Shown piece by piece: positions 1 to 64,000 of a stretch of 64,000 bases of DNA (positions are counted from its first letter, which is position 1; the number at the start of each line of letters is the position of its first letter). The notes beneath the pieces are model-generated. The model had not been told where the DNA came from. It saw only the letters and a list, made by a program, of their open reading frames with translations, and searched no databases. The translations under genes and the position numbers were made by a program. This stretch comes from a bacterium (lineage in GTDB: Bacteria > Patescibacteriota > Minisyncoccia > 2-02-FULL-40-12 > IGHO2-01-FULL-4-A): assembly GCA_030698885.1 (NCBI GenBank), contig JAUYLN010000019.1, positions 1-64,000 of the forward strand. The letters run 5' to 3'.

Positions 1-924
1 GTTGGTTACTTCACGGTTTAAGCCGATATCCTGGGCGACATAAGGGATGCCTAAGCTCATGTATATTATCATCTTGTAGCCCAACCGGCCTCGGTTAACG
101 GGCAGGTCATCAAGTGGCATCAGGCCGATATCAAGCTTGGCAAGGTCGCTTTGAATCTCATCGTTTTCCCAGGCGATATTCTCAACTTTCATGTTTTTGA
201 GTTTAAATGGCGTACCATTTATGTTACGGAGCTTGACCTTGTCGCCATATTTTTCTCCTACTCTTTCCAGCGCGCCGGAAATATCTTCCAGCATGTATGA
301 AGTACTCCAGCTTCCTATCCAGCCAAGAGTTATCTCATTGTCCTTTCTGGACGTTATCGTTGGCTTGTATTTGTCAGTGTCAATGGGAGCCGATATTTCT
401 TTGACATTATCGTGGAATTTTCTGGCGTGTCCGGCTTGATAGGAATTGTTTACCAGAATGATTTTTGATTTTTGGATCATTTTATAAAAAAGTTTTGTAT
501 TGTTGCGATGGACGAATTTCAATATAGCAGGTCTTTTTTCCTGCCGCGGACTTGTTTCCCAAATCGCATCATCAAACTCAAAAATTATATTGGGATTTCT
601 CCACTTAAGCAAATCTTGCAGTCCGAATGGAAGGATATCTTTTTGGGAAACCACGACGTCATATTTATTTGCGCTGATTATGACCACTGCTCTTTTCGCC
701 AAAGCAACGATGCCGGTAAGGATTATCCTTGCGGTAGCGTCAACTTTATTTATGAATTCTCCTGATTTTATTGCTCGGGCCATTCTTTCCCTCATGGCCA
801 TGGTTATGAAAGGATATACCACGCACTGGATACCCATATTTTCAAAATGCCGTATAAACTGATAAACCCTCACTTGGCTTGAGGGGTGTTTTTCGTCGCC
901 CATTGTCAGAAATAAAACTTTCAT
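1..924 (-). CDS. Glycosyltransferase family 4-like protein, partial (C-terminus off the window)
   Basis: The reverse strand reads open from the ATG at 924 to the window edge, giving about 308 residues and no stop. The N-terminus (MKVLFLTMGD) and the central FEFDDAIWE segment are typical of GT-B fold, family 4/group 1 glycosyltransferases. The C-half has GWIGSWST and a region ending LGIPYVAQDIG, matching the nucleotide-sugar-binding half. It probably transfers a sugar in envelope polysaccharide synthesis at the cytoplasmic membrane. The start overlaps the stop of the upstream methyltransferase by one base (TAATG), so the two are translationally coupled. The missing C-terminus prevents substrate assignment. 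Confidence 0.85.
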   Translation of the reverse strand, partial: MKVLFLTMGDEKHPSSQVRVYQFIRHFENMGIQCVVYPFITMAMRERMARAIKSGEFINKVDATARIILTGIVALAKRAVVIISANKYDVVVSQKDILPFGLQDLLKWRNPNIIFEFDDAIWETSPRQEKRPAILKFVHRNNTKLFYKMIQKSKIILVNNSYQAGHARKFHDNVKEISAPIDTDKYKPTITSRKDNEITLGWIGSWSTSYMLEDISGALERVGEKYGDKVKLRNINGTPFKLKNMKVENIAWENDEIQSDLAKLDIGLMPLDDLPVNRGRLGYKMIIYMSLGIPYVAQDIGLNREVTN

Positions 925-1607
925 TAGATGCTGTTGCGGGTTCCGTCGTCCCGATCGGGTCGCATCTCCACTTTAATTCCGTATGCCGGAAAAATATAGC
1001 AAAGATGAAATTCATAAAATCTGGCCATAGAATCATTTTTATTCACTAAATACTGCAGTATTTTGAATGGAATATGGAGTAGCTTAAATTCTGATCGGAA
1101 AAATAGTTTCTTATCGGTTATTTCAAAATAAAAATCCTGATACCAATCGGGTATTTTCCACTCGCTTTTTTGTTTATTTTTCTTAACGAAGGAGTCGAGC
1201 GTAAAATATCCGAAATTTGTTTTATTAGTATAAGCAGAGTAAGCATACGGGTTGGAAAAATGGGGAACGTAAATTTTCGCCAAGCCAGTATTTTTCTTTA
1301 AAACCCTATGTATCTCACCCATAATCCGGCCCAAGTCTTCGGACATCCCTAAGCCGCCATTAGTATAAACGATATCCATGCTGTTATCGGCAAAAGGCAG
1401 GGGCTCTTTGTTGAAATCACAGATTACGTCTACGCCCGGCAAGTCGGCCTTATCAAGACCAATACATCCTTTGACCTTTCTTGTGCCACAGCCGATGTCT
1501 AAGCAGGTTAATGAATCATTTTCACTTTTTTCAACAAGAAACATATCCGGTTCGTTGTAAGACGTCTTTGAGAGACATTTAAGAATGAGCCCTTTAATCT
1601 TGTTCAT
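924..1607 (-). CDS. SAM-dependent class I methyltransferase
   Basis: This 227-residue protein carries the class I methyltransferase motif I (LDIGCGTRKVKGCIGLD, about residues 36-52), an acidic motif II region and the FADNSMDIVYTN segment (about 73-84) typical of Methyltransf_11-type enzymes. It lies directly upstream of, and overlaps by one base, a glycosyltransferase on the same strand. It is divergent from a carbamoyltransferase, which suggests a role in decorating surface glycans; this is inference from context. The substrate cannot be read from the sequence. The 57-bp divergent spacer to the carbamoyltransferase is AT-rich and probably holds promoters for both genes. Confidence 0.85.
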   Translation of the reverse strand: MNKIKGLILKCLSKTSYNEPDMFLVEKSENDSLTCLDIGCGTRKVKGCIGLDKADLPGVDVICDFNKEPLPFADNSMDIVYTNGGLGMSEDLGRIMGEIHRVLKKNTGLAKIYVPHFSNPYAYSAYTNKTNFGYFTLDSFVKKNKQKSEWKIPDWYQDFYFEITDKKLFFRSEFKLLHIPFKILQYLVNKNDSMARFYEFHLCYIFPAYGIKVEMRPDRDDGTRNSI

Positions 1608-1664
1608 GGTTTTAATTTAATATACTGTAATAATACGGATAGTTCAATAAGCGTATATATAGAA

Positions 1665-3428
1665 ATGAAAATTTTAGGAATACACTATAATCACAACGCG
1701 ACTGCGGCTTTGCTTGAAGACGGAGAGATAAAATTCTGTCAAAGCGAGGAAAGAATATCACGACTCAAAAACTCCGTCGGTTTTCCGGCGGAAACAGTTG
1801 ATTATATTTTTAAAAATTATGGACGGAATATTGATTATGTAGTTATTTCCCAGAAATCCGCCCTGGATTATAGGATTATAAAAAAACAATTCAAATTCAA
1901 ACCGGTGGGGTTAGAAAGTTTGGTCGGAAGATCAAAGCAATTACGACTTTATACTCTTTTAAGGTTATTCGTTTACAAAGTATTTAATAAATCGTTTGTG
2001 CGTTTCTATTTTATCCGCGACTGGCTGATCAATCATTTTATAGACACTGCACCTTTAAAGCAGGAAGTTCGTAGCTATTTTGCGGAAACTTTAAATATTG
2101 CCCCTTCAAAGATCGTTTTTATGGATCATCATACCGCCCATGCTTTAGCGCCTGGCTTTAATCTAAAAAACAAAACCCTTATTTTCACGCTTGACGGTTA
2201 CGGCGACGGTTTGTGCGGAACAGTTTCTATTTACAATAGCGGGGAATCGGATGTTTTAACTCAAACTGATGTGTCGCTGTCGCTGGGAGCTTTTTGGGCC
2301 GACATTGCGCGTTTTTTAGGCATGAAACCGGTCGAAGACGAATATAAAGTAATGGGTTTGGCGCCCTATGCCAGAAGAAACGAGGCCGAAAGAATTCGTG
2401 ATGAGTTTAAAAAAGTGCTCTGGCTCGACAAGAATAATGAGTTTAAATCTGCTTTCCAAACTTATCTGGCCAGATTTTTTTATTTTGATAAATTTTTGTA
2501 CGAAAGGTTTGATAACTTGGCCGGCGGAATTCAAATGTTTACCGAAGAGATAGTAACCGCATGGATAGAGGGGTGGATAAAAAAGACCGGTATTAAGAAT
2601 ATCGCTTTGTCGGGCGGTATCTTTATGAACGTAAAGCTGAACCAAAAAATCGCGGAGATGGATGGGGTTGAAGAGATTTTCGTTATGCCTTCAGCCGGAG
2701 ATGAGTCAACCGTATTTGGCGCCTGCCTATTCGGATATAAAAAATATTGCGAGGAGAATAAATTACCCTTCAAACCCCAGCCGTTTCATAATCTCTATCT
2801 GGGGCAATATTTCACAGATGATGAAATTAAAAAATACATTAATGACAATAAAATCAGCGATAAACATAAAGTTGAATTTTATGACAATATAGAAAAAAAA
2901 ATAGCAGAACTTTTGGCCAATAATGATATAGTAGCCCGTTTTAAAGGGGCGATGGAATTTGGAGCGAGAGCTTTGGGCAACCGTTCCATCCTGGCTCATC
3001 CTTCTCATTATGACAACGTAAGAACAATTAATAGAATGATAAAAAGCCGGGACTTCTGGATGCCCTTCGCGCCTAGTATCTTGGAAGAAGATGCGGATAA
3101 ATATATTATCAACCCGAAGAAAGTACAAGCGCCATATATGGCCATTACTTTTAATACTACCGAGCTTGGCCAAGAGCATCTCAAGGCCGCCATTCATCTT
3201 TACGATAATACAACCCGGCCCCAGGTGGTTTCAAAAGAGCATAATTCAGATTATCATAGACTTATATCCGAATTTAAAAAATTAACCGGAATCGAAGCGG
3301 TTCTTAATACTTCTTTCAACCTGCACGGCGAGCCGATTGTCTGCTCTCCCGAATACGCGGTCAGAACTTTTGAAAATTCAGGATTGAAGTATCTGGCGCT
3401 GGGAAACTGGCTGATTGAAAAGCACTGA
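1665..3428 (+). CDS. NodU/CmcH-family carbamoyltransferase
   Basis: The 587-residue length is usual for the O-carbamoyltransferase family, which moves a carbamoyl group from carbamoyl phosphate through carbamoyl-AMP to a sugar or antibiotic hydroxyl. Visible hallmarks are the N-terminal Kae1-like ASKHA domain with GIHYNHNATA (residues 4-13), HHTAHALAPG (about 155), TLDGYGDG and SGGIFMNVK, followed by the C-terminal carbamoyltransferase domain with EFGARALGNRSILAHP (about 428) and NTSFNLHGEPIVCSP. The gene sits between glycosyltransferase/methyltransferase genes and an O-antigen ligase, so a surface sugar is the likely acceptor (inference). The ATG at 1665 closely follows a TATATAT stretch with no Shine-Dalgarno, so it may be leaderless. 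Confidence 0.9.
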   Translation: MKILGIHYNHNATAALLEDGEIKFCQSEERISRLKNSVGFPAETVDYIFKNYGRNIDYVVISQKSALDYRIIKKQFKFKPVGLESLVGRSKQLRLYTLLRLFVYKVFNKSFVRFYFIRDWLINHFIDTAPLKQEVRSYFAETLNIAPSKIVFMDHHTAHALAPGFNLKNKTLIFTLDGYGDGLCGTVSIYNSGESDVLTQTDVSLSLGAFWADIARFLGMKPVEDEYKVMGLAPYARRNEAERIRDEFKKVLWLDKNNEFKSAFQTYLARFFYFDKFLYERFDNLAGGIQMFTEEIVTAWIEGWIKKTGIKNIALSGGIFMNVKLNQKIAEMDGVEEIFVMPSAGDESTVFGACLFGYKKYCEENKLPFKPQPFHNLYLGQYFTDDEIKKYINDNKISDKHKVEFYDNIEKKIAELLANNDIVARFKGAMEFGARALGNRSILAHPSHYDNVRTINRMIKSRDFWMPFAPSILEEDADKYIINPKKVQAPYMAITFNTTELGQEHLKAAIHLYDNTTRPQVVSKEHNSDYHRLISEFKKLTGIEAVLNTSFNLHGEPIVCSPEYAVRTFENSGLKYLALGNWLIEKH

Positions 3429-3486
3429 TAACAGGATAACCTGTAGCAAGATAGCTTGTTATGGGTTATTAGTTATAAGTTAAATC
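3427..3486 (+). repeat. Short inverted tandem repeat, period 7
   Basis: The gap between the carbamoyltransferase and the ligase holds two GATAAC-type units on the left (from 3427) and four 7-bp GTTATNN-like units on the right (3458-3485). The right arm ends four bases before the ATG of the next gene. The two arms are complementary, so a hairpin can form. It is a small member of the family of short-period inverted arrays found throughout this window. Confidence 0.5.
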
Positions 3487-3489
3487 ATT

Positions 3490-5655
3490 ATGCAATTTCT
3501 TCTTACTCTTCTTGCTTTCACTCCGCTTATAGTTGCTAATTCTTTTATTTATCCCTATGTAAGCGGAAAGGTTTTTTTTATCAGGATTATTATAACGGCC
3601 GCTCTACTTCTCTTTTCATTTAAATTATTTAAACCAAAATTTAGGACTGAGATATCCGAGAAGCTTAGAATTTTATCTAAGAATAAATTATTTCTGTCGG
3701 TTTTGGCGTATTTTTCCGTTTTTACTTTAAGCACCTTTTTTGCTTACGATAAAATAAGGGCCTTTGCCGGAACACCCGAAAGAGGCGAGGGCTTTATTGG
3801 TATGTTTTTCTTTATTGTTGTTTTTATTTTATTCTCTCTTTTGTTTGAAAAAAAACATTGGCAGTGGTTTTTTAGATTAAGTCTCATTACCGGTCTTGTC
3901 TTGTTTATACACGAGGCAGCCAATGTATCGCAGGGCATTTATAATCTCTCACTTATCGGAAACAGGGGATTTTTCGGAATTTATTTCCTATTTATTATTT
4001 TCTGTATCATAAATGTCTGGCAGAGATCAAAAGCCAACAAGGATAGATTCTGGCTGTGGTTCGCGTATGCTATGGCACCCATAAGCGTCGTGGCCATATT
4101 TATGTCAGAGAAAAAGGGAGTTATTCTCAGCCTGACGGCAGGTATTTTTGCTGTCCTAGTATATCTAATCGCCCGCTCATCATATGGCATAAAAGGAAGA
4201 AAGATTTTGTGGGGTATTATGATTCTTATGATTACGACCGGCGGTCTGTTCTTTATTACAAGGAAGGCTGAAGTCTGGCAAAATATTCCCGGCCTGAATA
4301 AGGTTGCAACGGCATCATTTCAAAGCCAGACCATTCTGGCAAGAAAAGTATCCGCAGGCATATCGCTTGATGCGGTCAGCCCGGCCAAAAATGGATTTAA
4401 CCGTTTATTGCTCGGCTGGGGCTGGGATAACTATAATATCGCCTGGTACAAAAATTATGATCCTGCTATGGCAATATACGAACCCCAGTCTCTGGACCGT
4501 TCTCATAATAAGTTCTTGGATGTATTGGCGATGAACGGCATGCTGGGTCTCCTGGTTTATTTTTCCGTCTGGCTTTTCTTTTTCCGCCAATTCTTTGCTA
4601 AAACACTGGTCTCGCAAAATAATATCAATAACAGAAGCCTCGTCATTGAAGCCGGTCTGGTTTTCTTCGGTGTGGCATATTTCATCCAAAATCTTTTTAC
4701 TTTTGACCAAATTTCAACTTATGTACCGTTTTTTGCTTTGCTTGCCTATTCTGTTTTTTACTTCCGGAGCCTTGAACCATCGGCAAAGCAGCCGCCGGCT
4801 TCATCGGGGTTGATAATTTTCATGTCCTATGCCGTATCAATTGCAGCTATTATATTTCTGATCTTCTTTACTGTTATTCCCCTTATCCAGATGAAACAGT
4901 TTCTGACTCTGGGCGATCCCGCCAAAAGGGAGGGTATACTGACTAATGACTTCATTTTCTCGCGTTATTTGTATTCCGGCTTTGAAATAAGAAAAATATT
5001 TATTACCAGCATGATAAGTTCAAACATCAATGATGCCGATACCGCGAGATATCTGAATCGGGCCATATCTAAAATGGAAGAGGGCCTTGAGTCGGCAAAC
5101 GGTAAACTATACCCCGAATACTTATTATATTTAGCCGCCGGATATAATAAAAAAGGAAATGTAACGGGAGATACCGGCTGGTACCTTAAAGCCGAAGAAA
5201 CTTTTAAAAAAGCTATTGAACTCGCACCGAATTATCAACAGACATATTTTACTTATGCCGAAAGTTTGATTTCTCAAGGAAGGAATAGCGAGGCGGAAAG
5301 TTTAGTGCGGAAATCCCTTTCTCTTAAAGCAGATTCTCCGTCAGCTCATTTTTATCTGGCTAATTTTCTAATTTTTCAATTAAAAAAGGAGGATGCCGGG
5401 GAAGCCATGGGGCATATACGCTATGCCCTTGAGAGCGATTACTTCATTATGGATGACAGCAATTATGAACTTATCGGCCGGATAGCCAGATATTTTTATG
5501 ATAAAGATGATCCCGAACATTTTATGGAGTTATTCGACCTCTTATCCAAATTTAACCCGGAAGATGCAGGACCCTATTATTTGAACCTGTATAATCGCAA
5601 TGCGGACTACGTAAGATCTACCGGCAAACTACCGGAAAAGTTTGAGTTCTATTAG
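3490..5655 (+). CDS. O-antigen ligase / Wzy-like polymerase with C-terminal TPR repeats
   Basis: This 721-residue membrane protein has about ten to twelve hydrophobic segments in residues 1-470. The large extracytoplasmic loop characteristic of the Wzy_C/O-antigen ligase family (LLGWGWDNYNIAW, then RSHNKFLDVLAMNGMLGLL, about residues 310-360) includes the conserved histidine of the H-N-x(3)-D pattern. Residues about 530-660 form tetratricopeptide-like helices (AEETFKKAIELAPNYQQTYF, then SLKADSPSAHFYLAN). Such proteins polymerise or ligate lipid-linked glycans on the outer face of the membrane. Ligase plus TPR is a common architecture in Gram-positive-like and CPR envelopes, and here it may act on a surface polymer or on protein O-glycosylation. 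It is convergent with the flippase gene. Confidence 0.85.
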   Translation: MQFLLTLLAFTPLIVANSFIYPYVSGKVFFIRIIITAALLLFSFKLFKPKFRTEISEKLRILSKNKLFLSVLAYFSVFTLSTFFAYDKIRAFAGTPERGEGFIGMFFFIVVFILFSLLFEKKHWQWFFRLSLITGLVLFIHEAANVSQGIYNLSLIGNRGFFGIYFLFIIFCIINVWQRSKANKDRFWLWFAYAMAPISVVAIFMSEKKGVILSLTAGIFAVLVYLIARSSYGIKGRKILWGIMILMITTGGLFFITRKAEVWQNIPGLNKVATASFQSQTILARKVSAGISLDAVSPAKNGFNRLLLGWGWDNYNIAWYKNYDPAMAIYEPQSLDRSHNKFLDVLAMNGMLGLLVYFSVWLFFFRQFFAKTLVSQNNINNRSLVIEAGLVFFGVAYFIQNLFTFDQISTYVPFFALLAYSVFYFRSLEPSAKQPPASSGLIIFMSYAVSIAAIIFLIFFTVIPLIQMKQFLTLGDPAKREGILTNDFIFSRYLYSGFEIRKIFITSMISSNINDADTARYLNRAISKMEEGLESANGKLYPEYLLYLAAGYNKKGNVTGDTGWYLKAEETFKKAIELAPNYQQTYFTYAESLISQGRNSEAESLVRKSLSLKADSPSAHFYLANFLIFQLKKEDAGEAMGHIRYALESDYFIMDDSNYELIGRIARYFYDKDDPEHFMELFDLLSKFNPEDAGPYYLNLYNRNADYVRSTGKLPEKFEFY

Positions 5656-5672
5656 AAACAGGGAGGCAAAAT

Positions 5673-5700
5673 TTGGATCCAAGCTAGCGTCTAGAATTCT
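5673..5700. other. Cluster of four hexamer restriction-site palindromes (polylinker-like)
   Basis: Within 25 bases there is GGATCC (5675-5680), GCTAGC (5683-5688), TCTAGA (5690-5695) and GAATTC (5694-5699), followed at once by seven cytosines (5702-5708). These are the BamHI, NheI, XbaI and EcoRI sites in polylinker-like spacing. Two extend to 10-bp palindromes (TTGGATCCAA and TAGAATTCTA). The cluster lies exactly between two convergent genes. Either a library/adapter or assembly artefact or an unusual natural palindrome cluster would explain it; the sequence alone cannot decide. Confidence 0.6.
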
Positions 5701-5712
5701 ACCCCCCCTACA

Positions 5713-7035
5713 TTAGCCAATATCTTGGTTATGCATTTTGGTAAACATCCTCCAGTTAAAAGTCTTAAACTCGCTTATCTTTCTCATCTCTATCCATATC
5801 CACACATTCAGCACGGCCTGGGATATTAATGTCCCTAATGCTGCGCCCGATATTCCAATATAGGGTATCAGCAGAGCATTGAGGCCGATATTTAAACCAA
5901 ACGTAACTATGCCTTGTTTTAATATTTGTTTTTGCCGGTTATGAGCTATAACAATATTAAAAATTGCCGTACCGGGAAAGTTAAAAACAAGCGCGATAAG
6001 AAATATTCTAAATGCGGTGACGCTGGCGACATACTCACTGCCCAATATAATTTTAATTATAGGTTCTGCAAAAATAATTCCCAATACCATTATCGGAAAA
6101 GCAAACGCAAGCGAAACAGCTATTGATACCTCGTTTAACCATTTCTCTCTTTTTTTGTTATTGCTATGAATCGCAGAAGAGAGGGCAGGGAAAAATGCGG
6201 TGGCTAAAATAACAGGGAGATTATAAGAAAAATTTACCAGCTTATGTCCGGCGGAATAAAGTCCTATCTCGGCTGGAGTCCGCCACCAGCCAAGCATAAT
6301 CAAATCAATATTGAACATCAGGCCAAAGATTCCGAATACGGCTATGGGCCAGGAATTTTTTATTACTTCAATTACCACCTCTTTTTTAAAATTTCTAAAA
6401 ATGCCGGCTAGAGTTTTTCTGATAATAAAGGCGCCTGCTAAAGCTCCAGTTGCCGCACTCAAGGCATAAACCATGAGCAGCCCCCTTGCCCTGGGATATT
6501 TTAATAATATAAGAAAGCCGAAACCCAAAAATACCAAATTCATAATGCCTGCGATTAGAGTCTCCTTCTCCATTTTTTGAAGACCGCGCAGGTATGAAAT
6601 AATAAGCGTTCTCAAATTATCAAATACAGTAAAAATTATTCCAAGAAAAATTAGAGATACAGCAATTTTAAAATTTGAGATATGGGGCGTGACAAAAATT
6701 ATAACAAAACTAAAAATTAAAGTCGGAATTATCCTTATCCAAAAGCTTGCAGTAAAATACTCGTGCCGTCTGTCTTTTTTACCGGCAACATCCCTTACCA
6801 ATATCTCACCGACGCCTAAATCAGAGAATAGAAGCACCAGACCCGCTAATCCCAGCACATAAGAGAACACTCCATATTCAGCGACGCCAAGGACTCGAGC
6901 GGCATAAATCATCAAAATAGCCCTAAATATCCGGCTTCCTTGGGTCGCAAATAACCAGAACAAGTTTTTGGCTATTGTTTGTTTATCGTCCCGATTCGTT
7001 GATAAAAAGTTTTTTAGACTACTTAAATGGGTCAT
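5713..7035 (-). CDS. Polysaccharide/lipid-linked oligosaccharide flippase (Wzx-like, MATE/MVF superfamily)
   Basis: The 440-residue protein has about twelve evenly spaced hydrophobic helices. Its N-terminus (LFWLFATQGSRIFRAILMIY, then AARVLGVAEYGVFSYVLGLAG) is the classic polysacc_synt flippase start. Wzx-type proteins move undecaprenyl-linked glycans across the membrane. The gene is convergent with the O-antigen ligase-like gene, which fits a common envelope glycan pathway. Length is typical of the family. The start ATG at 7035 is preceded by an AT-rich region that probably holds its promoter. Confidence 0.9.
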   Translation of the reverse strand: MTHLSSLKNFLSTNRDDKQTIAKNLFWLFATQGSRIFRAILMIYAARVLGVAEYGVFSYVLGLAGLVLLFSDLGVGEILVRDVAGKKDRRHEYFTASFWIRIIPTLIFSFVIIFVTPHISNFKIAVSLIFLGIIFTVFDNLRTLIISYLRGLQKMEKETLIAGIMNLVFLGFGFLILLKYPRARGLLMVYALSAATGALAGAFIIRKTLAGIFRNFKKEVVIEVIKNSWPIAVFGIFGLMFNIDLIMLGWWRTPAEIGLYSAGHKLVNFSYNLPVILATAFFPALSSAIHSNNKKREKWLNEVSIAVSLAFAFPIMVLGIIFAEPIIKIILGSEYVASVTAFRIFLIALVFNFPGTAIFNIVIAHNRQKQILKQGIVTFGLNIGLNALLIPYIGISGAALGTLISQAVLNVWIWIEMRKISEFKTFNWRMFTKMHNQDIG

Positions 7036-7368
7036 CTAATATGATACATAAACATTAATAAGTGGCAGTAAAAACATTTCTAAACATTAATAAATTAATA
7101 ACTGATTAACAACCTATACTTAACGCTTGTCATAAACTATGGAGTGGCTTGTCTGTTGGAAAAATAAAAAGCTATAGATTACGAATCTCATTGTCCACAT
7201 CATTTTTAACCTATTTCAAGCCTAGATATTATATAATTATAGCACAAGGAAACGAGCGGTAACGCAAATTTGTATTGCTGATAATTTATAATATTTACAT
7301 CTTGTCTTGCATAATCTTACATGATGCCCATATAAATGGACTAGCACTAAGGCATAGTATTTGTGTTT
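7036..7368. promoter_or_regulatory. Divergent intergenic region with candidate -10 box
   Basis: This 333-bp AT-rich spacer separates the flippase (reverse) from the giant surface protein (forward). A TATAAT at 7232-7237 is a good -10 candidate for the forward gene and would leave a leader of about 125 nt. No clear -35 box is visible. Several AACATTAATAA-like words occur near 7050-7110, but no clear tandem array or stable hairpin was found. Confidence 0.4.
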
Positions 7369-10300
7369 ATGAAAAATAATTGGAGGGATAAAATTTTTAT
7401 AACTCGCTTGATGAGGCCTCTATTTTTTGTCGGGATATTTTTGGTTGTTGCTTTTTTATTTTTTGCCGGGCCGAGCGTTAAGGGCGCCGATGCGTTCACC
7501 TGCTCTTCTGCCACCAGCACCACCTCTATCAACTGGGGCGACGCTGGTAGCTGGGTGAACTGTAACGGCACAACTCCGCAGTCGGGCGACGATGTCATCA
7601 TAAGGAATCCGACTATTATGAGTGCTAACGTAGCTGCCACCGTTGCCTCTATCACCGTGAACGGCGGTTCCGCTACTTCAACGGTAACATTAGGAACTAA
7701 TATTACTCTTACTGTAAGCGGAAACGTATCAGTTGGAGCTCCTACATCAAATCTTAGCATTGCCATTACTGTCGGAGCCAGTAGTAATCATCTTGATGTG
7801 GGAGGAAGTTTGACTGTTGAAGGGGGGACCGGCGCCAGGCAATCCAAAGTAACCGCCAGCACCGGCACCATCTCTGTTGATGGTGGAATTACTTTTGCCG
7901 GTGCCAACCCTGGGAACGGAATTTTTGAAACCACCGGCGCGGCGACGGTTAATCTTGCCGGCACCATAGCTGCAACAGGGACATTCTCTTTAAATTCGAC
8001 AACCACCGTTAACTTTACTGCGAATAGCACTATCAATAACGGCTATACCTACCCCGTGGTTAACGTCAACGCCGGCACTTTGACTATCGGAGGTTCGCCG
8101 ATATTTGGTGGAGCAGTTACGGTTGCTTCGGGAGCGGCTTGGTCAAATACGGGCAATAACGCGGTGACGTTCAGGAATGGATTTATAAATAACAGCGGAG
8201 GGACGCTGACTATGGGTACAGGTACGCATACTTTTGATACCAACTCGCAAGTAATAAATGGAACTCATAGTATTACTTTTGGTGGGGTGGTGGCGATTAC
8301 CAATGGAATAACAATAACTAATAACAACGATGCCACGGTAACAATTAGTGGAGATCTGACAGGTACGGTTGCAGGTTCAACCTGGACTCAGGGAGCCAAC
8401 TCCACGCTTGTGGCTGCAGGAGCAGTTTTATCAACTGGAACTCTCGATGCAAGCACCAATACGCCAAACACGGTCAATTATTCCGGCACCAACCAAACGA
8501 TAAAATCTCCTTCGGCAAGTTATTATAATCTGACTATTTCCGGTTCGAACAACACCGGCCCGACAATCACGGTTACCAATGCCTTAACAATAACCGGCAC
8601 CTTCACCCCTGCCAGCGGGACGATAACGCTTTCCGGCTCGGGTACGGCATTCAATAACAGTGGCGGAACATTTACGGGTTCGGTCGCCAGTACCGTAGAG
8701 GTAACCAATGCCGGTACGGTTACTCTAGCTTCAGACAATAATAACGTGACCTTTTTTAACCTGACCTTAAGCGGAGGAGGAACGGTAAAATTTACCACAG
8801 GCAGTACTTATTCTACGACTGGTGCTTTAACTATATCTAACAGCACTAGCATAACCTCAACTGACGAAGCAGGTAAGTGGAATATAACTCATACCGGCAC
8901 GGAATCGGTAGATGCCGGCACCATCAGCTGGTCCGGATGCAGCTCAAGCCAGGACATAACTATAACCACCGGCACCGATGGTAATAACAATGATGCTTGC
9001 TGGGTTTTTTCTGTGGCCAGCATCACCGTCTCCGGAACTTGTAAGCAGGCGGACCAATCAACCATCTGCGATGACAGTGACGGAGCGGCGACGGTCCACA
9101 GGATAAGAGTTGCCGTTAACGGAACTCTTCAGGCACAAACTGATGATGATTTTGACGGTGGCACATGGACAATAACCGGAGTGACTGAACCGACGGCCGG
9201 CCAGATTATCACCGTATTCATAGAGGGTGAGGCGACTTCCGCCAGTCAAGCGGTAGCCGTGACAGAATGGTCATCGGGTGATGTCACTGGTGTAGAGCTG
9301 ATAGAGTCTCACCTGACCATAGGAAGTAATCAAAACACCACCTTAAGCAACACGGAGCTGGGGGACTTTGACAGCTCCGTTTCTGGAAAAAACACCTTCC
9401 ATGATGTTAATGCAGGTGTACTGACCGTTGATGCCGATGCTGTTCTATCAGCTGAAGAATTGTATATAGCTTCCGGTGATGGCTTCACTCCAGGCGGAAC
9501 CGTCAATACTCATGATGTTGAAATTTTTGGAACATTCACGCCCGAAGCTAACTCAATCAATGTCTCCGGAGAATGGGATGACAACGGAACATTTACGGCC
9601 GGTTCATCTACCGTAACCATGACCGGCACATCCGAAGTCCTTGATGCCAGTACATTCAGTGGACTCACAATTGACCCTGCTTCTACCGGAACTATAACGT
9701 CTAGCGGTAGCTTTAGCGTTTCAGGAACTTTAAATATTGCCTCGAGTGATACTCTTTCAATACCTTCAGGCCAAACCATCACACATTCCGGCACAACACT
9801 GACACTATCAGGCACGGTGGGTGGTTCGGGAACTCTGACCATGTCCAATACCGCCGGCTCAATTACAGGAGGAGGCAGTGTCGCCGCTTTTACCATTGAT
9901 CCATCTTCAACCGGCATAGTAACTTTAAATACATCCACATTGACTGCAACCGGTATAGTAACCATTGCCGCAAATGATACTTTTAAATTAAATTCGGGCA
10001 CAACTCTGACCTTTTCCGGAACAGGTACGCCATTATCCATTTCGGGAACATTTGATGCCGACGACGGAAGCACGGTTGTATATAGCGGAACAACTGCCAA
10101 TGTTGTGGCAACAACATATGGAGCGCTGACTCTCGGCGGTTCGGGCACATACACTCTGCCGTCATCCGGAACGCCGACAATAAAAGGAGATCTGACTGTT
10201 ACTTCAACTGCAACGGTAGCATCCGGTTCTGCGACTTTGCTTTTCAGGGCAGGAACGAATCAAACCATAACTGACAATACAACCACCAAACAGAACCTAG

Positions 10301-13300
10301 GGAATTTAGAGGTTCAGGCCTCAACAAGCGGAAACACGACCTTAACTCTCGGCTCTTCAATTAGAGTTGCTTCAATAAGCATAGCCACATCTCAAACTCT
10401 TGATGCCGGAACCAGTCCTTATACCATTACTCTTACCGGCAGTACCACAGGAGGGCTAAGCGGTCAGGACCCATGGTTTAGTTCCAGCTGGACCTACCGA
10501 AGACCATTTGTTATAGATTTCAATAAAGTAGGTAGCGTTAGTGATGATTGGCACAGCAATTTTGCAGTCTTGGTCAGCGTAACTCATGATGACTTCAAAC
10601 ATACATCATTTGGCGGAAAGGTGGCCTCTGCATCATTCGGCACTACCGGCGGAGGAGGAGATTTTGCCTTTGCTTTACCTGACGGAACACAACTGGACCA
10701 TGAAATAGAAAAATATGCCTCATCATCGGGTCAGCTCTTTGCCTGGGTAAGGCTGGCAAGTCTTTCTGCCACAGAAGACACTACATTATATATGTATTAC
10801 GGCGGACCAAGCACAGGAGCGACGAATCAGGACAAAACAGGGACTTGGAATGGCGGATATGGAAGTGTGTGGCATCTATCAGAGAATCCGCTTACGACAG
10901 CAACGGGACGATGCGGAATGACAATTTGCGACTCAACTTCTAATACCAACCATGGATCAACTGACGGTACCATGACCGCCTCTGATCAGGTTATGGGCAG
11001 GATTGGTGGCAGTATAGATTTTGACGGGAGCAATGACTCTGTAGTCGGTGCAACTGACACATCTTTTCCCGATAATGCCGAGCCGAGAACCATGAGCGCA
11101 TGGATTAAAACAACTGATGCCGCTGGAAATATCATGGGTTATGGGGCATCTGTTAATAATCAGAATAGTGGTATAGAGACTGATGATGCCGGGCTATTTG
11201 AGGTGTTCTTTTGGAACAATGATGCGCTTAGTAATACCGCAGTCAATGATGATGTGTGGCATCATGTTGTCGGAGTATACGATGGTGGCACTAATGTAAA
11301 GCTATATATAGATGGCAGAGAAGATGCGAGCAGAACAATAACACAGGCGGATACAACTTTAGATCCCGAGTTTTGTATTGGTACGGGGATTTTTTCAGGT
11401 AATTGTGCAGGTTCGTTTTTTGGTGGTTTGGTTGACGAGGTACGCATTTCAAGCGTCACCCACTCACACGATTGGGTCCGCACTGAATACAACAACCAGG
11501 CATCACCAAATACATTTTATAATATTGGCAGCGAAGAAGAAGAAGCGACCGGTTCTACTATTTTCGATGTTAATGGCACATTTGCGCCAAGAACAGGAAC
11601 AGTAAAATATACGGGCTTAACCATCGATATCACTCCCGCCAAATATGCGAGTTTATCTCTTGGAGGAACAGGCACATATACTCTGCCTTCTTCGGGTACG
11701 ACGACATTGCTTGGCAATTTTGATATCGCATCCGGAGCCACGGTTGCATCCGGTTCTTCAACGCTATTCTTCCGAGCCGGCGGAACCCAATCAATAACAG
11801 ACAATACGACCAGCAAGCAAAATCTGGGTGAAATAGCGGTTCAGGCTTCAACATCAGGCAATTCCACCCTGACTCTCGGCTCGTCAATAAAAATTGCCTC
11901 CGCCACAATTGACGCTGACCAGACTCTAGATATGAACGGGTCAAATACTCTGACTCTAACCGGAACTGACACTCCATTTAATGTTAGTGGCACATTCACA
12001 CGCTCAACCAGTATCGTGGAGTTTACCGGAGATGGAAATACCAGTATTTCGGCAACAAACTATTATGACCTTAAATTACTGCCTTCCGCCAATAATGCTA
12101 AATTTGAATTTCTTTCGGGCACGGCCAGTGTTTCCAAAACATTTACCGTCGGCAACGGCACGAACACAGGCATTGTCGTTACGGCAAGTCCTTCAACGGG
12201 CCTTGATGTTGCCAGTATTTCCATATCGGCAAACACTACTCTTGTGGCACCGTCCGGTGGCGGAAGCGACTCAAGTTGGTACGACACTGACTGGTCATAC
12301 CGAAGACCTTTTCTCATTGATTTCAACAAGGTAGGAAGTGCCAGCGAAAACTTCCACAGCAACTTTGCAGTCTTGGTCAGCGTAACTCATGATGACTTCA
12401 GGCACACCTCCTTTGGCGGAAAAGTAGCTTCGTCTTCAATCGGAGTAACGGGCGGAGGTGGAGATTTCGTTTTTGCTTTGCCAAACGGAACACAGTTGGA
12501 CCATGAGATAGAAAAGTACGCCTCATCATCGGGTCAGCTCCTTGCTTGGGTAAGGATTGCCAGTCTATCTGCAACAGAAGACACTACATTATATATGTAT
12601 TATGGCGGACCCAATACGGGAGCAACAAACCAGAACCCTGCAGGAGTGTGGAATAGTAATTTCAAGGGGGTGTGGCATCTAAAAGAAACACCGCCAACCA
12701 CTCTGGTTACTGACTCAACAGTTAACGCTAATACCGGCTCCACAAGCGGTGCCATGAATAGCGCCGACCAAGTCGCGGGTCAAATCAACGGTTCACTGGA
12801 TTTTGACGGAACAAATGATGCTATAGCCGTCACCCAGAACAGTTCAATCAATGACCTTGATACATTTACGATTAGCGCCTGGGTCATGCCGGATACATCT
12901 GGAGGGGGTAACGCGGGAAGAATAGTGGATAAAAGCGGTGCCTTTACTTCCTGGATTCCCTCAGGCGGGAATGTATTTCTTTCCTCTGCTCGCTGGGATA
13001 CCGATGGACAATGGAGAACGGATGCGAGCTTGATAGCGCTAGATACCGTGTATCATATCGCCATGACATATGACTACTCTAGTACCACAAATAACCCGAT
13101 TTTTTACATCAACGGAGGCCTGTCGCCCACAACGGAAACAATTACCCCGAGCGGAAATGTCAATGTGGAAACAGGTGATTTGATTTTGGGCAATAATGCG
13201 GCGGTAGAGGGGATTAGAACTTTTGACGGCTTCCTTGATGAGTTCCGTCTTTCCGGTACCATCCGCTCCGCCGACTGGGTCAAAACCGAATACAACAACC

Positions 13301-13986
13301 AAAAAAATCCGAGTACATTCTACGAAATGCAGGCGGAAGAAACAGAAACAACCAGTGGTGGGATAACGCTTAACGGCAACTGGATAAATAACGGCACCTT
13401 TACTCATTCAAACGGAACGGTTGTATTTGAAGGCACGAATACCAGTTCCATAACCGGACCTACTAATTTCTTTAACCTTACATCGGAAGTAACCGGAGGC
13501 AAGAAGCTAAAATTTGGAGCCGGAACTACATTTACTTTTGACGGCTTGCTTACAGCCAGCGGTTCAGCAAGTAATGACGTGCGAATAGAATCAACGGCTT
13601 CAGCAAGCCAGTGGCTCGCTAACTTTAGAAGAACCCAGAATGCCTTAACTTATGTCACAATAACCGACTCGGGCTGTGTCGCTAATTCATTTCAGGTAAC
13701 CAGCAGTTCCTTCCTTTCTGACGGGGGCAACAACGGTTATTGTTGGTTCAGGGGGATCGCTGATGATGTATCTAAACAAGAAGGCGGAGATCCATCAGTG
13801 GGCGGAAGCTCAGGCGGTGGCCTTGTAGTTGAAGGCGGTGGTTCGGGCGGAGGCGGCGGAGCAGGACAAGGCGGAGAATCGGGCGGAGGCGACCCGGAGG
13901 GCGGAGGAGGCTCAGGAGGCGGCTCACCGCCGGGCGGTGGAGGTTCGCCGGTATTCTGGTGGGTATGGTTTGATTGGGACGGCTAA
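7369..13986 (+). CDS. Giant secreted adhesin-like protein with two DUF2341-LamG modules
   Basis: The protein has about 2205 residues. The ATG at 7369 was chosen because it begins a good signal peptide (positive KNNWRDK, hydrophobic core LFFVGIFLVVAFLFF, cleavage near GADA). Residues about 45-1030 are Ser/Thr/Gly-rich beta-strand repeats rich in T-x-T and SGT motifs. A DUF2341 domain (about 1034-1160) is followed by a LamG/concanavalin-like domain (about 1220-1385). The pair is repeated at about 1635-1760 and 1810-1985, with near-identical DNA in the core, so it is an internal duplication. The tail is Gly-rich (about 2140-2190), ending in a Trp-rich FWWVWFDW segment rather than LPXTG. It probably displays carbohydrate- or surface-binding domains. 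The C-terminal tail may act in anchoring (inference). Confidence 0.85.
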   Translation: MKNNWRDKIFITRLMRPLFFVGIFLVVAFLFFAGPSVKGADAFTCSSATSTTSINWGDAGSWVNCNGTTPQSGDDVIIRNPTIMSANVAATVASITVNGGSATSTVTLGTNITLTVSGNVSVGAPTSNLSIAITVGASSNHLDVGGSLTVEGGTGARQSKVTASTGTISVDGGITFAGANPGNGIFETTGAATVNLAGTIAATGTFSLNSTTTVNFTANSTINNGYTYPVVNVNAGTLTIGGSPIFGGAVTVASGAAWSNTGNNAVTFRNGFINNSGGTLTMGTGTHTFDTNSQVINGTHSITFGGVVAITNGITITNNNDATVTISGDLTGTVAGSTWTQGANSTLVAAGAVLSTGTLDASTNTPNTVNYSGTNQTIKSPSASYYNLTISGSNNTGPTITVTNALTITGTFTPASGTITLSGSGTAFNNSGGTFTGSVASTVEVTNAGTVTLASDNNNVTFFNLTLSGGGTVKFTTGSTYSTTGALTISNSTSITSTDEAGKWNITHTGTESVDAGTISWSGCSSSQDITITTGTDGNNNDACWVFSVASITVSGTCKQADQSTICDDSDGAATVHRIRVAVNGTLQAQTDDDFDGGTWTITGVTEPTAGQIITVFIEGEATSASQAVAVTEWSSGDVTGVELIESHLTIGSNQNTTLSNTELGDFDSSVSGKNTFHDVNAGVLTVDADAVLSAEELYIASGDGFTPGGTVNTHDVEIFGTFTPEANSINVSGEWDDNGTFTAGSSTVTMTGTSEVLDASTFSGLTIDPASTGTITSSGSFSVSGTLNIASSDTLSIPSGQTITHSGTTLTLSGTVGGSGTLTMSNTAGSITGGGSVAAFTIDPSSTGIVTLNTSTLTATGIVTIAANDTFKLNSGTTLTFSGTGTPLSISGTFDADDGSTVVYSGTTANVVATTYGALTLGGSGTYTLPSSGTPTIKGDLTVTSTATVASGSATLLFRAGTNQTITDNTTTKQNLGNLEVQASTSGNTTLTLGSSIRVASISIATSQTLDAGTSPYTITLTGSTTGGLSGQDPWFSSSWTYRRPFVIDFNKVGSVSDDWHSNFAVLVSVTHDDFKHTSFGGKVASASFGTTGGGGDFAFALPDGTQLDHEIEKYASSSGQLFAWVRLASLSATEDTTLYMYYGGPSTGATNQDKTGTWNGGYGSVWHLSENPLTTATGRCGMTICDSTSNTNHGSTDGTMTASDQVMGRIGGSIDFDGSNDSVVGATDTSFPDNAEPRTMSAWIKTTDAAGNIMGYGASVNNQNSGIETDDAGLFEVFFWNNDALSNTAVNDDVWHHVVGVYDGGTNVKLYIDGREDASRTITQADTTLDPEFCIGTGIFSGNCAGSFFGGLVDEVRISSVTHSHDWVRTEYNNQASPNTFYNIGSEEEEATGSTIFDVNGTFAPRTGTVKYTGLTIDITPAKYASLSLGGTGTYTLPSSGTTTLLGNFDIASGATVASGSSTLFFRAGGTQSITDNTTSKQNLGEIAVQASTSGNSTLTLGSSIKIASATIDADQTLDMNGSNTLTLTGTDTPFNVSGTFTRSTSIVEFTGDGNTSISATNYYDLKLLPSANNAKFEFLSGTASVSKTFTVGNGTNTGIVVTASPSTGLDVASISISANTTLVAPSGGGSDSSWYDTDWSYRRPFLIDFNKVGSASENFHSNFAVLVSVTHDDFRHTSFGGKVASSSIGVTGGGGDFVFALPNGTQLDHEIEKYASSSGQLLAWVRIASLSATEDTTLYMYYGGPNTGATNQNPAGVWNSNFKGVWHLKETPPTTLVTDSTVNANTGSTSGAMNSADQVAGQINGSLDFDGTNDAIAVTQNSSINDLDTFTISAWVMPDTSGGGNAGRIVDKSGAFTSWIPSGGNVFLSSARWDTDGQWRTDASLIALDTVYHIAMTYDYSSTTNNPIFYINGGLSPTTETITPSGNVNVETGDLILGNNAAVEGIRTFDGFLDEFRLSGTIRSADWVKTEYNNQKNPSTFYEMQAEETETTSGGITLNGNWINNGTFTHSNGTVVFEGTNTSSITGPTNFFNLTSEVTGGKKLKFGAGTTFTFDGLLTASGSASNDVRIESTASASQWLANFRRTQNALTYVTITDSGCVANSFQVTSSSFLSDGGNNGYCWFRGIADDVSKQEGGDPSVGGSSGGGLVVEGGGSGGGGGAGQGGESGGGDPEGGGGSGGGSPPGGGGSPVFWWVWFDWDG

Positions 13987-14056
13987 CCCGACCTATCTAT
14001 CCGACCTATCTGACCTATCCGTCCTATCCGTCCTATCCGTCCTATCCGACCTATTT
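13985..14056 (+). repeat. Tandem array of 9-bp units (GACCTATCY)
   Basis: Immediately after the giant gene, degenerate 9-bp units of the form GACCTATCY or GTCCTATCC repeat in tandem, about seven to eight times. The array runs into the stop codon of the reverse-strand four-helix-bundle gene (stop at 14051-14053). Together with the oppositely oriented units at 14698-14722 it brackets that gene as an inverted pair. Confidence 0.8.
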
Positions 14057-14686
14057 CTCCCAAGGCCTAGCTTTTTCCAAAATTTCCCTTATCCGCCTAT
14101 CCAAATCGGCTGATTTTTTCTTGTTATCCTCCCACATTTTTCTTATTTTTTGTTCCTGCGTTTCAAGAACAACCCCTCGGTCTCCCATTTGTTTTTTAAC
14201 GGCCGCAATTTGTTGGTCAAGCAAATAAACCGTCTGGTTAATCAAGGTAACCATAGTGTTGCAGGCCGATTCTGCATCATTAATATATGTCTTATAAGTC
14301 ATATAGGTCATACCCACCCTATCCGTCCTATCTGACTTATCCGACCCATACGACCTATCAGGCATATAGGGTAGTCGCCGTAAGGCCACGGTCCGGGCAT
14401 CATCCTTGGGCCAAATTTTTAAATCGTGTTGGCGCAAATAATCATTATAATCTTCAAGCAACTCCTTGAGTGAGCCTCTAGCCACACCCAGTAAAAATAG
14501 CTCGTTTTTTGGTGAAGTTTTTGAAACCGAACAGCCTTCGGCAATGTTTTGTTTGCCTGATCTGGCTGCCTGCTCCATCTGGTCAATAGTTCGAGATTTA
14601 GGGCTAATATATTGCTTGCAAAATTCAACCGTAAAGTCATGGATTGCTTCCGCCTGTTTGTATGATTTTAAATCATGATAAGTCAT
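14051..14686 (-). CDS. Four-helix-bundle (23S rRNA IVS/S23-type) protein with suffix domain, carrying an in-frame repeat insertion
   Basis: The 211-residue protein begins with a four-helix-bundle domain of the kind encoded in 23S rRNA intervening sequences (helix 1 about 5-27; ARSGKQNIAEG about 41-51; LGVARGSLKELLEDYNDYL about 66-84). It ends with the helical suffix domain (INQTVYLLDQQIAAVKKQM, about 146-166) known from longer family members. Residues about 105-135 (RLPYMPDRSYGSDKSDRTDR and following) are encoded by a copy of the 9-bp repeat hairpin and interrupt the bundle/suffix junction in frame. The function of this family is unknown; helix-bundle members oligomerise. The gene is flanked on both sides by the same repeat, suggesting that gene and repeat form one unit. 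Confidence 0.8.
   Translation of the reverse strand: MTYHDLKSYKQAEAIHDFTVEFCKQYISPKSRTIDQMEQAARSGKQNIAEGCSVSKTSPKNELFLLGVARGSLKELLEDYNDYLRQHDLKIWPKDDARTVALRRLPYMPDRSYGSDKSDRTDRVGMTYMTYKTYINDAESACNTMVTLINQTVYLLDQQIAAVKKQMGDRGVVLETQEQKIRKMWEDNKKKSADLDRRIREILEKARPWEK
14283..14372. repeat. 9-bp-unit hairpin inserted inside the four-helix-bundle gene
   Basis: The left arm has inverted units (ATAAGTC, ATAGGTC) and, after a short CCCACC spacer, the right arm has direct units (GTCCTATCT, GACTTATCC, GACCCATAC, GACCTATC). The four right-arm units are identical in sequence to 14731-14765 outside the gene, which points to a recent copy or gene conversion. The insert keeps the reading frame and adds about 30 Tyr/Asp/Arg/Ser-rich residues to the protein. 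Confidence 0.75.
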
Positions 14687-14697
14687 GTTAGGGATAA

Positions 14698-14813
14698 TAA
14701 GTCGTATAGGTCTTATAGGTCAAGCCCCCACCGTCCTATCTGACTTATCCGACCCATACGACCTATCTGACCTATTCTGCCTATCCGGCCTATCCGACTT
14801 ATCCGACTTATCC
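14698..14813. repeat. Inverted arrays of 9-bp units upstream of the four-helix-bundle gene
   Basis: Left arm (14698-14722): units ATAAGTCGT, ATAGGTCTT, ATAGGTC. After AAGCCCCCACC the right arm (about 14731-14813) has about nine units of the GACYTATCY type. The arms are complementary and can fold as a hairpin. The left arm also pairs with the array at 13985-14056, which would put the whole gene in a loop. Confidence 0.8.
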
Positions 14814-14853
14814 TGCCAACACCCTATCAACAATAAAACCTCCCGAATTGGGG

Positions 14854-14859
14854 TATAAT
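14854..14859 (+). promoter_or_regulatory. Candidate -10 box for the second LamG protein gene
   Basis: A TATAAT hexamer lies 33 bases before the ATG at 14892, just downstream of the repeat array. No convincing -35 box is present at 17 bp (CAATAA). The leader would be about 25-28 nt with no strong Shine-Dalgarno sequence. Confidence 0.45.
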
Positions 14860-14891
14860 TAACGAAAGCGCATGCGAGAGTACAGGATTAA

Positions 14892-16682
14892 ATGCCCCAA
14901 TCAAAATACTTAATAAAATATGTGTTTATCATCATAGCCATGCTGGCCGTGGCAGTTTTTGTTTTTATCCTCATCAATCCATCATCAGCCCAAGACCCCA
15001 TCCAACCTCTTGAATTTGAAGGCCAGACCATTAGCTTCCCTCATACTGATGACAACGACGGCGAAACACTGATAATCAAATCAGATAAACAAACCTATAC
15101 CGGTTTTGGTAAGGCAGATTCATATATAGCGATTCTTAATAAAACGGCTCAAAAAGAAGAAGTGGATGTTCAACTTCATTTCTCATCACCTGATGTAAAA
15201 GTTGAATCAATTCAGTTAATAAAAGAAGGGGAATGGATAAATCAGGAACTACTTGAAAACGACATGCCTGTGGCCGGAGTACCCTATACCAGCACAGTTA
15301 TTAAAAGAAAGCCTGTGCCCAATGATTTTACGAGGTCAGAAGAAAAAATCACCCTTTCCCTAGATTCCGGAGAAACTGCCTATCTTAATATCAAATTGTC
15401 CTATCCGCCTATGTTGTCCGGGGAGTTCTATGTTGAGGCCATAGGAGACAAGGAAGGCTACGGCCTTCTTGACCCGTGGTTCAGTAATAGCTGGACATAC
15501 AGAAGAAAAATAACCATAAATTCCAGCGTAGTGGAAAAACCTACCAGCGCTGATTATCATAACCATTTTCCGGTATTAATAAACGCCACGAATACTGATT
15601 TCAAGCATACTTCTTTTGGCGGAAAGGTTGCTTCTTCTTCGATTGGCACTACCGGAGGTGGAGGGGATTTTGTTTTTGCTTTGCCTGATGGAACCCAGTT
15701 AGACCATGAAATAGAGAAATATGCATCTTCTTCAGGAGAAATTGTGGCATGGGTAAGAATGGCTAGCCTGTCGGCTGTGGCGGATAATGTACTTTATGTA
15801 TACTATGGCGGACCCAATACGGGAGCGACTAATCAGAATCGGACGGAGGTGTGGGATAGCGGATATGGGGGTGTATGGCATCTGGCGGAAAATCCTTCTA
15901 TTTCAACAGATGGCGATTGCGGAGGAGGCACAAAAGAAGTCTGCGACAGTACTTCCAATAATAACGATGGCGATTCCAACGGAGCTATGACAACCTCCGA
16001 CCAGGTTTCTGGCCAAATCAATGGAAGCATAGATTTTGAGGGGACGGATGACAGAATTAACGCTGGCTCTGGCGCAAGTGTAGCCGATACTTTTACGGGA
16101 GGCGGGACGATTTCGGCCTGGATAAATCTCGATACCTTTGGCAGTGAAAATAATTATATATTTAACAAAGGTATTTCAGGCACGTTTTTTGGCTATAAGC
16201 TTTATATTGGGAATATCAGTAAAACTATATTTTTCAGTCAACCCCACACAATCGCCTACGGATTTTGGAGACCGCCAACGGATACAATTACTATCGGTTC
16301 ATGGTATTATGTGGCCGCTACCTATGATTCCGGCTCAACTTCCAACGACCCCTTACTTTATATTAACGGACAATCTCAAACAGTAACAGAAGTAACAACA
16401 CCGGAAGGCACATTTGGGTCTGATATAACTGCCGAACTCCACTTTGGCGTTAATGCCAGCATCTCTTATGATGATTTTTTTAACGGTAAGATTGATGAAG
16501 TCCGAGTTTCAGCCACACCCCGCTCCTCCGAATGGATAAAAACCGAATACAACAACCAGTCGTCGCCACAAAATTTCTTTACCCTTGGCACAGAAGAACA
16601 TGCTGATATAACCGGAGATACCGTGCCGAATGTTAAGATTAAGGGCGGAGTGAAAATTAAAGGGGGCACAAAGTTCAAATAA
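14892..16682 (+). CDS. Secreted DUF2341-LamG surface protein
   Basis: The 596-residue protein has an N-terminal signal/membrane segment (about residues 9-30). A beta-rich domain (about 35-190) follows, then a DUF2341 domain beginning LDPWFSNSWTYRR (about 193) and a LamG/concanavalin-like domain (about 375-555) ending with EWIKTEYNNQSSP. The DUF2341 core (HTSFGGKVASSSIGTTGGGG) is almost identical to the two copies in the giant protein at 7369-13986, so the three modules share recent ancestry. The last residues are Lys/Gly-rich (VKIKGGVKIKGGTKFK) with no sorting motif. It is likely exported and used in surface binding, and probably belongs functionally with the giant protein. Confidence 0.85.
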   Translation: MPQSKYLIKYVFIIIAMLAVAVFVFILINPSSAQDPIQPLEFEGQTISFPHTDDNDGETLIIKSDKQTYTGFGKADSYIAILNKTAQKEEVDVQLHFSSPDVKVESIQLIKEGEWINQELLENDMPVAGVPYTSTVIKRKPVPNDFTRSEEKITLSLDSGETAYLNIKLSYPPMLSGEFYVEAIGDKEGYGLLDPWFSNSWTYRRKITINSSVVEKPTSADYHNHFPVLINATNTDFKHTSFGGKVASSSIGTTGGGGDFVFALPDGTQLDHEIEKYASSSGEIVAWVRMASLSAVADNVLYVYYGGPNTGATNQNRTEVWDSGYGGVWHLAENPSISTDGDCGGGTKEVCDSTSNNNDGDSNGAMTTSDQVSGQINGSIDFEGTDDRINAGSGASVADTFTGGGTISAWINLDTFGSENNYIFNKGISGTFFGYKLYIGNISKTIFFSQPHTIAYGFWRPPTDTITIGSWYYVAATYDSGSTSNDPLLYINGQSQTVTEVTTPEGTFGSDITAELHFGVNASISYDDFFNGKIDEVRVSATPRSSEWIKTEYNNQSSPQNFFTLGTEEHADITGDTVPNVKIKGGVKIKGGTKFK

Positions 16683-16688
16683 AATTCA

Positions 16689-17029
16689 AGCATCTAAGCA
16701 TTCAAACATTTAAGCATACAAGCATAAAGACATGGAACACGATAATTACCTAAATAAATTACGAGAAAAAATGGACGATTATGTTCACTTTATTTATGCA
16801 TTAACCAAAAAATTCCCCAAAGAAGAACTTTATGGCTCATTAAAGGAATCAAAATATCTTTTATATTTTTCTTTGGTGGAAAAATATATCACGAAGGAGG
16901 ATTATAAGAAGGGTGATAAAATGGCAGAAGAAATAGGGGCTATGTTATGGAGAGCCATAGAACCCCTTGGGAGGTAACGCCATGCTTAGATGCTTAGATG
17001 TTTAGATGCTTGAATGCTTTGGTGCTGTA
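16689..17029. mobile_element. Element A: octad-repeat inverted element enclosing a four-helix-bundle ORF
   Basis: The left arm (16689-16736) is six 8-bp units of the form AAGCATNN. The right arm (16982-17029) is six 8-bp units of the form ATGCTTAG/ATGTTTAG, the reverse complement pattern. Between them is an 81-codon ORF whose ATG (16732) falls inside the sixth left unit. The 341-bp unit is a stem-plus-ORF structure like a 23S rRNA intervening sequence, but it lies between two surface-protein genes. Similar arms recur at 19286-19376 and 20163-20290. Mobility is inferred from these dispersed copies; no transposase is visible. Confidence 0.65.
16732..16977 (+). CDS. Shortened four-helix-bundle (IVS-type) protein
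   Basis: This 81-residue ORF begins MEHDNYLNKLREKMDDYVHF and has YALTKKFPKEELYG (about 20-33), the signature of the first helix of IVS-type four-helix-bundle proteins. It ends with SLVEKYITKEDYKKGDKMAE and IGAMLWRAIEPL, the last helix region of that family. The usual middle part (the AAVSIPSNIAEG region and its helix) is missing, so the protein is about two thirds of normal length and may be an internal-deletion form. It is enclosed by inverted 8-bp repeat arrays. A remnant of a sister ORF with the same start (MEHNNYI) lies at 20191. Function unknown. Confidence 0.7.
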   Translation: MEHDNYLNKLREKMDDYVHFIYALTKKFPKEELYGSLKESKYLLYFSLVEKYITKEDYKKGDKMAEEIGAMLWRAIEPLGR

Positions 17030-17132
17030 AGACTAGCGTGGATAACATGTCTTTACTGATAGGTCATCATATAATAAAATAATATTTAGGTATTTATTCG
17101 CTTTAAGCGAACAGAATAACCAAATTAAAATT

Positions 17133-18056
17133 ATGAAAAAGATAACAGTTATCACAGCTTCAGCATTATTTTTATCGGCCTTTTTGCTTGTCTATCCGGC
17201 GCTTGCCCAAAGACCGGACAACAAACCCAAGGTAGATGCGGTTAGGGTTAAGATAGAAGAACGCGAGATAGAAAGACAAAGCCGACTTGAAGAATTAAGG
17301 GAACAAAGAGAGGCAAAAATGCAGGAGATAAAAGACCGCGTCGCCTCAAGAAGCCACGATTTAAGTCAGCAAGCCTCGGAGAAGAGAGCAGAGATTAAAC
17401 AAAAGATAGCAGACAAAAAGGAAGAAATTAAACAACGCCTTGATGAAAAAAGAAAGGCACAGATTGAACGCTTCTGGAATAACATGAAGCGCAAACTTGG
17501 CGCGGCCATCGGCAGATTAGAAAAACTGGCCGACAAGATAGACGAGCGCATCGCAAAGTTTGAAGATTTGACCGCAGAGCAGGGTAAAGAACGTGATTAC
17601 AGCGACGCGAAGAACAAGCTCGTTGAAGCAAGGGAAGAAATAGAGCTGGCAAAAGTCGCCCTAGACGAAGCCGACACAACTGCAGTAACACTGCTTACCT
17701 CTGACAATCCAAAGGAAGTATTCCCGGAAGTTCGTCGGTTGGTTAAAAATGTAGTTGAACACATCAGAAAAGCCCATAGACTATTGGTTGAAGCTATTAC
17801 CTTAATAAAAGGCGCCTCAGGTGATTTAATAGAGCAAGAAGAGGAAGCAGCAGAAGCCACCTCTCCAAGCCCATCACCCTCAGAAAGCCCTACAACTTCA
17901 CCAAGTCCGACTGCATCACCAACAGCAAGTCCTACTGCAACGCCGACCCCAACAGCATCACCTACGCCTACGCCGACTCCCACCGCAAGCCCTACGGCAA
18001 CTCCAAGTCCGACAGCTTCACCTACGCCTACCGAAAGTCCAACACCAACACCATAG
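17133..18056 (+). CDS. Secreted coiled-coil protein with Pro/Ser/Thr-rich tail
   Basis: The 307-residue protein has a signal peptide (residues 1-25, cleavage after LAQ). A highly charged Glu/Lys/Arg helix follows (about 30-125: REIERQSRLEELREQREAKM and onward) that should form a long coiled coil, then a helical segment (about 130-235) and a 70-residue low-complexity tail of SPSP/TASPTATP repeats. Such tails are common in CPR exported proteins and may be glycosylated wall spacers. The ATG at 17133 was chosen for the signal peptide. No enzymatic domain is recognised. It follows element A and precedes the octad-repeat region D. Confidence 0.75.
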   Translation: MKKITVITASALFLSAFLLVYPALAQRPDNKPKVDAVRVKIEEREIERQSRLEELREQREAKMQEIKDRVASRSHDLSQQASEKRAEIKQKIADKKEEIKQRLDEKRKAQIERFWNNMKRKLGAAIGRLEKLADKIDERIAKFEDLTAEQGKERDYSDAKNKLVEAREEIELAKVALDEADTTAVTLLTSDNPKEVFPEVRRLVKNVVEHIRKAHRLLVEAITLIKGASGDLIEQEEEAAEATSPSPSPSESPTTSPSPTASPTASPTATPTPTASPTPTPTPTASPTATPSPTASPTPTESPTPTP

Positions 18057-18061
18057 AATAA

Positions 18062-18128
18062 ACACTTTAACCCCTTAACACCTTAACAATACAAAAATGT
18101 TAAAGTGCTAATGTGTTATATGTTAAAT
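18062..18128. repeat. Element D: octad-repeat hairpin (ACACCTTA type)
   Basis: Four left units (ACACTTTA, ACCCCTTA, ACACCTTA, ACAATACA) and four right units (ATGTTAAA, GTGCTAAT, GTGTTATA, TGTTAAAT) have period 8 and are complementary across a 3-base spacer. The right arm ends five bases before the ATG of the next gene (18134). It lacks an internal ORF. Confidence 0.7.
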
Positions 18129-18133
18129 GAACC

Positions 18134-18418
18134 ATGTTCGGAGTAGAAGACCGTGACAGTACATTAATTGTCCTCCTTGCAGGATTCGTGTTTGCTTCGT
18201 GGTATATTTTTATAATGGGCGGACATTATATTTTGAAGTCCGAAGCTCCGAGCGTTGCCATAGTATCCCAACAAGAGCAAAACACGGTAGAAGCCCAAAT
18301 AAAGTCTCTCAATTCTGTAAGTGATTCAGATACAACAACATCCATAGAACAAGAGCTAAACGCCACAGACCTGAGCGACCTGGATAAAGAGCTGACCGAT
18401 ATAGAAAATAGTCTCTAG
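18134..18418 (+). CDS. Small single-pass membrane protein of unknown function
   Basis: The 94-residue protein has one hydrophobic segment (about residues 11-30, LIVLLAGFVFASWYIFIMGG). An acidic Ser/Thr/Asp-rich C-terminus (about 50-94) is probably outside the membrane. No domain is recognised. It lies between a coiled-coil surface protein and uppP, on the same strand. The octad-repeat arm ends just before its ATG, so its ribosome-binding site may come from the repeat (no clear GGAG is seen). Confidence 0.55.
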   Translation: MFGVEDRDSTLIVLLAGFVFASWYIFIMGGHYILKSEAPSVAIVSQQEQNTVEAQIKSLNSVSDSDTTTSIEQELNATDLSDLDKELTDIENSL

Positions 18419-18437
18419 GCTTTCATGCCAACTGCGA

Positions 18438-18483
18438 AATTACAATGGGCATCTTTGCAATTGCAAAGATGCCCATTGTAATT
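18438..18483. repeat. Perfect 46-bp palindrome upstream of uppP
   Basis: Two 23-base halves are exact reverse complements with no spacer (centre between 18460 and 18461; inner part GCATCTTTGCAATTGCAAAG). It begins 20 bases after the stop of the 94-residue protein and ends ten bases before the uppP ATG. There is no following T-run, so a simple terminator is not obvious. It could form an RNA hairpin controlling uppP translation or be a recombination or arm-duplication product. Confidence 0.85.
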
Positions 18484-18492
18484 AGCCCTCTA

Positions 18493-19287
18493 ATGGAAAA
18501 TATCATTCTAGGAATAATACAAGGCATAACGGAATGGCTGCCGGTAAGCTCAAAAAGCGCCATTATTTTGATTGAGGAGAATATATTCAACCGTCCAAAC
18601 AGCATAAGCGAAATAATCCGGCTTGCTCTTTTTTTGCATTTAGGCACGTTCCTTGCAGCTCTAATTTACCTAAGAAAAGACGTGAGACATATTTTAGGCT
18701 CTATTTTCAACTATAAATCGTCCGATGCTGAAACTAAAAAGATAACAAAGTTTCTGATAATATCTACTCTGGTCAGCGGAATTATAGGTCTTGGCTTATT
18801 TAAAATATTATTAAATCTTGAAAGTATCTCCCCGGTTACCGGAAAAATAGCAACCCTGGTTATCGGCCTCTTACTTTTGGTAACGGCTGTCATTCAGTTA
18901 AGGGCAAAGAAAGGAGGCATCAGACAGGCAAGCGAGCTAACAAACAAAGACTCGGTCATACTTGGTATAGCCCAGGGGCTGGCTGCCATACCCGGTTTCT
19001 CCCGCTCAGGATTTACGGTATCGGCTTTGCTTTTGAGAAAATTTAATGATGATACGGCCCTTCGTTTGAGTTTTTTGATGAGTTTACCTGCGGTACTTGG
19101 CGGAAATATTGTCTTAAATTTAACTAATCTTTCATTATCAACCGGCAATCTGATATCCCTGCTGTTTTCTTTTGTTTTCGGCCTTCTTACTATTGACCTC
19201 CTGCTCAGATTTGCTAAAAAAGTAAACTTTGGCTATTTTGTATTATTCTTTGGTATAATAACCATAGCAACATCATTATTAATTTAA
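18493..19287 (+). CDS. uppP: Undecaprenyl-diphosphatase UppP (BacA family)
   Basis: The 264-residue integral membrane protein dephosphorylates undecaprenyl pyrophosphate, recycling the lipid carrier for peptidoglycan and surface glycans. Family hallmarks visible are GIIQGITEWLPVSSKSA (about residues 8-24, containing the catalytic Glu and the PVSS loop) and the second loop AAIPGFSRSGFTVSALL (about 169-185, with the catalytic Arg). About eight hydrophobic helices are seen. The ATG at 18493 gives the canonical N-terminus MENIILGIIQG; upstream in-frame codons would lie in the 46-bp palindrome. It is a functional partner for the envelope glycan genes at the left end. Confidence 0.95.
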   Translation: MENIILGIIQGITEWLPVSSKSAIILIEENIFNRPNSISEIIRLALFLHLGTFLAALIYLRKDVRHILGSIFNYKSSDAETKKITKFLIISTLVSGIIGLGLFKILLNLESISPVTGKIATLVIGLLLLVTAVIQLRAKKGGIRQASELTNKDSVILGIAQGLAAIPGFSRSGFTVSALLLRKFNDDTALRLSFLMSLPAVLGGNIVLNLTNLSLSTGNLISLLFSFVFGLLTIDLLLRFAKKVNFGYFVLFFGIITIATSLLI

Positions 19288-19376
19288 ACATTTAAGCATA
19301 CGAGCATACAAACAAATAAATACATGGCGCGGCTTTGTATTTAAATGTTTAGATGTTTAGATGATTAAATGATTCA
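19286..19376. repeat. Element B: octad-repeat inverted element, deletion derivative
   Basis: Left units AAACATTT, AAGCATAC, GAGCATAC, AAACAAAT and AAATACAT run from inside the uppP stop region. Right units ATGTTTAG, ATGTTTAG, ATGATTAA and ATGATTCA (19345-19376) end two bases before the SIMPL gene ATG. Unit sequences match those of element A. The loop retains only a short ATGGCGCGG segment instead of the four-helix ORF, so this looks like a collapsed copy. Confidence 0.7.
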
Positions 19377-19378
19377 TC

Positions 19379-20155
19379 ATGGATCCAAAAATAAAAAATT
19401 ATCTCGGTTGGACTGTTATGTTTGTCGCCTTAGTATTTGCCCTTTCGTTCATGCGCTGGGTAGGCTCTTACTCCAAGTCTATTGACCCTTCTTCTATCAG
19501 GAGCTTTTCGGTTAACGCCGAAGGCAAGGCCGTTTCAATACCGGATATCGCTCAGTTCACATTCAGTGTAATAAATGAAGGCGGTTTAAACATCGGCACT
19601 CTTCAAAAATCAAACACCGAAAAAGCCAACGCGATAATTGACTACCTGAAATCAGAGGGAGTAAAAAGGGAGGACATAAGAACCCGGGACTATAGCGTTC
19701 AGCCCAGGTATCAGTATTACTCATGCCCTCGCGACGGCGGGCCTTGTCCGCCATCCCAAATCGTCGGTTATACTGTCAGTCAAACTGTCTCTGTTAAAAT
19801 TAGAAATTTTGAAAAAGCGGGAGACGTCTTAGCCGGTACGGTACAGAAGGGCGCAAACTCTGTGTCCCAACTTTCTTTCACGATTGACGACCCGACTGAA
19901 GTTGAGAACCAGGCCAGAGAGGAGGCTATGGAAAAGGCCCGCAACCAAGCCGAAGCGGTTGCCAAAGCCGGCGGCTTTAGGCTTGGCAAACTTTTATCAG
20001 TCAACGAGGGCAGTAATCTATACAAAGGATCCGTTGAGAGGTTTGATGCAAGTGCAGGAGGCTATGGCAGTAGCGAAGCATTGCCGGCACTAAGCATAGA
20101 GCCCGGTTCTCAAGAGATTACTGTTAATATAACGTTGCGGTATGAAATAGAATAA
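19379..20155 (+). CDS. SIMPL domain (DUF541) protein
   Basis: The 258-residue protein has one N-terminal transmembrane segment (about residues 11-28) and an exported SIMPL/DUF541 domain. Characteristic features are SVNAEGKAVSIPDIAQFTF (about 42-60), an NTEKANAIIDYLKSEGVK helix, EDIRTRDYSVQPRYQY (about 100-115) and VGYTVSQTVSVKIR. The family is periplasmic or extracytoplasmic, oligomeric and of uncertain function, sometimes tied to oxidative stress. The start follows directly after the right arm of octad element B. Confidence 0.9.
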   Translation: MDPKIKNYLGWTVMFVALVFALSFMRWVGSYSKSIDPSSIRSFSVNAEGKAVSIPDIAQFTFSVINEGGLNIGTLQKSNTEKANAIIDYLKSEGVKREDIRTRDYSVQPRYQYYSCPRDGGPCPPSQIVGYTVSQTVSVKIRNFEKAGDVLAGTVQKGANSVSQLSFTIDDPTEVENQAREEAMEKARNQAEAVAKAGGFRLGKLLSVNEGSNLYKGSVERFDASAGGYGSSEALPALSIEPGSQEITVNITLRYEIE

Positions 20156-20162
20156 GTCATAC

Positions 20163-20290
20163 AAACATCTAAACATACAAGCATGCGAACATGGAGCATA
20201 ATAATTACATCCGTAAACTAAGAGTAGAAATAACTGAAGAAACGTGTGTCGTGTTCAAATGCTTAAATGTTTATATGCTTAAACGCTTAA
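20163..20290. mobile_element. Element C: decayed copy of the octad element
   Basis: Left units AAACATCT, AAACATAC, AAGCATGC, GAACATGG (20163-20194) and right units ATGCTTAA, ATGTTTAT, ATGCTTAA, ACGCTTAA (20259-20290) share period and sequence with element A. The right arm ends exactly at the ATG of the next gene (20291), in register with the 8-bp unit. Between the arms is the remnant start of a four-helix-bundle ORF. The copy is 128 bp compared with 341 bp for element A. Confidence 0.7.
20191..20258 (+). pseudogene. Remnant of a four-helix-bundle ORF
   Basis: The ATG at 20191 begins MEHNNYIRKLRVEITEE, closely matching MEHDNYLNKLREKMDD of the ORF in element A and with the same position relative to the left repeat arm. 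After about 17 codons similarity stops and the right repeat arm follows. The rest of the gene has been deleted. Confidence 0.65.
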
Positions 20291-20728
20291 ATGAGAATAA
20301 CAAGCATGGTTTTTGAAAACGAAGAGCATATCCCTTCTACTTACTCTTGCGACGGGGCTAATTTAAATCCGCCCCTTGTATTTATTGATGTGCCAAAAAC
20401 CGCCCAAAGCTTGGCTTTGATTATGTACGACCCGGATGCCCTGGCTGGAAGCTGGACCCATTGGACAGTGTGGAATATAAAACCGGAAACAAAAGAAATT
20501 ATGGAAAATTCAGTACCGCAAGGAGCGGTAGAGGGCATTACTAATTTTGGCAAAACCGGCTATGGGGGCCCATGTCCGCCAGAAGGCCGCCACAGATATA
20601 TTTTTAGACTTTACGCTCTAGACCAAATGCTCAATCTTTCACCTTCAACAGATAGGATGGCGCTTGAGAATGCCATGAAAGGGCACGTATTGGAGTGGAA
20701 TGAGTTAACCGGCATTTACGAACGATAA
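20291..20728 (+). CDS. YbhB/YbcL family phosphatidylethanolamine-binding (Raf kinase inhibitor-like) protein
   Basis: The 145-residue length is normal for bacterial PEBP-like proteins. Conserved features are STYSCDGANLNPPL (about 18-31), MYDPDALAGSWTHWTVWNI (about 46-64, the anion-pocket DPDAP/HW motifs), GKTGYGGPCPPEGRHRY (about 89-105) and a final LTGIYER. The biochemical role is unknown; the family binds small anions or phospholipid headgroups. The start codon is the next base after the repeat arm of element C. Confidence 0.93.
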   Translation: MRITSMVFENEEHIPSTYSCDGANLNPPLVFIDVPKTAQSLALIMYDPDALAGSWTHWTVWNIKPETKEIMENSVPQGAVEGITNFGKTGYGGPCPPEGRHRYIFRLYALDQMLNLSPSTDRMALENAMKGHVLEWNELTGIYER

Positions 20729-20788
20729 CAGGACTTACACGCTTGGGCTTTAAAGAGCCCAAAAGCCGGCAAGCCCTAGATAAATCAA

Positions 20789-21130
20789 ATGAACTTTAAT
20801 GAGTACCAAAAACTAACGGCAAAAACGGCAATTTATTCAAAAAAGGATAAAAACTTTAATTACCCTGTGAGTTATCCTGTTCTTGGTCTGGTAAGTGAGG
20901 CCGGGGAAATAGCCGGGAAAATTAAAAAAATATACCGCGACGGGGCCGGTAAAATAACAAAAGAACAAAAAACCGAGCTGGCCAAAGAGCTCGGTGATGT
21001 TTTGTGGTATGTATCCCAATTATCATCAGAATTGAGGCTGTCTCTTCATGATATTGCTTCAGAAAATATCGCCAAGCTTAAGTCGCGTAAAAAGCGTGGA
21101 ACCATCATCGGCAATGGCGACAACAGATAA
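20789..21130 (+). CDS. MazG-like nucleoside triphosphate pyrophosphohydrolase
   Basis: The 113-residue all-alpha protein has the MazG-like signature: GLVSEAGEIAGKIKKIYRDG (about 31-50, EAGE metal ligands), then ELAKELGDVLWYVSQL (about 63-78, the second E-x-x-D pair). This family hydrolyses NTPs or dNTPs to the monophosphate and pyrophosphate, as house-cleaning enzymes. It is followed four bases later by a DUF5654 gene, so the two form an operon. A weak hairpin (TTGGGCT/AGCCCAA, 20743-20762) lies upstream. Confidence 0.88.
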   Translation: MNFNEYQKLTAKTAIYSKKDKNFNYPVSYPVLGLVSEAGEIAGKIKKIYRDGAGKITKEQKTELAKELGDVLWYVSQLSSELRLSLHDIASENIAKLKSRKKRGTIIGNGDNR

Positions 21131-21133
21131 AAA

Positions 21134-21361
21134 ATGCATAAAGAACTAAAAAATAAAATAGTAGTCTACATCACCACGTCCTTGGGCCTCGTAGCCGGTT
21201 TAGCCTGGAATGATGCCATTACTTCTTTCATTAATCATGTTTTTACTCTTGAAAAAAATACCGTCTTGGCTAAATTTGTTTATGCCGTCATCATAACACT
21301 CGTAGTCGTTTTTCTGGCCACATATATCAGCAAAATGATAAGTGGCGACGATAAAAAATAG
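21134..21361 (+). CDS. DUF5654 family small membrane protein
   Basis: The 75-residue protein has two hydrophobic helices (about 11-35 and 45-66). The pattern TSLGLVAGLAWNDAI (about 15-29) is characteristic of the DUF5654 family common in CPR bacteria and archaea. Function unknown. The ATG lies three bases after the stop of the MazG-like gene, so translation is probably coupled. Confidence 0.8.
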   Translation: MHKELKNKIVVYITTSLGLVAGLAWNDAITSFINHVFTLEKNTVLAKFVYAVIITLVVVFLATYISKMISGDDKK

Positions 21362-21423
21362 TCCCTGCATTATCTTGCGGGACTTAAAATATTATCACTA
21401 TAATATTTTCGCTTTTAAATCTA

Positions 21424-21633
21424 CTAAGTAGACTTATGCTCTGTGTGGCACCTAGCTAAATGGGTATCCTTTAGCCCTCTTTTTATTCTTCTGCCGCAGC
21501 TCCCTGGGCAAGAAGTACAGCATGCTATCATGCACCTTCTTAAAGCTCCCGGCTTATGGCAAGGACAACTGCAGACATGAGCGCAGCGCATAAGGGTGAG
21601 CCTGCAAAAGCTTTGCTTATTTTTGGCTGTCAT
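21424..21633 (-). CDS. Cys/His-rich mini-protein B (putative zinc-binding)
   Basis: The 69-residue protein starts at 21633, where ATGA overlaps the stop of the preceding gene. It contains CSCPCHKPG, then MIACCTSCPGSC and THLARCHTEH. The spacing matches the paralogous upstream gene (CC-x(2,3)-C...HLA-x-CH), so both probably fold around Zn ions. No known family is recognised. The arrangement suggests a tandem duplication following the P-loop kinase gene. Confidence 0.5.
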   Translation of the reverse strand: MTAKNKQSFCRLTLMRCAHVCSCPCHKPGALRRCMIACCTSCPGSCGRRIKRGLKDTHLARCHTEHKST

Positions 21634-21863
21634 ATTTTTACGGCCCTTCCGGAAATATTGCTCAAACATGTCAGCCTCTTTTTTGCTTCCGGGTCATCGT
21701 GGCACTCTGCCAAATGTTTATCCATCATGTCTCTCTTTATGTAATTAAGGCACTCAATACAAACTCCATCACAGCAGGCAACAATATGTATCCTGATAAA
21801 TTCATTGTGGTCTTCTTCACATTCATGTGGGCAGGCTGGTGGCTTAGTTTCGTAATCAAACAT
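21630..21863 (-). CDS. Cys/His-rich mini-protein A (putative zinc-binding)
   Basis: The 77-residue protein contains CPHECEEDHNE (about 11-21), VACCDGVCIECLNYI (about 28-42) and KHLAECHDDPE (about 49-59). Eight Cys plus several His are consistent with one or two Zn sites, a zinc-finger-like fold. Its start overlaps the end of the P-loop kinase gene by eight bases and its stop overlaps the start of the sister gene, so the three genes form a coupled reverse-strand operon. Function unknown. Confidence 0.6.
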   Translation of the reverse strand: MFDYETKPPACPHECEEDHNEFIRIHIVACCDGVCIECLNYIKRDMMDKHLAECHDDPEAKKRLTCLSNISGRAVKI

Positions 21864-22593
21864 TTTGCCTTCTCCTTTCTGTTGCCTTTTTTTCTAGAGC
21901 ATCAAGCGTCATTGAAGCGACATACTCCACCATCTCTTTCTCGTTCATCTTTGCTGTATCTATTAAGCGCAACTGTTTATACCTGGGCGACAATTCTTCG
22001 TAGGCTCTTTTATACCTGTCTGCTAATTTTTTGACGGTTTCGGGATTTGTCGTTTCACCGAGCTTATCGCTTAAGGCAATGCGCAACTCGCGCCTCATAG
22101 TCTCCTCCACATCACATACCATAAAATAGACAGCATCCATATTATCTACCCAGAAATTCTGCAAAAAGAAATTCTGGTTGTATTTTTTATGCGATTCCGG
22201 AATATGGCCCTTATCATGCCAATACATCATCCAGGCGTATGTATCAAAAATGGATCTGTCAAAAATAACCAGGTCATATTTGTGGCTATTACTCAAGTCT
22301 ATCAGCATTTCAAGAGCATAGAGGCCGGTCCTGATGTTATACAACGGCGTACTTCGGCTCACGTGCCTTATAACTTCAGCGCCTTCTTGGGGCCGATAGA
22401 CTCTGAACCCCATGCGCCTGAAAAACTTATCCAGTTCGGTAATGGTTGTGGTCTTGCCCGAAGCCGGTGAGCCTGTAATTTCAATAAAAAATGGCCTAGG
22501 CAAAAAATTTTGGTCATATCTTATATCACTCTTGAGATATTTCAGAATATTTTTGGCTTTTTTTTCAAATCTGTTTTGCTTTGCCTGAGACAT
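21856..22593 (-). CDS. P-loop kinase/NTPase (AAA_28 or thymidylate-kinase-like)
   Basis: The 245-residue protein has a Walker A motif GSPASGKTTT (about residues 41-50), a DRSIFDTYAWM motif (about 117-127) as in deoxynucleoside or thymidylate kinase-like proteins, and a lid-like Arg-rich region (MRRELRIALSDKLGE). It probably phosphorylates a small substrate, but which one cannot be told. GAGG stands nine bases before the ATG. It is the first gene of a three-gene reverse operon with two Cys/His-rich mini-proteins and is divergent from a HAD phosphatase. Confidence 0.75.
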   Translation of the reverse strand: MSQAKQNRFEKKAKNILKYLKSDIRYDQNFLPRPFFIEITGSPASGKTTTITELDKFFRRMGFRVYRPQEGAEVIRHVSRSTPLYNIRTGLYALEMLIDLSNSHKYDLVIFDRSIFDTYAWMMYWHDKGHIPESHKKYNQNFFLQNFWVDNMDAVYFMVCDVEETMRRELRIALSDKLGETTNPETVKKLADRYKRAYEELSPRYKQLRLIDTAKMNEKEMVEYVASMTLDALEKKATERRRQNV

Positions 22594-22675
22594 GCATACC
22601 TCATTGTTAAGTAACTGATTTTAATTTATGATAACAGGGTAGCCGGCTAAACTAAAACTTGCTAATTTTATTTAT

Positions 22676-23257
22676 ATGACGCATAGGAAAAATACATCTG
22701 TCCTGGGGTTTGACCTTGATGGCGTCATCTTGGACCATACCAAAAACAAGGTGCGGTTAGCTTCAAAACTGGGAATAAAAATAAGTGCCGACAAAACACC
22801 TTCGGAGATAATAAAAAAGCACCTGCCCGACAAAATTTACCATAATTTTCAAGAAATCTTATATGACGACCCTGTAATCTCGCGCAGTTCGCCGGTCATG
22901 CCGGGGCTGAAAAATACGCTGGCCAAGATTAAAGCTTCGGGTCTTAATTTTTTTCTTATTTCCAGAAGAAGAAATCCGGACAAAACTGTTAATCTGATGA
23001 AGTATCATAAAATTTGGCCTGAATATTTTAATGAAAAAAACACCTTCTTTGTAGATAATAAGGAAGACAAAGATATTCGGGCCAAAAAGCTAGGAATAAC
23101 CCATTATATTGACGACGAAATTACGGTTTTAAATTTACTAGTATCAGTTCAGAATAAATTCCTTTTTGATAATTTAAATGTTTTTAAAAATTCCGAAAAT
23201 TATACCCGAATCAGATCATGGGCTGAATTTAATAAAATATTGAATAAATTAACTTAA
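22676..23257 (+). CDS. HAD-superfamily hydrolase
   Basis: The 193-residue protein begins with the HAD motif I FDLDGVILDH (about 12-21, nucleophile Asp14 and Asp16 pair). It has a motif II-like FFLISRRRNPDK (about 83-94) and a late acidic motif THYIDDEITVLN (about 140-151). The C1-type cap is the helical region at 20-70. A phosphatase acting on a small phosphorylated metabolite is likely; the substrate is unknown. Divergent from the P-loop kinase across an 82-bp spacer, so a functional pair is possible. Confidence 0.8.
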   Translation: MTHRKNTSVLGFDLDGVILDHTKNKVRLASKLGIKISADKTPSEIIKKHLPDKIYHNFQEILYDDPVISRSSPVMPGLKNTLAKIKASGLNFFLISRRRNPDKTVNLMKYHKIWPEYFNEKNTFFVDNKEDKDIRAKKLGITHYIDDEITVLNLLVSVQNKFLFDNLNVFKNSENYTRIRSWAEFNKILNKLT

Positions 23258-23282
23258 ATCTGTTGCTTAATAATCTTTCTAC

Positions 23283-23339
23283 TGTCCCATATTTGCTATG
23301 CAAATATCGAGGGTCCTCGATGCCCTTGGCATCGGGACA
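23283..23339. repeat. Interspersed cloverleaf-like palindromic repeat
   Basis: An outer stem TGTCCC/GGGACA (23283-23288 and 23334-23339) encloses three small perfect hairpins in succession: ATATTTGC/GCAAATAT, CGAGG/CCTCG and GATGCC/GGCATC. Similar CCTCGATGCC...GGCATCGGGA words are known as dispersed repeats in metagenomic genomes (recollection). It lies between the HAD gene and the sugar-dehydrogenase-like gene. Confidence 0.65.
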
Positions 23340-23383
23340 AATCTCAAATTTTGGCCATAAGATTGCTGAGCAACAAATCTAAC

Positions 23384-25255
23384 ATGCCTATACACCGTAA
23401 AATTTATTTTTGGATTATAGTCGTCACTTTTTCCGGAGCTGCCGCATGGTCCGGTATTTATGCCTGGAAAAATCTGCGCGGAATAGGCCCGGTAATTAAG
23501 GGTCCGCCGGAAGATATAACCAAGACCATCAATACAACCGGCATGCCGTTGAGCATGCCGCCCGGTTTTTCCATTGAAATATTCGCCAAAGATTTGCCGG
23601 GAGCCCGCGTTATGGCCTTTGATGGCTTCGGCAATATGTGGGTCAGCCAGACAAAGCAAGGCATTGTGAGCTTGCTTGAAGTTCAGGACGGTAAAGTTGC
23701 ACGACAAAATGCAGTTTTAAGAAATCTCAAAAACCCGCATGGCCTGGCTTTTGATCCCCAAAATGAATTTGCTTTATACATCGCCGAAGAAGATAAGATA
23801 TCCCGTCTGCCAACTTACTCCGACGGAGGACCGGAAAAAATAATTGACCTGTCCGAAGGAGGCGGACACTACACCAGAACAATAGGTTTCGGGCCTGAAG
23901 ATGGACGGCTTTATGTTTCCATCGGGTCCTCCTGTAATGTCTGCCATGAGAACGACCCAAGAAGAGCCACAATATATTCAATGAATTCTAACGGCAGTGA
24001 TTTTAAACTGCACGCCAGGGGACTCCGCAATTCTGTTTTCTTTGACTGGAGCTATATTGATGGGCGAATGTGGGCGACTGAAATGGGCAGAGATAGCCTT
24101 GGCGACGACATCCCACCGGATGAAATTAATATAATCCACGACCCTTCGACAAACTCAGGGCAAGCGGGAAATTATGGCTGGCCGACATGTTACGGCAAGA
24201 ATATTCATGATACTAATTTTGATAAGTTTGATAAAAATACTTATTACGAAATCCCTTGCCGAGAACCGACTGAAATTCCATCCTACATAGACCTCCAGGC
24301 CCACTCCGCTCCGCTCGGCTTAGCATTTATTCAGGAAGAAGGCTGGCCCGAAGAATATTGGCATGATTTATTTGTGGCATATCACGGTTCATGGAATCGC
24401 TCTGAACCGACCGGATATAAAATTGTGCGCGTAAAACTTGATGCCCAAGGAAATTACGAAGGTATTGAAGATTTTATAACCGGATGGCTCACAGACAAAG
24501 GCGCACTTGGCCGGCCCGTTGATATAATCACTCAATCGGGAGGCATTATGTATGTTTCCGATGACCACGCCGGTGTGATTTATAAAATAACCTACCGAAG
24601 CGACTGGTCCGTCAGGAATTTCCAAGAATGTGCCGATGCCGGATATCTGATTATGGAATCCTATCCGCGCCAATGCCGTGAACCGGGAGGTAAAACTTTT
24701 AGTGAAGAAATTGGTAACGAATTAGAAAAACAAAACTTAATTCGCATTGATTCGCCTCGTCCAAATTCAATAATTAAAAGCCCGCTGACCATCACCGGTG
24801 AGGCCAGGGGAACCTGGTATTTTGAAGCGTCTTTTCCGGTTGAACTGCTGGATGAAAATGGCAATCGCATTGCAATTCATTATGCCCAGGCACAAGACGA
24901 ATGGATGACTGAAGACTTTGTGCCGTTTGAGTCTATATTAAATTTCTCCGGACCTTCGGCAGGCAGCAAAGGAACTCTGATACTTCATAAAGATAATCCC
25001 TCCGGCCTGCCCGAGCATGATGACCAGTTAAGAATTCCCGTCATTTTTGGCCCCTCGACAAGCTCGGGGCAAGCAAAGAGCTGTATAATCACAGGATGCA
25101 GTAGCCAGGTATGCGCCGAAGAAGAAGTTATAACAACCTGCGAATACCGTGAAGAGTACGCCTGCTACCGAACCGCAAAATGCGAACGCCAGACCGATGG
25201 TCAATGTGGCTGGACAGAAACACAAGAGCTAACAAGCTGTCTTAATGCAAAATAA
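23384..25255 (+). CDS. Glucose/sorbosone dehydrogenase-like beta-propeller with Gmad2 and Cys-rich C-terminal domains
   Basis: The ATG at 23384 gives a 623-residue protein with an N-terminal membrane anchor (about 7-26). Residues about 45-410 form a GSDH/L-sorbosone dehydrogenase-type propeller (PPGFSIEIFAKDLPGARVMA, then HGLAFDP, then AYHGSWNRSEPTGYKIVRV). A short Cys motif follows (NFQECADAGYLIMESYPRQC), then a Gmad2 Ig-like domain (about 460-555, IRIDSPRPNSIIKSPLTITG) and a Cys-rich tail with about nine cysteines (about 570-620). The protein is extracytoplasmic. PQQ dependence is uncertain. It contains two in-frame copies of an interspersed repeat (PSTNSGQAG and PSTSSGQAK). Upstream TTG codons are possible starts but would lack the signal-anchor spacing. 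Confidence 0.85.
   Translation: MPIHRKIYFWIIVVTFSGAAAWSGIYAWKNLRGIGPVIKGPPEDITKTINTTGMPLSMPPGFSIEIFAKDLPGARVMAFDGFGNMWVSQTKQGIVSLLEVQDGKVARQNAVLRNLKNPHGLAFDPQNEFALYIAEEDKISRLPTYSDGGPEKIIDLSEGGGHYTRTIGFGPEDGRLYVSIGSSCNVCHENDPRRATIYSMNSNGSDFKLHARGLRNSVFFDWSYIDGRMWATEMGRDSLGDDIPPDEINIIHDPSTNSGQAGNYGWPTCYGKNIHDTNFDKFDKNTYYEIPCREPTEIPSYIDLQAHSAPLGLAFIQEEGWPEEYWHDLFVAYHGSWNRSEPTGYKIVRVKLDAQGNYEGIEDFITGWLTDKGALGRPVDIITQSGGIMYVSDDHAGVIYKITYRSDWSVRNFQECADAGYLIMESYPRQCREPGGKTFSEEIGNELEKQNLIRIDSPRPNSIIKSPLTITGEARGTWYFEASFPVELLDENGNRIAIHYAQAQDEWMTEDFVPFESILNFSGPSAGSKGTLILHKDNPSGLPEHDDQLRIPVIFGPSTSSGQAKSCIITGCSSQVCAEEEVITTCEYREEYACYRTAKCERQTDGQCGWTETQELTSCLNAK
24139..24166 (+). repeat. In-frame interspersed repeat, copy 1 (PSTNSGQA)
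   Basis: DNA of the form CCCTTCGACAAACTCAGGGC is inserted in the propeller and encodes DPSTNSGQAG, interrupting an otherwise conserved loop before NYGWPTCYG. A second copy lies in the same gene at 25050-25076. Sequences close to CCCTTCGACAAGCTCAGGGC are dispersed in many CPR and other genomes (recollection). Confidence 0.7.
25050..25076 (+). repeat. In-frame interspersed repeat, copy 2 (PSTSSGQA)
   Basis: CCCCTCGACAAGCTCGGGGC is read in the same frame as copy 1 and encodes GPSTSSGQAK, at the boundary between the Gmad2 domain and the Cys-rich tail. Its reuse of the same reading frame suggests that only tolerated insertions survive. Confidence 0.75.
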
Positions 25256-25263
25256 AATCTCCC

Positions 25264-25653
25264 TCATGGGGAGACTTTCTCGGGAATGCCCGAACTACAT
25301 ACGCTACCTTTTCGCTCTTCCTGTTTATAAATTGCATCTCTTAATTCATATGCCCTCAATACTTTTTCATGATAATCCGAAATATTAAGAGCTGAGTAAA
25401 AAATTTCAACCGCATAAGAACCGGAGGCAGGGGCAAGATAGTAGGACACGAGCATACTTGCCTCGTATACATATAAGCTAACGCGACCTTCGACGTATTC
25501 ACAGGAATATTCTCCACCGCCCTTATATTCCCAATGAAGTTCATCTTTAACAGTAGCTTCAATAAGGGCCCTGTTAAAAAACCCCGACAATATTAAAATA
25601 CCTTTATTGCTTTCGTTTCCAATTGTAAACTGATTAAGTGATGTGTGACTCAT
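25264..25653 (-). CDS. Hypothetical protein, 129 residues
   Basis: The ATG at 25653 is preceded by a strong Shine-Dalgarno AAGGAG with 6-base spacing, which supports a real gene. The protein has mixed alpha/beta character (ILILSGFFNRALIEATV; VSLYVYEASMLVSYYLAP) with no signal peptide or recognised domain. It is convergent with the sugar-dehydrogenase-like gene, with only eight bases between the stops. Function unknown. Confidence 0.6.
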   Translation of the reverse strand: MSHTSLNQFTIGNESNKGILILSGFFNRALIEATVKDELHWEYKGGGEYSCEYVEGRVSLYVYEASMLVSYYLAPASGSYAVEIFYSALNISDYHEKVLRAYELRDAIYKQEERKGSVCSSGIPEKVSP

Positions 25654-25910
25654 GAATATCTCCTTATAAAAATACTTGCTTCAATATACCAAGCAAAATA
25701 AAATATATCAATGCTTAAATAATTTTATCGTTTGTCCCAAGTTTGAGGCAAAATGGTTGAGGAATGGTGAGGCGTACAATGCTACGGTGAGCCATTACGA
25801 AACCATTTTAACGAGCCTGCCTGTGGCAGGCAGGAAAATTGGGCAAACCCTAAGGGCTAAATTACGGTAAGCCACCTTATCTTTGTGGCTCCGGAATTTA
25901 GCGAAAAATT
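25654..25910. repeat. Intergenic region with inverted arms and a CCTGCC palindrome
   Basis: This 257-bp gap contains an inverted pair AAAATGGTT/AACCATTTT (near 25750 and 25801) and next to it CCTGCCTG-TGG-CAGGCAGG (25816-25834). The latter belongs to a palindrome type that recurs at about 29171 and 30853. No convincing ORF or RNA gene was seen. It precedes the GH1 gene. Confidence 0.5.
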
Positions 25911-27164
25911 ATGAAATTTCCTGAAAACTTTTTGTGGGGAGCGGCCACCGCTTCTCATCAGGTTGAAGGCAATACCGAGAATGATTGGACGGAGTGGGAA
26001 GGCGCTACCGCTAAGTTAAAAGTTAAAAGTTCAAAGTTAAAAGTTTGGCCAGATTACATTCTAAGCTCCTACCCCAATCCGCTGCAGGAGGAAAATTATA
26101 TTTCCGGTAGGGCCTGTGACCACTATAATCGGTTTAAGGAAGATTTTGATATTGCCAAATCGCTCGGCCACACAGCCCATCGCTTCTCAATTGAGTGGTC
26201 CCGCATTGAACCGGAGGAAGGAAAATTTGACGAAAAAGAGATTGAGCACTACCGCCAAGTTATTTTAGCTTTGAGGGAAAGGGGAATAGAACCTCTTGTA
26301 ACTTTATGGCACTGGACGTTACCTTTATGGCTTCGCGACAAAGGAGGAATCGTTGCCAAAAAATTTCCTGAATATTTTGCCCGTTATGCCGAAAAGGTTG
26401 TCTCAAAACTTTCCACACCGGGAGTGGAAAATGGGGTTAGGTTCTGGATTACTATAAACGAACCCTTAGTTATTTCCAGCCACTCCTATTTAAAGGGAAA
26501 CTGGCCTCCACAAATAAAAAATCCCATTAAATATTTGGGTGCTGTTAAAAATTTAATTAAAGCCCATATAAAAGCCTACGATAAAATAAAATCTATAGAC
26601 TCGGAATCTTTGGTTGGCATTGCAAAACATCAGATATATTTTGAGGCCTATGAAAATCATTCGATAAACAGAATAATGAAAAGTTTTGCAGACTGGCATT
26701 GGAATTTTTACTTCTTAAATAAGATTAAAGATAAGCAGGATTTTATCGGCCTTAATCACTATTTCCATAAGACAGCGGGGGGTAAAAATAAAAATGAGAA
26801 AATTTCTGATATAGGCTGGGAGTTATATCCCGAGGCAATTTATCATGTGCTAAAAGAATTAAAAAAATATAACAAACCAATTTACATCACTGAAAACGGC
26901 CTGGCCGATGTCCAGGATAAATACCGCGAATGGTTTATAAAAGAATCTTTAAAAAATGTTCACAAAGCTATTGAGGAGGGCGTTGCTGTCCGTGGATATA
27001 TGTATTGGTCACTTTTGGATAATTTTGAATGGGCTCATGGTTTCTGGCCAAGATTCGGTCTTACTGAGATAGATTATAAAACTCTTGAAAGAAAAATACG
27101 CCCAAGCGCGTATAAATATGCGGAAATTATAAAGAATAATGGCATAGAAAATTATACTAATTAA
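25911..27164 (+). CDS. Glycoside hydrolase family 1 beta-glycosidase
   Basis: The 417-residue protein has the GH1 N-terminal signature FPENFLWGAATASHQVEG (about 3-20), the acid/base motif TINEP (about 183-187, Glu186) and the nucleophile motif YITENG (about 325-330, Glu328). It hydrolyses beta-glucosides or related disaccharides in the cytoplasm, with no signal peptide. Residues about 35-46 (KLKVKSSKLKV) are encoded by a 7-bp tandem repeat (26014-26048) and look like an insertion relative to other GH1 enzymes. Length is slightly shorter than average (about 440-450). Confidence 0.93.
   Translation: MKFPENFLWGAATASHQVEGNTENDWTEWEGATAKLKVKSSKLKVWPDYILSSYPNPLQEENYISGRACDHYNRFKEDFDIAKSLGHTAHRFSIEWSRIEPEEGKFDEKEIEHYRQVILALRERGIEPLVTLWHWTLPLWLRDKGGIVAKKFPEYFARYAEKVVSKLSTPGVENGVRFWITINEPLVISSHSYLKGNWPPQIKNPIKYLGAVKNLIKAHIKAYDKIKSIDSESLVGIAKHQIYFEAYENHSINRIMKSFADWHWNFYFLNKIKDKQDFIGLNHYFHKTAGGKNKNEKISDIGWELYPEAIYHVLKELKKYNKPIYITENGLADVQDKYREWFIKESLKNVHKAIEEGVAVRGYMYWSLLDNFEWAHGFWPRFGLTEIDYKTLERKIRPSAYKYAEIIKNNGIENYTN
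26014..26048 (+). repeat. Heptad tandem repeat inside the GH1 gene
   Basis: Five successive 7-bp units AGTTAAA, AGTTAAA, AGTTCAA, AGTTAAA, AGTTTGG encode a Lys/Val/Ser-rich stretch in the GH1 N-terminal region. The period matches the heptad intergenic arrays in this window, so it may be the footprint of one arm of such an element in coding sequence. Confidence 0.7.
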
Positions 27165-27290
27165 TCTAATTGCTCTAATTGACCTAATTATTCTAATGAA
27201 CACTCAAGGCCTAATAAATAATTTCTAAAATTTGGGATTTGGACATTGGGATTTATTTAGGTTAATTAGAATAATTAGGTTAATTTTTAT
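27165..27290. repeat. Element G: nonad-repeat hairpin (CTAATTGAC type)
   Basis: Left units TCTAATTGC, TCTAATTGA, CCTAATTAT, TCTAATGAA (about 27167-27202) and right units AGGTTAATT, AGAATAATT, AGGTTAATT have period 9 and are complementary. The middle has TTTGGGATTTGGACATTGGG, typical of this class. It lies between the GH1 and DsbA-like genes. Confidence 0.7.
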
Positions 27291-27310
27291 TTTTGGCTTT
27301 TTATTTTTGA

Positions 27311-27316
27311 TATAAT
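27311..27316 (+). promoter_or_regulatory. Candidate -10 box for the DsbA-like gene
   Basis: A TATAAT preceded by TG-like context (TTTTTGATATAAT) lies 51 bases before the ATG at 27368. A TTGACA occurs just downstream (27320-27325), without an optimal -10 partner. Confidence 0.4.
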
Positions 27317-27367
27317 TTATTGACATCCTCGTCTTGCATCAAGTTTATTATAAGCTATACTTTGAAT

Positions 27368-28243
27368 ATGAATACAACAAACACCAACCAGGAACCAAAC
27401 ACGCCTCCGGTCGACGAAACCACTCAAAATAATATGCCCGAACCGGAAACTGCAGAGCCAATGCCGGAGCCGAAAAAAGAATCGGGGCCAGTTCAAATGC
27501 TAAACAAAATAAGTTCAGGCATTACTGCATTTTTCAAAAATAACAATTCATACATGGTGCCGGCCTCTATTGTCTTGGCCGGACTACTCATCAGCGGTGC
27601 AATAGTTTTCGGGGACAGTATAGGTGGCAAAGGGCAGGCAATAAACGATAAGGTTCCGGCTCAAGCAAATATCGGCCAAGCAGGAAATCCGTCCGATAAC
27701 GTTAAAAAAGTCACCGGTGACGACCACATCAGGGGTGCGGCCAATGCTCCGGTCAAAATAGTTGAGTTTTCTGACTTGCAATGCCCGTTCTGCCAACGCT
27801 TCCACACGACTATGCAACAGGTTCTGGGAGAATTTGACGGCCAAGTAGCATGGGTTTACAGACATTTTCCCCTTGAATCTATACATCCCCGCGCACTACC
27901 GCAAGCCGCCGCCAGCGAATGTATTGCGGAACTTGGCGGAAATGATAAGTTCTGGGCTTTTGTTGACGCGGTATTCCAAACAAACCTAGCCAACAGCGAC
28001 GCCCAGCTTTCCCAGATGGCAGTAAATCTTGGAATAAATCGTAACCAATTTGAATCATGTTACCAAAGCGGAAGGTATGATTCTTTTATTAAAGCTCAGA
28101 CTCAAGATGCCCAAAATTCAGGCGGAAGGGGAACTCCCTATAGCGTGGTTATAGCACCTAACGGCAAAACATTCGTCATCAATGGCGCCCAAACATACGC
28201 AACCGTCAAGGCCACAATAGAACAGGCACTGCAGTCAAAATAA
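27368..28243 (+). CDS. DsbA/thioredoxin-fold disulfide oxidoreductase, membrane-anchored
   Basis: The 291-residue protein has an acidic/proline-rich N-terminal tail (1-40), one transmembrane segment (about 63-80, VPASIVLAGLLISGAIVF) and an extracytoplasmic DsbA/Thioredoxin_4 domain with the redox motif CPFC (Cys139 and Cys142). The cis-Pro region GGRGTPYSVV (about 255-264) is also visible. It probably forms or isomerises disulfides in exported proteins. That fits the several Cys-rich exported proteins nearby. The ATG at 27368 gives the best membrane topology; a TTG at 27320 would add 16 residues. Confidence 0.88.
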   Translation: MNTTNTNQEPNTPPVDETTQNNMPEPETAEPMPEPKKESGPVQMLNKISSGITAFFKNNNSYMVPASIVLAGLLISGAIVFGDSIGGKGQAINDKVPAQANIGQAGNPSDNVKKVTGDDHIRGAANAPVKIVEFSDLQCPFCQRFHTTMQQVLGEFDGQVAWVYRHFPLESIHPRALPQAAASECIAELGGNDKFWAFVDAVFQTNLANSDAQLSQMAVNLGINRNQFESCYQSGRYDSFIKAQTQDAQNSGGRGTPYSVVIAPNGKTFVINGAQTYATVKATIEQALQSK

Positions 28244-28248
28244 TATAT

Positions 28249-28362
28249 AAGCATCAGAACATATTAACATCTAAACATTGCGGCTCTTGAAAGGTCGGCT
28301 AAATCACTGATTTAGCCGACCTTTTTGTTGTTAAATTGTTAATTTGTTATATTGTTAAGTTG
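28249..28362. repeat. Element F: octad-repeat hairpin containing a terminator
   Basis: Left units AAGCATCA, GAACATAT, TAACATCT, AAACATTG (28249-28280) are AAACAT-type as in elements A-C. Right units TTGTTAAA, TTGTTAAT, TTGTTATA, TTGTTAAG (28328-28359) keep period 8. A strong hairpin with T-run occupies the middle. The right arm ends three bases before the truB ATG. Confidence 0.7.
28290..28326 (+). terminator. Rho-independent terminator after the DsbA-like gene
   Basis: A near-perfect palindrome (AAAGGTCGGCTAAATCA / TGATTTAGCCGACCTTT, one-base centre) is followed by five T residues. It sits inside element F and separates dsbA-like and truB transcription. Confidence 0.85.
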
Positions 28363-29007
28363 ATGATAATCGCCGTCTATAAACCAAAAGGGCCGACATC
28401 AAATGATGTTGTTCAAATGATAAAAAAGACTACCGGTGCTAATAAAGTCGGTCATGCCGGAACACTGGACCCGCTTGCCAGCGGTGTTTTGGTTGTCGGT
28501 ATTGGCAGGGAATCAACAAAAAACCTGTCTGAAGAAGTTAAAAAAGAAAAAGAATATATTGCCTTAGTGAAACTTGGCGAAACAAGCGAAACAGACGATG
28601 AAGAGGGTAAGAAAACAATAGTGCAAAAATATGAGCAACCCGACAAAAGCATAGTGACTGAAATTACAAAAAAATTTATCGGCAGAATAAGACAAATACC
28701 GCCGGTCTATAGCGCAATAAAAATAAATGGCAGGGAAGCTTATAAATACGCCCGGAAAGGCAAGGCGCCGGAGATGAAGCCTCGCGAAGTTGAAATAAAA
28801 TCAATTGAAATTTTAGAATATAAATGGCCATTTCTGAAAATAAAAGTCACCACAGGCCCCGGAGTCTATATTCGTTCACTGGCCCGCGACATCGGGAATG
28901 AACTCGGCACGGGCGGATATTTGGCAGAACTTGAGCGTACCCGCGTCGGCCAGTTTACAAAAGACTATTCTGTGAAATTGAAAGATATCCCTAAATTATT
29001 TTCATAA
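28363..29007 (+). CDS. truB: tRNA pseudouridine(55) synthase TruB
   Basis: The ATG at 28363 gives a 214-residue protein starting MIIAVYKPKGPTSND. The catalytic motif GHAGTLDPLASGVLVVG includes Asp36. KVTTGPGVYIRSLARDIG (about 165-182) matches the conserved TruB Tyr/Arg region. TruB makes the universal pseudouridine at position 55 of tRNA T-loops. The protein is short because it lacks the C-terminal PUA domain of E. coli TruB, which is common in reduced genomes. The start lies just after the octad repeat. Confidence 0.95.
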   Translation: MIIAVYKPKGPTSNDVVQMIKKTTGANKVGHAGTLDPLASGVLVVGIGRESTKNLSEEVKKEKEYIALVKLGETSETDDEEGKKTIVQKYEQPDKSIVTEITKKFIGRIRQIPPVYSAIKINGREAYKYARKGKAPEMKPREVEIKSIEILEYKWPFLKIKVTTGPGVYIRSLARDIGNELGTGGYLAELERTRVGQFTKDYSVKLKDIPKLFS

Positions 29008-29031
29008 AATCTATTCACAAATTCTTACTTG

Positions 29032-29060
29032 TCCTTCCGAAGCCTTTGGCGAAGGAGGAG
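29032..29060. repeat. Dispersed palindromic repeat (TCCTTCCGAAGCC type)
   Basis: TCCTTC and GAAGGA arms enclose CGAAGCCTTTGGC. This resembles a dispersed repeat found in many CPR assemblies (recollection). It lies between the convergent truB and IDO-like genes. Confidence 0.5.
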
Positions 29061-29090
29061 AACATTGGAATAAAACTACTCAAATAAAAA

Positions 29091-29168
29091 ACCAGGGAGT
29101 GAATTTTTGAATGGCCTTTCGGCTTTTTTGTTTGCCATAAGCAAACTTTTCAAAAATCTACTTCCTGG
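29091..29168. terminator. Long hairpin, probable bidirectional terminator between truB and the IDO-like gene
   Basis: Arms CCAGGGAGTGAATTTTTGAA and TTCAAAAATCTACTTCCTGG are complementary with a few mismatches. The loop contains a smaller GGCC-TTT-CGGC hairpin with T-run. The genes on both sides converge, so the element can end both transcripts. A further CCTGCC...GGTAGACAGG palindrome follows near 29171. Confidence 0.65.
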
Positions 29169-29214
29169 AAAATCCCCCTGCCTGCGGTAGACAGGCGAAA
29201 GGGGATTTACTAAA

Positions 29215-30405
29215 TTATCTGACTATCAATTTTTTTTCGGTTTCATCTCGAAGATGCTTCAGCCACGAGACCGGGGCCTTGCTTGTGCCGTCGGGATCGC
29301 CTAGGCTGGCAACATATTCCTGGGCTAGGCGTCCGTGAGCATCACGCCAGTCAATAACCGCCCGAACCAGCGAATTATAAACCTCATCCAATGCTTTGTT
29401 ATTTTTATCAAGAACGAATTCTCTGACCCTGGATTTGTCGGCTATTTCCAAAAAGGCCTGAAAATTTGATTGCATATGTTTTCTCATTTTTGGAAAATAC
29501 GGGTCTCGGTGCTTAATGCCAAGAATGGCAAGTCTGAAATGCTGAAAAGGCGACTGGCCTCCAGTTTCACCTAAAATCTCTCGACCCTGCCAGGCGGGCA
29601 CATCCTCAAAAGTCACGTTGCGAGGAAATGAGAAAAACATGCGCACCTGATTGAAATAAAAATCGGCGCGACATCTCTCGCGAACCCGATTTAAAGAACG
29701 GACAACTTCCATATTCGGTGTGATAGCTTGAGCAAGAACATCTGCCATGGCCTTCGCCGAAAAAGCCGGGACATGGCTCAACATGGCGGCCATTAGCATA
29801 GGATTGATAGCCGGCGCAAAAGTAACCTCAACGTCATTGTGAGTTCCGACAAACCAATGTTCGTCTTCACATGCAGTATAAGAAAAACGCATCCTGACAT
29901 TGTCTACCGTTATGGGCTTGCTAGGTTTAGTCCGTCTATAATTCCATAGGCCGTAAAAGCAATAGGAGGCCGAGGGCTCAACGCCGGTAATCAAATGCAG
30001 CTCATACAAAGGCAATGCCAATTTTTTATCAAGAAGCTTTGGGCTCTCATCCTGTTTCAACTCTTCAACTGTTTTATAGCCAAGCTTCTCGAGCAAATAC
30101 GCATGAGTAATCATGGTCAGAGAAAGCATAAGATTGTTTGCGGCAGGCCAGCTTAAATTCTCAAAGAATCCGTAATTAAACTCGGGGAGTCTACTTACCG
30201 CTTTGGCTACGCTTTTATTCTTAATACGCAACGGCAAATTGCCGGCAACCAAATTAATATCTCTGGCGTATTCAAAAAAACCATCCGGCCCGCCATAAAC
30301 CATATCATATGAGAATTGACTCTCTTCTATAAGAAATCCTGTCCTTGGAGAAACTCCAAGCGATAGCATTACCGACTCTGCCTGCATAGAATCTTCTATT
30401 GGCAT
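29215..30405 (-). CDS. Indoleamine 2,3-dioxygenase (IDO) family heme protein
   Basis: The protein has 396 residues from the ATG at 30405, which has AAGGAG about ten bases upstream; a TTG at 30432 adds nine. It aligns by eye with animal and bacterial IDO: LSWPAANNLML (about residue 85), ALPLYELHLITGVEPSASYC, LWNYRRTKPSKPIT, TGGQSPFQHFRLAILGI, KMRKHMQSNFQAFLEI and SRVREFVLD. The proximal heme histidine of the family (YH in human IDO1) corresponds to His357 in WRDAHGRLAQ. IDO enzymes oxidatively cleave tryptophan to N-formylkynurenine. This is unexpected in a reduced CPR genome; substrate is not certain, since bacterial homologues may act on other indoles. It is divergent from the DUF167 gene. 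Confidence 0.8.
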   Translation of the reverse strand: MPIEDSMQAESVMLSLGVSPRTGFLIEESQFSYDMVYGGPDGFFEYARDINLVAGNLPLRIKNKSVAKAVSRLPEFNYGFFENLSWPAANNLMLSLTMITHAYLLEKLGYKTVEELKQDESPKLLDKKLALPLYELHLITGVEPSASYCFYGLWNYRRTKPSKPITVDNVRMRFSYTACEDEHWFVGTHNDVEVTFAPAINPMLMAAMLSHVPAFSAKAMADVLAQAITPNMEVVRSLNRVRERCRADFYFNQVRMFFSFPRNVTFEDVPAWQGREILGETGGQSPFQHFRLAILGIKHRDPYFPKMRKHMQSNFQAFLEIADKSRVREFVLDKNNKALDEVYNSLVRAVIDWRDAHGRLAQEYVASLGDPDGTSKAPVSWLKHLRDETEKKLIVR

Positions 30406-30518
30406 GCCTGTTAATCTCCTTATGGGTTGCAAAAGTGCTTGGGTCAGATTAGCATTTTAGTAATGAAACTTCAATATATAAAAATTAAGCCCGGTAGTGA
30501 AAATTTTGATAGGTTTTA

Positions 30519-30547
30519 TTGCCAGTTAATTTTAATATATTTATAAT
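30519..30547 (+). promoter_or_regulatory. Good sigma70-type promoter for the DUF167 gene
   Basis: TTGCCA (30519-30524) and TATAAT (30542-30547) are separated by 17 bp. Transcription would begin near 30554, 23 bases before the ATG at 30577. Confidence 0.6.
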
Positions 30548-30576
30548 TCAAAATAATTTGGTTATTATTGAAGCAT

Positions 30577-30840
30577 ATGGCTAATACTAAGCAAAACCCA
30601 AAAGGCATTCAAAATTTCTACTACCGGATTAAGGTTTTGCCCGGCTCAAAGAAAGAAGGTATATTAGAAAGGTCTTCGGAAAGTTTTCAGATATCAGTTA
30701 AAGAAAAAGCGGAACGGGGAATGGCGAATAAAAAATCTCTGGAAATACTCGCTAAGCATTTAAATATTCCGTCAAAATTGCTAAGGGTAGTAAAGGGCGC
30801 TAAGCAAAGGAATAAAATAATTAAAATTTCTAATTTCTAA
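30577..30840 (+). CDS. DUF167 (YggU-like) family protein
   Basis: The 87-residue protein starting at the ATG 30577 carries IKVLPGSKKEGILE (about 16-29), VKEKAERGMANKKSLEILAK (about 39-58) and the RVVKGAKQRNKIIKI end, which are DUF167 hallmarks. The role is unknown; YggU-type proteins are small alpha/beta domains. A TTG at 30568 is a less likely start. The gene ends in a run of TTCTAA units that begin a heptad repeat region. Confidence 0.85.
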   Translation: MANTKQNPKGIQNFYYRIKVLPGSKKEGILERSSESFQISVKEKAERGMANKKSLEILAKHLNIPSKLLRVVKGAKQRNKIIKISNF

Positions 30841-30975
30841 TTGACCTAATTCCTGCCTGCCGGCAGGCAGGTCTAATCAATACCCAATGTCCAATTACCG
30901 ATTAATGTTTTTAGTCATTGGAACTTGAGATTTATTTAGAAATTAGATATTAGATATTAGTAATTAGTAAAAAAT
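30826..30975. repeat. Element H: heptad-repeat hairpin with nested CCTGCC palindrome
   Basis: Left units TTTCTAA, TTTCTAA, TTGACCTAATT begin inside the end of the DUF167 gene. Right units GAAATTA, GATATTA, GATATTA, GTAATTA lie at about 30939-30966. A CCTGCCTGC/GCAGGCAGG palindrome (about 30853-30872) is nested in the left arm, so one repeat type has inserted in another. The central ATTGGAACTTGAGA-like words are shared with elements I and J. Confidence 0.7.
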
Positions 30976-30992
30976 AAAAAATCGCCAATATT

Positions 30993-31679
30993 ATGGAAAA
31001 CAAGCTTATCAGATTGTCTCCTACGTCCGGTTTAAACCTGTACAGGGATTGTCCCCGCTGTTTTTGGCTGGCTTACAACGAAAGAGTTCACCGGCCAAGA
31101 GGAATTTTCCCGTCACTGCCGGGAGGTATGGATTTGGTTATAAAAGACTATTTTGACAACTACCGCGGTTCGCTTCCACCGGAACTTGAAGGCAAGGTTG
31201 AAGGTGTGCTTATGCCCGACGCGAAGTTAATGAACACTTGGCGAAACTGGCGAACAGGACTTATTTATAGAGATGAGAAAATAAACGCAGAACTTTTTGG
31301 CGCACTGGATGACTGCATGGTTCTTAATGATAAATACATTCCACTGGATTATAAAACACGTGGAAGTGCGCCACGCGAAGGCGACAGCGAAAAATACTAC
31401 CGAACACAGCTTGATAGCTATAGCCTACTTCTTGAGGCAAACGGTTATCCATCGGCAGACTTTGCTTATCTTGTTTATTATTATCCCAAAAAAGTAGGCA
31501 AAAATGGCATAGTTGAATTTGAAGTTAAGCCGGTAAAAGTTGAGATTGACCACGAAAGAGTCAGAAAACTTTTTGAGGATGCCGTTAATTTCTTGAGAAA
31601 AGACCCTCTGCCGGCACACCACTCAAGGTCCACCTGCGAATATTGTCTTTGGAATAACCAAATGCTTGAATTTGATTAA
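30993..31679 (+). CDS. PD-(D/E)XK nuclease (RecB/Cas4-like)
   Basis: The 228-residue protein begins RLSPTSGLNLYRDCPRCFWL (about 6-25; first Cys pair). It has FGALDDCMVL (about 97) and YIPLDYKTR (about 110-118), the D...(D/E)-x-K catalytic core, then YRTQLDSYSLLLE (about 135-147, motif IV QxxxY). It ends with CEYCLWN (about 213, second Cys pair). Four cysteines at the ends suggest an Fe-S cluster as in AddB/Cas4 nucleases. No CRISPR array or cas genes are nearby, so a role in DNA repair or an unknown system is more likely. Confidence 0.85.
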   Translation: MENKLIRLSPTSGLNLYRDCPRCFWLAYNERVHRPRGIFPSLPGGMDLVIKDYFDNYRGSLPPELEGKVEGVLMPDAKLMNTWRNWRTGLIYRDEKINAELFGALDDCMVLNDKYIPLDYKTRGSAPREGDSEKYYRTQLDSYSLLLEANGYPSADFAYLVYYYPKKVGKNGIVEFEVKPVKVEIDHERVRKLFEDAVNFLRKDPLPAHHSRSTCEYCLWNNQMLEFD

Positions 31680-31689
31680 GAATCATCAT

Positions 31690-31768
31690 AACACCTTAAC
31701 ACACTAGCACCTTAGCATTTAGGAAAATGGATTTTGTTAAAGCGTTTAAGTGTTAACGTGCTACAGCC
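31690..31768. repeat. Element E: octad-repeat inverted element
   Basis: Left units AACACCTT, AACACACT, AGCACCTT, AGCATTTA (31690-31721) and right units TTAAAGCG, TTTAAGTG, TTAACGTG, CTACAGCC (31737-31768) have period 8. Three bases later is the ATG (31772) of the next gene. The unit type (AACACCTT) is the same as element D. A short ATGGATTTTG lies in the loop, perhaps the start of a lost ORF. Confidence 0.7.
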
Positions 31769-31771
31769 TTC

Positions 31772-32110
31772 ATGCTTTCCGACAAACATTGTGTCCCGTG
31801 CGAAGGAGGTGCCAAGCCTCTTTCGGGCGATAAACTGGATGAATACTTAAAACAAGTCAAAGACTGGGAGACTTTAGATTCCAGCAGAAAAATTACCAAG
31901 CATTTTGAATTTAAAGATTTCAAAGAAGCAATGGATTTTATCGGCAAAGTCGCTGATATTGCCGAATCCGAAGGCCATCATCCCGATATTCATATTTTCT
32001 ACAATAAAGTTCAGCTCGTGCTTTGGACCCACGCCATAAATGGCCTGTCTGAAAATGACTTCATCCTCGCCTCAAAAATAGATGTCGCCACTATTTTAAA
32101 AAATCAGTAA
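31772..32110 (+). CDS. phhB: 4a-hydroxytetrahydrobiopterin dehydratase (PCD/DCoH family)
   Basis: The 112-residue protein starts MLSDKHCVPCEGG and contains the PCD motif ESEGHHPDIHIFYNKV (about 66-81, with the conserved HHPD) and the WTHAINGLSENDF segment. PCD dehydrates the 4a-carbinolamine formed by aromatic amino acid hydroxylases, regenerating quinonoid dihydrobiopterin. No hydroxylase is visible in this window, so it may act in another pterin or molybdopterin-related route. The start follows the right arm of octad element E. Confidence 0.9.
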   Translation: MLSDKHCVPCEGGAKPLSGDKLDEYLKQVKDWETLDSSRKITKHFEFKDFKEAMDFIGKVADIAESEGHHPDIHIFYNKVQLVLWTHAINGLSENDFILASKIDVATILKNQ

Positions 32111-32123
32111 ATTTTATCTTTTT

Positions 32124-32153
32124 TTGACACTGCATAGTTCAAGATGATACAAA
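32124..32153 (+). promoter_or_regulatory. Candidate promoter for the methyltransferase gene
   Basis: TTGACA (32124-32129) is followed by an 18-bp spacer and TACAAA (32148-32153). Transcription would begin near 32160, giving a leader of about 32 nt that contains the Shine-Dalgarno AAGGAGG (32178-32184). Confidence 0.5.
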
Positions 32154-32191
32154 TAGGCGACATGGAAGTACATTAAAAAGGAGGCAGCGAC

Positions 32192-32956
32192 TTGGCAAAT
32201 ATTTATAGATCAGGCTCGCAAGAGAATGAACTTATGAGACTTCAAAAATTCAGCTATCCTTTTACGGTGTCACAGCGTCTTTTAAATATTGGGCTGCAAA
32301 ATAATAAATCGGTACTAGATATAGGCTCAGGGCCGAATACGGAACTAGGGAAATGGTTACGACAAAACCAAATACTATATATTGCAGCAGACATTAAATA
32401 TATTTTCTTGCAAGAACAGGCGAAATCTTCCCACCCAACTATTCAATGCAAATCAAGCTCTTTACCTTTGGATAATAGCTCAGTTGATATAAGCCATCTT
32501 AGATTTGTTTTGATGCACTTAAGCTCCGATGAACGTAGGGTAACGATATCCGAAATGCTCAGGGTATCTAAAAATACATCCATTTTTATTGAGTTCGACT
32601 GGAGTACATTCAAGGGCAGTGAAACAGTAAATAGCTTCCGGGATCTAGCCATAGATATATTAGACACGCACGTAGATTTATTCTTGGGTAAAAATCTTAG
32701 AAAAGAAATTTTAAAATCTTCGAAGAATACCGGCTTAACAGTAAACCATCGGAACTTTAAAAGAGGCCCGGGCAATTATTATAATGAATTGCTGCCACTT
32801 GCCAACTCTTTGTTGTCAGCCGCCAAGCTATTCCGCCCAGAAAAAGAAACCAGCGTTAATGAGTCCATCGGGGCCCTGACAGAAGAATCATGTCATCCTG
32901 CTATTTCTTTCGTGCCACCTACTCTTTCCACGATAGTGGTGGAGAAACACAATTAA
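32192..32956 (+). CDS. SAM-dependent class I methyltransferase
   Basis: TTG start at 32192 with AAGGAGG seven bases upstream; 254 residues. Motif I is SVLDIGSGPNTELGKWL (about 34-50). A motif II-like acidic residue occurs at AADIKY (about 60-65) and a motif IV-like SSLPLDNSSVDISHLRFVLMH at about 87-107 (Methyltransf_11 pattern). The substrate is unknown. It immediately precedes the ThiF/ligase/MIO/nitroreductase cluster, but a terminator stands between them, so membership in that cluster is uncertain. Confidence 0.8.
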   Translation: MANIYRSGSQENELMRLQKFSYPFTVSQRLLNIGLQNNKSVLDIGSGPNTELGKWLRQNQILYIAADIKYIFLQEQAKSSHPTIQCKSSSLPLDNSSVDISHLRFVLMHLSSDERRVTISEMLRVSKNTSIFIEFDWSTFKGSETVNSFRDLAIDILDTHVDLFLGKNLRKEILKSSKNTGLTVNHRNFKRGPGNYYNELLPLANSLLSAAKLFRPEKETSVNESIGALTEESCHPAISFVPPTLSTIVVEKHN

Positions 32957-32969
32957 AATCTTATCCCAA

Positions 32970-32996
32970 AACAACCCACAGTTAGGGTTGTTTTTA
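32970..32996 (+). terminator. Terminator between the methyltransferase and the ThiF-like gene
   Basis: Stem AACAACCC/GGGTTGTT with a 7-base loop, followed by T5-A-TT. It isolates the next transcript, which starts from its own -10 box at 33009. Confidence 0.8.
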
Positions 32997-33008
32997 TTAT
33001 TGTTTTGA

Positions 33009-33014
33009 TATAAT
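33009..33014 (+). promoter_or_regulatory. -10 box of a probably leaderless promoter for the ThiF-like gene
   Basis: TATAAT at 33009-33014 lies eight bases before the ATG at 33023, so transcription should begin at or next to the A of the start codon. There is no Shine-Dalgarno sequence. The -35 region overlaps the preceding terminator (TTGTTT near 32988). Confidence 0.6.
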
Positions 33015-33022
33015 TATGACCT

Positions 33023-34153
33023 ATGAGCGCAAAAAAATCAGAGGAAGAAAAAATAAAGAAACCCGCACTGCTTAAAGACGAAAAAAAAATACCGAAAGGC
33101 ATATTAAAAATTGATGCATTTGAAAATGGATTAAAAGAATTATTTTTCATAAGAAATCCTCATCTTAAAAAAGAAATGCCGGAAGCCAAAGAACCGCTTG
33201 AAAAATTCTTAAAAAATTCCGGAATTAAACCTGTTTGGGCCTATTATCCCTGGCGCAATTTAGCAATAAAAATACTGCCTGAAAATTTGTATTTTGAATT
33301 AAGAACTGCCAGAAACAAAAATATCATTTCGTCTGAAGAACAAAAAAATTACCGGCAATTAAAGGTGGGTGTCGCCGGACTTTCGGTAGGCTCTGCCATA
33401 GTTCACGCCATAACCCTAAGCGGAGGACCAAAAACCTTAAAGATAGCAGATTTTGATACCCTGGAAGTCTCTAACCTTAATCGAATAAAAGCAAAGTTGA
33501 CCGATTTCGGACAAAATAAAACCCACATTGCAGCGCATGAAGTCTGGGAGCTTGACCCATTTGCCGATGTTCATGTCTGGGATAAGGGCATAACCAAAGA
33601 TACCTTAGAAAAATTTATACTTGGTAAGCCCGGACTTGATGTTTTTATAGATGAAATGGATAGCCTGGACCTTAAAATTGCCGCTCGGATAATTTGCAGG
33701 AAAAACAAAATACCTGTTTTAATGGCCACCGATAATGGCGATGGAATAATATTGGATGTTGAAAGATTTGAACTGGAGCCAAAAAGAAAAATATTTCACG
33801 GCCTGATTGGAAATATAGAAAAAGAAGGCCTGGCCAATATGGATTTCAGAAAGTGGCTACAGTTGGCCACAAAAATAGTAGGCCCGGAATATCTGACCGA
33901 AAAAATGCAGGATTCAATTGCTAATATAGGCCGGGCAATCGCTGCCGTACCTCAGCTCGGAACTTCGGCCGCCATGGCCGGCTCTGCTATGAATTATGTG
34001 TTGAGAAGAATAGCCAATAGTCAAAAAATGCCTTCAGGCAGATATATTGTAAGCCTGGAAGAAAAACTTGAACCGGGATTTTCTACTGCTTCAAGCATAA
34101 AAAAGCGGATGGCAAAAACCAGAGAATTTATTAGTAAATTTAACCGAAAATAA
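33023..34153 (+). CDS. E1-like/ThiF-family adenylyltransferase
   Basis: The 376-residue protein has an N-terminal extension (1-115), then the ThiF/E1 Rossmann core. KVGVAGLSVGSAIVHAI (about 114-130) is a variant of the glycine-rich ATP site (usual G-x-G-x-x-G). IADFDTLEVSNLNRI (about 142-156) matches the family's D(x)D...NLNR motif, and VFIDEMDSLDLK lies at about 211-222. No catalytic Cys of the ubiquitin-E1 type or CxxC zinc motif is evident. E1-like proteins adenylate C-termini or small carboxylates. ThiF fused to nitroreductase occurs in actinobacterial MoeY-like proteins (Rv1355c), and here a nitroreductase lies three genes downstream, so the two may be split partners. Confidence 0.8.
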   Translation: MSAKKSEEEKIKKPALLKDEKKIPKGILKIDAFENGLKELFFIRNPHLKKEMPEAKEPLEKFLKNSGIKPVWAYYPWRNLAIKILPENLYFELRTARNKNIISSEEQKNYRQLKVGVAGLSVGSAIVHAITLSGGPKTLKIADFDTLEVSNLNRIKAKLTDFGQNKTHIAAHEVWELDPFADVHVWDKGITKDTLEKFILGKPGLDVFIDEMDSLDLKIAARIICRKNKIPVLMATDNGDGIILDVERFELEPKRKIFHGLIGNIEKEGLANMDFRKWLQLATKIVGPEYLTEKMQDSIANIGRAIAAVPQLGTSAAMAGSAMNYVLRRIANSQKMPSGRYIVSLEEKLEPGFSTASSIKKRMAKTREFISKFNRK

Positions 34154-34154
34154 G

Positions 34155-34232
34155 TCCCGCACCTTTTGCGGAATGGTTCTCGGCCCAATAAGGCCGAGAC
34201 AAAAATCCAGAGATTCCACAAAAGATGCGGGA
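34155..34232. terminator. Nested long hairpin between ThiF-like and ligase-like genes
   Basis: Outer arms TCCCGCACCTTTTGCGGAAT (34155-34174) and ATTCCACAAAAGATGCGGGA (34213-34232) are nearly complementary. They enclose a second perfect stem TCTCGGCC/GGCCGAGA (34178-34185 and 34192-34199). There is no long T-run, so it may be an attenuator or structured regulatory RNA rather than a simple terminator. Confidence 0.6.
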
Positions 34233-34263
34233 TAAATAAAAATCATTTTTGTCATTAGCGTAC

Positions 34264-35688
34264 ATGCCTAAGTTTGACCCTATAAAACTTTTTAAATTCG
34301 CACAGAGCCACATACCGGCCTATCAAAAGCTCTTGCGCAAAAACAAAATAAATCCCGCCCAAATAAAAACCTTGGGCGATTTTTTATATCTGCCTATCAC
34401 CGAAAAAAAATCTTACATCTACAAAAATAAAACGTCCGACCTGTTTTCCATGAATACTCCGCCCATGATATATGCCAGCTCGGGTTCATCAGGCAAGCCG
34501 ACTTTTTGGTTCAGGGGCGACAAACAAGAACTACACGGCGCCGACCTGCATGAAAGAATATTTTCAAAAATATTTGGAATTAAAAAAAGTGACAAAACCC
34601 TGGTTGTGATTTGTTTTTCCATGGGCGTTTGGATAGCCGGTAATTTTACTCTGGCCTGCTGTAGAGAATTATCGCGCCGAGGATATAATATATCCGTGGT
34701 TTCACCCGGCGTTGAGATGGAGGATATTATGTCTTCATTATCCAATATCGCCCCGTTATTTAAAAAAGTTGTCCTGGCGGGATATCCTCCTTTTTTAATG
34801 AACGTAGCGGTGGAAGCCAGAAAAAGAAAAATTAAATTAGCTCCGGATATCAAAGCCATAACCGCCGGCGATAAATTCAGTGAAACCTGGCGCAATGATT
34901 TTCTTGCTACTCTTGGCATAAAGAACAAAACATCAATTGTTAGCATCTACGGCTCCGCCGATGCCGGCCCCATGGCTCACGAGACACCGTTATCAATATT
35001 TTTAAGAAATGAATCATTGAAAAATAAAAAACTTTATAATGAATTGTTTGGCGATGCAAAAACTCTGCCGGGACTTGTTCAATATGATTCCGGCCAAATA
35101 TTTTTTGAGGAAATAGACGGCGAGCTCGTATTAACGGCAGACACCGCCATCCCGCTTATCCGATACAATATTCATGATACGGGCAGGATAATTCATTTTA
35201 AAGAAATTAAAAAAATAATTAGCAGGGCCGGCTTAACTGATAAAATCTCACGGCTCGGATTAAGCAATTGGCAAATGCCGTTCTTAACATTAAAAGGCCG
35301 TACCGATGTTGCAGTAACTTTTTATGCCATAAATATTTTTCCGGAAAATATTTCCTCGGCAATAAAAAATAAAAATGTCTCAGGGTTGCTCACCGGTAAT
35401 TATAGGGCTTATAATACAACCGCCGGCAAAAGCAGGTTTCAAAAATTAATAATTGAGCTTGAACCGGCCGGAGAAATAAAAAATCACGCAAAAACAGCCG
35501 GACTAATTTCTAAAACCGTTCATTCCGAATTGGTCAGGTCAAGCATAGAATTCCGAAAATTAAATGATATGCTAGGCGAAAAATCAATGCCGGTTATTTT
35601 ACTTAAAAAATTTGACGGCTCAAGCTCTAAACAAAAAAATGGTCCGACCTTAATAGCTCTAGCCGGCAAAAAACCAAGGCTAACATGA
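34264..35688 (+). CDS. Phenylacetate-CoA ligase-like AMP-forming adenylation enzyme
   Basis: The ATG at 34264 gives about 474 residues. The adenylate-forming P-loop YASSGSSGKPTFWFR (about 73-87) is present, with PaaK-like N-terminal helices (QSHIPAYQKLL) and YGSADAGPMAHE (about 227-238, the A5-type motif), LIRYNIHDTGRI (about 298-309, D of A7) and a C-terminal small domain with LKGRTDVAVTFYAINIFPE (about 341-359) like PaaK AMP-binding_C. It should activate a carboxylic acid as an acyl-adenylate, perhaps to CoA or a protein. The last four bases overlap the next gene (ATGA), so it is co-translated with the MIO lyase, whose product could be its substrate (inference). Confidence 0.8.
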   Translation: MPKFDPIKLFKFAQSHIPAYQKLLRKNKINPAQIKTLGDFLYLPITEKKSYIYKNKTSDLFSMNTPPMIYASSGSSGKPTFWFRGDKQELHGADLHERIFSKIFGIKKSDKTLVVICFSMGVWIAGNFTLACCRELSRRGYNISVVSPGVEMEDIMSSLSNIAPLFKKVVLAGYPPFLMNVAVEARKRKIKLAPDIKAITAGDKFSETWRNDFLATLGIKNKTSIVSIYGSADAGPMAHETPLSIFLRNESLKNKKLYNELFGDAKTLPGLVQYDSGQIFFEEIDGELVLTADTAIPLIRYNIHDTGRIIHFKEIKKIISRAGLTDKISRLGLSNWQMPFLTLKGRTDVAVTFYAINIFPENISSAIKNKNVSGLLTGNYRAYNTTAGKSRFQKLIIELEPAGEIKNHAKTAGLISKTVHSELVRSSIEFRKLNDMLGEKSMPVILLKKFDGSSSKQKNGPTLIALAGKKPRLT

Positions 35689-37265
35689 ACCGTACCGAAA
35701 CAATCACAATAGGCAATGGGAAGCTTACAATAAATGATTGTGTCCAAATAGCCAGAAACGGCCGGCGAGTTGAGTTGGATAAAAATAGCTATTCTAAAAT
35801 AGAGAGATCTCTGGGGGTCTTAATGGATTTTTCAAAAAAACATATACCGGTTTACGGGCTAAGCACCCAGTTCGGAAATCAGGTAAATATGGTAGATGAA
35901 CGCTTAAATGAAATAGACCAGCCCCTTTATGTAAAATACCTGGATGAGCGCCAGATTAATCTGATAAAATCCCACTCAATTAGCATGGGGCCTGAGATAC
36001 CCGAGGAAATAATAGCCCTGACCATGGCCTTACGGGCTAATTGCTTAAGCCTTGGATATTCCGGCGTTAGAGTAGAAGCTATCCAATATATTTTAGATGT
36101 GGCAAATAAGGGGATTCATCCGGTTGTAAAAAAATACGGCTCCATAGGTGCAAGCGGCGACCTAATACCGCTTGCTCAAATAGCAGCGGCAATGATAGGC
36201 GAGGATGTTCCGGTAAATTTTCTGGGCAGAAAAATGTCAGCCCGCCGGGCATTTAAAACGGCAGGGATATTGCCCCTGATGCTAAGAGGCCGGGAGGGAT
36301 TGGCCATGATAAACGGCACTTCCCTAATGTCCGCAACAGCCACATTGGCCTTTTACGACCTTGATAAATTATTTTTCTGGATGCTATCTTCCATCGCCAT
36401 GGCCCTTGAATCAGCCTGTATCACCGACAGCCCCTATGCCCCGATAGTCCATAAAATAAAAAACCATAAAAGCCAGGAAGAGATAGCAAAATTCATGCGG
36501 CTGTTTTGGCAGGGAAGCAAATTGATAAGAAGCCTGGACAATACGAGACAGGAATTTATGGCCGCTAAAAACAGTAATGATTTGTCCGGTGTAAAAGGAC
36601 TTCAGGATTATTATTCTCTAAGATCGGTAGCCCAGGGATTTGGACCGTTCAAAGATAGCATGGCCATGTCAAAACAGTGGATAGAAGAAGAAATAAATTC
36701 GGTCAACGATAATCCGATTGTTGATTCTGCAACGGGCCAAATATATCACGGTGCTAATTTTATGGGCTACTACATTACTTCCGCGTGCGACCTCCTGAAA
36801 ACTGATATATCTCAAGCCTCAACATGGCTCCATGCTATTTTAGCTAACATGGTTCACCCCCGAAAAAATTTCGGCCTTCCTGCAAATCTTGTTGAAGAAC
36901 CGGCTGTCTATAGCGGATTCAGACCTATGCAAATACTGGCGGCATCACTAGCGGTTGAGAACAGAAAGCTTGCCCAGTCTCACCAGTCTCATTCTTTGCC
37001 GACGGAAGGAGACAATCAGGACGTTAACAGTCTCGGCACCCATGCAGCTTTTGACTTGAGAGAATCTGTGGCAAATCTTGAACGTTTAACGGCTATATTA
37101 ATGCTTGCCTCCTGCCAGTCTCTTGAACTGCGTGGCATACAAAATGCCGGTAATCATTCTCAGAAAATTTACAATATTATAAGAAAAGTAAGTCCGTCCG
37201 TAAAAAAAGACCGTTCAATGTCCGGCGACCTGGAGCGGATAATATCTCTCATCCGGCAATCGTAA
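35685..37265 (+). CDS. MIO-dependent aromatic amino acid ammonia-lyase/aminomutase (HAL/PAL family)
   Basis: The 526-residue protein has the MIO-forming tripeptide Ala156-Ser157-Gly158 in GSIGASGDLIPLAQIAA. The N-terminal loop is VYGLSTQFGNQ (about 58-68) where family members usually have YG-x-[NT]-TGFG, an odd substitution. SVNDNPIVD, FGLPANL and QSHQSHSLPTEGDNQDVNSLG (in part) match the HAL/PAL core. The substrate-selectivity position reads Ser-His (LIKSHSISMG), as in histidine ammonia-lyases rather than phenylalanine- or tyrosine-specific ones, but this does not prove specificity. No urocanase or other hut gene is adjacent. Coupled to the adenylating ligase gene, a biosynthetic rather than catabolic role is plausible. 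Confidence 0.88.
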   Translation: MNRTETITIGNGKLTINDCVQIARNGRRVELDKNSYSKIERSLGVLMDFSKKHIPVYGLSTQFGNQVNMVDERLNEIDQPLYVKYLDERQINLIKSHSISMGPEIPEEIIALTMALRANCLSLGYSGVRVEAIQYILDVANKGIHPVVKKYGSIGASGDLIPLAQIAAAMIGEDVPVNFLGRKMSARRAFKTAGILPLMLRGREGLAMINGTSLMSATATLAFYDLDKLFFWMLSSIAMALESACITDSPYAPIVHKIKNHKSQEEIAKFMRLFWQGSKLIRSLDNTRQEFMAAKNSNDLSGVKGLQDYYSLRSVAQGFGPFKDSMAMSKQWIEEEINSVNDNPIVDSATGQIYHGANFMGYYITSACDLLKTDISQASTWLHAILANMVHPRKNFGLPANLVEEPAVYSGFRPMQILAASLAVENRKLAQSHQSHSLPTEGDNQDVNSLGTHAAFDLRESVANLERLTAILMLASCQSLELRGIQNAGNHSQKIYNIIRKVSPSVKKDRSMSGDLERIISLIRQS

Positions 37266-37319
37266 ACACGTGGCCTTAAGGCCGTCTCCTTATCCATAAA
37301 CAGTCAGACTTTTTTGTTG

Positions 37320-37325
37320 TATAAT
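37320..37325 (+). promoter_or_regulatory. -10 box of a probably leaderless promoter for the nitroreductase gene
   Basis: TATAAT (37320-37325) is seven bases before the ATG (37333). As with the ThiF-like gene, the mRNA would start at or beside the start codon. Both ends of the cluster thus share the same promoter architecture. Confidence 0.55.
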
Positions 37326-37332
37326 AATAGTT

Positions 37333-38400
37333 ATGGATGTTACGAAGGAAGTCCTGCTTGAAATAATTAATGCGGGAATAAGAGCGCCATCAGGTGATAA
37401 CTCTCAGCCATGGCGATTTGAAATAGAAAAAGACGTTTTAGAACTCTATAATATCCCGGACAGGGACAACCCTTTTTATAATTTTAAACAAAGGGGTTCT
37501 TTGGTTGCTCATGGTGCACTAATTGAAAACATGACTACAACAGCTTCTCATTCAGGATATGAAATGAGGGCTGAACTTCACGCTAATGAACTCAAAGATA
37601 ATTTAGTAGCCAGGATAACTTTTCACCGTTCGGAACCAAAAAGCGAACTGCTCTATCCTTCTATATTCAAAAGGGCTACCAACAGAAAACCGTATAATTC
37701 AAAAATTGCCTTAACCGCTGAGCAGAAAACAATGCTTACTGAATCGGTTAAAAATATTCCCGATATTAATTTTACGCTTACCGAATCCTCTGAAGATAAA
37801 AAAGAGATAGGCACCGCTGTAAGCACCAACGAAATAGTAGCCCTTGAAACGGAAAAATTGCATAACATTTTTTTCTCAGATATTGTCTGGACCGAAAAAG
37901 AAGAGAAAGAAAAAAGAAAAGGCCTTTATATTAAAACATTGGAACTGCCTCCGCCTATACAATTACTATTTAGAGGACTTAAGCACTGGAAATTTAATAA
38001 TGCCCTAAATAAAATTGGTTTTGCCAAAGGAGCGGCAAAAGGAAATGCCCAAATTTATTCATCCGGTTCAGCTATTGGAATTATCACTATTAAAGAACGG
38101 ACAGGAAACAATTTTGTGAATGCCGGGCGGGCGATGGAAAGACTTTGGCTTGCTTCAGAATACTTAGGTTTAAGTTTTCAGCCGATAGCAGGAATGCTTT
38201 TTTTGGCACAAAGAATTGACGAGAATGAGGCTGATTCGTTTAATACTGGCCATCAGGCAATAATCTCTGATGCTTATAAAAAAATTGAAAATATATTTTC
38301 AACAAAGGGAAAAACTATTTCCATGCTTTTTAGAATTGGCCACGCAGAAAAACCGAGTGCTTATTCTTCCAGACTCGCACCAATAATTAAATATACATGA
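37333..38400 (+). CDS. Nitroreductase-family flavoprotein
   Basis: The 355-residue protein begins with the FMN-binding nitroreductase pattern AGIRAPSGDNSQPWRFEIE (about 13-31). A C-terminal region VNAGRAMERLWLASEYLGLSF (in part) is the second conserved block. It is longer than simple nitroreductases (about 200 residues) and resembles the C-terminal half of ThiF-nitroreductase fusions such as MoeY. It probably performs a flavin-dependent oxidation or reduction. Its TGA overlaps the ATG of a histidine kinase gene (ATGA), so the two are co-translated. Confidence 0.8.
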   Translation: MDVTKEVLLEIINAGIRAPSGDNSQPWRFEIEKDVLELYNIPDRDNPFYNFKQRGSLVAHGALIENMTTTASHSGYEMRAELHANELKDNLVARITFHRSEPKSELLYPSIFKRATNRKPYNSKIALTAEQKTMLTESVKNIPDINFTLTESSEDKKEIGTAVSTNEIVALETEKLHNIFFSDIVWTEKEEKEKRKGLYIKTLELPPPIQLLFRGLKHWKFNNALNKIGFAKGAAKGNAQIYSSGSAIGIITIKERTGNNFVNAGRAMERLWLASEYLGLSFQPIAGMLFLAQRIDENEADSFNTGHQAIISDAYKKIENIFSTKGKTISMLFRIGHAEKPSAYSSRLAPIIKYT

Positions 38401-40019
38401 GTTATTTAGATGCCTTTCGAAATTTAGACCTCCTTTCTGTCGGCGTAACCGTGGCGGCCATATTTATACTTGGCATCACCGTGTTTTTTAATAACCAAAA
38501 AAGCATCACCAATAAAGCCTTCCTTTTCTTCTCTATGGCTACTGTTTTTTACGGCACGGTTAATTACGCTGTATATCATGTATCTTCTCCGGTCGTGAGC
38601 CTCTTTCTGCTTAGGGCAACGTTATTTTTTGCGGTATGGCACGCTTTCTCGTTTTTCCTCCTGTTCTATGTATTTCCTGAAGAATCTGCCGTTGTGTCTC
38701 CTATACACAAATTTATCACCTCATCTATAACCGGAGCAGTTTCATTGCTGACGCTGACTCCGGCCGTACTTAGCGGAATTAAAGAACTGTCTCCGGAAGG
38801 GGTAATATTAAAAGCAGATAACGGACCCGGCATTGCTGTTTTCGGCGTCTGGGTTTTATATCTTGTCATAAGCGGGATATATTTCCTTGTCAAAAAAATG
38901 ATAATGGCAAATGAAAGGCGCAAGAAGCAATTTAAGCAGGTAGCTATAGGCACAGTAATAACTTTTTCCCTTCTGATAGTGTTTAATTTCATATTCCCGG
39001 CCCTCCTTGATAACTCAGGGTATGTTCCTCTCGGCGCCCTGTTCATGTTTCCTTTTATAGGATTTACATTCTATGCCATAGCCCGCCATGGCATGCTTGA
39101 TATAAAAGTCATCGGAACGGAAATAATCACTGCTGTTCTTGCTATCGTAGTTCTGCTGGATGTGATAGTTGCCGAAGATACGGCCACCTTAATATTAAGG
39201 GTTGGAGTTTTTATTTTAGTTTTGGGATTTGGAGCATTACTCATTAAAAGTGTTCTAAACGAGGTACGCCAGCGCGAAAAGCTTGAGATTCTTACTGAAG
39301 ACCTTGAGGCAAGCAATAAAAAACTACAGGAGCTGGATAAATTAAAGTCGGAGTTCTTATCGTTTGCATCCCATCAAGTCAAGGCGCCTATGTCTATCGT
39401 GAAGGGCTATGCCGATTTGATTGCAGGCGGCAGCTACGGGCAAATACCGGACAAAGTAAAAGAGACTGCTGAAAAAATAAAATCATCTGTAGACAAGCTG
39501 ATATTCCTTGTTAACGACTTCTTGGATTTAAGAAAAATAGAGGAGGGCAAAATGCAGTATGATTTTGAAAAGGCTGACGTCGTAGACATTGTAAAAGAGG
39601 TAAGTGAGGGTACAAAAACTTTAGCCGACATAAAAGATATTGAGCTTAGCTTTGAGGCAACGGCTCCGGCTATTGAGGCTACGATAGATGTTCAAAAATT
39701 CAGGCAGGTCATACAAAACCTTGTTGAGAATGCGGTTAAGTACACCCTGAAGGGATGGGTAAAGGTAACCGTTTCTCAACAAAATAATTTTGCCGTTATA
39801 ACAGTTTCCGACTCGGGCCTTGGCATGCCCGGGGATTTGATACCGACACTTTTTGAACAGTTCCACAGAGGTCAAAGTGATAAAAAAATAAGAGGGACCG
39901 GCCTGGGCCTTTATATCGCCAAACAGATAATAGACGCACACCATGGCACAATAAAGGCCACGTCAGAAGGCGACGATAAAGGCAGTACATTTATCGTTGA
40001 AATTCCGCTAAATTCATAG
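38397..40019 (+). CDS. Membrane sensor histidine kinase (7TM-HisKA-HATPase)
   Basis: The 540-residue protein has about eight hydrophobic helices in residues 1-290 (7TM-type histidine-kinase N-terminus). A coiled linker follows, then a HisKA domain with phosphoacceptor His326 (FASHQVKAPMSIVKGY), and a HATPase_c domain with N box NLVENAVKYT, G1 DSGLGMP and G2 RGTGLGLYIAKQI. It overlaps the nitroreductase gene by four bases and is followed by two receiver-domain proteins. One is fused to the pilus ATPase, so it probably controls type IV pilus motors or expression (inference). Confidence 0.92.
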   Translation: MSYLDAFRNLDLLSVGVTVAAIFILGITVFFNNQKSITNKAFLFFSMATVFYGTVNYAVYHVSSPVVSLFLLRATLFFAVWHAFSFFLLFYVFPEESAVVSPIHKFITSSITGAVSLLTLTPAVLSGIKELSPEGVILKADNGPGIAVFGVWVLYLVISGIYFLVKKMIMANERRKKQFKQVAIGTVITFSLLIVFNFIFPALLDNSGYVPLGALFMFPFIGFTFYAIARHGMLDIKVIGTEIITAVLAIVVLLDVIVAEDTATLILRVGVFILVLGFGALLIKSVLNEVRQREKLEILTEDLEASNKKLQELDKLKSEFLSFASHQVKAPMSIVKGYADLIAGGSYGQIPDKVKETAEKIKSSVDKLIFLVNDFLDLRKIEEGKMQYDFEKADVVDIVKEVSEGTKTLADIKDIELSFEATAPAIEATIDVQKFRQVIQNLVENAVKYTLKGWVKVTVSQQNNFAVITVSDSGLGMPGDLIPTLFEQFHRGQSDKKIRGTGLGLYIAKQIIDAHHGTIKATSEGDDKGSTFIVEIPLNS

Positions 40020-40031
40020 GATGGCAGGATT

Positions 40032-40466
40032 ATGATATACTTAAAGCAAATGGAAGATGCCAAAATTTTTACAATTCTCATGGTTGATGATGAAAAAGAT
40101 TTTAGAGACATCGTATCAACCAAGCTAAAAACCCTAGGAATTAATGTTATTGAGGCCGAAAACGGCCAAGAGGGCTTAAAGAAATTAAAAGAGGTAAAAC
40201 CCGACCTGCTGCTTTTGGATGTAAATATGCCCGTAATGAACGGAATAGAAACTTTGTCTACTATCAGAAAAGATCCGGAATTAAATGAGCTTAAAATTAT
40301 CTTACTTACAAATTACGGCGACCCTCAAAAAGAAGCGGCATGGCAAGATGAAAGACTGGCAAGAGAAGCAGGGGCCATGGACTACATAAGAAAAACTGAT
40401 GACCTGGATACTATAGCAAGCCAGGTCATATCGGTCCTCAGGGGCCATGAAAGCCCTGGTAAATAG
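40032..40466 (+). CDS. Single-domain response regulator
   Basis: The 144-residue receiver domain has the acid pair Asp19-Asp20 (MVDDEKDF), the phosphoacceptor Asp63 (LLLLDVNMPVMNG) and the conserved Thr/Lys (LLTNYGD; DYIRKTD). There is no output domain, so it is CheY/Spo0F-like. Start 40032 has AGGA nearby; an ATG at 40050 would give 138 residues. It probably takes phosphate from the adjacent kinase. Confidence 0.88.
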   Translation: MIYLKQMEDAKIFTILMVDDEKDFRDIVSTKLKTLGINVIEAENGQEGLKKLKEVKPDLLLLDVNMPVMNGIETLSTIRKDPELNELKIILLTNYGDPQKEAAWQDERLAREAGAMDYIRKTDDLDTIASQVISVLRGHESPGK

Positions 40467-40508
40467 TGGAGAACAAGAATCCATAAAAAGTTTACAAGAT
40501 TTTTAAAA

Positions 40509-42203
40509 ATGAAAGCGTTAATTTTAGACGATAATCCGTTTATGATAGAAATATTGGCCGATAAACTTAAGTCGGAAGGTTTTGAGGTGCTAAAGGCCCT
40601 AAACAGTAAAGATGGTATTGCACAGGCAGAAAAAGAATCTCCCGATGTGATTGCTATGGATTTGCCGTTACCGGATGATTCCGGAGGCCTAAATACTCTT
40701 AAGCAATTAAAAGAGGGCGCAAAAACTAAAGATACCCCGATAATAGTACTCTCCAATGACGACACCGACCAATACAAGGAGAAAGTAGTGGGTATGGGCG
40801 TCAACGGCTACCTAATAAAACCCTATACGAACGCGGAAGAAATAGTTGCGACGATTCTTCAATTCAGTAAAAACAAAGACGCGGCACCTGTCATTAAGGA
40901 TGCCGAAAAAAAAGACGGGGATAGCGCAATGAAATATGATAGTCCATTCACAAAATCTACCGTAAATATTGGCGTACCTCCGAAAATTAAAGCCCGGGTA
41001 GAAAAAGCCCTGGTCTCTCCGCGCGAAGAACTTTCTATAATCAACTTGGTTGGTGATTTAGTGGAATATGCTTTTCATGCCCGCGCATCTGACATACATC
41101 TGGAGCCATATAGCGACCGGATGCTGGTGAGGATGAGGATAGACGGCATACTCTATGATGTTTTTACTTTACCGAAAAACACCCACTCCGAAGTTATTGC
41201 CAGAATAAAAGTTCTGGCCGGCATGAGAACAGATGAACACCAGACTGCCCAGGACGGAAGATTCAAAACCGCCATCAAGGACCCGCCGAGACAATTTGAT
41301 ATCAGGGTTTCAATGGTGCCGACTTATTATGGTGAGAATTCTGTCTTAAGATTGCTTGCTGAACAGTCAACGGTCAAAAAGGTAGACGACTTGGCTTTCA
41401 CAAAAGAAGATAAAGAAAAAATACACAGAGCAATAAAAAAACCCTATGGCATGATTTTGGCCACCGGTCCGACCGGTTCAGGCAAATCAACAACTCTTTA
41501 TACAATAATAAGAGAATTGAATAGCCGGGATGTTTCTATAATTACCATAGAAGACCCGGTTGAATACTCTATAGAAGGAATAGACCAGATCCAGGTGAAC
41601 ACCAGGACCGGCCTTACTTTTGCAAATGGCTTACGCTCAATTTTGAGACAGGACCCGAATGTTATTATGGTCGGCGAAATTCGCGATAAAGAAACAGCAT
41701 CTATCGCAGTTAACGCCGCACTAACCGGCCACAAACTTTTATCCACCCTGCATACAAATGACGCGGCTACTACTCTGCCGAGGCTTTTGGATATGGACGT
41801 GGAACCATTTTTGATCGCTTCCACGGTTAACATAGTCATCGGGCAAAGGCTAGTTAGAATGCTCTGTCAGCACTGCAAGCAAAAAAGAAAATTCAGTAAA
41901 GAAGAAGTTGGTGTTTTAAGCAAAAGCATTCCTGCTACCCTCCTTAAAGACAACATTGAGTTCTATGAGCCCAAGGGATGTTCTACCTGTGGAGACATGG
42001 GATATTTTGACAGGATGGGTATATACGAAATATTGGAGATGAGCGACGACTTAAGGCCTGCCATCTTGAGGCGAGCCGATGCCTCGGAAATAAGAGACAT
42101 AGCCGTTAAAAATGGCATGACCACTCTTATGGAAGATGGGTTTAGAAAAGCGGTTGCCGGATTAACCTCCATAGAAGAAATATTGCGTGCAGTAAAAGAA
42201 TAA
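40509..42203 (+). CDS. pilB: Receiver domain fused to type IV pilus assembly ATPase (PilB/GspE)
   Basis: The 564-residue protein has an N-terminal response-regulator receiver domain (about 1-120, Asp7-Asp8 and phosphoacceptor Asp51 in IAMDLPLPDD). It is joined by a linker to a GspE/PilB ATPase: SDIHLEPYSDRMLVRMRIDG (about 197-216), Walker A GPTGSGKST (about 320-328), Asp box TIEDPVEY, Walker B VMVGEIRDKET (about 386) and a tetracysteine zinc motif CQHCKQ/CSTCGD (about 455-495). The receiver replaces the usual GSPII_E N-terminal domain. PilB drives pilus extension; the fusion suggests direct phospho-control of the motor by the preceding histidine kinase. Confidence 0.9.
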   Translation: MKALILDDNPFMIEILADKLKSEGFEVLKALNSKDGIAQAEKESPDVIAMDLPLPDDSGGLNTLKQLKEGAKTKDTPIIVLSNDDTDQYKEKVVGMGVNGYLIKPYTNAEEIVATILQFSKNKDAAPVIKDAEKKDGDSAMKYDSPFTKSTVNIGVPPKIKARVEKALVSPREELSIINLVGDLVEYAFHARASDIHLEPYSDRMLVRMRIDGILYDVFTLPKNTHSEVIARIKVLAGMRTDEHQTAQDGRFKTAIKDPPRQFDIRVSMVPTYYGENSVLRLLAEQSTVKKVDDLAFTKEDKEKIHRAIKKPYGMILATGPTGSGKSTTLYTIIRELNSRDVSIITIEDPVEYSIEGIDQIQVNTRTGLTFANGLRSILRQDPNVIMVGEIRDKETASIAVNAALTGHKLLSTLHTNDAATTLPRLLDMDVEPFLIASTVNIVIGQRLVRMLCQHCKQKRKFSKEEVGVLSKSIPATLLKDNIEFYEPKGCSTCGDMGYFDRMGIYEILEMSDDLRPAILRRADASEIRDIAVKNGMTTLMEDGFRKAVAGLTSIEEILRAVKE

Positions 42204-42208
42204 TAATC

Positions 42209-42375
42209 TACGAATTACCAATTTTATACTAATATACAAATTTATTTGTTTTACGGCTTCGCAGCCCGTATGGTTATACGTATAACGTCATACGTTTTAC
42301 CACGATACGGGCAGCGATTAACATAAAACGTATAACGGGTATCAGTATATTCGTGATTCTATTCGTAATTGGTAG
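42209..42375. repeat. Element L: heptad-repeat inverted element with internal ACGTATAACG hairpin
   Basis: Left units TACGAAT, TACCAAT, TTTATAC, TAATATA, CAAATTT and right units AGTATAT, TCGTGAT, TCTATTC, GTAATTG, GTAGATA have period 7 and are complementary. The inside contains CCCGTAT/ATACGGG and several CGTATAACG words. The right arm runs into the start region of the next gene, which has no canonical ATG there. Confidence 0.65.
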
Positions 42376-42382
42376 ATATAAA

Positions 42383-43459
42383 TTGGATCTCAAACTAAAT
42401 CTAAATAAATATCTTGTCCGTCTCTCCCTGAAAGAGAAGATGCTTTTTGCTAAGCATATGGCGATAATGACCGGCTCCGGAATGCAGATGCTTGAAAGCA
42501 TCCAGGTTTTAAGATCGCAAACAACATCAAAGTCGCTTCAAATAGTTTTAGACCAACTTATGGAAGATGTCCGTAATGGTCAATTTTTATCTACAAGCCT
42601 GGAGAGATACAAACATATATTCAACGATTTTTTCATCAACGTCATAAGGGTTGGCGAAGCCAGCGGCACGCTTTCGGACAATTTTAAATATCTGGCTGAC
42701 GAGTTAAAAAAACAACAGGAATTAAACAGAAAAATTAAGGGGGCAATGATTTATCCTATAATAATCGTCGTTGCTACCGTAGGAATAACTTCCTTAATGA
42801 CATTTTTCATATTTCCCAAAATATTGCCGGTGCTCAAAAGTATAAATGTTGAACTTCCGGCCACGACCAGAGGATTTATAAAGGTATCAGATTTTATGTT
42901 CAATTACGGCAGTTATGTCATAGGCGGATTTGTGGCATTCTTAATCGGCCTATGGTTTATCCTTAGAATAGGCAGGGTAAGATTTATTTGGCATAAAATA
43001 ATATTAAATTTGCCTCTGGTGAATAATATGTCCCGGGCAATCAACATGATAAAATTTTCAAGAACTTTGGCGCTTCTGCTTAAAAGCGACGTTAAAATAG
43101 TTGAATCTTTAAATATAACGGCGGACACTTTAACCAATTTAGTCTACAGGCAGGCCGTAAAAGAAACCGCAAACAGGGTTCAGATGGGAGATTTGATATC
43201 TAAATACCTGAAAGAAAATCCCCATCTATTTCCGACTTTGATGTCGCAGATGATTTCTGTGGGCGAGAATACGGGCAAACTGGATGAATCCGCTTTATAT
43301 CTGGCCGATTTTTATGAAGGGGAGTTGGACGAAACCACTAAGGCCCTTTCAAATGCTCTTGAGCCGATACTTTTGGTGGTAATGGGATTAATAGTGGGCT
43401 TCGTCGCCCTGGCTATCATCACTCCGATATACAAGATTACAGAAACACTGACGTTATAA
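42383..43459 (+). CDS. pilC: Type IV pilus inner-membrane protein PilC (GspF family)
   Basis: About 358 residues from a TTG at 42383; an alternative GTG at 42353 lies within the repeat arm and the first ATG is 42439. Two GspF repeats are visible (KEKMLFAKHMAIMTGSGMQM, about 15-34; SRTLALLLKSDVKIVESL, about 227-244) and three transmembrane helices, including a C-terminal VVMGLIVGFVALAIITPIY. PilC is the platform protein that PilB turns. The neighbouring pilB and prepilin genes confirm the role. The start is uncertain because the heptad repeat reaches it. Confidence 0.9.
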   Translation: MDLKLNLNKYLVRLSLKEKMLFAKHMAIMTGSGMQMLESIQVLRSQTTSKSLQIVLDQLMEDVRNGQFLSTSLERYKHIFNDFFINVIRVGEASGTLSDNFKYLADELKKQQELNRKIKGAMIYPIIIVVATVGITSLMTFFIFPKILPVLKSINVELPATTRGFIKVSDFMFNYGSYVIGGFVAFLIGLWFILRIGRVRFIWHKIILNLPLVNNMSRAINMIKFSRTLALLLKSDVKIVESLNITADTLTNLVYRQAVKETANRVQMGDLISKYLKENPHLFPTLMSQMISVGENTGKLDESALYLADFYEGELDETTKALSNALEPILLVVMGLIVGFVALAIITPIYKITETLTL

Positions 43460-43586
43460 ATTTCTAATTTCTAATTTCTAATTTCTAAACAAATCTTAAG
43501 CTCCAGTGACTAAAAATATTGATTAGTAATTGGGCATTGGATATTGATTAGAAATTAGGTCAATTAGTAATTAGGAATTAGATTTT
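43459..43586. repeat. Element I: heptad-repeat hairpin (TTTCTAA type)
   Basis: The left arm has four TTTCTAA units after the pilC stop. The right arm has AAATTAGGTC, AATTAGT, AATTAGG, AATTAGA. The middle (ATTGGGCATTGGATATTGATTAG) is shared with element J. The right arm supplies AGGA about ten bases before the presumed CTG start of the next gene. Confidence 0.75.
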
Positions 43587-45353
43587 CTGAAAGAAAATTA
43601 CGCAAATGGTTTTACCCTTCTGGAGACTCTCATCGGTATTGCTCTGTTTTTAATTATAGGAAGCGGAGTCTATTTTGCTTATGCCAATATTCTTGAGGTT
43701 ATAACCAGGAGCAGGCTCAACGGAGAGGCTGCTTTTATTATTGAGAACGAAATAGAAATTATAAGAAATTTAGCATATGAAGATGTGGGGGTTCAGGGCG
43801 GCTCGCCTGCCGGTAAATTGCTGGCTGACAAAATCGTTCTCTCAGGCTCTCTCCAGTTCAACATAAAAACGTCGGTCCATAACGTGGATGATAGCTTTGA
43901 TGGCACCGCCGGAGGAAATCCCAACGATACTTCGCCTGCCGACTATAAACTGGCTGAAGTGGAGATAACTTGCCTGAATTGCACCCTGCCCTTAAACCCT
44001 GTTATTATCACCACCACCATCGCACCGCCCGGCCTTGAAACCGACACCAAAAAGGGCTCTCTTTTTATAAATGCACTGAACGCTTCCGGACAGCCAATAT
44101 CTAACGCATCTGTCACGGTAGTCAACAACCAGGTAATCCCGGCAATAGACTTAAACGGCACCACCAATACAAGCGGCCAATTTAAGCTCGTGGACACAGC
44201 AACCAGTTCCGGCGGTTATGAAATAACAGTAGGTAAAAGCGGATATTCTTCAGATAAAACCCATCTGATAGGGGACCCATTAAATCCAAACCCTTTAAAA
44301 TCCCACGCTACAGTGATAGAGGACCAAGTTACCGAAACCAGTTTTATAATTGACCAGCTAAGCAGTCTGCATTTTAAGACAAGAAATTATCTTTGTAATG
44401 CCGTGCCAAATATTGATTTTCTTCAAGAGGGCACAAAGCTCATTGGCATAGACCCGGATACTCCAAAATATTCTGAGTCTCTTTCAACAGATGCAAGCGG
44501 AGATTACGCTAATAACGCTACGGAGTGGGATACTTATGATTTCACCAACCAGGACGGCGCATACGACATAAGCGGTATAAGCAACCCTGGCCCGCTTATA
44601 ATCAACCCCGCCGAAACCAAAGCCCTGACCTGGACCATGAAACTAAAAAACCCCTCGGCCTTGCTTGTTGTGGTTGAAGACGAAAACGGGCAATTAGTTA
44701 ACGACGCTAATGTAACATTATCTAAGAGCGGGTTTAGCGCTTCATTTTTGTCGGGACATAGTTCAATATCTTTCACTGATTGGTCCGGCAATGAGTATGA
44801 CTCAAAAAGCCCGAACATAGAAACAGACAACCCCGCCGGGCAGATAACTTTAGTTGATTTAGGCGGAGGCAAATATGCTTCAGACAGCCAGGAATTCTTA
44901 ATATCTGAGACAGTTGACTTTGGCACCCAGCAAATAAACCCCAACAAAATCTCCTGGTTGCCGATATCACAGCCCGCTCAAACCGGGGCTGACAGTTTAA
45001 AGTTTCAGCTGGCCGCCAACAATGATAATTCCGTCTGGAATTTTGCGGGGCCGGACGGCACGGCAAATTCATATTATACCTCAGATACAAATATTTATTC
45101 CGGACTGGCAGGAAACAGGTACTTAAGATACAAAGCATATCTTCAAACAGCAGACGATGCCTACACGCCATCGCTTGATTATATAAACATGGATTTTTCT
45201 TCAGAATGCGTCGGCAATGGCCAGGCATTTTTCAACGGTCTAGCGACAGGAACCTATACCTTAACTATACAAAAAACCGGCTACCAGATATTTACCGATA
45301 CATTAAATATTTCAGATAACTGGCAACAGTACACGGCCGAATTAATACCATAA
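43587..45353 (+). CDS. Prepilin-like protein with large extracellular beta domains; non-ATG start
   Basis: The reading frame upstream of the first ATG (43785) is open to a TAG at 43572 and encodes a type III prepilin leader LKENYANG followed by FTLLETLIGIALFLIIGSG, with cleavage between Gly and Phe and Glu at +5. Translation therefore probably starts at CTG 43587 (588 residues), with AGGA upstream from the repeat. The mature part contains beta-rich regions with a carboxypeptidase-regulatory-like fold (SLFINALNASGQPISNASVT about 155-175; GQAFFNGLATGTYTLTI near the end). It is likely a minor or adhesive pilin. A CTG start is unusual; an assembly error or loss of the start by repeat insertion is also possible. 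Confidence 0.75.
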   Translation: MKENYANGFTLLETLIGIALFLIIGSGVYFAYANILEVITRSRLNGEAAFIIENEIEIIRNLAYEDVGVQGGSPAGKLLADKIVLSGSLQFNIKTSVHNVDDSFDGTAGGNPNDTSPADYKLAEVEITCLNCTLPLNPVIITTTIAPPGLETDTKKGSLFINALNASGQPISNASVTVVNNQVIPAIDLNGTTNTSGQFKLVDTATSSGGYEITVGKSGYSSDKTHLIGDPLNPNPLKSHATVIEDQVTETSFIIDQLSSLHFKTRNYLCNAVPNIDFLQEGTKLIGIDPDTPKYSESLSTDASGDYANNATEWDTYDFTNQDGAYDISGISNPGPLIINPAETKALTWTMKLKNPSALLVVVEDENGQLVNDANVTLSKSGFSASFLSGHSSISFTDWSGNEYDSKSPNIETDNPAGQITLVDLGGGKYASDSQEFLISETVDFGTQQINPNKISWLPISQPAQTGADSLKFQLAANNDNSVWNFAGPDGTANSYYTSDTNIYSGLAGNRYLRYKAYLQTADDAYTPSLDYINMDFSSECVGNGQAFFNGLATGTYTLTIQKTGYQIFTDTLNISDNWQQYTAELIP

Positions 45354-45358
45354 TTTTA

Positions 45359-45976
45359 ATGAACTTAAAATTTAAAATTAAAAAATTAAAATTTAACGGG
45401 GGATTCACTTTAATTGAAATAGTGGTCGGTATGAGCATACTGGCTGTTGCGGTTTTATTAATAAGTTCTTTCGGTCTTGATATATTCAATTCTCAAATAT
45501 CATTCGGCCGGGCGATAGAAATAGAACAGGAGGTCCAGCAGACTTTTAAAATCTTGGTGCCCGAGCTTCGTTCTCTTGAGCCTTCCGTAAATGGAAGTTT
45601 TCCAATATCTCAAGCCGGCTCCCTGTCGCTGGAATTTTATTCCGACACGGATAATGACGGCCTCTCGGAAAAAATAAGATACTTCCTGGAAAACAATACT
45701 TTAAAAAGAAGTATTACGCCGCCTTCAGGTAGCCCCCCCGTTTATGACCTCGGAGATGAGAAAATAAAAGAAGTTATTCATGACCTGACCAATGCCTCGT
45801 CGCCGATATTCTATTATTACGACAAGAATTACACCGGCAGTGAACCCACCTTGGCCTTTCCGATAAATATTCCTGATATTAGAGTAATCAAAATACAAAT
45901 AACCGTAGACCCGGACATAGTAGGCTCTTCACCGTTAATATTCTCGGCCCAGGCAACCCCGAGAAACCTTAGATAA
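45359..45976 (+). CDS. Prepilin-like minor pilin (PulJ/PilW-type)
   Basis: The 205-residue protein has a Lys-rich leader (MNLKFKIKKLKFNGG) and the N-methylation motif GG-FTLIEIVVGMSILAVAVL, so prepilin peptidase should cleave after Gly15. The globular part (about 50-205) is beta-rich with no recognised domain. The first 40 bases of the gene are themselves a run of TTAAAATTTAAAATT-like repeats. It follows the preceding pilin-like gene after five bases and belongs to the pilus operon. Confidence 0.85.
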   Translation: MNLKFKIKKLKFNGGFTLIEIVVGMSILAVAVLLISSFGLDIFNSQISFGRAIEIEQEVQQTFKILVPELRSLEPSVNGSFPISQAGSLSLEFYSDTDNDGLSEKIRYFLENNTLKRSITPPSGSPPVYDLGDEKIKEVIHDLTNASSPIFYYYDKNYTGSEPTLAFPINIPDIRVIKIQITVDPDIVGSSPLIFSAQATPRNLR

Positions 45977-46100
45977 AATTTCTAATTTCTAATTTCTAAT
46001 TTCTAAACAAGTCCCGACCCCCAGTAATCAAACTTATTTATTGGGAATTGTGAATTGGGCATTGATTAGGAATTAGGTTAATTAGGAATTAGGAATTAGC
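45977..46100. repeat. Element J: heptad-repeat hairpin (TTTCTAA/TTAGGAA type)
   Basis: Left: four TTTCTAA units directly after the stop. Right: GAATTAGGTT, AATTAGG, AATTAGG, AATTAGC. It is nearly the same as element I in arms and centre (GAATTGGGCATTGATTAGG). The right arm ends where the coding frame of the next gene begins, and it supplies AGGA as a possible ribosome-binding site. Confidence 0.75.
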
Positions 46101-46104
46101 AGAT

Positions 46105-47565
46105 ATTTCACTAAAGATAAACTACAAAAAAACAAAAAAGCACTTTTATCAGAACGGCCAGCTATCCCTCTATGTTCTGATTTTCGGCTCTATCTCCATC
46201 ATTCTTCTGTCCGGTCTCATAATCTGGGCGGATTTGAATTTAAAATCAGCGAACAGACAACTTGATAATTCAACAGCCCTGGCGATTGCCGACGCCGGCA
46301 TTGAATATTACAGATGGCATCTTGCCCACTCGCCGGGCGATTTTCAGGATGGTACCGGCCAGCCCGGCCCTTACGAACATGAATATTATGACAAGAATGG
46401 GAGTCTAATCGGCAGATTCATTCTGGAAATAACCCCTCCTACCGCCGGTTCTGCCGTAGTCGTAAGGTCTACCGGCAAAATAGAAAAAGATGCAAGCATT
46501 GAAAAAATAATAGAGGCGCAAATGGCCATTCCGTCTCTTGCCCAATATGCGGTAATTGCTAATGACAATGTTCAATTCGGTCCGGGAACAGAAATATTCG
46601 GTAAAGTTCACGCTAACGGCGGGATAAGCTTTAACGGAATTGCTCATAACATAGTCTCAAGCGACCGCCAGACATATAATGACCCCGATCATGCAGGCGG
46701 AGACGAATACGCCATTCATACTCACATTAATCCTTCTGACCCTCTGCCTCCAAGCCCTCTTCCTTTAAGGCCCGATGTGTTTGAAGCAGGACGCCAGCTT
46801 TCTGTTCCGGCAGTTGACTTTGACGGTCTGACCGGCGACCTTGCTCAAATCAAAAGCGATGCTCAATCTGCCGGAAGATATTTTGGCAGTTCAGAAGATG
46901 ACGGCTATCACATAGTGCTTAAAACCAATGATACTTTTGACCTCTACAAAGTTACCAAAGTCAAAAAACCTCAGGCCGGATGTACGGTTGTACTTGGCGA
47001 AAAAGATTGGGGGACTCTAACCATACAGACCGAACAATTTATCCAGAATTATTCATTTCCGGCAAACGGCTTAATATTCGTTGAAGACCATGTTTGGGTA
47101 GATGGGCACATAAATACTGCCCGACTAACCATAGCTAGCGGTAAGTTTCCGGAAAATCCGGGTCAATTAAAAAACATATACATAAATAAGGATGTTCTCT
47201 ACACAAATTATGACGGCCAGGATGTTTTGGCCTTAATGGCCCAACGGGATGTTTCAGTGGGCCTGGAAAGTGAAGATGACCTTAGGATAGACGCGGTTTT
47301 GGTGGCCAAAAATGGCAGGGTCGGTAGATTCTATTATAAGCCCCAGGACGGCAACCCCGGATGTTCTCCTTATGACACTAGAAACTCAATAATTCTCTAC
47401 GGAATGATAGCCACAAACCAGCGATACGGCTTTGCCTATAGCGATGGCACCGGATACCAGACTCGCTCTATAAGCTACGACCCGAACCTGATATTTGCCC
47501 CGCCGCCGGGCTTCCCGGCAGCCGCCGGAACACATAAAGTAATCTCCTGGAAAGAAATAAAGTAG
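46105..47565 (+). CDS. PilX-like membrane-anchored pilus accessory protein; non-canonical start
   Basis: The frame is open from 46093 to 47565 with no ATG, GTG or TTG before the transmembrane segment YVLIFGSISIILLSGLIIWA. The first TTG (46234) lies after that segment, so it cannot be the true start. An ATT at 46105 (or ATA at 46117), with AGGA at 46091-46094, is the most plausible. The product of about 486 residues has STALAIADAGIEYYRW after the helix, a signature of CPR PilX/PilV-like accessory proteins, then a large extracellular beta-rich domain. The absent start may reflect repeat insertion or an assembly error. Confidence 0.65.
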   Translation: MSLKINYKKTKKHFYQNGQLSLYVLIFGSISIILLSGLIIWADLNLKSANRQLDNSTALAIADAGIEYYRWHLAHSPGDFQDGTGQPGPYEHEYYDKNGSLIGRFILEITPPTAGSAVVVRSTGKIEKDASIEKIIEAQMAIPSLAQYAVIANDNVQFGPGTEIFGKVHANGGISFNGIAHNIVSSDRQTYNDPDHAGGDEYAIHTHINPSDPLPPSPLPLRPDVFEAGRQLSVPAVDFDGLTGDLAQIKSDAQSAGRYFGSSEDDGYHIVLKTNDTFDLYKVTKVKKPQAGCTVVLGEKDWGTLTIQTEQFIQNYSFPANGLIFVEDHVWVDGHINTARLTIASGKFPENPGQLKNIYINKDVLYTNYDGQDVLALMAQRDVSVGLESEDDLRIDAVLVAKNGRVGRFYYKPQDGNPGCSPYDTRNSIILYGMIATNQRYGFAYSDGTGYQTRSISYDPNLIFAPPPGFPAAAGTHKVISWKEIK

Positions 47566-47575
47566 GCATGCCACG

Positions 47576-47719
47576 CGTCGGGTAGTATAAATTCTTATAT
47601 GTGTTAATGGTTTTCGTTACAATTTATATCAGCTTTTTGGCACATATGTTTATAAATTACGGTTTCTAAGTCTTGTTACAGGCCAAGCCAAAGCCATAAG
47701 AATTTTCACTACCCGATGT
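47576..47719. other. Large imperfect hairpin upstream of the pilin gene
   Basis: Arms (G)TCGGGTAGT-ATA-AATTCTTAT (47577-47599) and ATAAGAATTTTCACTACCCGA (about 47696-47717) are complementary with a small internal mismatch. The interior has further inverted words (ATATGTG/CACATAT). It may be the terminator of the preceding operon or a 5' regulatory structure for the pilin. The rest of the 276-bp gap is AT-rich with no clear promoter. Confidence 0.5.
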
Positions 47720-47841
47720 GGATAAGATTTGGTCAAATTGATTCTAAAGTGCTAAAATTTAATCACAGGTCGATAAGTGATTGTAAATTGAGCTCAATTT
47801 ACTAAAATTTACTAAATTATAAAATAAAAAACTTTAATTTA

Positions 47842-48312
47842 ATGAGTAAAATAAACAGAAAATTTCGCGATATTTCCGGCTTCACACTTATTGAGTTGCT
47901 GGTTGTTATCGGTATCATTGCCATATTGGCGGCAGTAGTTATTATCGCCATCAACCCGGCCAGACAGTTCGCACAGGCCAGAAACACCCAGAGATGGTCA
48001 AATGTTAACGCCATCTTAAACGCTATCGGCCAGAATATGGCTGACAATAGGGGTGTATTTGATTGTGGCGCCGCATTGCCATCTACGGCTACCAACATGG
48101 CCGACGATGGTTACGATATATATGATTGTATAATTCCGACATATATATCTTCAATGCCTATTGATCCTTCCGTCGGAGACTTTACTGACGGCACCAACTA
48201 CAGCACTGGTTACCATGTCGTAAGAGATGCCACTACCGGCAGAATTACTGTTACTGCCCCGGAAGGCGCGAACGAAACAGCAGCTTCAGCTTCCATAGGC
48301 GTGACTAGATAA
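47842..48312 (+). CDS. pilA: Type IV pilin (major pilin candidate)
   Basis: The 156-residue protein has leader MSKINRKFRDISG followed by FTLIELLVVIGIIAILAAVVIIAINPARQ, the canonical type IV/pseudopilin N-terminus, cleaved after Gly13 with Glu at +5. The C-terminal domain includes two cysteines (about 74 and 94) that could form a disulfide. It is followed by a strong terminator and preceded by a separate AT-rich region. This suggests a monocistronic, highly expressed pilin. Confidence 0.92.
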   Translation: MSKINRKFRDISGFTLIELLVVIGIIAILAAVVIIAINPARQFAQARNTQRWSNVNAILNAIGQNMADNRGVFDCGAALPSTATNMADDGYDIYDCIIPTYISSMPIDPSVGDFTDGTNYSTGYHVVRDATTGRITVTAPEGANETAASASIGVTR

Positions 48313-48320
48313 GGTTATCT

Positions 48321-48358
48321 ACAAATCAAAAACCCGCTCCAGCGGGTTTTTGATTTGT
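48321..48358 (+). terminator. Strong terminator after the pilin gene
   Basis: An 18-bp perfect stem (ACAAATCAAAAACCCGCT / AGCGGGTTTTTGATTTGT) with a two-base centre; the T-run is within the 3' arm. It can work on both strands. Confidence 0.9.
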
Positions 48359-48388
48359 CAAAATAAGTGATAAAATTTAATCAAAAGG

Positions 48389-48423
48389 TTACCGCTTAAT
48401 ACTTAATACTTGCTACTTAATAC
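48389..48423 (+). repeat. Element M: one-armed heptad repeat
   Basis: CTTAATA-like units (GCTTAATACTTAATACTTG, then CTACTTAATAC) with period 7-8 precede and overlap the presumed TTG start of the next gene. No opposite arm is evident. Confidence 0.55.
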
Positions 48424-50131
48424 TAAAAGCTCAATAAAACACCCCCAGGCCAAAATAATTACGGCAATTTTGTCGTTGCTAGCAATCCTGCCTTATATAG
48501 TTTACGCCCACGGTCTCAACACTTTTGAATTCAACCCTGATGAATCACGGCGTTTTTCAAACGCAACCGCAAATACCGTCTCCCAAAAATTTCTGCCTCA
48601 AAATGATGCTATAAATGGCTTAGACCTCTGGCTTGATAATATCGATAGCCAAGGAACCGTTTCTTTCAGATTGCTTAATTCAAGCGGAGCTGTCATTGCC
48701 TCAAAAAACATCACACTTCAGACGATTCCGGCAAAAGAAAATGGCACAAGATTCCATGTTGATTTCGGAAGCCAGATAAATCTAAACAGCAACCAGGTAT
48801 ACGAGCTTGAAATAATAAGCGACCTTGGCGGTCTTGGTCTTTACTATGCCGTCAATATAGACCTCCTTCAGCATAATGCCGAACAGGGCATAGAATACGT
48901 TCCCGGTAACGCGATAATTAACGGCGTAGAACAGGGCTATACTTTTAAATATGCTTTTTATGAAGATTCTGACCCATATCCACCAATAATTTCTAATGTA
49001 ACTTCTGAAATAGTAACTTCAGAAACGGTAAGGTTATTATTTAATGCCAATGAACCCATTGACTGGATAGTACTGTGGGGACCGGAAGGACAAGGCTACA
49101 ACCAGAGTACGCTCTATAAAAATTTATACACGACATGCCTTCCCGGAACCGAGCCGTGCAGTACTCTGCTCGCCGTTCAACCAGGCAGAACATACAACTA
49201 TCAAATCATCGCGGAAGATTCATGGGGAAATATAAGCCAGGAAACCGGCACCTTCCAGAGCTATCAGAATCCTAATCCAACAACTTCACCAAGTCCCAGC
49301 GCCACACCACTTGAGGAAACTTTTTCTACCCCTCCGATAATTACTGACAGCTCGGTAGCCAGCCTGACCGATAAATCCGTAAAAATAACTTGGCACACCG
49401 ACAAAGCCTCTGACTCTGATCTTCTTATCAGTCTTGACCAAAATGGCCAGAACGTCATAACTCAAGTCCAGAATAATACTTACGAGCTGGTTCACACTCT
49501 CCAAACTACTAACATTCTTCAGCCGGATACGGAATATTTTGCCAGAATATTATCCCGAAATCCGGGAAGCGCCGAATATAGAGCGAAAAATCTGGCCTTA
49601 ATAATATCGTCAGGCAATAATGACAATTCATCCTGGCAAGTCATAAGCTTCAGAACCCTGCCCCAATCTCCAAACGAACCGGAAGAGCCACAAGGCGAAT
49701 CAAATATTGAGACAAATCAGACCAATGAAAACGGCCAGACTACAACAAGCATAGGTTGGAGCGAACCATCAGGAGGAGAACCACCGGGAGGGTACAGAAT
49801 AGATATTTTTGATAAAAATAATATTCTGCAAAAACAGATTTCGGTTCCTTCGGGAACCCACAATGCCACACTGAATGACCTGCCAAGCGGGGATTACAAT
49901 GTCATCGTTTATGGCGATAACGGCAATGCCCTTGAAAAGATAGGACCGCCGGCAAAAATAAAAGGGGCCGAACCATTTCTGACCAATTTACAGCTATTCT
50001 CAATCGCAGGATTATTACTTGCGGCTTTCGGACTTTGGAAATTCTGGCAAAAAATGAAAAATAAAAATAAACTCAAAGGAGTCATAACACCAACCAGCTA
50101 TGGAGACACGGCATACCAAAATAGGGTTTGA
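48410..50131 (+). CDS. Secreted protein with fibronectin-III-like domains and C-terminal transmembrane anchor
   Basis: The TTG at 48410 gives 573 residues; it lies within a repeat and no Shine-Dalgarno sequence is visible, so the start is uncertain. A signal peptide (about 15-35, IITAILSLLAILPYIVYA) is followed by a beta domain (about 38-185), an Fn3-like region (ISNVTSEIVTSETVRLLFNA, about 195), a second one (about 305-420) and a third (about 450-530). A transmembrane helix (about 533-550, LFSIAGLLLAAFGLWKF) and Lys-rich tail follow. It overlaps the alkyltransferase gene by 32 bases. Role unknown; probably surface display. Confidence 0.7.
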   Translation: MLLNTKSSIKHPQAKIITAILSLLAILPYIVYAHGLNTFEFNPDESRRFSNATANTVSQKFLPQNDAINGLDLWLDNIDSQGTVSFRLLNSSGAVIASKNITLQTIPAKENGTRFHVDFGSQINLNSNQVYELEIISDLGGLGLYYAVNIDLLQHNAEQGIEYVPGNAIINGVEQGYTFKYAFYEDSDPYPPIISNVTSEIVTSETVRLLFNANEPIDWIVLWGPEGQGYNQSTLYKNLYTTCLPGTEPCSTLLAVQPGRTYNYQIIAEDSWGNISQETGTFQSYQNPNPTTSPSPSATPLEETFSTPPIITDSSVASLTDKSVKITWHTDKASDSDLLISLDQNGQNVITQVQNNTYELVHTLQTTNILQPDTEYFARILSRNPGSAEYRAKNLALIISSGNNDNSSWQVISFRTLPQSPNEPEEPQGESNIETNQTNENGQTTTSIGWSEPSGGEPPGGYRIDIFDKNNILQKQISVPSGTHNATLNDLPSGDYNVIVYGDNGNALEKIGPPAKIKGAEPFLTNLQLFSIAGLLLAAFGLWKFWQKMKNKNKLKGVITPTSYGDTAYQNRV

Positions 50132-50375
50132 ATCACGGGTTTTAAAAATAGTCTCACAGATACCAGAAGGACAAACGTTAAGCTATAAGGATGTAGCTGT
50201 CTTGGCCGGTTCACCCCATGCATACCGTGCAGTAGGGAATATACTAAATAAAAATTATGACCTTGCCATACCATGCCACAGAGTAATCCATTCCGACGGT
50301 AGTTTTGGCGGATATAACAGAGGAGAAAAGCAAAAGATAAAAATCCTCAAAAAGGAGGGTGTTGAAATTACCTAA
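50100..50375 (+). CDS. Ogt/MGMT-type DNA alkyltransferase domain protein
   Basis: The 91-residue protein consists of the C-terminal DNA-binding domain of O6-alkylguanine-DNA alkyltransferases: TLSYKDVAVLAGSPHAYRAV (about 26-45, recognition helix) and IPCHRVI with the acceptor Cys59, then SDGSFGGYNRG. The Cys is present, so it should be a genuine alkyltransferase, unlike Cys-less ATL proteins. It lacks the N-terminal domain, which is a known small-form. The start ATG at 50100 overlaps the end of the preceding gene by 32 bases. Confidence 0.92.
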   Translation: METRHTKIGFESRVLKIVSQIPEGQTLSYKDVAVLAGSPHAYRAVGNILNKNYDLAIPCHRVIHSDGSFGGYNRGEKQKIKILKKEGVEIT

Positions 50376-50406
50376 TTCATAAATTTATATAATATAACTT
50401 AGTCTA

Positions 50407-50434
50407 AAAAACTGCTTAAATTTAAGCAGTTTTT
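50407..50434. terminator. Perfect palindromic terminator
   Basis: AAAAACTGCTTAAA and TTTAAGCAGTTTTT are exact reverse complements, followed by ATTT. It ends the alkyltransferase transcript just before the promoter of the poly-proline gene. Confidence 0.85.
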
Positions 50435-50436
50435 AT

Positions 50437-50465
50437 TTGACAGAATCAACAAAATATACTATAAT
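50437..50465 (+). promoter_or_regulatory. Consensus sigma70-type promoter for the poly-proline protein gene
   Basis: TTGACA (50437-50442), exactly 17 bp, TATAAT (50460-50465). This is the best promoter in the window. The start site would be near 50472, giving a leader of about 67 nt with AAGGAG before the ATG at 50539. It indicates high expression. Confidence 0.85.
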
Positions 50466-50538
50466 GTATTAAGTCTGGATACCCGCAATATCCGGCCATT
50501 CTTTGTAAATTCATGAGTATGAGAAGGAGAAAAAGACC

Positions 50539-51912
50539 ATGAGAATGAGAAAGTTGATAGCTTTGAGTGTTTTGCTGATGTCGCTAACGATAGTGGCCTC
50601 AGCGCAAAGTATCCGAAGTAGGACCAGCGCGGGCAATGAGAAAATCGCGATTTGCCATGTACCTCCGGGCAACCCGGCAAACGCGCACCAAATTAACGTT
50701 TCACTCTCCGGATGGCTGAGGGGACACACACCCCACAACAGCCATTCTCAAGACTTCGTGGTTACGACAAGCATGCCTTGTCCGCCGCCACCGCCGCCGC
50801 CACCGCCTCCTCCACCACCACCACCACCGCCTCCGCCACCACCGCCTCCGCCACCACCGCCACCACCACCACCGCCACCCGTGGTTAACCCCAGTCCTCA
50901 AAAACCGGCAATCTGCTTCTCTTTGGAAATGGATTCGCCATGGACGGGACTTATCGGTGAACCCGTAAGCTCAGAAGTATTTCACTATGATGCCAATGGC
51001 AATGTTGTCGCAAGTGACAATCAAGTCATCGGCATGGTGGCACCGGGTACTAGCGCGGCAGGGGCAAGGTTCAGCTGTGATTCAAACAGCTGTACCGCTA
51101 ATGCCTCGGGACCGGGAACAGTCATCGGAAAGGTTGAAGGTCCGGCATATCAACAAAGCACGCTGGTGTATGTCATATTTATCAATCCGCCGGAAGCTCC
51201 TTATTCAAATTCCCTGATTCCATATCAGGCAAACCTCCACGCTTCTCTACAGGAGAACGCAGTCGGGAGAATAAATTTTGCCACACGGTACTCCGGCAGG
51301 CACGATTTACGAATAACCGTGTTCTTGCCAAAATGCCCACCGAACCTTCCGGATTGTCCGGAAAGGATACTGTGGTCTAGAACTTTTCAACACAACAACC
51401 TTACTCAAGGACAAGGTGTGACGCCGGTTATAATCCCGGCAACAAAAACAGCATTGCCGGGAAATTACCGAATTGTAGCGGAGCTGCTTAACAACTCTGT
51501 ATTTACGGTGGCAAAAGGCTCGGGCTCGGTAGTCGTCAAACGCGACCCCGACGGTCCAGCCGAACCGTTGTTCATTCACGCTGAAACTCCGCTGTGGGCC
51601 GGCTTGCGGTTGGCCCTCAACGAAGAGCTCACGCAGGCAGTAAACGAGGGAATGAAGTTTCATGTAGCGCTTTTGGCTAACAACCAAAAGTTCTACCTGC
51701 CCATTAACACGTGGCAGATAGTCCTTCCCTCAACACAGAATAGCCAAAAGCTAACGGCCGTTCTAACCGGAACCGGACAGGGCTTCAACATCAAACTCCC
51801 ACCGGGGTATTACACGGTGGGACTCATCGGAATAAAGGGCCAAGAGAAAATCACTCTGGCCCAACCAAACGCGCTGGTCATCCCGGCCGGCAAGTTACTT
51901 GAATTGAATTAA
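50539..51912 (+). CDS. Secreted protein with 33-residue polyproline tract
   Basis: The 457-residue protein has a signal peptide (1-23, cleavage after ASAQ). The domain EKIAICHVPPGNPANAHQI (about 34-52) resembles a small His/Cys domain seen in many exported proteins. An uninterrupted run of 33 prolines follows (residues 82-114, after Cys81), then Pro-rich linker and a beta-rich C-terminal region (about 125-457). No enzymatic motif is recognised. Polyproline runs of this length need elongation factor P for translation. AAGGAG stands about ten bases before the ATG. A rigid spacer lifting the C-terminal domain from the cell surface is a reasonable guess. Confidence 0.8.
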   Translation: MRMRKLIALSVLLMSLTIVASAQSIRSRTSAGNEKIAICHVPPGNPANAHQINVSLSGWLRGHTPHNSHSQDFVVTTSMPCPPPPPPPPPPPPPPPPPPPPPPPPPPPPPPPPPVVNPSPQKPAICFSLEMDSPWTGLIGEPVSSEVFHYDANGNVVASDNQVIGMVAPGTSAAGARFSCDSNSCTANASGPGTVIGKVEGPAYQQSTLVYVIFINPPEAPYSNSLIPYQANLHASLQENAVGRINFATRYSGRHDLRITVFLPKCPPNLPDCPERILWSRTFQHNNLTQGQGVTPVIIPATKTALPGNYRIVAELLNNSVFTVAKGSGSVVVKRDPDGPAEPLFIHAETPLWAGLRLALNEELTQAVNEGMKFHVALLANNQKFYLPINTWQIVLPSTQNSQKLTAVLTGTGQGFNIKLPPGYYTVGLIGIKGQEKITLAQPNALVIPAGKLLELN

Positions 51913-51924
51913 GTTTCAATCCAC

Positions 51925-51969
51925 ACCTCCGGGTACCGTTCATGAACGGTACCCGGAGGTTATTTTTTT
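51925..51969 (+). terminator. Strong terminator after the poly-proline gene
   Basis: A perfect 36-base palindrome (centre TTCATGAA; arms ACCTCCGGGTACCGTTCA and its complement) is followed by TATTTTTTT. Confidence 0.9.
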
Positions 51970-52064
51970 ACTACGGGAAGCGGGATTCACCCCTTCTTCA
52001 TGATGAATCGTCATATTTTGACAATGCCCGTAATATATGTTAAACAAGGTGAATAAGCCCCTTT

Positions 52065-52354
52065 AGAGTGCGGGATTCAAACTATCGTCAGATTGAGAAG
52101 CCCAAAAATGAGGTGATTTCTAGGCACGACGACGAAAGTGTGCCCAAGGGTACATTGAGGAGGAGAAACAAAGAAATCAGCCATTTTTGAGCTTCCCGAT
52201 AGGGCGGGCGAATTTGGCTAATCTTCTGCGTTGTTCGTCGCTCACGTACCTCAAGGTACGCATCGCTCCTCTCGCCTTGAATATTAGCCAAATTCGCTCC
52301 GTCCCGCCGTGGCGGGACTCCGCTCAATTGATGCTAGTTTGAATCCCGCACTCT
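52065..52354. mobile_element. MITE-like element with 20-bp perfect terminal inverted repeats
   Basis: The ends AGAGTGCGGGATTCAAACTA (52065-52084) and its exact complement (52335-52354) bound 290 bp. Inside are two nested inverted pairs: GAAGC-x-CAAAAATGAG-type arms with AGAAATCA (about 52097-52195) and GAATTTGGCTAAT/ATTAGCCAAATTC (13 bp, perfect), the latter around a GTACCTCAAGGTAC-like core. No ORF of note and no transposase are present; target-site duplication is not evident. It may be a non-autonomous mobile element or a large structured RNA. It ends just before the Shine-Dalgarno sequence of the GT2 gene. Confidence 0.7.
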
Positions 52355-52372
52355 GCGTGATAAGGAGGTTTT

Positions 52373-53455
52373 TTGTTCTTTTACAATCTAGACATAAGAG
52401 ATACAAGAAGAGAACTGTGTGTCCTGATACCGGCCTATAATGAACATCTGGTGATAAAAAACTCCATACAAAGCCTGATTAAGACAGGGTTAAGACTTGA
52501 GGATATTTATCTGCTAGATGACGGTTCAACTGATAGAACCGCTGAAACCGCTAAAGAATTTCAAATAAATCTAATACGAAACAATGTACAAATGGGGAAA
52601 GCGGAAAGCATCAACCGTGCCATTAAAGAATTTGAAATTCCCAAAAAATATCGGCTTATGTCCTTACTTGATGCTGATACGCAGGTGAACATAAAATATT
52701 TTGAACATATCATTAAGGCCTTTGATGACAACCCCGAAGCTGTGGTTGTATGCGGACAGCCTAAAAGCCTGCCCCATAACTGGATAACTGCGTACAGGGC
52801 ATATTCTTACTTTGTAAATCACAGCGTATATAAACCGGGTCAATCCATAATGAAAGTAATCACTGTGGCTTCCGGATGCGCAACTACATTCAAGACTGAC
52901 TTATTTAAGTCTTTAGAGTGGGAAACAGATACCTTAGTTGAAGACATGGATATAACCATACAAATCCACAGAAAAAAATTGGGAAAATTATTTTTTGAAC
53001 CAAGGGCTATCACCTACACTCAAGACCCTAGGACTATAGATGATTACATCGGCCAAATGAATAGATGGAATACCGGAATGTGGCAGGTGATAAAAAAACA
53101 TAGAATTCCTTTCGGATGGACCGGATTGGATGCAGAGCTGGCATTATTACTGGGTGAAGCAATGGCATATTCCGGATTTATGTTTCTTTTACCGCTATGG
53201 CTATTCCTAAAGCCCTCATTCGTTTTGTGGCTCCTGTTAATGGACCAGCTTACAGTAATCAGTATTGTCTTGTGGGCGTGCCTTAAAGAAAAAAGATGGG
53301 ATCTGCTAAAATATTTCCCGATATTTATTACTGTTAGGTATATAGATTATGGGATACTTCTGTCTACCTTTTGGAACACGATAATAAAACAGGAATTGTC
53401 TCTTGAGTGGTTTAAGCCGGCAAGATACAGGACGGATAGTCCAAAGGAGGGCTAA
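52373..53455 (+). CDS. Processive-type family 2 glycosyltransferase (membrane)
   Basis: TTG start at 52373 with AAGGAGG four bases upstream; 360 residues. GT2 motifs in order: VLIPAYNEH, LLDDGSTDRT (about 48-57), SLLDADTQV (about 96-104), LVEDMDITIQ (about 187-196, ED of the acceptor motif) and QMNRWNTGMW (about 226-235, QxxRW). C-terminal helices (about 258-345) form a membrane domain. The motifs resemble cellulose/PNAG/hyaluronan-type synthases, so it may make a polysaccharide. It is followed by two LysM-containing genes, the first starting one base after its TAA. Confidence 0.88.
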   Translation: MFFYNLDIRDTRRELCVLIPAYNEHLVIKNSIQSLIKTGLRLEDIYLLDDGSTDRTAETAKEFQINLIRNNVQMGKAESINRAIKEFEIPKKYRLMSLLDADTQVNIKYFEHIIKAFDDNPEAVVVCGQPKSLPHNWITAYRAYSYFVNHSVYKPGQSIMKVITVASGCATTFKTDLFKSLEWETDTLVEDMDITIQIHRKKLGKLFFEPRAITYTQDPRTIDDYIGQMNRWNTGMWQVIKKHRIPFGWTGLDAELALLLGEAMAYSGFMFLLPLWLFLKPSFVLWLLLMDQLTVISIVLWACLKEKRWDLLKYFPIFITVRYIDYGILLSTFWNTIIKQELSLEWFKPARYRTDSPKEG

Positions 53456-53456
53456 G

Positions 53457-54332
53457 ATGACAAAAATATTACTTCTTTTAGCTTGTCTGCTCTTTAACGG
53501 CTTGGCGCTCGCGGAGCGAATTGGAAATCTAAAAACATACATCGTAGAACCCGGGGATACACTGAGAGAAATAAAATTTAATCTCCAGATTCACGGTGTG
53601 AATATAAAAAAGCTGAATGAGTGGAATCCGGACCTTGGTGCCCAAGTTCAACTGGGACAAAGCATCAATTACTACGTCCTGGACAAAAACCAATTCAAAG
53701 GAATAACAAAGAAAAATATTGAAGAGGCCATAAAAAAGGCTTATGCCAAAAATAGTTTTGTGCCTGTGCCACAGCCTCGTCTGACGAGACCAAGGCCCCA
53801 CTTAACGGGGCCGGAACTGCCTCAAGACAGTAATGATATAGGATCAAGGCCTGCTCAGCCGCCAAATCTGTTTAAGTTAAAATACGCCTTTCCGGCGATA
53901 ATAGTAACATTCCTGATATTACTATACCAAAGAAGAAAAAATACCGAGATAAAAGACATTATAACAACATCAAAAGACAGCAGACCGGAACAGACCGTTC
54001 CGTTGAAAGAAAAACCTGCTCTTGTCATACAAATGAATAAAGATAGACCGAATAAGGAGTTTGAACCAATAGTAGACCCGAGCAAAGAACAGCTGGTAAA
54101 TGATGGCGTATTTCCAAGAAAAATAATCCTGCGCATAAACAAAGAACAGGAAACCTATGATGTCGCATGTATGGTAGATATAAGCGATTCGGGAAATGTG
54201 GTTTGTTACGGATTTCCTGATAACCCAGAACAAAAAATTGCCTTCAAAAATGCCCGCAAAAGAGCTTTAAGCAGTCTGGAAGTTTTATCTGACAGAAATA
54301 TCGAGAGATCAGGCGTATTAGGCCTTAGCTAA
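53457..54332 (+). CDS. LysM-domain membrane-anchored protein with C-terminal PilZ-like region
   Basis: The ATG at 53457 (AAAGGAGG six bases upstream) begins a signal-peptide-like segment (LLLLACLLFNGLALA). A LysM domain follows (about 22-75, YIVEPGDTLREIKF then LNEWNPDL), then a Pro-rich linker, a transmembrane helix (about 143-162, YAFPAIIVTFLILLY) and a cytoplasmic-like C-terminus with PRKIILRINKEQETYDVACM (about 220-240), faintly PilZ-like (uncertain). LysM binds peptidoglycan or chitin-type glycans. Its link with the GT2 suggests a glycan synthesis/export unit. Confidence 0.75.
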   Translation: MTKILLLLACLLFNGLALAERIGNLKTYIVEPGDTLREIKFNLQIHGVNIKKLNEWNPDLGAQVQLGQSINYYVLDKNQFKGITKKNIEEAIKKAYAKNSFVPVPQPRLTRPRPHLTGPELPQDSNDIGSRPAQPPNLFKLKYAFPAIIVTFLILLYQRRKNTEIKDIITTSKDSRPEQTVPLKEKPALVIQMNKDRPNKEFEPIVDPSKEQLVNDGVFPRKIILRINKEQETYDVACMVDISDSGNVVCYGFPDNPEQKIAFKNARKRALSSLEVLSDRNIERSGVLGLS

Positions 54333-54356
54333 AATCTTTAGCATTTGATGCCATCG

Positions 54357-54420
54357 GCCAAGCAGGTTGTTGCTTTTAACCCCACCAAGGCGGGGCGACA
54401 AGAACAGCGGTGCGTAACCA
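54357..54420 (+). ncRNA. Tandem structured RNA motif, copy 1
   Basis: A 64-nt sequence GCCAAGCAGGTTGTTGCTTT...CGACAAGAACAGCGGTGCGTAACCA. It can form an outer GGTT/AACC pairing, a middle TTGTTG/CGACAA stem, a CTTTTAA internal bulge and a CCCC/GGGG apical hairpin. Copy 2 (54468-54530) has the same constant bases with a different apical loop that still keeps the CCCC/GGGG stem, which is covariation-compatible. I do not recognise a known riboswitch class. Confidence 0.6.
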
Positions 54421-54467
54421 AACAGGACATCTTTGCCGAAGATTTTGAAAACCAAAATGCAAATCTA

Positions 54468-54530
54468 GCCAAGCAGGTTGTTGCTTTTAACCCCGTCTGA
54501 AGGGGTGACAAGGACAGCGGTGCGTAACCA
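54468..54530 (+). ncRNA. Tandem structured RNA motif, copy 2
   Basis: 63 nt, with the same 5' and 3' blocks as copy 1 (GCCAAGCAGGTTGTTGCTTT and ACAGCGGTGCGTAACCA) but a different apical loop (GTCTGAA) and a C-to-T change in the 3' strand of the middle stem (G-C to G-U). The two copies repeat with a 111-nt period in the 273-bp gap before the LysM/beta-repeat gene, 76 bases upstream of its ATG. This placement fits a regulatory leader. Confidence 0.6.
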
Positions 54531-54605
54531 GGAAATTGCTTATTGGTTCTTGCCTACAAACAAAAGAAGAAGAAAAACCACTTTAAAACCGAAAGGAGGT
54601 AAGCC

Positions 54606-56045
54606 ATGAGCGATCGACAACGTACTGCGACAATATTATTGCTGGTTCTAGCTTTTTTGGCAGGGCTGGGGTGGCTGTTTATACGACGCGCCCGCAATCA
54701 CAACCAAGGACTCGCTGAGAATCAAACGGCCAGAATAGCCGCGCTTGAACAAAATATAAAAGAACTGCGAACGGTTAATTCAAACCTGGCCGAGGAATTA
54801 TCCGCCGAACGAAACAGAACAAAGTGCGGGGAAGTAGATTGCACCGGCGGACGATGCTATGGAGTCCAAAGGGGAGACACTCTTTGGGATATTGCCAAAC
54901 GTTTTTACGGCAATCCAATGCTTTATCCTTCCTTGGCAAAAGTAAACAATATAGAAAATCCGGACCTGCTTGTTGCGGAAACCTGTATTTGTCTTCCGCA
55001 AATGATAAACGGAAATAAGTTAGGAGCGGGAGAACGCCCAAGAAGAGCCCCCGTCCCTATGGCTAGGCATGAAGCCGTTCCGGTATTGCCTCCGGCTGTC
55101 GTCACACCCGAAGAAACACCGCTGGCAAAAGCACCCGAAGCGGTCCCGCAAACGGAACCGGAAAAAGAAAAGCCCGTAGAAATAGTATCGGTGCCGGAAG
55201 AACCGCCTGCAGAAATTGAAGCTCGGCCAGAACCGGAAAAATCTATACCCGAGCCGTTACCGCCCGAAGAAAAAGTAGCGGTAATCCCCTCGGACATAGA
55301 CACCGAATTGCCGACAATACTTCCCGGCTCTGCCTGGAACGCCGCCGGCAATCTTTCGCCTATAGAAAAAGGGAATTTCCTGAATTATAGCTACCTGGAG
55401 CAGGGCATAACTATCTGGCGAAATGGCCGATGGTCCCTGGTTCCTTATCTAAGTTTAAGCTCCGCATTTGATAACGCTGGCCATGACTGGAATAACAAAA
55501 TAACAGGACAGGCCGGAATAAAGGTCGTGAGGACTTTTGACCACGGCATAATCCAGCTGGGGACCGGCTACGCCCAAGAGCATCGCCGGATAAGTAATAC
55601 AAAAAATGGACAAGTCTTCGGCTCTGCCGGCTATTGGTTCGGATGGGATAATCCGACAAGAGATCCGGCCGGAAGAAGATTTTTTTCTGCCTTCCCCGGA
55701 AGCACATGGGGAATCGCCGGCAACATATCGCCCGCAGAGAAAAATAATAAGCTCGGAATGATTTATCTTCAGCAGGGCACTACCTTTACTAAAATAAAGG
55801 GCCTCTCGCTCATACCGTTCGGAGAACATTCCATAAGTTTTGACAGCGACGGCCATGACTGGAACAATCGTCAGATTATGGGCACCGGCCTAAAGATAAG
55901 TGCACCCATTAAGGCCGGAGGCATTGTGGAAATAGGGGCAAAATATCAGAGAGAGAGAAGGTGGCAAAGCGGACTAAGTGCAGATGGAGTCACCGGTTTC
56001 ATTACTTTCTGGCATGGCTGGAATCCAAAGATAGGAGGCAGATAA
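54606..56045 (+). CDS. LysM protein with two beta-strand repeat domains
   Basis: The 479-residue protein (AAAGGAGG with good spacing before the ATG) has an N-terminal transmembrane helix (about 9-25), a short coiled coil (about 40-66) and a LysM domain (about 83-135, YGVQRGDTLWDIAKRFYGNP, with four Cys in or near it). A Pro/Glu-rich linker (about 145-235) follows, then two homologous beta-rich modules (about 239-350 and 363-479), each with PGS-x-W-x-x-AGN-x-SP-x-EK and GHDWNN. The modules are not assigned to a named family. It probably spans from membrane through wall. The RNA tandem motif lies in its leader. Confidence 0.75.
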   Translation: MSDRQRTATILLLVLAFLAGLGWLFIRRARNHNQGLAENQTARIAALEQNIKELRTVNSNLAEELSAERNRTKCGEVDCTGGRCYGVQRGDTLWDIAKRFYGNPMLYPSLAKVNNIENPDLLVAETCICLPQMINGNKLGAGERPRRAPVPMARHEAVPVLPPAVVTPEETPLAKAPEAVPQTEPEKEKPVEIVSVPEEPPAEIEARPEPEKSIPEPLPPEEKVAVIPSDIDTELPTILPGSAWNAAGNLSPIEKGNFLNYSYLEQGITIWRNGRWSLVPYLSLSSAFDNAGHDWNNKITGQAGIKVVRTFDHGIIQLGTGYAQEHRRISNTKNGQVFGSAGYWFGWDNPTRDPAGRRFFSAFPGSTWGIAGNISPAEKNNKLGMIYLQQGTTFTKIKGLSLIPFGEHSISFDSDGHDWNNRQIMGTGLKISAPIKAGGIVEIGAKYQRERRWQSGLSADGVTGFITFWHGWNPKIGGR

Positions 56046-56046
56046 T

Positions 56047-56478
56047 ATGTACATACCGGGACTTGGAAACTGTTCGGCTTTAATACATATAGCCGTACAA
56101 CACCCAAAGGTGGTTGCCACCCTGGGAATTATGGGAATTCTGGGCCTGCTCATATCACCGGTCGGACCGGGAGAGCACATAGGCTCAAGAGGAATCATTG
56201 AGAAGCAAGAGTCAGCCATTGTTGCCCAATATCCTGAATTGGCAAAAATCCAATACAAGGCAGAGACTGCGTTCAGAGAAGTTAAGCATAAACAGCTTTC
56301 TGACAGTAATATACGCTATGTTTTAAACAGCTGTGCGGCTTGCACCGACATTGGCGTAGACAGCATTAAAAATAACAATGAATTAAGTGAGGAAGTATCC
56401 TTTTTGTTCTTTCTAGATTTAGTTAAGCGCAATAATTATAATATTGCGGCCGCAAAAGCGGCATATCTTAGTCAGTAG
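56047..56478 (+). CDS. Hypothetical membrane-anchored protein
   Basis: The 143-residue protein begins one base after the preceding stop with GGAGG upstream, so it is co-translated with the LysM/beta-repeat gene. A hydrophobic segment (about 20-37, VVATLGIMGILGLLISPV) may anchor it. The rest is soluble, helical, with CAAC (about 97-100) as a possible disulfide or metal pair. No domain is recognised. It ends the GT2/LysM locus, followed by a terminator. Confidence 0.65.
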   Translation: MYIPGLGNCSALIHIAVQHPKVVATLGIMGILGLLISPVGPGEHIGSRGIIEKQESAIVAQYPELAKIQYKAETAFREVKHKQLSDSNIRYVLNSCAACTDIGVDSIKNNNELSEEVSFLFFLDLVKRNNYNIAAAKAAYLSQ

Positions 56479-56488
56479 ATTACTATTC

Positions 56489-56514
56489 GCCCCGATATTA
56501 AATCGGGGCTTTTT
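56489..56514 (+). terminator. Terminator of the GT2/LysM locus
   Basis: Stem GCCCCGAT/ATCGGGGC with five-base loop ATTAA and five T residues. Confidence 0.9.
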
Positions 56515-56554
56515 GTTTGTTGATACCATATTATAAAAGTGATATCTTTGTAGT

Positions 56555-56752
56555 ATGGATATAATATCTGTTCAAAATTATTGGATTTTTATTTTGCTCG
56601 TCTTGTGGTCATTACCGTGGAAGGGCATGGCATTATGGAAGGCCGGCCGACAAAAACAAAAATTGTGGTTTGTTGTGTTATTTTTAACCAATACTGTGGC
56701 CATTTTGGACATTTTGTACTTATACATATTCAGCAAAAACAAACATAACTAA
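56555..56752 (+). CDS. DUF5652 family small membrane protein
   Basis: The 65-residue protein has two transmembrane helices and the DUF5652 signature WSLPWKGMALWKAGR (about 18-32) then WFVVLFLTNTVAILDILYLY. This family is frequent in CPR bacteria; function unknown. Start ATG at 56555. Confidence 0.88.
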   Translation: MDIISVQNYWIFILLVLWSLPWKGMALWKAGRQKQKLWFVVLFLTNTVAILDILYLYIFSKNKHN

Positions 56753-56791
56753 CTGTTAATAAATAGCCCTGTGCGGACCGGCTATTTATGA

Positions 56792-56797
56792 TATACT
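56792..56797 (+). promoter_or_regulatory. -10 box, nearly leaderless promoter
   Basis: TATACT at 56792-56797 lies ten bases before the ATG (56808). A small stem AAATAGCC/GGCTATTT just upstream (56760-56788) may terminate the preceding small gene. Confidence 0.5.
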
Positions 56798-56807
56798 AAA
56801 TTTAATC

Positions 56808-57074
56808 ATGCCGGAAAAAGAACAATACATGGCTTTGATGTCAGACGTAATAGGCAAACAGTCCGTAATCTTAGGACCAGACATTGCCATACTTAAGGCG
56901 CGCAATGTTGAGGGCCTAAAGATATCAAACGATGGCAAGGTAACAGACATCATCGGTAACCCAAGAGATGTCTTGCAGGGGTTGATAGATGAATATGTGA
57001 GTTTATCCGGTCAGATAGTTAAAACAGCCCTGGGTTCGGTTTTTGAAAAGCACAATATTGAAAAAATAGAATAA
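56808..57074 (+). CDS. Hypothetical protein, 88 residues
   Basis: A soluble alpha/beta protein with no signal peptide (KEQYMALMSDVIGKQSVILG at the start; NPRDVLQGLIDEYVSLSG about 50-67). No family recognised. It lies at the head of a run of genes (88-residue protein, membrane protein, sensor kinase) with short spacing, suggesting an operon and a possible signalling role. Confidence 0.6.
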   Translation: MPEKEQYMALMSDVIGKQSVILGPDIAILKARNVEGLKISNDGKVTDIIGNPRDVLQGLIDEYVSLSGQIVKTALGSVFEKHNIEKIE

Positions 57075-57088
57075 AAAACCAAATATTT

Positions 57089-57490
57089 ATGAACAATAAA
57101 AAAATATTTTTAATAATAACGCTGGCCCTGACGCTTCTGCCCCAGAAAAGCATGGCCTCAATCGGTTCGCCCATAATTCAAAAAGCGGCTTCTACGTTTT
57201 TAAATACTTTTCCGGCCTGGATATCACTGGCAGGCGCAATGACAGTTCTGGTTCTTGCCCATAAATACATGCACGGTGGACAGCTTGCCAAACCGTTTCA
57301 GCTCATAGGCATCGGCGTCTTTATAGATGCCATGACTCAAATATTCTCATCTTTTGTTTCGGCAGGCGCGATTACAGCCCCTCCCTTTTATTCAGAAACA
57401 ATGATAGTGGTCGGACTGGTATTTCGGCTTTCCGTAGTTATCGGAGTCATTTGGATAGCAGGTATATTCGGCGTGTTAAGACAAAAATAA
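57089..57490 (+). CDS. Hypothetical four-helix membrane protein
   Basis: The 133-residue protein has an N-terminal signal-like helix (about 4-22, ending MAS) and three further hydrophobic segments (about 37-55, 68-87 and 105-128). No domain recognised. It stands six bases before the sensor kinase gene, so it may be a partner or membrane subunit of that kinase. Confidence 0.65.
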   Translation: MNNKKIFLIITLALTLLPQKSMASIGSPIIQKAASTFLNTFPAWISLAGAMTVLVLAHKYMHGGQLAKPFQLIGIGVFIDAMTQIFSSFVSAGAITAPPFYSETMIVVGLVFRLSVVIGVIWIAGIFGVLRQK

Positions 57491-57496
57491 ATATAA

Positions 57497-59248
57497 ATGG
57501 GAGAAATATTTTTAATAACCTTAGGCATTTTGGGCCTGCTTGCAGGCTTTATTTTTTATAAAAGAAGCGGTGAACTTGAGGCACGCCTTAAAAAACGGGA
57601 AAAAGAAATAGGCCAAAGAATATTTGAGCTATCCATACTCAAAGAGCTTGGCGACCGCATAGGATACTCTCTTGATGTCAACAAAATAATAGACATCATA
57701 ACCGGTTCTCTCCACCAGCTTATAGAATACAGCGCCGTTTCCTATATGCTCGTCGGACCGGAGAAAATACTTTTCAAAAGCCATCTTGAAAAGTCGGTCA
57801 ACAGAAAATTTATTGATGATATCAGAGACAGAATGCTTGCTTCCTTGTCAGCTCTTTTGGGTAAAAACCTGACCAGGGGAGGGATAGAAGAAAATATTTC
57901 CGGAGCAATACTTGTTGAAGAATTTGAGGAGCCCGTAAGATCATTTTTTAACATTCCAATAGTCATCGGCGGCAAGGTTATGGGTATTTTAACCGTGGCC
58001 CACACAAAATCAGGCCTTTACAAAGAAGACGAGATGACAATGTTGTACCGTATTATGCAGCAGGCATCCAGCGCCGTAACCCGGCTTGAAGAAGTTGTAC
58101 AGTCAGAACAGCTGAAATTAAGCTCAATGGTTCAAAGTATGACCGAAGGCGTTGTTATGACTGACAAAGAATATAGGGTATTAGTAGCTAATCCAGCCGC
58201 GAGAATAGCCGTAGGGATAAACCTCCAGAAACAAGACATTTCTATTTTTGATTTCATAGACGGCCTTGAAGGAAAATTTGATATCAGAGGGAGGCTGGAA
58301 GAAAGCGTAAAACAAAATAAAGTCATAGAGATGCCGGAGATATTGCTTCACGACAGATTTTTTCAGATTTTCGTCGCGCCCGTAATCAGCACCCTTGAAA
58401 CATCGGAGGGCCAGATACTGGGCGCAGTAACTATTTTTCACGACATAACCCATGAAAAAGAAGTTGAAAAACTGCGTGAGGATTTTACCTCCATAATGGT
58501 TCACGAACTGCGCTCTCCTCTGGATAGTATAAAAAAGAGAATAGAAATCCTTGAGGGTGCAAAACCTGCTGAAAAAACCCAGGACAAGATATCAGAAATA
58601 TTCTCTATTATTTATAAAAATTCTTCCCATATGCTTGAGCTGGTAAATGACCTGCTGGACGCCGCCAAGCTTGAAGCAGGTAAATTTGAATTCCATAAAG
58701 AACCTTCGGACATAAAGAAGCTTATAGAAGACCGGGTTAACTTCTTCGGACCGCTGGCCAAGGACCAGGGCGTAGAGCTCAACTACCAGTTGGCCGATAC
58801 TATCCCTGATAAAGTTAATCTTGACCCGCTCCGGATAGAACAAGCCTTGAATAATTTAATATCAAATGGAATTAAATTCACTGACACCGGCGGTAAAGTA
58901 ACGGTTCAGGCCTTGCTCCATAAAAAAGGTGGAGATATAATAAAAGAAGCCGGCACGGCCGGCATAGAATGGCTACTGGATAACACGGCCTCAAAACTGA
59001 TAGGAGACATAGAAGATTCTACAATTATAGCTGTGACCGATACCGGTATTGGAATATCTGGAGAAAATATCAAACAGCTTTTCAATAAATTCAAACAGTT
59101 TCAGTCAGTTGCAAAAAGAACCGAGAAAAAAGGCACCGGCCTTGGTCTGGTTATTGCCAAAGGAATCGTTGAGGGTCATAATGGATTAATAGGAATAGCC
59201 TCGCAGGAAGGCAAGGGCAGTACATTTTATTTCACAATACCCCTCTAA
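57497..59248 (+). CDS. Sensor histidine kinase with GAF and PAS domains
   Basis: The 583-residue protein has one N-terminal hydrophobic helix (about 4-22), a coiled coil, a GAF-like domain (about 40-200), a PAS domain (about 210-325, MTDKEYRVLVANPAARIAVG) and a HisKA domain with phosphoacceptor His336 (SIMVHELRSPLDSIKKR). A HATPase_c domain follows with NNLISNGIKFTD, DTGIGISG and GTGLGLVIAKGIV. It is followed by a single-domain response regulator, its likely partner. The signal is unknown. Confidence 0.92.
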   Translation: MGEIFLITLGILGLLAGFIFYKRSGELEARLKKREKEIGQRIFELSILKELGDRIGYSLDVNKIIDIITGSLHQLIEYSAVSYMLVGPEKILFKSHLEKSVNRKFIDDIRDRMLASLSALLGKNLTRGGIEENISGAILVEEFEEPVRSFFNIPIVIGGKVMGILTVAHTKSGLYKEDEMTMLYRIMQQASSAVTRLEEVVQSEQLKLSSMVQSMTEGVVMTDKEYRVLVANPAARIAVGINLQKQDISIFDFIDGLEGKFDIRGRLEESVKQNKVIEMPEILLHDRFFQIFVAPVISTLETSEGQILGAVTIFHDITHEKEVEKLREDFTSIMVHELRSPLDSIKKRIEILEGAKPAEKTQDKISEIFSIIYKNSSHMLELVNDLLDAAKLEAGKFEFHKEPSDIKKLIEDRVNFFGPLAKDQGVELNYQLADTIPDKVNLDPLRIEQALNNLISNGIKFTDTGGKVTVQALLHKKGGDIIKEAGTAGIEWLLDNTASKLIGDIEDSTIIAVTDTGIGISGENIKQLFNKFKQFQSVAKRTEKKGTGLGLVIAKGIVEGHNGLIGIASQEGKGSTFYFTIPL

Positions 59249-59378
59249 TAATACCTAAATTAATAATTACTAATTTCTAAACAATATCTAAATCCAAAAT
59301 TATAAATGTTTAAAATTTTAAATATTTGAGTTTATAATTTATTTAGGATTTAGGATTTATAATTTAGGAATTAACTAG
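59249..59378. repeat. Element K: heptad-like repeat hairpin
   Basis: Left units CTAAATTA, ATTACTAA, TTTCTAA and right units TTTAGGAT, TTAGGAT, TTATAAT, TTAGGAA border a centre rich in AAATCCAAAATTATAAA. It separates the kinase and regulator genes and ends four bases before the GTG start of the regulator. Confidence 0.6.
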
Positions 59379-59380
59379 TT

Positions 59381-59755
59381 GTGTCTAAAAAAATACTCGT
59401 AGTAGATGACGAAGAATTTGTAAGAAAAGCGGTCGCTGACAAATTAAAATCAGACGGTTTTGATGTCTTAGAAGCGGACAATGGAGAAAAGGCCGTTGAG
59501 ATGGCATTGTCCGGTCATCCCGACCTTATACTTCTTGATGTTATCATGCCCAAAATGGACGGCATTGAAGCTATGAAAAAAATACGCGAAGACGCATGGG
59601 GTAAGGATGTACCCTTGATTCTTCTTACCCGCATAGAACCTGATGACAAAATGCTTCAGGAAATAATAAATCACAAACCTACTTACTACCTCGTCAAAAG
59701 CAACTATAGGATAGAGGATATAGTGGAGAAAGTAAAAGAAAAGTTAGGTGCATAA
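59381..59755 (+). CDS. Single-domain response regulator
   Basis: GTG start at 59381, 124 residues. Asp9-Asp10 (VVDDEEF), phosphoacceptor Asp53 (LLDVIMPKMDG), conserved Thr in LLTRIEP and Lys in YLVKSNY. There is no output domain. AGGA in the repeat arm (59368 region) serves as the likely ribosome-binding site. Partner of the GAF/PAS kinase upstream. Confidence 0.9.
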   Translation: MSKKILVVDDEEFVRKAVADKLKSDGFDVLEADNGEKAVEMALSGHPDLILLDVIMPKMDGIEAMKKIREDAWGKDVPLILLTRIEPDDKMLQEIINHKPTYYLVKSNYRIEDIVEKVKEKLGA

Positions 59756-59788
59756 ATCAAAAAACACCCGCTCGGGTGTTTTTTGATT
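59755..59788. terminator. Terminator after the response regulator
   Basis: Stem AATCAAAAAACACCCG/CGGGTGTTTTTTGATT with a two-base loop. It starts within the stop codon. Confidence 0.9.
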
Positions 59789-59792
59789 CTGG

Positions 59793-60195
59793 AAATATGT
59801 ACCCACCGCCTGCACCACGCCTTCTGGCTTTGGCATTCGGAGCTCTCGCTCCTCAACTGCGCTGGGCACACGTACTCATTGCTATGCTTTAGTACTTCCT
59901 CGCTCCCGCTCGGCCGCTGCGCTTCACCTTCGTTCGCTTGTAGCCTTCACTGCTGTTCCGGCCACTGCGCTTCAAGAAGGTAAGAGTACCACGCCTGCTG
60001 GCTTTGGCACAAAATTACCTTCGTAATTTTGTTGCGGGGACAGGATTCGCTCTCACCTCGCGCCCATCTTCCAATGGACCCGGGTTCAAGTTCCCGGCCT
60101 CGCGGTGGTTTTTGCCAATTGCAAAAACCACATCGCTCCGGCTTCAAATCCTGACGAGAGTGACTTAAGTCACTCTCTCCCCACAACAACATGTG
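59793..60195. other. Gene-free region with tRNA-like debris and short repeats
   Basis: No convincing gene. It contains a 22-base direct repeat ACCACGCCTNCTGGCTTTGGCA (near 59813 and 59986), a copy of a tRNA-fMet 3' end (GTTGCGGGGACAGGATTCG near 60029, compared with GTTGCGGGGGCAGGATTCG in the real gene), T-arm-like words (CCCGGGTTCAAGTTCCCGG; GGCTTCAAATCCTG) and palindromes (GGTTTTTGC/GCAAAAACC; GAGAGTGACTT/AAGTCACTCTC, 60159-60180). It is higher in GC than its surroundings. Confidence 0.6.
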
Positions 60196-60239
60196 CCGCA
60201 AATACAAAACGCCCCATTCGGGACGTTTTGTATTTGCGG
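60196..60239 (-). terminator. Strong terminator downstream of tRNA-fMet
   Basis: A 16-bp perfect stem (CCGCAAATACAAAACG / CGTTTTGTATTTGCGG) encloses CCCCATTCGGGA, which can also pair. It lies just after the 3' end of the reverse-strand tRNA. Confidence 0.8.
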
Positions 60240-60242
60240 ATG

Positions 60243-60314
<72 letters not shown>

Positions 60315-60381
60315 ATGCCTATATATCATATACTAATTCGCTTGAAAAATCAAATGAATTATCGTATTATTCATAAAAAGC

Positions 60382-60454
60382 GCCGGCGTAGCTCAGTGGT
60401 TAGAGCAAGGTCTTCATAAGGCCGAGGTCGCAGGTTCGATCCCTGCCGCCGGTA
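60382..60454 (+). tRNA. tRNA-Met (CAU), possibly elongator
   Basis: 73-nt cloverleaf: acceptor GCCGGCG/CGCCGGT (G1-U72), D-arm GCTC/GAGC, loop TTCATAA (anticodon CAT), T-arm GCAGG-TTCGATC-CCTGC. It lacks the initiator features of the adjacent tRNA. Elongator Met is most likely, but a CAU-anticodon isoleucine tRNA cannot be excluded. No CCA encoded. Confidence 0.88.
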
Positions 60455-60472
60455 CTGGAAAACACAAATATG

Positions 60473-60486
60473 CCCCCCCCCCCCCC
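60473..60486 (+). repeat. Poly-C tract (14 cytosines)
   Basis: A homopolymer of 14 C residues lies shortly after tRNA-Met in an AT-rich genome. It could be a slippage site, or a sequencing or assembly weak point. A poly-C of seven also stands beside the polylinker-like sequence at 5702-5708. Confidence 0.7.
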
Positions 60487-60560
60487 GAACGGGTTGACTG
60501 AATATTGAGGTTGAGTATTGAGGTTAATCCTCAATTAGACAACAGATGCGCACGATTTGA

Positions 60561-60590
60561 CAATACGCCACCTCTGGCGTATTGTTTTGT
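60561..60590 (+). terminator. Terminator downstream of tRNA-Met
   Basis: Stem CAATACGCCA/TGGCGTATTG with loop CCTC and TTTTGTT. It precedes the SET-domain gene. Confidence 0.85.
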
Positions 60591-60621
60591 TATTCTTTGA
60601 AATTTATGTGGAGTCACTTTT

Positions 60622-61014
60622 ATGCAGCGCCGATTAAAAGTAAAGATGACACGGAAAAAAGGACGAGGAGTTTTTGCAAACTGTAAAATCAAGAAGGGCG
60701 AAGTCATTGAAGTTGCTCCGGCAATTGTGCTCTCTCGTCGAGAAACGAAAGTAATAGATGATTTATCCTTATCCAGTCACTGCTATCAGTGGGGAGATAA
60801 ACAGAAGGCTCTGGTTTTGGGTCTTGGTTGTATTTATAACCACTCTTATAATCCCAATGCAGTTTATAGTCATCGCTTCAAACAACAAGCAATTGTATTC
60901 AAAGCTTTAAGAAACATCCGCCCGGGCGAAGAAATCACACATAACTACAACGGCGACCCCAAAAGCCGAGCACCAATCAGATTCACAAAAAATAGTTGGT
61001 GGTTTGTTCAATAA
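60622..61014 (+). CDS. SET-domain protein methyltransferase
   Basis: The 130-residue protein is a minimal SET domain: KGRGVFANCKIKKGEVIEV (about 13-31), GLGCIYNHSYNPNAVY (about 71-86, the NHS motif) and NIRPGEEITHNYNGDP (about 101-116, E-x-x-x-x-Y catalytic Tyr). SET proteins methylate lysines, mainly in eukaryotes; bacterial free-standing forms may methylate host or own proteins. No histone-like protein is visible here. Start ATG 60622. Confidence 0.88.
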   Translation: MQRRLKVKMTRKKGRGVFANCKIKKGEVIEVAPAIVLSRRETKVIDDLSLSSHCYQWGDKQKALVLGLGCIYNHSYNPNAVYSHRFKQQAIVFKALRNIRPGEEITHNYNGDPKSRAPIRFTKNSWWFVQ

Positions 61015-61034
61015 GAAAAACACAAAAAGTAGGC

Positions 61035-61060
61035 AGGCCCATTTAGGGCCTTTTGTTTTT
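61035..61060 (+). terminator. Terminator after the SET-domain gene
   Basis: Stem AGGCCC/GGGCCT with loop ATTTA followed by TTTTGTTTTT. Confidence 0.8.
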
Positions 61061-61133
61061 ATAAAGAAGCAAAACCACAAATCTCGCGGATGTCTGGTAT
61101 CAACAAATACCAACTGCGTCTCAATCTAACGTT

Positions 61134-61161
61134 TTGATTTTTGGAAAACTTCTATTATACT
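61134..61161 (+). promoter_or_regulatory. Promoter for the IMP dehydrogenase gene
   Basis: TTGATT (61134-61139), a 16-bp spacer and TATACT (61156-61161). The start would be about 61168, with a leader of about 33 nt containing GGGAG before the ATG (61201). Confidence 0.55.
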
Positions 61162-61200
61162 ATTTTAGGCTTAAGCTCATTAAAAAATGGGAGCAAAAAA

Positions 61201-62727
61201 ATGAGGGAAGAAATAGTTGAGGTGGCAAGACAAGGATGGCCCCAAAACCTTTATCAGTTTAAGGGCATAGCCTATAGAGGGATTGAAGTTCCTCCGATGG
61301 GTAAAAATATCGCTAAGTCCAGAAACTCTATATCTCTAAAAACTAGGTTTTCCAGAAAAATCACAATGAATCAGCCTATAGTAACAGCGAATATGCTTGA
61401 TATCACAGAATCTAAAATGTTAGAAAAGGCGGCGTTACTTGGCGGACTAGGTATAATGCATAGGTTTTGTGAAATAGACAAACAAATAAAAGAGATAGAA
61501 AAAGCAAAAAGAGCTCATAATTTTGTAATAAAAAGACCATATCAAATTGATGCCTGGAAAACAGTCGGCGAGGCAAGAGCGATAATGACCCGCCATAATG
61601 TTGGCAGCCTTCTTGTACGTGATAAAAGTTGTTGCCTGTCTGGAATATTAACCGTAAGAGATATCAAAATGGAGCAGGACAGCGAGCATGTTTGCAATAG
61701 AATGACACCGACAGAAAAACTGATAGTCTTCAAACATGGAGAAGACCAATCTATTGAATCCATAACTAGAAAATTTAAAGAAACAAAAATAAAACACTAC
61801 CCCATCGTTGATGATGATAATAAAATTAAAGGCCTAATCTGCGTTAAAGATGTTTTTAAACTACGCGAATATCCGTTTGCAAACATTGATCAAAACGGCC
61901 AGCTTGTCGTTGGTGCCGCTATCGGTGCTGTAGGTGATTATCTTGAGCGGGCCCAGGAATTAATAAAAGCCGGAGCTAATGTAATTGTTATCGATATAAC
62001 ATCGGGATATTCAACCCAAATGGAAAAAGCGATTAAAGAATTTAGAAAAAAATTTGGAGAATTCCAGCTTGTAGCCGGCAACATAGGGACATCCGAACAG
62101 GCCCGCGGCATAATTGAGTTTTCTGAAGGAGGAATTGATGGCTTAAAGATTGGACTTGGACCGGGCGGGGTATGCACGACCAGGATGAACACCGGCATTG
62201 GTGTAATACAGTTTTATGCCGTTTTAGAAATTTACTGGGGTTTGATATTTAAATACGGATACAAACCCGAGAACATTCCTCCACTTTGTGCTGATGGAAA
62301 CATCCGCTGCGGAGCCGATGTCTCACACGCGCTTATGGCGGGGTCTGATTCAATTATGGGAGGAACAATATTCTCCGCCACTAAAGAGACTCCCGGCATG
62401 CCCTATCCTAAAGAAGACGGGGAATATAAGAAGATGAGGGGCATGGCCTCGACCGAAGCGTTAGCTGAAAGATATGAAGCAGAAGGATTTGACGATCCAA
62501 TGGGTGAGGCTCTCAAAAAAAGCCCCGAGGGAATGGAAAGGGAAGTTAAAATTAAAGGCTCCGTAGAAAATATAATTAACAAACTAAACGGCGGCCTAAG
62601 GTCTTTTATAAGCCATCGGGGAGCGCTGTCACTTGAAGAAGCCAAGCATAATTTTAACCCGTTCTGCCAAGAATATGGATTCACCATTTTAAAAGAGTCT
62701 GGAATAAAAGAATCTTATGAAAGATAG
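61201..62727 (+). CDS. guaB: IMP dehydrogenase / GMP reductase family protein with CBS domains
   Basis: The ATG at 61201 with GGGAG upstream gives 508 residues. The TIM-barrel is split by a pair of CBS domains (about 95-215). The catalytic loop GPGGVCTTR places the nucleophile at Cys325. ADGNIRCGADVSHALMAGSD (about 362-381) and GGTIFSATKETPG match the phosphate-binding site, and GGLRSFISHRGA the C-terminus. GuaB oxidises IMP to XMP in GMP synthesis; GMP reductase lacks CBS domains as a rule, so IMPDH is favoured. The following gene is UMP kinase-like. Confidence 0.88.
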   Translation: MREEIVEVARQGWPQNLYQFKGIAYRGIEVPPMGKNIAKSRNSISLKTRFSRKITMNQPIVTANMLDITESKMLEKAALLGGLGIMHRFCEIDKQIKEIEKAKRAHNFVIKRPYQIDAWKTVGEARAIMTRHNVGSLLVRDKSCCLSGILTVRDIKMEQDSEHVCNRMTPTEKLIVFKHGEDQSIESITRKFKETKIKHYPIVDDDNKIKGLICVKDVFKLREYPFANIDQNGQLVVGAAIGAVGDYLERAQELIKAGANVIVIDITSGYSTQMEKAIKEFRKKFGEFQLVAGNIGTSEQARGIIEFSEGGIDGLKIGLGPGGVCTTRMNTGIGVIQFYAVLEIYWGLIFKYGYKPENIPPLCADGNIRCGADVSHALMAGSDSIMGGTIFSATKETPGMPYPKEDGEYKKMRGMASTEALAERYEAEGFDDPMGEALKKSPEGMEREVKIKGSVENIINKLNGGLRSFISHRGALSLEEAKHNFNPFCQEYGFTILKESGIKESYER

Positions 62728-62755
62728 CCCGTCACATTGACGGGTTTTTATTTTT
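62728..62755 (+). terminator. Terminator after guaB
   Basis: Stem CCCGTCA/TGACGGG with loop CAT and TTTTTATTTTT. Confidence 0.9.
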
Positions 62756-62762
62756 GGGTTAA

Positions 62763-62768
62763 TATACT
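62763..62768 (+). promoter_or_regulatory. Candidate -10 box for the UMP kinase-like gene
   Basis: TATACT 24 bases before the TTG start. The -35 region falls in the guaB terminator (TTTTTA). The leader contains AGGAGGAGG. Confidence 0.4.
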
Positions 62769-62791
62769 AATGGTCACAGGAGGAGGGTACA

Positions 62792-63532
62792 TTGCCGATA
62801 TTCTTAGAAAGGCCGAGGGAGCTCAAAAGAGTTGTTTTAAAAATTAGCGGGGAGTGCATCAGGCATGAGAGAGGTTTCGTTGTTGACTATCAGTCTGTTA
62901 CAAAGATAGCGACAGAAATTTTCAAAGCTAAGGATAATACCCATTGCCAGATTGCAGTAGTAACGGGAGGATTCATAGACAGCGCCCTCCTTGAAAATGC
63001 AGGGGTATCGCGCCAATCCGCCGACGAAGTCGGTATTATTTCCACCATCTCGGCTTCAGTCCTTCTAGCCTCAGCTCTTGCCAGAATAGCCGGCAACGAG
63101 AAGGTCAGAATAGCAAGCTCTCCAGGAATCAGAGGTATAGCTGAAGAATATAACTCTCATAAAACATCGCACCACCTTTCAAGCAGACGTGTCGTAATAA
63201 TTGCAGGCGGAACCGGAAATCCACGAAGTTCCACCGACTATGCAGCTGTCCTGCGAGCATTTGAGCTAAGCGCCGAAATGGTTCTAAAGGGCACATTGGT
63301 CCGGGGCATAATGGATAAAGACCCCCGGTCACACGACGATCCAAATCTAATAGATCGCCTGTCTTACAAAGAATTTTTGGGGAATGATTATCCTCTGATG
63401 GATCCTCCGGCCGTATCAGAAGCCATGAAAGAGAACATGCCCATACGAATTTTTGACATATTCAAGCCGGGTAATCTTCTAGAAATTATCCGAAATCAGA
63501 ATCAAGATATCGGCTCCCTTATCTGCTCCTAA
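62792..63532 (+). CDS. pyrH: UMP kinase-like amino acid kinase family protein
   Basis: TTG start at 62792 with AGGAGG eight bases upstream; 246 residues. RVVLKISGECI (about 13-23) is the N-terminal P-loop-like strand and AVVTGGFIDSALLENAGVSR (in part) the GG turn. IAGGTGNPRSSTDYAAVLRA (about 136-155) is the phosphate/UMP site, GTLVRGIMDKDPRSH (about 169-183) and MDPPAVSEAMKENMPIRIF (about 205-223) match PyrH. It phosphorylates UMP to UDP. Divergent from typical PyrH in the first loop (SGECI for SGEAL). Likely the housekeeping UMP kinase. Confidence 0.82.
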   Translation: MPIFLERPRELKRVVLKISGECIRHERGFVVDYQSVTKIATEIFKAKDNTHCQIAVVTGGFIDSALLENAGVSRQSADEVGIISTISASVLLASALARIAGNEKVRIASSPGIRGIAEEYNSHKTSHHLSSRRVVIIAGGTGNPRSSTDYAAVLRAFELSAEMVLKGTLVRGIMDKDPRSHDDPNLIDRLSYKEFLGNDYPLMDPPAVSEAMKENMPIRIFDIFKPGNLLEIIRNQNQDIGSLICS

Positions 63533-63573
63533 GTAACTAGAGCATCCCTCATATAGCATAAGTGCGGGGCTTA

Positions 63574-63645
63574 CCCGGAAGTGCAATCTCGCTTTTTGTT
63601 TAGCCGAAAGGCCTGCGAGATTTCTACTTCCGGGCTTTTCTTTTT
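63574..63645 (+). terminator. Long hairpin terminator after pyrH
   Basis: Arms CCCGGAAGTGCAATCTCGC and GCGAGATTTCTACTTCCGGG (63574-63592 and 63614-63633) pair with an internal mismatch around the loop, followed by a T-rich stretch. Confidence 0.85.
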
Positions 63646-63674
63646 GTTAAGAATCCTATAGAATAAACAACATT

Positions 63675-63752
63675 GCGGTGGTAGCTTAGCTGGTTTAAAG
63701 CGCTGCCCTGTCACGGCAGAGATCGTGGGTTCAAATCCCATCCACCGCGCCA
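63675..63752 (+). tRNA. tRNA-Asp (GUC)
   Basis: Cloverleaf with acceptor GCGGTGG/CCACCGC, anticodon loop CTGTCAC (anticodon GTC), T-arm GTGGG-TTCAAAT-CCCAT and discriminator G. CCA follows directly (63750-63752), so the tail is encoded, unlike the two Met tRNAs in this window. Confidence 0.93.
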
Positions 63753-63789
63753 ATAATTAAAAACTGCCCTGCGGTAGTTTTTGATTATT
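63752..63789. terminator. Terminator after tRNA-Asp
   Basis: Arms AATAATTAAAAACTGCC and GGTAGTTTTTGATTATT pair with a short loop. The T-run is within the 3' arm. Confidence 0.75.
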
Positions 63790-63798
63790 ACTGGTCTG

Positions 63799-63925
63799 AT
63801 TAGATGGGACTTGAACGGCCGGAGCGAATGTGCTCACAGCAGTGAACACCGTGAGGCCTGGCCCTGAAGCAGAATTTTACGACGGTAAAATTCTGACTGA
63901 AGGCAAATCCCATCCACTGCGCCCT
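63799..63925. repeat. tRNA-derived inverted element downstream of tRNA-Asp
   Basis: The left end GATGGGACTTGAAC is the inverse of a T-arm and the right end AAATCCCATCCACTGCGCC closely matches the 3' end of the tRNA-Asp just upstream (AAATCCCATCCACCGCGCC). The ends are partly complementary around about 100 bp with another hairpin (CAGAATTTTAC/GTAAAATTCTG). It looks like a duplicated tRNA 3' end organised as a hairpin. Nothing gene-like was seen from 63926 to the window end. Confidence 0.55.
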
Positions 63926-64000
63926 ATGGAAACAGAACCCCGGGCTGATATTGCCCAGAACAGCAAATATTTTTTATACATAGCTATTTTTTTTGTCACA

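Follow-up and report, generated by a model that had tools for sequence, protein, structure and literature searches.

The closest described systems are the oxazolone pathways TrzAS and TyzACB of Mycobacterium and Rhodococcus and OxzAB of Pseudoalteromonas, which have in common a ThiF cyclase and a nitroreductase-family flavin oxidase. TrzS is an oxazolone synthase whose chemistry was shown by experiment; the ThiF component cyclises an N-acyl amino acid, desaturation is left to the flavin enzyme, and the name MoeY for Rv1355c has been superseded by this biochemistry (PMC12856293). A ThiF protein and a nitroreductase, sometimes with a methyltransferase, are also found in the clusters for the N-acyl dehydrotyrosines stieleriacine, kyonggic acid and thalassotalic acid, in which the acyl group is supplied by the NasY acyltransferase and a histidine kinase goes unmentioned (PMC12479983).

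The window analysed here, a 64,000-nucleotide stretch of Patescibacteriota (CPR) DNA (GCA_030698885.1, contig JAUYLN010000019.1, positions 1 to 64,000; genome 94.6% complete), also contains genes for a ThiF protein and a nitroreductase. The four open reading frames of the sequence-only reading, for a ThiF-like protein, a ligase, a lyase and a nitroreductase, were recovered in that order on the forward strand with matching coordinates and family matches. The first (33023–34153) encodes a ThiF/E1-like cyclase, similar to TyzB and to the N-terminal half of TrzS and OxzB, and is the only ThiF-family gene of its genome. It matches PF00899 (8.7e-19) and the Rv1355c family NF005901 (7.2e-94, 315 bits) and carries the motifs GLSVGS at 119, SNLNR at 150 and DEMD at 210; D213 within the last is invariant in 14 homologues and, by motif rather than by direct alignment, would be the equivalent of TrzS D217. 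The fourth gene (37333–38400) encodes a nitroreductase-superfamily flavin-dependent oxidase, similar to TyzC and to the C-terminal half of TrzS, with matches to PF00881 (2.6e-9), PRK14851 (5.8e-61) and the C-terminal half of NF005901 (5.6e-55, 187 bits); its closest PDB entry is Acg (2YMV, 4.1e-23). Neither half can reach the NF005901 cut-off of 476 bits, which applies to the full-length fusion, because the gene is split. As judged from these profile matches, the two genes represent the separated parts of the mycobacterial oxazolone synthase Rv1355c/TrzS, and the link to the fused MoeY protein drawn earlier is borne out by the NF005901 matches to both. Since Rv1355c is now TrzS (PMC12856293), the likely product would be an oxazolone derived from an N-acyl amino acid, and the aryl-CoA end product suggested at first is disfavoured. 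In contrast to TrzAS, TyzACB and OxzAB, the synthase of the window is split into two genes around the ligase and lyase genes, with no adjacent N-acyltransferase gene. The genome likewise has no FeeM-family gene: a search for an N-acyl amino acid synthase (OxzA/TrzA/FeeM) gave no PF21926 or PF00765 match.

A further difference from these pathways is that a 7TM kinase belongs to the unit. The histidine kinase gene (38397–40019, forward strand; PF16927, weak; PF00512; PF02518), whose product is the proposed receptor, overlaps the nitroreductase gene by an ATGA, just as the ligase and lyase genes overlap by 4 nt (ATGA), as had been noted. This arrangement suggests a five-gene unit, consisting of four enzyme genes and the kinase gene directly downstream. 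The extent given by the sequence-only reading holds for the four enzyme genes but misses the receptor kinase, with which the likely purpose shifts from natural-product synthesis to signalling. The kinase sensor was modelled as a helical structure with a beta hairpin (pLDDT 82), for which comparison with GPCR-like structures gave weak matches (best E 2e-3, TM at most 0.55). The identical -10 elements reported at both ends were also found: an exact TATAAT lies 14 nt before the ThiF ATG (33009–33014), implying a near-leaderless start, and another lies 13 nt before the nitroreductase ATG (37320–37325), both on the forward strand. Among the 46 open reading frames of the window only these two have the hexamer 13–14 nt before the ATG, and 8 of 1070 ATGs do so overall. 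The gap between the ThiF and ligase genes holds an imperfect palindrome (34154–34236, forward strand; RNA fold z = −6.1), which was rejected as a riboswitch or attenuator and placed outside the system: it has no Rfam match, is a dispersed repeat with a second copy in the same genome (C6:71889-71964, 80%), and is missing from a close relative (L013) in which the ThiF and ligase genes overlap. The methyltransferase gene at 32192, upstream of the ThiF gene, has no counterpart in the closest relative and is not counted as part of the system.

The lyase gene (35685–37265, forward strand) is the only gene of the genome for the MIO-type aromatic amino acid lyase/aminomutase family (PF00221, 1.8e-134, 449 bits). 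Its product has the ASG triad within residues 155–160, and the motifs GASGDL, YGLSTQFG and YSLR, covering the MIO triad and the catalytic tyrosine, are conserved in 12 cluster lyases; the closest PDB entry is a tyrosine aminomutase (2RJR, 2.5e-64). The ligase gene (34264–35688, forward strand) begins at the ATG at 34264, the mechanical open reading frame at a TTG at 34249. It encodes a PaaK-like acyl-adenylating enzyme with no Pfam match, as indicated by TIGR02155 (4.5e-14), a profile match to PaaK 2Y4O (1.7e-15), a fold nearest PaaK1 2Y27 (E 2e-21) and the motifs SSGSSGKP, YGSADA and KGRTDV; it is under the PaaK equivalog cut-off (51.8 vs 646 bits), although by fold it belongs to the same superfamily. 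Ligase sequences track the deaminase type of the cluster, either MIO lyase or amino-acid dehydrogenase (0/5000 permutations), which supports the earlier idea of a lyase feeding an adenylating ligase. To judge from this co-variation, the ligase seems to take over from the absent N-acyltransferase, a role played by NasY in the dehydrotyrosine clusters. However, its reaction could stop at the acyl-CoA, since the closest folds are CoA ligases. An aromatic ammonia-lyase and a PaaK-like ligase are likewise paired in flexirubin (FlxA/FlxY) and bagremycin/ferroverdin biosynthesis, but the window proteins score far under the cut-offs of those models, and to our knowledge neither ThiF nor the flavin-dependent oxidase occurs in those pathways.

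A neighbourhood search in other genomes showed synteny across Patescibacteria, in agreement with the initial description of a biosynthetic cluster. The cluster is conserved in 47 of 380 sampled Patescibacteria genomes (~12%). In 72 CPR loci the ligase is present in 61, the oxidase in 58 and the 7TM kinase in 54, while 34 have a deaminase, which is a MIO lyase in 11 and an ELFV dehydrogenase in 23; no locus combines the two, and each of the 34 also has the ligase. In an independent set, a histidine kinase related to that of the window by its sensor was found within 4.3 kb of the cluster in 40 of 47 ThiF-positive genomes, in all 40 downstream and on the same strand, so that synthase and multi-transmembrane kinase are co-encoded across lineages as in a quorum-sensing pair. 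The A5 sensor model, which was trained on kinases picked for adjoining the cluster, scored at least 200 bits in 25 of 45 ThiF-positive genomes vs 2 of 333 others (Fisher 1e-24, with the training genomes G000 and G085 kept out). In one of these two exceptions (G100) a ligase-kinase pair is cut by a contig end, and in the other (G115) a LuxI/FeeM-like synthase lies 86 bp upstream of the kinase. Some ThiF-oxidase loci (G184, G244, G224) lack both ligase and kinase. In Bacteroidota, too, ThiF loci lie next to 7TMR-DISM kinases.

Pairs of an autoinducer synthase and a membrane histidine kinase are known from LuxM/AinS-LuxN, CqsA-CqsS and LqsA-LqsS. The window resembles them in encoding a small-molecule synthase together with a multi-transmembrane histidine kinase, but its synthase chemistry and sensor family differ, and in CPR this sensor family is found beside synthases of several kinds. 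We consider it probable, though by no means assured, that the cluster is an autoinducer-type unit, in which a self-made N-acyl-oxazolone-type signal is paired with its receptor kinase, with type IV pili as the probable target. Its chemistry is deduced from homology. The lyase would form an unsaturated acid by deamination of an aromatic amino acid. The ligase would adenylate this acid and couple it, directly or via CoA, to a second amino acid at its amino group, thereby standing in for the LuxI/FeeM-type N-acyltransferases of other oxazolone pathways. By homology to TrzS/TyzBC, the ThiF-like enzyme is proposed to use ATP to close this N-acyl amino acid into an oxazolone (azlactone), which the oxidase would desaturate. 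The resulting small ring, similar to an acyl-homoserine lactone, would be sensed by the co-encoded kinase, as linkage and co-variation suggest. In the weakest step, the kinase would act through the adjacent single-domain response regulator (40032–40466; PF00072, 1.3e-23), and perhaps through the N-terminal receiver domain of a PilB-type ATPase (40509–42203; PF00437, 3.6e-120; PF00072, 2.4e-21), on type IV pili, with a PilC-type membrane protein (42353–43459; syntenic in L013, L014, L016 and L044) as another possible output; all three genes are on the forward strand. The receiver aspartate of PilB is retained also in relatives without the kinase, which makes the pilus output unspecific and led to the rejection of the receiver as a dedicated output. 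The O2 requirement of TrzS and TyzC counts against the autoinducer reading, because most CPR are thought to live anoxically. The ThiF-oxidase loci that have neither ligase nor kinase also count against it, as does the lack of correlation between the distances of sensor and ligase.

An alternative, which we regard as unlikely but worth serious attention, is that the genes make a metabolite for the cell's own use, such as an aryl pigment, an antioxidant, or an envelope or copper-binding compound, with the kinase as a regulator specific to the pathway that senses stress or a precursor instead of the product. The resemblance of lyase and ligase to the FlxA/FlxY and BagA/BagE models and the stress link of oxazolone genes in Proteobacteria and Mtb are in line with it. 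However, export or envelope genes do not recur in the neighbourhood, and ThiF distances correlate with those of the kinase sensor (Mantel 0.30, 0/2000) but not with those of the kinase domain (Mantel −0.05). The MIO/ELFV label gives no global distance signal on the sensor, only nearest-neighbour agreement. Also against a self-use metabolite, the same sensor family lies behind LuxI/FeeM, alpha-oxoamine synthase, UbiA and KAS III genes. Four of the six PF00765 matches in the 380 genomes are just upstream of a 7TM-type kinase, and three genomes (G192, G211, G219) have operons of LuxI/FeeM, ThiF and kinase genes. The autoinducer reading could tentatively be widened, at somewhat less than even confidence, to 7TM receptor kinases of Patescibacteria that each stand behind their own synthase (oxazolone, LuxI/FeeM-type, alpha-oxoamine synthase, prenyltransferase or ketosynthase). 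The window would then encode an azlactone autoinducer made from amino acids only, with an aryl-acryloyl donor from the lyase and no acyltransferase, that switches type IV pili via a phosphorelay.

It is very improbable that the kinase and response regulator are native to the type IV pilus operon, with the biosynthetic genes inserted alongside and their product not sensed. The kinase does occur with the response regulator, PilB and PilC in the window and about six relatives, but it follows the cluster without nearby pilus genes in L041, L043, L046 and L047, and four relatives that carry this pilus operon but not the cluster have neither kinase nor response regulator; a plain pilus-operon kinase is thus largely refuted. 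Slightly more doubtful still is ordinary amino-acid catabolism by a histidine ammonia-lyase with incidental neighbours: HAL models are the best-scoring named models for the lyase (372 and 367 bits), but their cut-offs (524 and 539) are not reached, NQD (NQDVNSLG) replaces the NQED of HAL in 12 of 12 cluster lyases, and the operon with ligase, ThiF and oxidase genes is conserved. An E1-like protein-conjugation or anti-phage system is scarcely credible, as the ThiF domain matches PADLOC E1-E2 weakly (1.5e-7) and Rv1355c far more strongly, E2, JAB and ubiquitin-like partners are all absent, and ligase, lyase and oxidase have no PADLOC defence match.

The role of bacterial oxazolones was called a major unresolved question in 2025 (PMC12856293). 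About 85% of the sampled CPR clusters share a conserved gene for the proposed receptor kinase in the same orientation, which offers a concrete and testable answer, namely that oxazolones are signals. In the open-access literature searched, we found no report of a dedicated CPR quorum-sensing system or of an oxazolone-synthase/receptor-kinase system. The route also suggests how a reduced-genome cell could make an acyl-lactone-like signal, with an amino acid as the source of the acyl donor. CPR bacteria are mostly uncultured episymbionts; with the five genes as a cassette for expression in E. coli, their communication would become accessible to experiment. Collectively, the cluster suggests a form of cell-to-cell signalling as yet unreported for CPR and a possible function for the recently found oxazolones.

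The four ORFs that a sequence-only reading had described as a biosynthetic cluster were all found, in that order and on a single (+) strand: a ThiF-like gene (33023-34153), a PaaK-like acyl-adenylating ligase (34264-35688), an MIO lyase (35685-37265), and a nitroreductase-family flavin-dependent oxidase (FDO) gene (37333-38400). That reading missed the gene immediately downstream, which encodes a histidine kinase whose N-terminal part is a 7TM region (38397-40019, +); after it come genes for a response regulator, for a PilB that bears a receiver domain at its N-terminus, and for PilC. The claimed ATGA overlap of ligase and lyase is present, and the nitroreductase and kinase genes overlap likewise by ATGA. 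The shared -10 element was borne out as well; among 46 ORFs, an exact TATAAT 13-14 nt before the start codon is limited to the ThiF and nitroreductase genes, and therefore ThiF-ligase-lyase and nitroreductase-kinase probably form two transcription units with one promoter type in common. The ThiF-ligase gap contains a strong 83-nt palindrome (34154-34236). It is a dispersed repeat: the same genome has another copy at C6:71889-71964 and partial copies in other places.

In a family scan, the single model NF005901 (Rv1355c family) matches the ThiF-like gene with its N-terminal half (7e-94) and the nitroreductase gene with its C-terminal half (5.6e-55), consistent with the suggestion that the two are halves of one MoeY-like protein. 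Rv1355c, formerly MoeY, is now TrzS, in which the ThiF domain carries out ATP-dependent cyclisation of an N-acyl amino acid and the FDO domain an O2-dependent desaturation to the oxazolone (PMC12856293); TyzBC performs comparable ThiF/FDO chemistry (PMC10404671). The window ThiF retains the E1-type nucleotide motifs GLSVGS, SNLNR, and DEMD, with D213 invariant among 14 homologues, and the nearest solved structure to the flavin enzyme is Acg, as is also the case for TrzS. By homology, this pair would cyclise and desaturate an N-acyl amino acid. The lyase has an ASG triad and an NQD motif instead of the HAL-type NQED, by which its identity as a histidine ammonia-lyase was rejected; its nearest solved structure is tyrosine aminomutase. 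The ligase groups with PaaK by both sequence and fold, scoring far below the PaaK cut-off.

The cluster genes recur together, in varying order, in 95 relatives. The MIO lyase occurs in 11 of 72 CPR loci from a genome-wide scan. These loci, from mostly metagenome-assembled, fragmentary genomes with ORFs of relatives called mechanically and greedily, contain the ligase in 61, the flavin oxidase in 58, the 7TM kinase in 54, and an ELFV amino-acid dehydrogenase in 23. The lyase and dehydrogenase never share a locus, and both are restricted to loci with the ligase. If the ligase activates the deaminase product, its sequences should split by deaminase type, as they do (0/5000 permutations; nearest-neighbour agreement 0.97), which fits the earlier idea of a lyase feeding an adenylating ligase. 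We infer that deaminase and ligase stand in for an acyltransferase in CPR, the acyl donor coming from an amino acid. Some clusters include an aminotransferase instead, of class I in L041, L063, and L182 and of class IV in L044. Alpha/beta-hydrolase-like genes inside oxazolone clusters (L185:9480-10355, L186:8350-9234, L182:8527-9261) could serve signal hydrolysis or product release. In three other CPR loci (L018, L019, L020), the partner of the MIO lyase is another kind of AMP-binding ligase (confirmed as PF00501 for L018), and ThiF and flavin oxidase are absent.

The window genes score below the NF005901 fusion-model cut-off and lack the acyltransferase neighbour of TrzS-type operons, so the set is not classed as an unqualified TrzS-type operon; no FeeM or LuxI family member was found in its genome. 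Outside CPR, a Paenibacillus ThiF-FDO gene (L102) adjoins a FeeM-type acyltransferase, whereas in Bacteroidota (L107, L118, L119) a 234-272 aa protein without Pfam match takes that position. Genomes G192, G211, and G219, with LuxI/FeeM, ThiF, and 7TM kinase, represent the classical acyltransferase version of the window pathway.

Among 380 evenly drawn Patescibacteria, the ThiF gene is present in 47 genomes, and in 40 of these a 7TM kinase lies within 4.3 kb, always downstream on the same strand (40/40). With a sensor model built from 13 kinases, all adjoining the cluster, sensors of at least 200 bits occurred in 25 of 45 ThiF-positive and 2 of 333 other genomes (Fisher 1e-24; training genomes excluded). 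Both ThiF-less exceptions are informative. In G100, a ligase and the kinase lie together at the start of a contig; in G115, the kinase is preceded, at a distance of 86 bp, by a LuxI/FeeM-like synthase (PF00765 at 43 bits against a cut-off of 24). PF00765 has six matches in the 380 genomes, four of which (G115, G211, G192, G250) precede a member of this kinase family on the same strand by at most 0.9 kb, a placement with a roughly estimated chance of about 1e-14. In CPR genomes other than that of the window (loci L193, L195, L203, L177; ThiF in three of the four), LuxI/FeeM-like synthases immediately upstream of 7TM kinases form putative autoinducer circuits. A biosynthetic enzyme lies immediately upstream in about 17 of 20 further, lower-scoring sensor loci: ligase, LuxI/FeeM with ThiF, UbiA prenyltransferase (three; L198, L200, L201), acyl-ACP-reductase-like protein (three; L209, L210, L212), methyltransferase (three, including L199 and L204), alpha-oxoamine synthase (L205), or KAS III (L206). 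In a small control, four other histidine kinases of the window's genome showed neither a 7TM sensor match nor an obvious synthase upstream. The 7TM kinase adjoining Bacteroidota ThiF loci is 7TMR-DISM, a type unrelated to the CPR kinase. The predicted sensor fold of the window kinase (pLDDT 82) bears only a weak resemblance to 7TM receptors.

The kinase and response regulator travel with the biosynthetic genes, because both are missing from four relatives that have the same PilB-PilC operon without the ThiF cluster. On uncorrected distances across 53 clusters, ThiF co-varies with the kinase sensor domain (Mantel 0.30, 0/2000; partial 0.335) and shows no correlation with the catalytic domain (-0.05). 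If shared descent were the sole cause, both domains of the one protein should be affected. Gene content, order, conservation, and linkage are, like this co-variation, direct observations.

The substrate of the lyase, the ligase's role in forming an amide, and product sensing by the kinase are predictions, and control of pili would be the weakest step: the PilB receiver Asp is retained where the kinase is missing, and pilus genes are absent from the surroundings of many clusters. The PilB ATPase of the window (40509-42203), with its N-terminal receiver domain, is conserved also in relatives that lack the kinase. A pterin-4a-carbinolamine dehydratase, usual partner of aromatic amino acid hydroxylases, lies upstream of the cluster (31772-32110) and directly adjoins ThiF in relative L013. 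For an anaerobe, the dependence of TrzS-type oxidases on O2 poses a real problem. An indoleamine 2,3-dioxygenase family protein (29215-30432, -; PF01231 1.9e-38), which adjoins TruB in L013 too, belongs to an O2- and haem-dependent class unexpected in a CPR genome, and hints that the lineage may encounter O2. The open-access papers searched contained no description of an oxazolone receptor or of a quorum-sensing synthase dedicated to that role in CPR. The gene set as a whole appears to operate in the manner of an oxazolone pathway to which a receptor kinase is coupled.
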